A stretch of 22,134 bases of DNA from a virus, in the IMG/VR virus record IMGVR_UViG_3300032516_000222, positions 1 through 22,134 of that record; one strand, written 5' to 3'. Shown here piece after piece: positions 1-22,134 of this stretch. The notes under the pieces are model-generated. The model was given only the letters and a program-made list of their open reading frames with translations. It was not told where the DNA came from and did no database searches. The translations under genes and the position numbers were made by a program. Numbering within the stretch: the first letter of the stretch is position 1; every line of letters starts with the position of its first letter.

Positions 1-1
1 T

Positions 2-355
2 TACCAACCTGTAAGTTCAAATATAGAAGTCGAATATAATAAAAATCAAAAGGTAAAGAACATTGACCAAATGATCGGTAGGCTTTCCGGTCTTGTTAAG
101 TTAATGCCCGGACTTATCTTCCCGATTTTAAAGATGACCGAAATGCAATTTGAACTTTTAGGTCAAGAGATACAAACGATCCAACCCTATATTGCACAAG
201 TAATAAAGATGGGTATGAATCAGGAAGGGGGGCAGGGGGAAACACCACAAGATCAGGGTCCACCCATGACAAGTAATCAGAACGGCATCCCGGTCCAAGG
301 TCTCGAAGAACAAGTTAGAGATGGACAAGATTCAATGAAAGGTGGTATGATGTAA
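2..355 (+). CDS. Probable portal protein, C-terminal part (5' end outside window)
   Basis: The frame is open from the left edge, so the ATG at 71 is probably internal and this is the 3' end of a longer gene. Visible sequence: a charged N-terminal part, a hydrophobic helical stretch (LMPGLIFPILKM), more helix, then a Gln/Gly/Pro/Met-rich low-complexity tail ending in MKGGMM. A helical segment followed by such a tail, just before a small helical protein, a scaffold-like protein and the capsid protein, fits the C-terminus of a podovirus-type portal, the dodecameric ring at the head vertex through which DNA passes. The portal call rests mainly on gene order; no diagnostic portal core is in the window. 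It could instead be another head protein. Confidence 0.5.
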   Translation, partial: YQPVSSNIEVEYNKNQKVKNIDQMIGRLSGLVKLMPGLIFPILKMTEMQFELLGQEIQTIQPYIAQVIKMGMNQEGGQGETPQDQGPPMTSNQNGIPVQGLEEQVRDGQDSMKGGMM

Positions 356-357
356 TT

Positions 358-660
358 ATGATAACCCAAGAAGACGTAGATAGGTATTTAGGAAGAACAA
401 GGAAGCATGGTGAGCGGACGCTATCTCTTTTGGGGCAGTATCAGGGGTTTATCGCCGCCATAGGAACGGAGATCGGGAAGGAATTATTAAAGGATCTTAT
501 TCGTGAACATGAACTTCTCTTAAGTAAGGTTGCGGATCTGGATGTAACGGATGAAGAAAAAATGCAATATAAGGTAGTAAGGAGGATGTTATTAACATGG
601 GGCGATAGGATAACGGCTTATGAAACTAAACTAAAAGAAGTCAAAGGAAAGGAGATTTAA
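358..660 (+). CDS. Small helical protein of the head gene cluster, function unknown
   Basis: A 100-residue, mostly alpha-helical, highly charged protein with no membrane segment, cysteines or catalytic motif that I recognise. It starts two bases after the upstream stop, with only a weak purine-rich site, suggesting translational coupling, and is followed after one base by the scaffold-like gene. Small helical proteins in this position are common in phage head operons, but I cannot assign a family. The closest functional guess is a head-assembly accessory factor, by location only. Confidence 0.75.
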   Translation: MITQEDVDRYLGRTRKHGERTLSLLGQYQGFIAAIGTEIGKELLKDLIREHELLLSKVADLDVTDEEKMQYKVVRRMLLTWGDRITAYETKLKEVKGKEI

Positions 661-661
661 A

Positions 662-1411
662 ATGGCTGAAAATGAAGAGACCTTGGGAACTCAATCCCCC
701 CCAGAGGGCAATGATGAGATACCCTCGTCTGCAAGAGAAGCCTTAGAGGAAGCGGCTCCTCCACCTCAATCGGAACCCGATGACACCCTTGACGACCATA
801 AGGAACGATCAAGGCTGGGCAGAAGGTTCACGAAATTTGAGCAGGAGATTGATGGTCTTAAACAGACTATCTCACAACTCAATACTGTTCTATCCCAAAG
901 GCAAGATCCTTATGTGGAAAGGGCAATGTCTCAACCCTTGGAGGAAAAACCTCCCGTTGAGTACATTACCACCCCCGATGATCTGGAAAAGTATGAAGCA
1001 TGGCGGGATGAACAGGTGGCAAGGAAGCGTAACGCATATGCCAATAGGTACGTTCATAGCATTAAGAACCTTACCTATATGAGTCCGGATATGCACACGG
1101 AGATTGAGCAGGAACTTTTGACGAATGTAGGGGAATACCCGACTTATTCTAAGTTTTCAGATCCAGCCGGAGATGCCCAAAAGAACTATATGAAGGCAGA
1201 AAACAAACTGCTCAAGCAAAGACTTGGCGCTAAACCACAACCCAATGTCCGTGGAGGCCAAAGTGCTCCTACGGGCGTATCTGCGAATACCCGTATTAAC
1301 GCCCCCTTAAGAGCGCCTATAAAGTTGGATGAATACGCATCCAAGTTCGTAAAGCATCTTGGGGAGGCCGAGGATTCGGAATGGGTTCAGAAGTCTGTGA
1401 GTGATAAATGA
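662..1411 (+). CDS. Putative capsid scaffolding protein
   Basis: A 249-residue protein with an acidic, Pro-rich, probably disordered N-terminus (residues 1-50), a coiled-coil-like segment (about 55-80: RFTKFEQEIDGLKQTISQL), a charged Tyr-rich middle, a Gly/Ala/Pro linker (about 195-220) and a short charged C-terminus. Scaffolding proteins share this build: low complexity, acidic, helical, hydrophilic, encoded between portal and capsid genes; they fill the procapsid and leave before or during DNA packaging. A good ribosome site (GGAGA) lies before the ATG. The stop overlaps the next start as ATGA. No protease motif is visible. The assignment comes from position and composition, not from a conserved motif. 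Confidence 0.6.
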   Translation: MAENEETLGTQSPPEGNDEIPSSAREALEEAAPPPQSEPDDTLDDHKERSRLGRRFTKFEQEIDGLKQTISQLNTVLSQRQDPYVERAMSQPLEEKPPVEYITTPDDLEKYEAWRDEQVARKRNAYANRYVHSIKNLTYMSPDMHTEIEQELLTNVGEYPTYSKFSDPAGDAQKNYMKAENKLLKQRLGAKPQPNVRGGQSAPTGVSANTRINAPLRAPIKLDEYASKFVKHLGEAEDSEWVQKSVSDK

Positions 1412-1779
1412 AAAGCCGCTTTATAAGAACGCATAGGAAGCCTCTGCCTAAAAAGTTGCGTTCAAAGAAGTTACCCGGTTCTTTCGAGGAAACGGGGAAG
1501 TTTATAAAATGCTGGAACTGTGGTTCTACGATAGATACCACGAGAAACATTTCCGGCAGCGGTCATGGGGTACGCCATGAGGACTTTCCTATTGAAGATC
1601 TTAACGTAATAGGTGGTGGCGAACCAAAAGATATAGTTTTAACGATGGATACATTAAGCATGGAAGGTGTCATCCTTGAGAACGGCCCTGATGGTAATCC
1701 GATAACGGGTTATTATACTCCACGGAAATCCGTGGCAGTATCAGGATGCTGGCTCTGTGGTTGTCGCAACCTTCCTTAA
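1408..1779 (+). CDS. Zinc-ribbon-like protein of the head gene cluster
   Basis: A 123-residue protein with a very basic N-terminus (residues 1-34) and two paired-cysteine knuckles, C35-W-N-C38-G and C114-W-L-C117-G-C119, able to bind one zinc ion as a ribbon with a roughly 75-residue insert. It overlaps the scaffold-like gene by ATGA and lies 16 bases before the putative decoration gene. Short CxxC...CxxC proteins occur in head clusters of uncultured phages, but I know no proven function; a small structural or DNA-binding role is possible. The Cys residues are directly visible; zinc binding is inferred. Confidence 0.7.
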   Translation: MKSRFIRTHRKPLPKKLRSKKLPGSFEETGKFIKCWNCGSTIDTTRNISGSGHGVRHEDFPIEDLNVIGGGEPKDIVLTMDTLSMEGVILENGPDGNPITGYYTPRKSVAVSGCWLCGCRNLP

Positions 1780-1795
1780 TATGGAGGATTGAAAA

Positions 1796-2656
1796 GTGGG
1801 CATGGGATTTGAAGTAGTATACGCCCCCCAACGACCAATCTGGATGCCTGTTGACGGAACGCAAGTTCTGATGCAAGGCGGTCTGGTGTCTTTCGGTTTG
1901 CGTACTCCCGCTCAAACTGGTGGTGTTGCTATTCTTACGGCAGCTTCCGGTACAGCGGACGTGGGCGGTGGACCGAGAACACCTTACGGTGTTGTTATTG
2001 GAGACAATAACGCCACTCCGGTGAACACCTTGCTTGGTACTGCACTTGTAACAGTACAGACAATCACGGGTTGTGATACCGCTGCGGCTCAGTTGGCAAG
2101 AGATTGGCGAGGTGTTGAGGGAAGTATGTGGCCAAAGGGAGACCCCCAGCCAATGGTACAGGTCGCTTTGATCTCACCATTGACTGTTTTGAAGGGGTAT
2201 TTAAGAGGTAGTGCTACGGTTGGCACTACGGTAATAACAGAAACAACGGCAGCGAGTGGACTTTCAACTACGGGTGCGACCTTTGCGGCTACACTTGGGT
2301 TCACTTCAACTGCGAACTTCACAACGCTGGCTTACACATCAGGGAAGAACGCAGGAATTTATCGTATTCGTACTGATGGCGGTACAACCATCACCACGAA
2401 TACCAAGGCGTTCCCTTACACTCCCGTTGTGGGGGATAAGGCGAAGTCGGCGAATTTGAAATTAGGCGTTGGCCAGTTAAAGACCGATACGACTTATGGT
2501 CTTTGGATTGACAATGCAACTACGGCGGCAACGAACTATTGGACTGTAAACATCTATGAGATTAACCTTTGCACGGAGCCGGGTAACGAATATGTTATCT
2601 TCTCCTTCATGGGTGACCAGTTCGTAACAGCAAACAGCGGTCGGGTGACGACCTAA
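1796..2656 (+). CDS. Putative head decoration / stabilisation protein
   Basis: A 286-residue protein rich in Thr, Gly, Ala and Val with a beta-strand pattern throughout and few charged residues, no signal peptide and no membrane segment. I chose the GTG at 1796 because GGAGG (1783-1787) is 8 bases upstream; the ATG at 1802 would be 14 bases away. The gene sits directly before the major capsid gene, as lambda-type decoration genes do, and its beta-rich composition suits a protein binding the outside of the shell. No family-specific motif was recognised; a minor capsid or head-fibre protein is the main alternative. Confidence 0.5.
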   Translation: MGMGFEVVYAPQRPIWMPVDGTQVLMQGGLVSFGLRTPAQTGGVAILTAASGTADVGGGPRTPYGVVIGDNNATPVNTLLGTALVTVQTITGCDTAAAQLARDWRGVEGSMWPKGDPQPMVQVALISPLTVLKGYLRGSATVGTTVITETTAASGLSTTGATFAATLGFTSTANFTTLAYTSGKNAGIYRIRTDGGTTITTNTKAFPYTPVVGDKAKSANLKLGVGQLKTDTTYGLWIDNATTAATNYWTVNIYEINLCTEPGNEYVIFSFMGDQFVTANSGRVTT

Positions 2657-2668
2657 TAGGAGGCTATC

Positions 2669-3607
2669 ATGGGAAATCCCTTAACAAGTTCACAGTTTAT
2701 GCGGCTTCTGGACGACAGACTCCGCAAGGTTTATGTGGACTCTTTCAAGGAACTGCCTTCTATGGTCGATCAGCTTTTTGGCTCGATTAAATCAGACAAG
2801 GCATGGGAAGAGTTCTATGGTGTTGGTGCGGTTCCTGACATTCCTGCGTTCAATGGACTGCTGGAATACCTAAGTGTTGCCCCGCAATACTATACCCGGA
2901 TTGAACCTAAAGAGTTCGCCGGGGGTATCCAGATTGAACGTAAACTTATTGACGATGACCGTTATGACGTTATTAAGAGTCGACAGAATGGTCTGGTTCA
3001 GTCTTTGCTTCGGGTGAAGGAAAAATACGGTGCTCAGGCATTCGGATATGCCTTTAGTTCCGCCATGACCTTTGCGACTTCCGAAGAGGGTGTAGCATTA
3101 TGTTCATCTTCGCATACGACCAAGAGTGGTGCGGCAACGACGTCCGGTTTCAGTAATGCCGGGTCTACGGCGTTGTCCAAAACTTCGATTGGTGCAACCC
3201 GTATCATTATGAGGCAGTTCAGAAACGAAGTGGGCCAGAGGATCGTTATTGAACCCGATACCCTTATCGTTCCCGATACCCTCTACGATACGGCTTGTGA
3301 GGCCGTCGGCAAGAGCATGGATGCGAGTTCACAGCTTGACCCGGATTCCGGGAATAACAAGATCAATGCCCAATATGGTCGTTTCAAGGTCATTTCTTAT
3401 CCGAGACTTGACGACATTGATACGAATAATTGGTTCATGGTCGATTCAAAACAGATGAAAGAATATCTCATCTGGATTGATAGGGTGGCCCCGGACATCA
3501 CGACTGAAAAGGACTTCGAGTCCTTGATGTTCAAACAGGCCATTTATGCCCGGTTTGGGTACGGCTATACAGATTGGCGCTGGATCTACGGACAAGCGGT
3601 TGCGTAA
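2669..3607 (+). CDS. Major capsid protein, HK97 fold
   Basis: A 312-residue protein and the clearest anchor of the window. The N-terminal third is helical and charged (possible N-arm), followed by the central segment CSSSH at residues 145-149 leading into a Thr/Ser/Gly/Ala loop and then TALSKTSI. A Ser-rich stretch with SxH followed by a small-residue loop and TALS is typical of Mu gpT-like HK97-fold capsid proteins. The later part (PDTLIVPDTLYDTACEAVG, then a Tyr/Trp-rich end) fits the A- and P-domain strands. It would build the icosahedral shell in hundreds of copies. Strong ribosome site AGGAGG before ATG. No N-terminal maturation peptide is obvious. The gene is followed by two hairpins. 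Confidence 0.9.
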   Translation: MGNPLTSSQFMRLLDDRLRKVYVDSFKELPSMVDQLFGSIKSDKAWEEFYGVGAVPDIPAFNGLLEYLSVAPQYYTRIEPKEFAGGIQIERKLIDDDRYDVIKSRQNGLVQSLLRVKEKYGAQAFGYAFSSAMTFATSEEGVALCSSSHTTKSGAATTSGFSNAGSTALSKTSIGATRIIMRQFRNEVGQRIVIEPDTLIVPDTLYDTACEAVGKSMDASSQLDPDSGNNKINAQYGRFKVISYPRLDDIDTNNWFMVDSKQMKEYLIWIDRVAPDITTEKDFESLMFKQAIYARFGYGYTDWRWIYGQAVA

Positions 3608-3614
3608 TTTACTT

Positions 3615-3639
3615 GGTGGGGGTGTAAAAAGCCCCCGCC
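3615..3639 (+). terminator. GC-rich hairpin after the capsid gene (possible attenuator)
   Basis: GGTGGGGG at 3615-3622 pairs with CCCCCGCC at 3632-3639, with one G.U pair and an extra T.G pair closing a 7-nt loop GTAAAAA. It begins eight bases after the capsid stop. There is no clear U-run after the stem, so it may cause partial termination, act as an RNA-processing site or protect the capsid mRNA 3' end rather than be a full terminator. Confidence 0.45.
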
Positions 3640-3654
3640 ATTTAACCGGGTAAG

Positions 3655-3673
3655 CGGGAGTTAGATTCTCCCG
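3655..3673 (+). other. Second hairpin in the capsid/beta-helix intergenic gap
   Basis: CGGGAG (3655-3660) pairs with CTCCCG (3668-3673) around the 7-nt loop TTAGATT. CCGGG at 3646-3650 could compete for CCCGG at 3670-3674, giving an alternative fold. It lies 25 bases before the GGAGG of the next gene. Function unknown; a differential-expression element is plausible by position. Confidence 0.4.
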
Positions 3674-3711
3674 GGCATCAGTCCGATGTTCCTTTTAATG
3701 GAGGATAAAAA

Positions 3712-4665
3712 ATGGGATTAACGAATTTTCCACAAGGAGTAACGAGTTTTGGTGTTCCGGTTCTTCCGGCTGCGGACCCCGTTATTGCAGGTAATGTTTA
3801 TTTTGTCGGCAAGACGGCTTCGGGCAAATGGATTGCGGGAGTAGATGATCCCTCTTATGGGACTCTTGAAAAACCCTTTGCCACGATTGACTATGCCATT
3901 GGTAAGTGTACGGCAAGTCAGGGTGATGTCATTTATGTTCTGCCGGGGCATACGGAAACTATTGCTGCGGCAGGTGGGATTACCTGCGACGTCGCCGGGG
4001 TTTCGATCATCGGTCTTGGGCAGGGTAACTTAAGACCTACAATTACATGGTCGGAGACTGCATCGTCATGGCTCGTGACAGCGGCGAATGTTCTAATTAA
4101 GAACATCATTACCACGCTTTCAAAAGATGAAGTTGCTTCGATGTTTGCAGTATCGGCGGCAGGGTGTACCTTGGACAAGGTTAACTTTAAGGAATACGGT
4201 GCCAAGGGAGCAACGGGGCAGGCCATCCAGTTTCTTTTGACGACGGCAGATGCGAATGAACTTACGGTTTGCAACTGCTACCATAAACAGCAGACAGCGG
4301 CGAATGCGAATCAGGTGTGGATTGATCTTGTTGGCACGACCAATACCAAGATCATCAACAACACATTCATCATTCTTGCGAAGGCGGCTACTGCTTCTAT
4401 TTGTATCAGCGGTTCTACCGCCGTGGTGGGCATTGAAATCGCCTACAATAAGATCATGTGGACAGGGGCTACGATTACAAACATCATCAACTTGGTAACG
4501 ACTTCAACTGGGATCATCTACAACAACTACGTCGCTGGCGGTGCTGCGGTTCTCTTGGCGGCAACTATTGTTGGAGACCAATGCTTCCCGTTCAATAATT
4601 ACGCTACCAATACGTTGACTGGTTCCGGTACGCTGGCTCCGACTGTGGCTGACGTCGTAACTTAA
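3712..4665 (+). CDS. Right-handed parallel beta-helix protein, putative capsid-associated fibre or decoration
   Basis: A 317-residue protein. The segment DPSYGTLEKPFATIDYAIGK (about residues 46-65) followed by GDVIYVLPGHTETI is the characteristic entry of pectin-lyase-fold beta-helix proteins (a GT..KPFATI..AI turn, then a GD.IYVLPG strand). After it come short strands with Asn/Thr/Ile turns (TKIINNTFII, IEIAYNKIM, GIIYNNYV), as expected for stacked coils. No catalytic site is visible. In phages such proteins are tailspikes, head fibres or decoration proteins. Position directly after the capsid gene, with its own strong GGAGG site and flanking hairpins, favours an abundant head-associated protein over a tailspike. 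That role is an inference. Confidence 0.65.
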   Translation: MGLTNFPQGVTSFGVPVLPAADPVIAGNVYFVGKTASGKWIAGVDDPSYGTLEKPFATIDYAIGKCTASQGDVIYVLPGHTETIAAAGGITCDVAGVSIIGLGQGNLRPTITWSETASSWLVTAANVLIKNIITTLSKDEVASMFAVSAAGCTLDKVNFKEYGAKGATGQAIQFLLTTADANELTVCNCYHKQQTAANANQVWIDLVGTTNTKIINNTFIILAKAATASICISGSTAVVGIEIAYNKIMWTGATITNIINLVTTSTGIIYNNYVAGGAAVLLAATIVGDQCFPFNNYATNTLTGSGTLAPTVADVVT

Positions 4666-4679
4666 CCTTTAACCCCGAT

Positions 4680-4701
4680 GGGGCGGCGGGTAATCCGCCC
4701 C
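4680..4701 (+). terminator. GC hairpin after the beta-helix gene
   Basis: GGGGCGG (4680-4686) and CCGCCCC (4695-4701) form a perfect 7-bp stem with an 8-nt loop. CCCC at 4673-4676 can pair instead with GGGG at 4680-4683, a possible competing hairpin. No U-run follows, so termination would be weak or factor-dependent. It starts 15 bases after the beta-helix stop and overlaps the ATG at 4678. Confidence 0.4.
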
Positions 4702-4710
4702 ACTTATAAT

Positions 4711-5610
4711 ATGAATATCTCCGCTTCATGTATCTTAAACGAGAGATCCGTTGAAATAGATGGTGTCTTAAGGGATGTCTATGAACTTGGCTCGCTCCAT
4801 GTCCTTCCGAGAGAGGATGGTCTGGGGAGATTTATCGTAAGTTATGCAGAAAGGAGGGCCGAAAAGGATGGTAAGTATTGTGTCGTTGGTCTTGCCCTAC
4901 CGGAGACTTATGACAATGTTTATCGTAAGTATGGGTGGATTGATAATGGTCACTATGCTGGCAGGGTGATAATGACTTCCATTCCTGTGGACACGATAAA
5001 GGTAACGAATGTATGGGAACTTGACCTTAATGAAATTAAAAGGGCAAGAGAGGCGCTGCGTCTTTTCCTTACCTTGCCGATAACCGGAAAAGTTTTGGAT
5101 ATTGGCAGTTCGGACGGGTCTCATTCAAAGTATATGCGGTATCAGGGCATGGACGTCGTTACTCTGGATCACAACCACGATGCCGACATCAACGCCGTAT
5201 GGCCCATTAAACTTGATTATAAAGTAGATGCCGTATGGTGCAGCCACATCCTTGAGCACAGCCGCCATCCCGGGGCATTCCTTGATGCTATAGCGGATGT
5301 CTTGAATCCCGGTGGTTGGTTGGCCATCACAGTCCCCCCGGCAAAGCATGAAGTGGTCGGCGGACACTTATCAATCTGGAACGCTGGTCTTTTACTTTAT
5401 AATTTAATTCTCGCAGGGTTCGATTGCAGGGATGCGAAGGTGTATAGTTATGATTACAATGTGTCCGTCATTGTCAGATACAGAAAAGCCATATTACCTA
5501 AATTAAATTATGATTGTGGCGATATCGAACTTTTGCAAGCGTTCTTCCCCATGCCTGTCTATCAAGGGTTTAATGGTATAATCTCTCAACTGAATTGGAA
5601 TAGCGAATGA
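4711..5610 (+). CDS. Class I SAM-dependent methyltransferase (Methyltransf_11-like)
   Basis: About 299 residues from the ATG at 4711. Residues 1-120 form an N-terminal part I do not recognise. Then come the Rossmann-type SAM motifs: VLDIGSSDGS (residues 128-137, motif I), VTLDH with acidic D153 (motif II), WCSHILEHSRHP (about 176-187) and LNPGGWLAITVPP (motif after strand 5). The substrate cannot be read from sequence; a sugar, peptide or small metabolite is more likely than DNA because no DPPY/NPPY motif is visible. Start choice: an in-frame ATG at 4678 sits inside a GC hairpin and lacks a ribosome site; 4711 lacks a good site too, so the start is uncertain. The stop overlaps the next start by ATGA, so the two products are probably used together. 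Confidence 0.8.
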   Translation: MNISASCILNERSVEIDGVLRDVYELGSLHVLPREDGLGRFIVSYAERRAEKDGKYCVVGLALPETYDNVYRKYGWIDNGHYAGRVIMTSIPVDTIKVTNVWELDLNEIKRAREALRLFLTLPITGKVLDIGSSDGSHSKYMRYQGMDVVTLDHNHDADINAVWPIKLDYKVDAVWCSHILEHSRHPGAFLDAIADVLNPGGWLAITVPPAKHEVVGGHLSIWNAGLLLYNLILAGFDCRDAKVYSYDYNVSVIVRYRKAILPKLNYDCGDIELLQAFFPMPVYQGFNGIISQLNWNSE

Positions 5611-6146
5611 AAGTTTATATTTTGGGAAAAGGCCGAGGCTGGGAAGATGCCCCTTATGAAAAGGATACGGATGTCTGGGGCGTAACCCAAATGATCCTTA
5701 AGAGAGACTGCACCCTTGCCATAGACATGAATGTTTATGATGACGGCAGGTGGGGGGAGAAGGAAAAGCAAGAGGCTAAACTGGCAAAAGAGGTCTGCCT
5801 TATAAACAAGATCCCTTATATTGACCTTGAGACTTATCCTTATGAAATAATAAGAGATTGCTTCAAGACTGATTACTTCTCAAACACGGTTGATTATGCC
5901 ATAGCAATGGCTCTATATAGTGGTTATGACGAGATAGACCTTTATGGTATCACGATGGAAGAGGGGTCTGAATACTCTTACCAGAAACCGGGGTGCGACT
6001 TTTGGTGCGGCGTGGCGAAAGGCATGGGCGTAAACATAAGAGTATTCGGGCAATATGCTACATTGATGCGGACGAGAGACAAGAAGGTATATGGGTATGA
6101 TTTCCTACAACAGACGTATGAAGAGAAAGGAGTGTTATTTGTATGA
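5607..6146 (+). CDS. Rossmann-like DUF115/MptE- or GT42-like protein
   Basis: A 179-residue protein. It opens with a nucleotide-binding-type strand-loop (MKVYILGKGRGWEDAP), continues with DVWGV and ends with SNTVDYAIAMALYSGYDEI (92-110) then DLYGITMEEGSEY (111-123). The pattern 'S/N..xYAIA.A...GY.EI.LYG.DM' is shared by DUF115/MptE-like proteins and resembles the GT42 sialyltransferase region 'SG..A...A...GYKEI.L.GIDF'. A role in building or recognising a phosphorylated or nucleotide-linked sugar is therefore possible but unproven. It overlaps the methyltransferase (5607-5610) and the next gene (6143-6146), both as ATGA. Similar proteins are common in uncultured phages. Confidence 0.6.
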   Translation: MKVYILGKGRGWEDAPYEKDTDVWGVTQMILKRDCTLAIDMNVYDDGRWGEKEKQEAKLAKEVCLINKIPYIDLETYPYEIIRDCFKTDYFSNTVDYAIAMALYSGYDEIDLYGITMEEGSEYSYQKPGCDFWCGVAKGMGVNIRVFGQYATLMRTRDKKVYGYDFLQQTYEEKGVLFV

Positions 6147-6688
6147 GCGAACTAAGTTTTTTTTCTGAATCGGACATGATTGTAACAAAGGACGGCACGA
6201 AGAGGATTTCGTCTGAATATCCCATCTGGTATAACCGACAGATGTTGGATGAACTTTCAGAAGATATCCGGATGGCGGAGTTTGATATAAAGTCAGGCAG
6301 GGTCAAGGACAGCCAGTTGGGACAGGCAAAGGATAAGTTAAGTAAGATGCGGGATAGGATGTCGGAAATTGATAACTCCATGCCCAAACTGGATGCTAAA
6401 GAGATCGATAAGATCGCAAAGGTCCGGAAGGAACTTGGTAAAAGCATTTCTTCAAAGATGTATTCGAGATCGGATATGAAAAAGGGTTTGGCTGATTCCC
6501 ATGAAGAGGCCCGTAGGATGATAAGCCCTTCGATTGATCTTCCCCCGGAAGCCTTGGAGATTGCAAAAATGTGCAACGTTAATACGAAGGATGGAAAGAT
6601 CAGTCGGACGGAAGCGGAGAAGATCTGGAAGATTACGGGAAGGTATTTAGACGAGGGTTCAAATACGGAGTCGCTTAGAAAAGATTAA
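6143..6688 (+). CDS. Coiled-coil protein, function unknown
   Basis: A 181-residue, Lys/Glu/Asp/Met-rich helical protein with a probable coiled coil (about residues 33-105: RQMLDELSEDIRMAEFDIKS, then KDKLSKMRDRMSEID). A short N-terminal part (SEYPIWYNRQM) and the C-terminal half look globular. The last 45 residues include an EF-hand-like stretch, NVNTKDGKISRTEAEKIWKI (acidic/Asn residues spaced N-T-D-G-I-E), which might bind calcium but lacks a clear paired hand. Good AAAGGAG site; ATGA overlap with the upstream gene. By position it may be a head-completion or assembly factor. Confidence 0.65.
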   Translation: MSELSFFSESDMIVTKDGTKRISSEYPIWYNRQMLDELSEDIRMAEFDIKSGRVKDSQLGQAKDKLSKMRDRMSEIDNSMPKLDAKEIDKIAKVRKELGKSISSKMYSRSDMKKGLADSHEEARRMISPSIDLPPEALEIAKMCNVNTKDGKISRTEAEKIWKITGRYLDEGSNTESLRKD

Positions 6689-6697
6689 GGGGGCGTT

Positions 6698-7633
6698 ATG
6701 GATGGAAAATTGATGCTATATCAGGTAAGGCAACTTTTACAAGAGTCTTCGGGTTCTGGGTTCCTTGATGATAGGACGACTTATGATTACCTTTTTGAGG
6801 CGGCGTGTGAACTTACCTCTGCGTTAAAGTTGTCTACGGCATCACAGACCATTACCACGACTGCCACGACTTCCCTTTATGACCTGAATGCGGACTTTCT
6901 GTGCCTTTATGTCAAGAATGACACGAATGATTTTGTGATAAAGTATTACGACGGATCGGGTTATTACTGGCCGACATTCAGGGATGAAGGGTTCATCTTT
7001 CAGGAAAACTCTCTTACGGATTCTTCTATCCCGAACAACTTTTCCATTGTTGACGAGTCTACGATTCCTACGAATGAAACGGGAACTGCGACATCGGACG
7101 GTGCAGCAAGTAATGGAGAATGTACCCTTACGGATACCGCAGGGCTTTTTACAACATCAGGGATCTTCGCAGGAGATCTTGTCCATAATACGACAGACGG
7201 TAGTGACGGGGTGGTCTTGGTCGTAACGGATGCGACCCATTTGCAGACTGCCTTATTCGGCGGCACAAATAACGATTGGACGAGTGCCGATGCCTATACG
7301 ATAGTCCCCCAGACAAGACGGCAGTTATATCTTGATCCCCCGTCACTTACCGCAGGACACACAATTACCGTAAGATACGTCCCGAAACCATCCCCCGTTT
7401 ATTCTTCTTTTAGAAGTTACAGAATCCCGAGTCATTATATGCCAGCCGTTATTAAGTATGCCGCATGGCTCTATAAGTATCGGGACAGAGAGCCTAACTT
7501 CGGGGATGCGTGGTTCAAGTATTGGGAGATGCAATTAAGGAAGTATCATGCCAATGAGAATAGGAGTCCTGCAAGACAAAGGTGGACTATAAATATGACC
7601 CGGAGAACTCTTGATGATCGCTCAATGAGGTAG
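6698..7633 (+). CDS. Head-tail adaptor protein (podovirus gp11-like role)
   Basis: A 311-residue protein. Residues 1-75 form a helical start (LYQVRQLLQESSGSGFLDDR, TYDYLFEAACELTSAL) followed by strands (SLYDLNADFLCLYVK), and the C-terminus (HYMPAVIKYAAWLYKYRDRE..GDAWFKYWEMQLRKY) is a helical pair. This helix-strand-helix build, with Tyr/Trp-rich C-terminal helices, is that of phage adaptor proteins (DUF6682-like / tail tubular A-like) that dock below the portal. Residues about 128-203 look like an inserted beta domain (Gly/Thr/Asp-rich, CTLTDTAGLFTTSGIFAGD). It lies directly before the nozzle-like gene, as expected. Ribosome site GGGGG before ATG. Confidence 0.7.
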   Translation: MDGKLMLYQVRQLLQESSGSGFLDDRTTYDYLFEAACELTSALKLSTASQTITTTATTSLYDLNADFLCLYVKNDTNDFVIKYYDGSGYYWPTFRDEGFIFQENSLTDSSIPNNFSIVDESTIPTNETGTATSDGAASNGECTLTDTAGLFTTSGIFAGDLVHNTTDGSDGVVLVVTDATHLQTALFGGTNNDWTSADAYTIVPQTRRQLYLDPPSLTAGHTITVRYVPKPSPVYSSFRSYRIPSHYMPAVIKYAAWLYKYRDREPNFGDAWFKYWEMQLRKYHANENRSPARQRWTINMTRRTLDDRSMR

Positions 7634-7635
7634 TC

Positions 7636-10600
7636 ATGCAGAAAGTTGATAAAACTCTCGTCCCATTTAATTACCCCCTCAATGGTAGGTTGATTACGAA
7701 ACTTGATGGCACTTTATTGCCAGATGCCCATTTTCAAGTTCTTGAGAACATGAGGTATAATGATGGAGGCATTGAGGGCATCGGTGGGATGACAAAGATA
7801 AACGCCGTTGCCACGACTTATACCAAGATCCAGAATGGTTTCCATTTTAAAAAGACTTCGCCCATAACGGAAAACCATATCTTTATCCAGACAAGTAGCG
7901 GAGCAAATTCCAAGATACTCAAATCTGATAATACTACGTCTATACCCGCTCAAGATACTTTTTCGGATTTCATAACCCTTCCTACGAACAATACCGTATA
8001 TTTTGCCGAAGCCCCGGATCAATCAATGGTCATGTGTGATGGTTATACGAATTATGTCTATTCCGGAGATGAGTATCGTTCTGCCAAAGTAGTCAATTTC
8101 GATCCTGCGGGAACCTTTTTTAAAGACCATACCGTTATAGCAAATAATAATCTTACGGATGCGAGTAATATCTTCATTCTATCGGGAGTGGCGGGTGGTA
8201 TAGATACGAACACGAAGGCTCTATATCATTTCAATGACGCATTAACGGATGCTACGGCAGGGGCGCATACGCTTACGGCAGTAGCCGCCCCGAGTTATGT
8301 TGCGGGTAGGTTTGGTAACGCAATTAATTTGAATGGTTCGACTCAATATGTCTATACCGCCGACCATGCTGATTTTAACCTTGCAGGGAACGTATATACG
8401 ATTGACTGCGTAATTCACCCGGACGATTTTACTGCCAACCAACGTCCGATTTATTATCAATATGCGACAGACCATCTTGATTCTTTTTTGATCTATATTG
8501 ACATAACTGGCGCTTTGGGGATTCTTGTCGAAAAGACAGGAGATGCAGATTTTAATGTCCAGACTCCAGATGGAGTCATTACGGCAGGACAGACACACCA
8601 TATAGCCATTGTCCAGAATAATACCATTTTATATATGTTCATAGATGGTATACTCCAATACCAAGGTACTGCCCCGACTATTGTCCAAAATTATACCAGT
8701 AATATATGTATCGGAACAGATACGCCGGGTGGTGGTGGCGGCGTAAATGACTGGTTTGATGGTTGGATAGAAGAGTTCAGGGTATCTAATTCCGCCCGAT
8801 GGTCAATAAACTTCACGCCTCCGCTTACTCCTTACGGAACGAGTACGAATGTCGTAGATATGTATATCGGTGCTACGAGGCCTTTGAGTGGGGTTAAGTT
8901 CTATCCCAATGTCGCCAATACTGCAAACACGTCAGCGACTCCTGCATTGGCTTATTATTGGAATGGTTCTGCATGGACGAGCGTGACGTCTTTGGTAGAT
9001 GGGACGTTGGATACGGCAACGAGCACGAAAACATTGTCACAGGATGGGACGATCTCATTTACGTCTACGGTTTTGACTGCAAAGGTAAAGATCATCAATG
9101 AGAACTTGGCCTATTATTATCGTTTTACCTTTACGGGTATTGACGTAACGACTGCGCTTGAAATGGTTACGGTAAAAGCGCCTGTCCAGAAACTCGTGGA
9201 TATCTGGGATGGGATGCCAAGGCAAATATATTCTTACCTTGTCTATACGGCGGCGTATGCTGATTATACTACAAATGTTTATGCACTTGATTACGACTCT
9301 GCGGATGCGACTACTTATGTAAATATCGGAGCTTTAACTGCGGCTCAATATACTTATGTTGGTTTTAATGAAAGACTTATTGGCGTTAAAATCTTTCTTG
9401 GTGGTACGAGTGTCAATACAAACGCTTGTGTCGCTTATGTAGATTATTGGAATGGTACGACTTGGGCGAATGTCGGTGCGATAGATGATGGCACTACGGT
9501 AGGTGGTGTCTCTTTTGCCCGGACAGGAACGATAACTTGGAACGATCCGGGTGTTACGAATGAATTTACGAACTCCGTTGGTAATAGTGCCCAATGGTAT
9601 TATTACCGTATAAGATTCTCAGCCACGCTTTCCGCTACGGTAAGGATAGACCATATTGCAGGGATTCCTGTTCAGGTTAATTTAAGACCTTATCGTTATC
9701 CTATCCTTTGGCAGAATAGACTTTGGCTCTTGAACGATCAGGGTGCCAATAGAAACTCAGCCATAGGGTCGAGTTATGGAACCGTTTGTGTTTTTAATGG
9801 AAACGATAGTGGTATTTTGACCTTTGGGGGTATGAAGGATTTACAAGCGGCGGCTTCCTTATACACCCGTTATGGTGGGACGATCTATGAGAACCTCGTA
9901 GTCTGTAAAAATAGTGAAACTTATTTGATTGATGGAACGTCCTTTACGGGAGATCAGTCTGGTGCTGGTGCTTATGTCGTTTATAAGATTTCTTCTACGA
10001 GAGGATGTATAGCTCCTTTGACGATGGTTATGTGCGATACGGGTTATGAGGTATCCCCGGGGCTTACGAAACATACTTTGGTTTGGTTATCGGCATCGGG
10101 TGTTATTATGTTCGATGCTAATTCTATGATCGAAGTTTCAAATGATATTGGTGATAGGTTTGAAGTCAAGAGTTCCACATATCTGAACCCCTTGTATTCT
10201 AATCAGACCGCATCGTTTTATGATTCCGTAAGGGGCGAGTATCATTTAATGCTTGCTACGGGAGCCTCTACGACCCCGAATGAAGAATGGGTCTATGATG
10301 TCATAAGGAAGAAATGGTATCAGATAAAAAGAGGGGCTAAATATCTTTGGTCTGGTTTTGAAATAGAAGATTCAGGGGGTAATAAATACGCCTATGGCGG
10401 GACGAGTGATGGATTTATTGAAAGACTTGAATACGGGACTACGCTTGATGGTGTAAATATCACTTATAAAATAAGACTTCCGGACAGTCTTTTGAATACT
10501 TCATGGGATTCAAGAAAAGAAATGAGACAAGTAAGGGTCGTTGGGATCTGTAAAACGACTACGACACAAAAGATCGCCATAAGTCATTATGCCGATGGTT

Positions 10601-10809
10601 CTAATACGGCATCGAGCCCCACGATAACTCCCATAGATTGTAAAATAACGGGCAGGAGGTTCTTTAAGTTCGCCCGATCCGTATCTTTAAGAGGGACTAC
10701 GCATAGTCTTGAGTTTTCAATCACGACCTCGGATGAAGCCATAGGGTTTAGCCCTTTATTTATCGGAGGTCAATATAGAGTGGTCGATTATGATCTGGAG
10801 GCATTATGA
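7636..10809 (+). CDS. Nozzle / tail-hub protein with LamG-like domain and duplicated beta domain
   Basis: A 1057-residue beta-rich protein. The N-terminus (residues 1-190: FNYPLNGRLITKLDGTLLPD, QVLENMRYNDGGIEGIGG) reads like the start of podovirus nozzle/tail-tubular-B-like proteins that list values of a beta-propeller. Residues about 195-395 form a concanavalin/LamG-like domain (ALYHFN, GNAINLNGSTQYVY, FTIDCVIHP-like strand, HHIAIVQNN, WIEEFRVSN). Residues about 405-670 hold two related domains. The C-terminus (about 680-1057: LWQNRLWLLND, GTSFTGDQSG, EEWVYDVIRKKWYQIKRGA) is again propeller-like. It would close the tail tube and, through LamG, may bind host glycans. Far longer than T7 gp12 (about 790 residues), consistent with insertions. 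Translation starts two bases after the adaptor stop. Confidence 0.7.
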   Translation: MQKVDKTLVPFNYPLNGRLITKLDGTLLPDAHFQVLENMRYNDGGIEGIGGMTKINAVATTYTKIQNGFHFKKTSPITENHIFIQTSSGANSKILKSDNTTSIPAQDTFSDFITLPTNNTVYFAEAPDQSMVMCDGYTNYVYSGDEYRSAKVVNFDPAGTFFKDHTVIANNNLTDASNIFILSGVAGGIDTNTKALYHFNDALTDATAGAHTLTAVAAPSYVAGRFGNAINLNGSTQYVYTADHADFNLAGNVYTIDCVIHPDDFTANQRPIYYQYATDHLDSFLIYIDITGALGILVEKTGDADFNVQTPDGVITAGQTHHIAIVQNNTILYMFIDGILQYQGTAPTIVQNYTSNICIGTDTPGGGGGVNDWFDGWIEEFRVSNSARWSINFTPPLTPYGTSTNVVDMYIGATRPLSGVKFYPNVANTANTSATPALAYYWNGSAWTSVTSLVDGTLDTATSTKTLSQDGTISFTSTVLTAKVKIINENLAYYYRFTFTGIDVTTALEMVTVKAPVQKLVDIWDGMPRQIYSYLVYTAAYADYTTNVYALDYDSADATTYVNIGALTAAQYTYVGFNERLIGVKIFLGGTSVNTNACVAYVDYWNGTTWANVGAIDDGTTVGGVSFARTGTITWNDPGVTNEFTNSVGNSAQWYYYRIRFSATLSATVRIDHIAGIPVQVNLRPYRYPILWQNRLWLLNDQGANRNSAIGSSYGTVCVFNGNDSGILTFGGMKDLQAAASLYTRYGGTIYENLVVCKNSETYLIDGTSFTGDQSGAGAYVVYKISSTRGCIAPLTMVMCDTGYEVSPGLTKHTLVWLSASGVIMFDANSMIEVSNDIGDRFEVKSSTYLNPLYSNQTASFYDSVRGEYHLMLATGASTTPNEEWVYDVIRKKWYQIKRGAKYLWSGFEIEDSGGNKYAYGGTSDGFIERLEYGTTLDGVNITYKIRLPDSLLNTSWDSRKEMRQVRVVGICKTTTTQKIAISHYADGSNTASSPTITPIDCKITGRRFFKFARSVSLRGTTHSLEFSITTSDEAIGFSPLFIGGQYRVVDYDLEAL

Positions 10810-12299
10810 GTCTTTTAGAGGATTTTTATAAAGCTACGGCAAAAATGCAAGGTGGAAGAGCGACTCCACTTTCGGGTGCAAATAAGTCCTTACAGATACC
10901 CGGTCCAAGTAGAACATCTCCGCAGGGGTATGATGATGAGGCGGGAACTTATTCTTCAAAAAGCAAACAATCCGGGGAACCCAATGTTCCGGGTGCTTTG
11001 CCAGCGCTGGCGGCTGATACGGGACAGATTACTTCTCCATATCCGGGGGATTATTCAAGTCAGGCACCACAGGCGATTCAATCAATGGGGTTCCCAACGA
11101 GATCTCCGTTAGATTCAACAATGCAATATGTCAACGCCGCAAATTCAGCAGGAAGTCTTGTTGGTCTTGGGATCAAGGGTGCTCAAGAATTTGGGGCTTC
11201 ATCCCCCGAACTCAATGCACTTGGGAGCGGACTTAGTGATGTCAATACTGCGGCGGGATACGCCGGAACCGCTTACAATTTGGCGACTGGAAACTATACG
11301 GGTGCGGCAAAAAGTCTTGTCCAACCCGCATTGGCTTATGGGACACAGTATGCGGCAGGGGTTGGGACACAAGCTGGAATAACGGCAGCGGCACAAGGGA
11401 CTGGATTGACTGCTGCTGAATATGCTGCTTTAGGTTCGGGGACGAGTATCGCTGGCGGAACGGTCCCCGTAGCTACGGGAGCAGGGGCGGTTTTATCGGG
11501 AATAGGATCTGCTGTTTCGATTGCGATGCCATATTATGCCTTGGCTAAACTCGGAGGAACATTAGGGTCTGCTTTCTTTGATAATAACCCCCAGTATGCA
11601 CAGGGTCCAGATATAATGGCGGGGAGAAACCCAGCGGCCCATCTTGCCTATTCTCTGCGAGAACCATTAGCGGTAGAGGAATACTATACCAACCTAATCC
11701 CCGATGATAGTTCTTGGAAGGGTCCAGCAAAACAGGCCATCCAGTATTCTAACCCCCTTGAAGTTGGAAGTTGGATTTCTGGTAACGCCCCTGAGAAATT
11801 GGCCGGGACTATTGACCCTATCGGGGGGATGGCTGGGGCATTGGCTGAATCCGCTGGTGCGCCAGAGGCAGTCCAATGGGCGTTAGATCCTGTGGGGTCT
11901 GCGATGAGAAGTTCATGTGTTCTTTTCAGTTTTCTCTATCCCGATGATAGGAAGAAGAGACTTACGGCACTTCTCTTTTGCGGAAGATTTGCCACACGGT
12001 CAACTCTAATCGGTTACTATTCTGTAAGTCGCATTCTGGTCTGGTTGATGAAAAAATCCCCCAAGTTCTTATCTTTTATAAAGACTTATTTAGTCGGAAC
12101 GCTTTATCATTATATGAGATATAGACTTGGTAAAGAGAAAGGGGTAAGGAAGTGGCAAACACTTCTGATGTGGACATTCTGGGCTATATGCAACCTTTAC
12201 TATCTCTTGAGGTTGCCGAGATATTATCCGCCCGGTTATGAGGAATGTGTGAGATCTGCGGAAAGTAGAACGCCGCATATGGAGGTGCAACATGGCTAA
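10806..12299 (+). CDS. Internal virion / DNA-ejection protein with Cys-led C-terminal domain
   Basis: A 497-residue protein. The first 110 residues are low complexity (Ser/Pro/Gly). Residues about 110-255 are rich in Ala/Gly and hydrophobic residues (GAGAVLSGIGSAVSIAMPYY), like ejected proteins that make membrane channels. The end, starting at SSCVLFSFLYPDDRKKRLTA (C371), is a helical basic domain (RSTLIGYYSVSRILVWLMKK) reminiscent of the C-terminal Cys-led helical domains of many phage and bacterial proteins, in which a Cys-[aliphatic] start is followed by L..LR.FRD and a YY...I segment. ATGA overlap with the nozzle gene; GGAGG site. Function is inferred from order and composition. Confidence 0.6.
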   Translation: MSLLEDFYKATAKMQGGRATPLSGANKSLQIPGPSRTSPQGYDDEAGTYSSKSKQSGEPNVPGALPALAADTGQITSPYPGDYSSQAPQAIQSMGFPTRSPLDSTMQYVNAANSAGSLVGLGIKGAQEFGASSPELNALGSGLSDVNTAAGYAGTAYNLATGNYTGAAKSLVQPALAYGTQYAAGVGTQAGITAAAQGTGLTAAEYAALGSGTSIAGGTVPVATGAGAVLSGIGSAVSIAMPYYALAKLGGTLGSAFFDNNPQYAQGPDIMAGRNPAAHLAYSLREPLAVEEYYTNLIPDDSSWKGPAKQAIQYSNPLEVGSWISGNAPEKLAGTIDPIGGMAGALAESAGAPEAVQWALDPVGSAMRSSCVLFSFLYPDDRKKRLTALLFCGRFATRSTLIGYYSVSRILVWLMKKSPKFLSFIKTYLVGTLYHYMRYRLGKEKGVRKWQTLLMWTFWAICNLYYLLRLPRYYPPGYEECVRSAESRTPHMEVQHG

Positions 12300-12975
12300 T
12301 GTATTACAGGACTATTTCGATAGGCTTACGGCAGTCAATAGACAAAGGGGTATGACCGGGAATATGCAATATGGTCAAAAGATGGACGCCTCTTTAGCTG
12401 AGGGGTATTTTGATTCTTATCAAAAGAACAAAAAAGACTCCCAAGACCTCGCCTTAAGACAACAGGCATTGGACGACAATAGAGTATATCAGCAGGGCAC
12501 CTTGGCTAATCAGACAAGGAGCATAGATGCAACTTCCCTTGCACAACAGAATCAAACTGAAATGTATAAGCAAGCCCTTGGCAATAAGCAGACATGGGAT
12601 ACCGTGAGCGCCATCGGGCAATTAGGTGCGCTTGGAGGGGGGGCTTATTTTAGGAACAGGGAGGCCAATCGGCTGGAGGGATTGAATACACCCAAAGAAG
12701 CCCCCGTTGTTAATTTTGAAGGAACGCCAGTCCCTGCACTTGGATGGGCAGGAACGGGGGAAACCCAATACAATTTTGAGGGTATGCCCGATAAGAGTGG
12801 TTTCAACCCTCCGAGCTTTGAACTCCCCAAAGGGGATCTTTATAACAAGCAAATAACACCTTGGTATGGTTCCGAGTCTCCGGACATGAAACCATTCTCG
12901 TGGATGAAAGACCTTTATTTACAGCCATACGAGGGTAATTATGGAACGGGAGATTTTAACTTAGGAGGTAGCTAA
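12292..12975 (+). CDS. Putative internal virion protein, Gln-rich
   Basis: A 227-residue protein. Residues 1-100 are helical and rich in Gln/Asn/Asp (DYFDRLTAVNRQRG, QALDDNRVYQQGTLANQ). A Gly-rich stretch follows (IGQLGALGGGAYF), then a Pro/Gly/aromatic disordered tail with two NFEG motifs (NFEGTPVP, NFEGMPD). It starts at ATG 12292 after GGAGG, overlapping the previous gene by 8 bases. No family recognised. The helix-plus-disordered-tail build and position inside the ejection-type gene run suggest a small internal core protein. Confidence 0.6.
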   Translation: MANVLQDYFDRLTAVNRQRGMTGNMQYGQKMDASLAEGYFDSYQKNKKDSQDLALRQQALDDNRVYQQGTLANQTRSIDATSLAQQNQTEMYKQALGNKQTWDTVSAIGQLGALGGGAYFRNREANRLEGLNTPKEAPVVNFEGTPVPALGWAGTGETQYNFEGMPDKSGFNPPSFELPKGDLYNKQITPWYGSESPDMKPFSWMKDLYLQPYEGNYGTGDFNLGGS

Positions 12976-12977
12976 TC

Positions 12978-14309
12978 ATGGATATGTCTCATTTATTAAC
13001 AGGAGGGGGTCCAGCGAGTGTCATCCCTGCAATGAGTCAGGCGTGGGACATGGGTGAAAAGATTGCCTCCGTGGGTCAGAGGGCAGAACAGAGCGCCATC
13101 ACCGTAGAATCCGCTCGGAGGGAAAACGAAAGGCAACGAAGAATCGAAACCCCCATGTATCTGGAAGACATAAAGAATAAAGTCCCAGAAGTAATGCAGG
13201 AACCCTTATTCAAGTATGCTCAAGCAAGTGGGGCTATCGAGATGGACGGGAACCGCCCCATGATTAGGACGGGGAAGATGGAACATATCATGGACAACCT
13301 TGGCAAGAATAAAATCTTGCAAACCATGATCGTGACCGAAGCCAAGGATGCTTTATGGAAAGATATTGAGCCAAAGCGGAAGGCTCATATGGAACTCAAG
13401 TCCACCTTGGACAATGTCTTGTCGAGTTATGATGAGGAGATAAACACCCTCAAACAGGATGCGGCGGAGAACAATAATCCAGTCCCCTATGCCAAGATAG
13501 ACGGCGTAAACTTAAAGAAGCAGAAATTTATGCAGACCGATCCGAGGTTCAAGCAATTAAACGATTCGGGTGCTGAGTTGACGAGGAAACTGGAGGAACA
13601 TAACAGTTATGTGACTGCCCTTGGTCATAATGAGACCCTTTATAAAAAGTGGGGGGATAAGTATGGGCCGAAGAATGCAATGGAGATCGCCCTTGATATA
13701 AACAACGAATCGAAGGTCATGCAGGAACAGGCCGATGTCGTTGCCCGTGCGAATGCCAAAGCATGGTATGATGAACGGGGCAGAAAGATCGAAGCCGAAA
13801 AAACGGATAGGGCGTTTGGGGTCCAAGATAGGAAGGGTGAATCCGCAGAAACCATCGCCGCTAATAAGTTGGCGGCTGCTAAAGAAAAGGAGTTGAAAAT
13901 TGCCGAGCTGGATAGACTGGATGAGGCTGTTGATAGAGACACACGGAAGGGGACAGTAAAGCCAACCGACAATGCCATAAAAATGATAAAGAAAAGGGCG
14001 GCGAAGTTCAATATGGACTTTATCGAGCAGGAGGAAGATGTTCCCAATAAATGGCTTTCGGGGACGCATAAGGAAAAAGTGTGGAAACTTGTTGATAAGG
14101 ATACAGGAAAGCCTCCGGTAGAAAGGCAACAGCAATCAACTCAAGCTCCTGCGGAGGGTGCACCTAAAGTCCTTGCACCCACAGGGAATGTCTTTGCTGA
14201 TGCGAAGGCGCTTCTTGCCGCTAACCCTAAGAATGGCCCAGACATCATCAAGCGGATGCTAAAAGCAGGAATACCAAGGGAGAGGATCAAAAAAGAATTG
14301 GGGATATAG
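12978..14309 (+). CDS. Putative internal core protein, coiled coil
   Basis: A 443-residue, highly charged, mainly helical protein with long coiled-coil stretches (about residues 30-240 and 250-330), no cysteines and no membrane helix. After a disordered linker (about 380-400, QQQSTQAPAEGAP) comes a small helical C-terminal domain (residues about 402-443: FADAKALLAANPKNGPDIIK, then MLKAGIPRERIKKELGI) that looks like a peptide- or partner-binding unit. Good AGGAGGT site upstream. By place between Gly/Ala-rich and giant ejection-like proteins it fits an internal core role. I do not recognise a family. Confidence 0.65.
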   Translation: MDMSHLLTGGGPASVIPAMSQAWDMGEKIASVGQRAEQSAITVESARRENERQRRIETPMYLEDIKNKVPEVMQEPLFKYAQASGAIEMDGNRPMIRTGKMEHIMDNLGKNKILQTMIVTEAKDALWKDIEPKRKAHMELKSTLDNVLSSYDEEINTLKQDAAENNNPVPYAKIDGVNLKKQKFMQTDPRFKQLNDSGAELTRKLEEHNSYVTALGHNETLYKKWGDKYGPKNAMEIALDINNESKVMQEQADVVARANAKAWYDERGRKIEAEKTDRAFGVQDRKGESAETIAANKLAAAKEKELKIAELDRLDEAVDRDTRKGTVKPTDNAIKMIKKRAAKFNMDFIEQEEDVPNKWLSGTHKEKVWKLVDKDTGKPPVERQQQSTQAPAEGAPKVLAPTGNVFADAKALLAANPKNGPDIIKRMLKAGIPRERIKKELGI

Positions 14310-14310
14310 C

Positions 14311-17300
14311 ATGGCAGATATATTCGCAGATATGTGGCCTGTCAATTCAAAGACTGCGCCTTTTGATGTTACGCTGAAACAGGGAGAGGATGAGAATATT
14401 GTTGCGGGAGATATAGCCGCCGGACGCAGACACCCGGGATTATTTGACGATATGTTTCAAAAGGCAAGTAGCCAACCCATTCAAAAGAAGGTGGGGCTAT
14501 TTGATGATATGTTCCCGCAGAAAGAAGAAGAACCCCAGCAACCCGGACAACTGGTCAATCCATTCCCTGTTGCGTGGGATGCGGCAAAGACTATCGGGAG
14601 TGGGTTTACTTCATGGATTCCTGCCGGATACTCATTCCTCACTCCATTTGAAATGAATCCACAGCAGTTGCCAAAACTACGGGGGATCGGGAAGACCATT
14701 GCGGCCTTGGTTCCGGGTAGCGGTGTGCCCCTTGGGGATTGGATGAAAGGGCTTCAGGAGGCATCTAAGACAGCACTTGAGATCCAAGATGCTCTTGTGA
14801 TTGAGCCAAAAACCGAAAGAGGGGCTATGGCGGCGGAGGCTGTTGCAAAACCCATTGCATGGCTTAAAGAAATTGGGGATGAGAATGGATTATATTATGA
14901 TCGCTTAGAAGAAGAAGCGACCGCCCCCGGCGATAAAGCAATTTACAGGGCGTTAGCAGCGGCCTCAAGGTTTGGCGGTGAGGCGGCTCCGTTTCTTCTT
15001 CCTGTTGCATTTAAATACGGGAAAGCAAAAGTCACCTCTACCATTAAAGAAATCCCCCGCAAGTTCAAAGAAAACCTTTCTATGGATAAATCGGTCCCCC
15101 CCGAAATGCTATCAGGAGAGGAACTCTTGTCCGAAAGGCGCAATACAAAGGGGATATTTGATGATCTCTTTCAAAAAGAGTCTCTCAAATCTGATGCGTC
15201 CCTTAATATTCAAGAGACAGCCAAAGATCAGGGGACAGAAGTCAAGACCAAGACAATCGGGGACAGAGAAGTAATAGAGAAATCCCCGGAACCGGGTAAG
15301 GTATCTAAACCAGCAGAAGGTGTTAAAGAGAAACTCCCCTATGAAATGACTCCGATGGAGTATGTTAAGGCGGGAGAATCAGATATCGCTGGTGGGCATA
15401 CGAATGAGACTGCCCTGTTGATGGAGCATAAGAAACTGGTTGAGTATGCGGCCTCGAAGGGCGTTGAAATCCCAGCAGACATCCTTAAAATCTACCGTCA
15501 AGAGCCGTGGGCCGTTGAGCTTATAAAGAAGCGCAAATCAAAGAGCGCCGCTGATGAGATGGTCGAAGCCGCAGAGGACACTCCCCTTTATAAAGCAATA
15601 GAGGAAATCAAAAGACAGGGCGGCATTAGATATGCCGATATGGTTAATCTCTTTGGAGAGAAGGCAGATTGGAAGGGCAATAAAAGGTTAACCACCTTGT
15701 CGAAGGATATGCCGGGACTGATTAGTAAAAAAGGCGGGGCTTTAATCGACAGGATAGCTGATGAATATGGGTTTGCATCTGCCGATGAACTTGTTACCGC
15801 TATCATTGAAAGGAAGTCAAAGAGGGAAATCGCAAGTAAGGTTAAGGACGATTTCAACTCTCTATATGGTGAGGAGATAGCCCTTGCCAAAAAGAACATG
15901 GTTAAAACCCCTAACGGAGTCCCTGCCGCAGATCTTTCCGTTGGCGATATTTTAATGAAAGACGGAAAACCCATGCGGGTTGGAGTGATCCACGGGGGGG
16001 AGGTCCATATCATGGATCACAATAAAATCCTCCATACTGTGGATATGCTGGATGTGGTTCCTGCGGATGTGGCAAGGGTTAAAAAGGGTATTTCTAAGTC
16101 TTCTGGCCCAACGATAGACAAAATCCCCGAAGCAGAGTTTTCCACTACAAGTGGAAACTATGGTCTAAAGGAAGCCCTATTGGACCTTAATGATATTCTG
16201 GGGAAAACGGGAGAGGCGAGCGGGATAAGGGGTGGCAGGGAGATTACCCCGGAACAGTTAGCCAAGAGAGACAGGCTTTCAAGGTTCCTTGACAATGCGA
16301 TTGCGGAGGCAATGCAGAAGGGTTTAAGGCTTGCCGACCAGTTAAAGGTCATGGGGATAACGGATACAGATTTAAACAGAATGATGGCATTCCAATCTGA
16401 AAGAAACCGACAAGCGAGAGGAGTCGAAAGAACCGACTTCCCCCAAGAAGCAGATGGCGCTACTTCAATTAAGAATGCAGAAACACTTACGGACAGGCAG
16501 AACAGAAATCTTCAAGAAGTCAGGGATATACTCAGGCGGGGGGATGAGGCTATCCACGATGAGGGGGTAAGAAGGGTTGCGTCCGGTGAAGTGGACCCGA
16601 GAATGATGGCCCGAAGCATTGTTGAGAACCCCAGAGCGATATCGGGTGAAGACGCTTATGGTCTTTTATATGACAGAATTACCTTGAAAAAGGAACACAT
16701 GGCAGCCAGAGACGAGATAACTTCTGCTCGTGCCCAAGGTGATGTCATTAAGGGAGCCGAAGCACAGACAAGATTACTTGCCATAGAGGAGGCAATGGCT
16801 ATCAATGAAGCCGCCACCGTTTACGCTGGGACCATATCGGCCCAAGGGTTAAGGGCAAGACGGGCTTTAATGTTAATGGACTATTCTCTTGTTGAAATGG
16901 TTTCGAGGGAGATGAGGGACAATGGCGGGAAACCCCTTACCCCGGAGTATAGAGCGGCGCTGGAGAATTTCTCTAAACGCATAGAAGAACTACAAACAAG
17001 GCTCGGAGATAGAGACCTTAAGATTAAGCAATTAGAATCTGCTGCGGCTGTCGAAAGGATGAAGAGGGAGTTCGCTAAAGAGGAAAGATTTAAAAAGAGA
17101 ACTGATAGACAGTATGCCCTTCGGTCTGAGTATGGCGGATATCTAAACGAACTCAATGTGGCATTAAAATCAGCCGCCAGAGGTGAATCGCTAAGTGTTG
17201 GCCTTCCCCCAGAGGCAGTTAAAGCCCTTGGGAAGATGGCAAAGAACAAGGTTGAATCGGGGATTATAACAGTTGAGGGGATTATTGATTCGATCTACTC

Positions 17301-19476
17301 TGATATCAAGGAGATGGGGATTGAATTAAGTAAGAGAGACATCCGTGACGCTATCTCTGGTTATGGAAAGACTTCTAAGATGAGCCAAGAGGAGTTAAAG
17401 GTCCAGTTAAGAGAAGTCAAAAGGCAGATGCGGCTCATTTCTGGACTTGAAGATGCACAGTCCGGTCAGGCTCCATTAAGGAGTGGTCTGCAAAGAGATA
17501 TCCCCAGCGATACAGTAAGGGAATTGGATCGTCAAGTTAAGCAAGCCATGAGGGATAGCGGGATTGATTTTACCACTACCAGAACACCCGAACAGCAATG
17601 GAAAACTTCTCTCGATGCGATTAAAACTGGATTAAAGAATCAGATAAGAGACCTCGAAAAACAGATCGCAACAGGCGAGAAAACCCCCAAGAAGACGGGC
17701 GTTAAGTATGACGCAGAGGCGCTGGGATTAAAGGAGAGAAGAGATTCCCTAAAAGCCATAGTCCAAGAGATGGAAGGAAAACCCGAGATCTCCGTTGAGG
17801 TAAGGATTAAAAACGCCCTTAGTGCTGTTGAGAGATCTATAAAGGAATACGAGAGAAGGATCGGGGAGTCTGACCTTGAACCCCAGAAGAGGGTAAGCAA
17901 GACTCCTGAGACCCCAGAATTGAAGGCCGCAAGAGAGACAAGGGATGCCTTAAAAGAGACCTACAAGGAAATGCAGAGAGAGGCACGACCGAATAAGACC
18001 CCCGAAGAGGTCGCTCAACAGGCATGGAAAACAAGGAACAGAAACAAACTTGCCGAACTCGAAAGACGGCTCGAAGAGGGTGATTTTGAAACTACAAAGA
18101 GAAAGCCAGTCGAACTCGATAAAGAGTCGATGGAGATCAAATACAATCTCGAAAAGACAATTAGAACCTACAATGAGGCCAGATTTAAAGAAGCCCTAAA
18201 GAGACGGTCAAAGGGAGAGAAGATGTTCTCCTATATAGGGGAAGTCCAAAGTCTCGTAAGGGCTTTATGGACGAGTTTCGACTTGTCGTGGTTGAGGCAG
18301 GGTGCCCCGATAGGGATAGGCCATCCTATTTTAGCAGTTAAGTCTTTATATACGGGTGCGAAAGCATTTAACGCAAAGCAGGGCTTTATCTCAATGCAAG
18401 AAATTAACAATCGTCCAAACGCTACGAGATATAAAAGAGATGGTCTCGATCTTACCACGGAGAAGTCTGGGGCCAACATGATCGAAATGGAGGAAATGTA
18501 TCAATCTCGCTGGGCCGAAAAGATCCCCGGAATAGCACAGTCGCAAAGGGGGTTTACTGTTGGCTTAAATAGGTTAAGGGTTGATGCCTATGATGCTTTT
18601 GCGGATATAATTGAAAACCCCGGAATATTCAGAGGGATGCTTGGGCTTAAACCCAGAGAAATGACATTGGCGGAAGGAAAGGCTATCGCTAATCTGGTGA
18701 ATGTGGCAACCGGAAGAAGTAGCGTTGGGAAAAGAAGTCAGGCTATTGTAGGACTTAATCAGTTTCTATTCGCCCCACGACTGGTTATGAGCCGCTTCCA
18801 GTTATTGGCTGGACAACCCCTTTACAGGGGGACAATGGCAACGAGAATGATTGTTGCTGAACAATACGCAAAGTTCTTAATCGGGGGTGCCCTGTTAATT
18901 CAGTTGGCCCTTGTTGCTGGTGCCGATGAAATTGAAACCGATCCGACCTCCTCTGATTATCTTAAGATTAAATTCGGGAATACACGGATAGACCCATTTG
19001 GTGGATTACAACAACCCCTTGTATTTATAAATAGGCTTATCTATGGACACACAAAGACCCAACAGGGCAAGTTAGTCCCAATAAGGGATGACTACAATAC
19101 CGGATTGGGCGATAAACCCTACGGCAAACCAAACGCATTTGACTTGACCGCAAGATATGTCAGATCGAAACTCGCCCCCGTACCGGGCATGGTTGCTGAT
19201 ACGGTTACGGGACAAAATATTATGGGACAAAAAGTAAATGCCTATGACCTACCGGGCAAGCTCATTACCCCAATGACCTTTAATGATATTTTTGGTTCCC
19301 TCAAGGAGAAAGGACTTGCTGGAGGGGTTGCACTTGGACTGCTTTCAACAATAGGTATGGGGGTTGGGAGCTACGAGCCGGGGGTTGCTGAATCAACCTT
19401 CTTCCAAGATCTTCGTAAAGAGTTCATCCCCGATGATGATGGAAGAAGGCGCAGGGCAGGTCGAAATAGGAGATAG
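14311..19476 (+). CDS. Giant ejection-type / large polyvalent-type protein, 1721 residues
   Basis: The largest gene. Residues 1-71 hold MADIFADMWP and two copies of GLFDDMF (43-49, 62-68); a third copy, GIFDDLF, is at 281-287. Residues about 80-250 are hydrophobic and helical. About 428-500 is a domain with IKRQGGI and ISKKGGALIDRIADEYGFA, typical of helical domains in large phage polyvalent proteins; about 544-575 is a small beta unit (SVGDILMKDGKPMRVG). Residues about 860-1290 are charged coiled coil, including three related 65-70 residue units (1097-1290). About 1307-1710 is a conserved-looking C-terminus (ALWTSFDLSWLRQGAPIGIG; hydrophobic helix 1521-1538), ending in RRRRAGRNRR, suited to DNA contact. 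Such proteins in this place are injected with the genome. No enzyme motif is certain. Confidence 0.7.
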   Translation: MADIFADMWPVNSKTAPFDVTLKQGEDENIVAGDIAAGRRHPGLFDDMFQKASSQPIQKKVGLFDDMFPQKEEEPQQPGQLVNPFPVAWDAAKTIGSGFTSWIPAGYSFLTPFEMNPQQLPKLRGIGKTIAALVPGSGVPLGDWMKGLQEASKTALEIQDALVIEPKTERGAMAAEAVAKPIAWLKEIGDENGLYYDRLEEEATAPGDKAIYRALAAASRFGGEAAPFLLPVAFKYGKAKVTSTIKEIPRKFKENLSMDKSVPPEMLSGEELLSERRNTKGIFDDLFQKESLKSDASLNIQETAKDQGTEVKTKTIGDREVIEKSPEPGKVSKPAEGVKEKLPYEMTPMEYVKAGESDIAGGHTNETALLMEHKKLVEYAASKGVEIPADILKIYRQEPWAVELIKKRKSKSAADEMVEAAEDTPLYKAIEEIKRQGGIRYADMVNLFGEKADWKGNKRLTTLSKDMPGLISKKGGALIDRIADEYGFASADELVTAIIERKSKREIASKVKDDFNSLYGEEIALAKKNMVKTPNGVPAADLSVGDILMKDGKPMRVGVIHGGEVHIMDHNKILHTVDMLDVVPADVARVKKGISKSSGPTIDKIPEAEFSTTSGNYGLKEALLDLNDILGKTGEASGIRGGREITPEQLAKRDRLSRFLDNAIAEAMQKGLRLADQLKVMGITDTDLNRMMAFQSERNRQARGVERTDFPQEADGATSIKNAETLTDRQNRNLQEVRDILRRGDEAIHDEGVRRVASGEVDPRMMARSIVENPRAISGEDAYGLLYDRITLKKEHMAARDEITSARAQGDVIKGAEAQTRLLAIEEAMAINEAATVYAGTISAQGLRARRALMLMDYSLVEMVSREMRDNGGKPLTPEYRAALENFSKRIEELQTRLGDRDLKIKQLESAAAVERMKREFAKEERFKKRTDRQYALRSEYGGYLNELNVALKSAARGESLSVGLPPEAVKALGKMAKNKVESGIITVEGIIDSIYSDIKEMGIELSKRDIRDAISGYGKTSKMSQEELKVQLREVKRQMRLISGLEDAQSGQAPLRSGLQRDIPSDTVRELDRQVKQAMRDSGIDFTTTRTPEQQWKTSLDAIKTGLKNQIRDLEKQIATGEKTPKKTGVKYDAEALGLKERRDSLKAIVQEMEGKPEISVEVRIKNALSAVERSIKEYERRIGESDLEPQKRVSKTPETPELKAARETRDALKETYKEMQREARPNKTPEEVAQQAWKTRNRNKLAELERRLEEGDFETTKRKPVELDKESMEIKYNLEKTIRTYNEARFKEALKRRSKGEKMFSYIGEVQSLVRALWTSFDLSWLRQGAPIGIGHPILAVKSLYTGAKAFNAKQGFISMQEINNRPNATRYKRDGLDLTTEKSGANMIEMEEMYQSRWAEKIPGIAQSQRGFTVGLNRLRVDAYDAFADIIENPGIFRGMLGLKPREMTLAEGKAIANLVNVATGRSSVGKRSQAIVGLNQFLFAPRLVMSRFQLLAGQPLYRGTMATRMIVAEQYAKFLIGGALLIQLALVAGADEIETDPTSSDYLKIKFGNTRIDPFGGLQQPLVFINRLIYGHTKTQQGKLVPIRDDYNTGLGDKPYGKPNAFDLTARYVRSKLAPVPGMVADTVTGQNIMGQKVNAYDLPGKLITPMTFNDIFGSLKEKGLAGGVALGLLSTIGMGVGSYEPGVAESTFFQDLRKEFIPDDDGRRRRAGRNRR

Positions 19477-19554
19477 CCACCCACTACATTTTGTTGTATC
19501 ACTAACGGACACTTATAAATGTGGCGCTTAAGTTGACCCAAATGTAGTGGGTGG
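19477..19554. repeat. Perfect 15-bp inverted repeat between convergent operons
   Basis: CCACCCACTACATTT at 19477-19491 is the exact reverse complement of AAATGTAGTGGGTGG at 19540-19554; the centre is 48 bases. The left arm starts at the first base after the stop codon of the giant gene; the right arm encodes PPTTF near the C-terminus of the converging minus-strand gene. It may work as a bidirectional terminator, but the centre is long and the 3' T-run is short (TTTAT on the plus strand only). A small palindromic element or recombination site are alternatives. Confidence 0.7.
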
Positions 19555-19743
19555 TTTATCCGTAACTTCCATAAAAGCCTTTTTAATATTATCAGACGAA
19601 TACTCCATCCTAAACAGATCCCTAAAATGACCCCTTCTTGCTTTGAAATAACTTTGAAACCCCGGCAATCTTGAACGATCCAATCCTTCCAAGGGAGCCT
19701 TTATACCCCCAAAGATGGCGTTGGGCGATTTCTGCTCTTTCAT
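19528..19743 (-). CDS. Small basic protein, last gene of minus-strand operon
   Basis: I chose ATG 19743, giving 71 residues (MKEQKSPNAIFGGIKAPLEG...): it overlaps the upstream gene's stop as ATGA and has a nearby purine-rich site (AAAGG...AAGGG). A longer in-frame version from 19803 (91 residues) lacks a ribosome site and overlaps the upstream gene by 64 bases. The protein is basic, with a helical centre (FQSYFKARRGHFRDLF) and no cysteine or membrane segment. Its last codons, TDKPPTTFGST, cover the right arm of the 15-bp inverted repeat. No family recognised. Confidence 0.55.
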   Translation of the reverse strand: MKEQKSPNAIFGGIKAPLEGLDRSRLPGFQSYFKARRGHFRDLFRMEYSSDNIKKAFMEVTDKPPTTFGST

Positions 19744-19970
19744 CCCTTGGCCTTTCTTTCTGCCTTGACCATTCTTAAGGCCGGGGATTCTTTCTTGAGC
19801 CATCTTGAACTTTTAACTTTACCAAGGATCTTCTCTCTTTTCTTAATCAGCCCTTCGGCCATTTTCCAAGAATAATAAATAGAAACGGCAACGCTGGCTG
19901 AAATCAGCCCCGTAAATGCTATGGCTATCCCTATCTGAAACACTACTTGTAAGAACAGTTCGATGGTCAT
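19740..19970 (-). CDS. Small single-pass membrane protein
   Basis: A 76-residue protein with one strong membrane helix at about residues 8-34 (VVFQIGIAIAFTGLISASVA) and a Lys/Arg-rich cytoplasmic-type tail (KKREKILGKVKSSRWLKKES). Positive-inside bias predicts the N-terminus outside. Strong AAAGGAGG site; its start overlaps the upstream stop by ATGA, as its stop does with the downstream start. Size and build would suit a phage holin-like, exclusion or inner-membrane host-takeover protein. No endolysin lies next to it, so a holin call is not supported. Confidence 0.7.
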   Translation of the reverse strand: MTIELFLQVVFQIGIAIAFTGLISASVAVSIYYSWKMAEGLIKKREKILGKVKSSRWLKKESPALRMVKAERKAKG

Positions 19971-20530
19971 GGTGTCCTCCTTTCAACGCCCTCTATTGTT
20001 TCTGCCTTATATGCCCTTCGTTCCCTTTCTATAATTTCTCTTGTCCTATCTTCTAACTCATATGGCACGCATACTCCACCCTTCCCTCCTAATACTGCTT
20101 CGACTATCCTTATCACTCGTTCAGGAGACATATTCCGTTCTCCCGTAGCATCTTTTGCCATCATTTTTATCTTCTCCAACGCCTCGGTCAGTTCCTTGAT
20201 ATGGGCTTCCTTATCCGCAAGCATCTTTCTTAAATCCTGCTCCTCAAGCCTCCACTCTCCAGACGCATCATCATAACATCCTTGGTTGTAAGCAATCTGC
20301 TTGTCCTTCTCGGCAATCACACCCCGTAAATCATCGTGTAGCAGTTTAGCAAGGCGAATCTGCTCTCCTATCTGTTCGTCCTTCTCCGCGATTACATCTA
20401 CATGGGTCACGATAATCCGCTGCCACTGCTCGACTTCGGCAAGGTGGTCGGTGTAGAGGACATAATCACCATCCTCATCTTCATCCATGAAAAAGTTGTT
20501 ATTGAAAAATGTCGGCGTGAATCTGTTCAT
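19967..20530 (-). CDS. Coiled-coil accessory protein with AEKD repeats
   Basis: A 187-residue protein from ATG 20530, chosen because a junction-repeat ribosome site (AAGGAGGGGGT) lies just upstream and the ATG overlaps the upstream stop as ATGA; the longer frame to 20605 has no such support. The N-terminus is Asn/Phe-rich then acidic (MDEDEDGDY). It continues with YTDHLAEVEQWQR and two VIAEKDxQI units (47-54 and 71-78), then charged coiled coil (about 95-125) and a short globular end (SPERVIRIVEAVLGGKGGVC). The DHLA.V...AEKD segment is also found in the 72-residue protein at 21425-21643, so the two share ancestry in part. Function unknown. Confidence 0.65.
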   Translation of the reverse strand: MNRFTPTFFNNNFFMDEDEDGDYVLYTDHLAEVEQWQRIIVTHVDVIAEKDEQIGEQIRLAKLLHDDLRGVIAEKDKQIAYNQGCYDDASGEWRLEEQDLRKMLADKEAHIKELTEALEKIKMMAKDATGERNMSPERVIRIVEAVLGGKGGVCVPYELEDRTREIIERERRAYKAETIEGVERRTP

Positions 20531-20697
20531 ACCCCCTCCTTCTGTGCGGCCAGCCGATATTCCATTATTTCTATGCGTATGATAGCGGCGCACAATAGCA
20601 ACCACATGGCGGGGGCAAGTTCAAACACCCAACATACCACTGCGCTTATCAGACAAACTATGTAGAATACTTCGATAAATTTCTGCACTTTGCTCAT
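20527..20697 (-). CDS. 56-residue two-helix membrane protein
   Basis: Short gene read directly from the sequence: MSKVQKFIEVFYIVCLISAV..., with two hydrophobic helices (about residues 7-27 and 30-45) and a charged tail ending LAAQKEGV, the tail encoded by a junction repeat. An AAGGAGGGGT site lies 3 bases before ATG 20697. The stop overlaps the start of the next gene as ATGA (20527-20530). Size and two-helix build resemble small holins or other phage membrane peptides, but there is no adjacent lysin to support a function. Confidence 0.65.
   Translation of the reverse strand: MSKVQKFIEVFYIVCLISAVVCWVFELAPAMWLLLCAAIIRIEIMEYRLAAQKEGV
20531..20549 (-). repeat. Junction repeat copy 1 (RBS plus C-terminal tail)
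   Basis: Full core CCGCACAGAAGGAGGGGGT. It encodes AQKEGV of the 56-residue protein and gives the ribosome site of the 187-residue protein (ATG 20530). Confidence 0.85.
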
Positions 20698-20700
20698 TTT

Positions 20701-20718
20701 ACCCCTCCTTCTGTGCGG
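20701..20718 (-). repeat. Junction repeat copy 2, one G shorter
   Basis: CCGCACAGAAGGAGGGGT, one G less than the core, followed by AAA before ATG 20697. In the tail frame it reads TAQKEG then TAA; that frame is open for 28 codons but has no start codon. Confidence 0.85.
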
Positions 20719-20724
20719 TTAAAT

Positions 20725-20806
20725 AAGGGCGGGCGGGATTGGTGAGAGTCCGGTATTCAACTCCGTTCCTCCCGCTTTGAGTCCATCATGCTTTCGCACC
20801 GCCCTT
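20725..20806 (-). ncRNA. Putative structured RNA element in a gene junction
   Basis: Read on the minus strand, AAGGGCGG (20806-20799) pairs with CCGCCCTT (20732-20725). Directly stacked on it come a small hairpin TGC-GAAA-GCA with a GNRA loop (20798-20789) and, on the other side, a 6-bp stem GCGGGA (20775-20770) with TCCCGC (20738-20733), whose 31-nt apex can form further short pairings (GAGT/ACTC, CGG/CCG). Stem strands abut without spacers, which is unusual for random sequence. It lies between a 50-residue gene and the 56-residue membrane gene. Could be a leader, processing element or decayed gene end; not a standard tRNA. Confidence 0.35.
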
Positions 20807-20814
20807 TGTTCAAG

Positions 20815-20967
20815 TTACTTCGTCAACCATTCGTGCAGCTCTTTTGCCGCACTAAGCACTTCAGCCGATGTAGGCTTGTTTTCGCCCTTTCCGGCTGTTG
20901 CACTCTGACACATAATCAGAGTCGCAATCCGCAACGATTCGAGTTTGTTTAATACGCTGTCAGTCAT
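20815..20967 (-). CDS. 50-residue small protein, unknown function
   Basis: Short gene read directly: ATG 20967 preceded by AAAGGAGAA with good spacing, stop TAA at 20815. The product (MTDSVLNKLESLRIATLIMC... then PTSAEVLSAAKELHEWLTK) is helical, with a mildly hydrophobic first helix and a second helix near the end. No motif recognised. It starts 20 bases after the stop of the 79-residue gene and is followed by the structured junction element, without ATGA coupling to the next gene. Confidence 0.6.
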   Translation of the reverse strand: MTDSVLNKLESLRIATLIMCQSATAGKGENKPTSAEVLSAAKELHEWLTK

Positions 20968-20986
20968 GTGCTTTCTCCTTTCCGAC

Positions 20987-21226
20987 CTATTGGTCTATTT
21001 TGGCTACCCCCTCCTTCTGTGCGGTTACTTCCTCAAGGTTATCATCAAAATACTTTCTGGCAACATACCATTGATCTTGATGGTTTTTGGGATTTCTGGC
21101 AATCATCCCCATATCAGATTCGGGGTGATCCGTGTCGCTCACGCTGATTCCGGTTAAATCTTCACCCTTCACGTAGGGCCTCATTTCTGATAAACCTTTC
21201 CTGCGATACTGTTTGAAATTATCCAT
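20987..21226 (-). CDS. Conserved small phage protein (RPYVKGEDL family)
   Basis: A 79-residue protein: YRRKGLSEMRPYVKGEDLTG, then ISVSD, MGMIARNPKNHQDQWYV and a helical end. The pattern YRRKG..EMRPY..GEDL.G.SVS...........MIARNP.N..DQWYV is one I recognise from small uncharacterised proteins in many phage early or accessory regions; its function is unknown to me. Good AAAGGAG site; overlaps the upstream gene by 8 bases. The end VTAQKEGVAKIDQ contains the junction-repeat tail read in frame, but here the repeat is not followed by ATG and the frame runs six codons past it before stopping. Confidence 0.7.
   Translation of the reverse strand: MDNFKQYRRKGLSEMRPYVKGEDLTGISVSDTDHPESDMGMIARNPKNHQDQWYVARKYFDDNLEEVTAQKEGVAKIDQ
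21006..21024 (-). repeat. Junction repeat copy 3, inside a coding sequence
   Basis: Full core, in frame in the 79-residue protein as AQKEGV but followed by AGCC instead of ATGA, so no gene starts here; the next gene starts at 20967 from a different AAAGGAGAA site. Confidence 0.85.
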
Positions 21227-21428
21227 TGATCTTCTCCTTTCTCACCCATAAGAAAAATGCTAAATTAGCAACATCCACCCAATCACCCTGTTCTACGTTT
21301 TTAAGCAGCCTTGCCTTTAATGTTCTAACTGATAAGGTGTTCCATCCAACCCACCCATCTTCTTGTTTTGTAGCCAGCACCAATTCCATCGCAGCGAAAA
21401 ACTTTCCAAGCCATGTAAATAACTTCAT
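21219..21428 (-). CDS. Small protein with a MazG-like C-terminal signature
   Basis: A 69-residue protein from ATG 21428, chosen for the GGAGGGGGT site and ATGA overlap with the upstream stop. Residues 11-62 read FAAMELVLATKQEDGW...L..RLLKNVEQGDWVDVANLAFFLW. The order AMEL.L...D..GW...L...L..RL......D..DVAN.A..LW matches a phage family that resembles MazG-like nucleotide pyrophosphohydrolases, but the acidic ExxE pair expected in the catalytic helix is absent (RLLKNVEQ). It may therefore be a shortened, non-catalytic relative or a distinct family. An N-terminal amphipathic helix (MKLFTWLGKFF) precedes it. Confidence 0.6.
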   Translation of the reverse strand: MKLFTWLGKFFAAMELVLATKQEDGWVGWNTLSVRTLKARLLKNVEQGDWVDVANLAFFLWVRKEKING

Positions 21429-21643
21429 ACCCCCTCCTTCCTCTCTGCAAGCCAATCAAGATACTCGCGCTTCTCCGTTATGCCGGGAACATACCCTATC
21501 AAAAAGGCAACCATCTCCCGCATTTCTTTGAGTAATTTATCCTTCTCCGCAACTACGGCAAGGTGGTCGGCTTTCAGCACAACTTCTTCCCGGTGTTTCT
21601 TCGCCTGTATCAACTCATGTGCATTATAGGTCTGTATTATCAT
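21425..21643 (-). CDS. Small charged helical protein with DHLA/AEKD segment
   Basis: A 72-residue protein from ATG 21643, directly after a shortened junction repeat. Residues 24-37 read KADHLAVVAEKDKL, partly matching YTDHLAEVEQ and VIAEKD in the 187-residue protein; the encoding DNA shares a 15-bp exact match (CGGCAAGGTGGTCGG at 21556-21570 and 20437-20451). The end is LDWLAERKEGV, so the tail is a variant of the junction-encoded AQKEGV. Its stop overlaps the next start by ATGA. Function unknown; probable coiled coil. Confidence 0.65.
   Translation of the reverse strand: MIIQTYNAHELIQAKKHREEVVLKADHLAVVAEKDKLLKEMREMVAFLIGYVPGITEKREYLDWLAERKEGV
21429..21450 (-). repeat. Junction repeat copy 4, diverged
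   Basis: Reads TTGCAGAGAGGAAGGAGGGGGT: the purine-rich half is kept and the CCGCAC half is altered, changing the tail to AERKEGV. It serves the 69-residue gene (ATG 21428). Confidence 0.7.
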
Positions 21644-21659
21644 ACCCCCTCCTGTGCGG
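21644..21659 (-). repeat. Junction repeat copy 5, three bases shorter
   Basis: CCGCACAGGAGGGGGT, lacking one AAG codon-sized unit. It provides the ribosome site of the 72-residue gene (ATG 21643). Confidence 0.8.
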
Positions 21660-21665
21660 TTAGCC

Positions 21666-22109
21666 TCACGGAACATATTGTTCATTATCTATTGCAATCT
21701 GTCTGGTGATATTACCCTTTTTTATTTTTACCAAACGATCAATAAGTTCATCGTATAACTGCACGCCAACCGGATTCATCGTTTCCCGTGTAGTTATAAA
21801 TATACGGGCATGTTGAAGAGTAGTAAGAATATTATCGTCTAACGTCTCGCTCGGTGTGTCAGTCCCGCTATAAGATGCTATTGGTTCAGCCCCCAGGGCT
21901 TTTCTGGCAATCGAAATAGCAGCAAATATATTTAATGATGTGGCTACCCTTTTTAGACTCGATTTAAGTGCTACAATTTCCCTGTCTTGCTGCTTTAATA
22001 TGTTTAACATTCTTGCCATGTATTCTCTTTTTATGACTGTATCTGGCGCAAGGACAAGCTCCTGCATAAACTCCACAAATTCATAATCGTCTAATAATGT
22101 TGGTTTCAT
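21666..22109 (-). CDS. 147-residue helical protein, unknown function
   Basis: ATG 22109 lies directly after a full junction repeat (AAGGAGGGGGT). The product has an acidic start, an amphipathic helix (EYMARMLNILKQQDREIVAL), a hydrophobic helix (SLNIFAAISIARKALG), a Ser/Thr/Asp linker and a helical end (LYDELIDRLVKIKKGN). No catalytic motif. Unlike its neighbours it ends EQYVP, 22 bases before the next start; the junction repeat after it is not read in its frame. Confidence 0.65.
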   Translation of the reverse strand: MKPTLLDDYEFVEFMQELVLAPDTVIKREYMARMLNILKQQDREIVALKSSLKRVATSLNIFAAISIARKALGAEPIASYSGTDTPSETLDDNILTTLQHARIFITTRETMNPVGVQLYDELIDRLVKIKKGNITRQIAIDNEQYVP

Positions 22110-22132
22110 ACCCCCTCCTTCTGTGCGGTTAC
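22106..22132 (-). CDS. C-terminal end of a further gene at the right edge (partial)
   Basis: Only the last eight codons plus stop are visible: VTAQKEGV, TGA at 22106-22108, overlapping the ATG at 22109 as ATGA. The same tail and overlap are seen at two complete junctions in this block, which supports a gene entering from the right. Confidence 0.4.
   Translation of the reverse strand, partial: VTAQKEGV
22110..22128 (-). repeat. Junction repeat copy 6 at right edge
   Basis: Full core preceded by TAA as in copies 2, 3 and 5 (TAACCGCACAG). It serves the 147-residue gene and encodes the tail of the gene entering from outside. Confidence 0.85.
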
Positions 22133-22134
22133 GG

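Follow-up and report, generated by a model that had tools for sequence, protein, structure and literature searches.

The last 2.6 kb of the window, a complete virus record of 22,134 bases that is a linear fragment, holds a minus-strand run of small genes and features a short repeat in which a stop codon, a ribosome-binding site and a start codon are combined. This repeat, referred to here as the joint, consists of a TAA stop, a 9-nt linker, a strong Shine-Dalgarno (SD) sequence (AAGGAGG), a 4-nt spacer, an ATG, and a second stop, TGA, that overlaps the ATG. The joint is probably a ready-made translation element that is reiterated at several gene junctions, shared between phages, and spread by recombination alongside gene turnover. 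Models of how phages gain and lose small accessory genes without breaking their expression rely either on boundary sequences or on random recombination with subsequent selection. Because the joint is found repeatedly in one genome and also in a phage without detectable structural similarity, with unrelated genes on both sides, it offers a concrete and searchable test, and it can be used for breakpoint mapping and as bait for accessory-gene intervals.

Copies of the joint, neighboring genes, and reading frames

The plus strand of the window carries head and tail genes and the gene for a 1721-aa protein, up to position 19476. The initial annotation described a 19-mer repeated at six junctions of the small genes that follow. 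All six copies are located on the minus strand within 1.6 kb and the reiteration stands, however, only three of them are exact (20531, 21006, and 22110). The copy that had been placed at 20701 starts at 20700 and has a 1-nt deletion, with one G missing, and the copies at 21429 and 21644 are diverged. The former (CTTGCAGAGAGGAAGGAGGGGGTATG) has only the SD-to-ATG half in common with the others, and the latter is 3 nt shorter (TAACCGCACAGGAGGGGGTATG). With up to 3 mismatches allowed, the 19-mer has four matches (20531, 20700, 21006, and 22110) versus none in 100 shuffles. A search for the core elsewhere in the window, which the annotation had proposed as a check, found it confined to 20.5-22.1 kb, the other 20 kb, including the structural 19.5 kb, being free of the repeat on either strand; these counts hold for the fragment.

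The repeat reaches 5′ as far as TAACCGC and the full unit reads TAA-CCGCACAGA-AGGAGG-GGGT-ATG(A). Alignment of the copies gives TAACCGCACAGAAGGAGGGGGTATGA, and as a gapped profile the joint is written TAACCGCACAG(AA)GGAGGGGGTATG. As originally claimed, most copies are followed by an ATG: five of the six take the position of an SD before a start, with the ATG directly after the copies at 20531, 21429, 21644, and 22110 and a few extra nucleotides away at 20700. The copy at 21006 is not followed by an ATG, and a separate SD ~40 nt further on serves the next gene. Three junctions in the array (19970, 20967, and 21226) use other ribosome sites without a joint, and the structural genes of the window also use other SDs. 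The flanks of the copies, upstream and downstream, show identity at background level in all pairs. When the 50-61 nt surrounding each copy were folded, no hairpin or structured RNA stood out relative to shuffles (z near 0). Between 19400 and 22134 there is no terminator-like site and promoter-like sites are at or below chance, and searches with Rfam and for tRNAs gave no matches.

Read along the minus strand, the array begins with joint copy 1 (22107..22131, TAACCGCACAGAAGGAGGGGGTATG), which is the ribosome site of gene g (21666..22109, 147 aa, no family) and whose upstream gene lies beyond the contig end. Gene g stops a few nucleotides ahead of joint copy 2 (21641..21662), which is of the 3-nt-shorter type. 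Gene f (21425..21643, 72 aa, coiled-coil type) reads through joint copy 3 (21426..21451), the upstream half of which is diverged, to end in ...AERKEGV with a TGA that overlaps the next ATG. This ATG starts gene e (21219..21428, 69 aa), which is of the phrog_8298 type (E 7.5e-6). Gene d (20987..21226, 79 aa) has its own SD and not the joint, and it continues through joint copy 4 (21004..21027) as TAQKEGVAKIDQ followed by a stop. Copy 4 is an exact 19-mer without an ATG (GGGGGTAGCC) and appears to be a relic fused onto gene d. Gene c (20815..20967, 50 aa, no family) also has its own SD. Joint copy 5 (20695..20721, TAACCGCACAGAAGGAGGGGTAAAATG) has one G fewer and a more distant ATG, and gene b (20527..20697, 56 aa, small membrane-type) runs through joint copy 6 (20528..20549, CCGCACAGAAGGAGGGGGTATG), which is without the TAA of the other copies, to end in LAAQKEGV with a TGA overlapping the next ATG. 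Gene a (19967..20530) encodes a 187-aa coiled-coil protein.

The annotation had further proposed that these genes are cargo for host takeover or defence, which finds no support, as no function was obtained from Pfam or PHROGs. Searches of the array genes against both gave only weak matches except for gene e (phrog_8298 and phrog_16645, both entries without a function). Relatives of gene e occur in Pseudomonas, Rhizobium, and Acidovorax phages, and genes d and e are each found singly in unrelated phages. Protein searches of viral contigs with gene g, gene a, and the end of the 1721-aa protein revealed no relatives; gene a has a weak relative in a phage with a related capsid (G019), located two genes after a joint (33% over 87 aa, E 8e-6 in a small search).

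Each copy of the joint can be entered in three frames. The first frame stops at the TAA, the second leads to the TGA over the ATG and gives the tail TAQKEGV, and the third, the sole unstopped frame, would continue into the gene that follows. In the window and in the two other phages with a whole joint, an upstream ORF enters six joints (window 21429, 21006, and 20531; L005 at 187 and 466; and G019). Four of these are entered in the TAQKEGV frame, counting the gene d joint even though its TGA is lost, two stop at the TAA, and none uses the fusing frame. The dual coding that had been assigned to the repeat thus applies to gene b (20527), gene f (21425), and in part gene d. It is absent at 21644 and 20700, where the upstream gene stops before the repeat, and at 22106 the 25 nt of contig before the ATG leave two possible frames, one of which meets the TAA while the other gives VTAQKEGV and a stop. 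For the most part, the (T/A)AQKEGV tail is a side effect that arises when an upstream gene runs into the joint.

In gene d the joint copy forms an added C-terminal tail. Among its 16 viral relatives, 15 end at NLE(P/E)A and a stop, or the equivalent, exactly where the joint begins in the window. The remaining relative (L018) also reads on, into unrelated sequence. None of the neighbors of gene d in the window is present in the flanks fetched for these relatives. The simplest reading would be that gene d acquired the joint at its end by splicing and that gene c took the place of whatever this copy had formerly started.

The joint in other phages

A scan of viral contigs with a loose pattern gave 26 contigs, of which only G019 and L005 align over the whole joint (scores of 50 and 49). 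The other 24 score 22-36, and the maximum of a 6-Mb Markov null is 32; this null replaced a background drawn from genome loci, which was set aside since part of the motif had been used to retrieve them. All of the phage records used are fragments or of uncertain completeness. L005 has its own terminase, portal, and capsid. With the exception of an endonuclease motif, BLAST detects no similarity between its proteins, the portal and capsid among them, and those of the window and its capsid relatives. Counted on a contig that begins within its joint region, L005 features two joints on one strand at consecutive gene junctions. At 187 (TTAACCGCACAGGAGGGGATATGA, the same short type as joint copy 2) a coiled-coil protein ends in ...AALTAQEGI and the TGA overlaps the next ATG, so that this copy is dual-coding. 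At 466 (TAACCGCACAGAAGGAGGGGGTAAATG) the TAA of the joint stops a 90-aa protein, and a PAPS-reductase-like gene begins at the ATG that follows. The window and L005 each contain joints of the long type as well as of the 3-nt-shorter type. The coding end at 187 suggests that the joint may have arisen as the end of a coiled-coil gene.

The capsid relatives of the window comprise 16 loci with 56-96% identity and a common structural gene order, and at the thresholds used none of them has any of the small genes of the window. At early junctions, two of them carry the joint (G019) or its core (G025). The single joint in G019 reads TTAACCGCCACAAGGAGGGGGTATG, and its TAA is the actual stop of the upstream gene. 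G025 has the core only (AGGAGGGGGTATG), three times in 0.53 kb, with the upstream half replaced and the SD-to-ATG half kept. L023, with 96% capsid identity, is the closest relative found, and its 5-kb contig does not include the joint region. Apart from the weak gene a relative in G019, the genes beside the joints of G019 and L005, and beside the cores of G025, have no homologue beside the joints of the window. The prediction that relatives would carry the core at early junctions with different genes in between was accordingly confirmed in G019 and L005, and in G025 for the SD-to-ATG half. Because the joints of L005 and G019 lie beside different genes, the joint is common to phages independently of its genes, and, judged from these sequences, it appears to travel, or to be kept, independently of those adjacent to it.

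Taken by itself, the core AGGAGGGGGTATG is present as single copies in several unrelated viral contigs. A 17-mer of the repeat matched two viral contigs, L005 and L006, and the match in L006 is chance-like, with another sequence context and no start after it. A cellular source of the joint was rejected, since a 16-mer scan of genome contigs gave 109 matches versus ~120 expected by chance (257 Gb, two strands), with one match per contig and none scoring >44. In collections of phages and plasmids the best matches have E values of 0.6 and 2, and the full joint is absent.

Spread of the joint and alternative explanations

In the favored explanation, the joint would end an upstream small gene and start the downstream one by recruiting ribosomes, and where the TGA overlaps the ATG, stop-start coupling would be an added route. 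Judged from the usual behavior of SD sites and ATGA overlaps, a strong start and coupled genes would be expected here. The element is reiterated at several junctions of unrelated small genes in the minus-strand run, and it would act as a shared boundary sequence that spreads by short-homology or illegitimate recombination, with turnover of the genes around it. Spread by recombination is the best reading since the joint is shared, its flanks are unrelated, and the phages that carry it are unrelated.

The original proposal went further and described a swappable joint in a cassette array. The stop-SD-start anatomy, the unrelated flanks, the gene d family that ends at the repeat, and the sharing with L005 and G019 agree with it, however, no genome pair with genes swapped precisely at a joint was found, and capsid relatives without the joint differ equally, and completely, in early-gene content. 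The joint is therefore not required for turnover. Recombination at the joint is plausible. A stronger form of the proposal is tentative and on the doubtful side. It holds that the joint is a frame-tolerant exchange point traded between unrelated phages, in which 25 nt would supply a stop, a ribosome site, a start, and a harmless C-terminal tail, so that recombination over short homology would suffice to splice small genes in or out and have them expressed immediately, in a recombinase-free analogue of a cassette array.

Among the alternatives, a regulatory start-associated element is unlikely but survives best. Here selection, and not gene exchange, would keep the copies identical, since the sequence upstream of selected early genes would be recognized by a factor from the phage or the host or by a modified ribosome, as has been proposed for the Start-Associated Sequences (SAS) of Cluster K mycobacteriophages. 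The bases outside the SD (CCGCACAGA) are indeed conserved across copies and between phages, the joint is limited to the non-structural region and to one strand, as are SAS (PMC3203893), and the SDs of the structural genes on this contig are different. Recognition of the whole sequence is harder to reconcile with copy 21006, which has no start after it, and with the copies that retain only the SD-to-ATG half, the upstream half having been lost at 21429 and replaced in G025; additionally, there is no structure at the joints (z near 0) and no candidate binding factor.

Local duplication is less probable still. It proposes that a gene and its joint were duplicated in tandem and that the genes later diverged or were replaced, which left the joint as the only trace. 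Genes a and f both encode coiled-coil proteins, both come after a joint, and share similar pieces (VVLKADHLA.VAEKD and YVLYTDHLAEV; pairwise BLASTP E 0.01), yet this pair is also the best case of paralogy among the early proteins, at an E value of 0.06, and none is significant. The unrelated flanks of all copy pairs together with the lack of significant paralogy argue against a simple tandem duplication, copies that are still identical over 19-23 nt when the adjacent genes have diverged completely do not resemble an old one, and the joints of L005 are left unexplained. Convergence on one host's favored strong ribosome-binding site, reached repeatedly, is very improbable: the center of the joint is a near-perfect SD and the core does recur singly elsewhere, but the TAA and the 9 nt ahead of the SD are also held in common, L005 and G019 score 49-50 against a maximum of 36 for other pattern matches, and the structural genes of the window are without this site.

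Comparison with known systems

The probable translation joint shares features with several known systems. ATGA stop-start overlaps are associated with translational coupling, and in both these overlaps and the joint the upstream TGA overlaps the next ATG and the SD lies within the end of the upstream gene. The joint differs from ordinary ATGA overlaps in that one 23-25 nt sequence is repeated at unrelated genes and in unrelated phages. Classical boundary sequences are located at corresponding positions in related genomes. Like those of mosaic lambdoid phages, the joint is a short identical sequence between unrelated genes, and different genes lie beside it in G019 and L005 (in G025 beside the core only); unlike them, it is one sequence at several junctions of one genome. 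Recombination at boundary sequences is an accepted but partial model of phage mosaicism, in which exchange leaves both genes intact (PMC3233612). The promoter-early stem-loop cassettes (PeSLs) of T4-type phages (Arbiol et al. 2010; Comeau et al. 2014) feature a reiterated regulatory intergenic motif that is proposed to shuffle small early genes (PMC4503421). PeSLs are transcription cassettes with a promoter and a stem-loop or terminator, whereas the joint has no hairpin, has no promoter signal above chance, and is a translation element.

The nearest known kind is the SAS of Cluster K mycobacteriophages (Pope et al. 2011, PMC3203893), which were surveyed across 188 genomes in 2025 (PMC12699233). 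SAS are SD-containing repeats before the starts of different non-structural genes, are conserved beyond the SD, and have a function that is still unproven (PMC3203893, PMC12699233). Both SAS and the joint are short, non-palindromic, SD-containing repeats that lie a few bases before the ATG in one orientation and precede various gene families, non-structural genes only, and in both the upstream stop codon can fall inside the repeat. An SD repeat 3-7 bp before a start, in one orientation and in the non-structural half, also describes the joint, with five of six copies before an ATG and all on the minus strand. The sequences differ, as the SAS consensus is GGGATAGGAGCCC with at most 2 mismatches (PMC3203893) and the joint is TAACCGCACAGAAGGAGGGGGTATG, with copies that read CCGCACAGAAGGAGGGGGT. 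About half of SAS carry 17-bp imperfect inverted repeats (ESAS) and the joint has none, and SAS mostly follow long intergenic gaps whereas the gaps at the joint are mostly near zero and the joint itself is often the coding end of the upstream gene. Unlike SAS, the joint is shared with a phage without detectable structural similarity (L005).

Structural genes

A methyltransferase-like protein (LDIGSSDGSHSKYM...VWCSHILEH) is encoded at 4678-5610 of the window, with capsid genes on one side and tail genes on the other, and has relatives in only part of the capsid relatives, among them the loci L035 (72%) and L045 (49%). The structural module closes with a 1721-aa protein (14311-19476) that matches neither Pfam nor PHROG; its residues 976-1290 have a weak relative (33%) in the capsid relative G019 and in the locus G022, the only relative found.

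Gene d and the c-b gap

The minus-strand gene d (20987-21226) and its viral relatives L007-L022 represent a small phage protein that is found widely. This protein, which has no match among Pfam and PHROG families, features the pattern LSEMRPYVKGEDL..ISVS...IARNPKNH.DQWYVA.KYFDDNLEPA, and relatives with ~41-81% identity occur in viral contigs and also in Tenacibaculum and Rhizobium phages. The 97-nt gap between the small genes c and b is predicted to form a closed multi-branched fold (20719-20811, minus strand; z -2.6), which runs AAGGGCGG...CCGCCCUU and contains a GCGAAAGC hairpin and, inside, a GCGGGA/UCCCGC stem. An Rfam search of this gap matched nothing at E values up to 1.

An apparent intein-like insert and a homing endonuclease in L005

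In the viral contig L005, an intein-like insert seems to split the large terminase gene (1817-4564), and the terminase match picks up again near residue 449. A GIY-YIG/NUMOD3 homing endonuclease (8491-9162) is flanked by portal and head genes.
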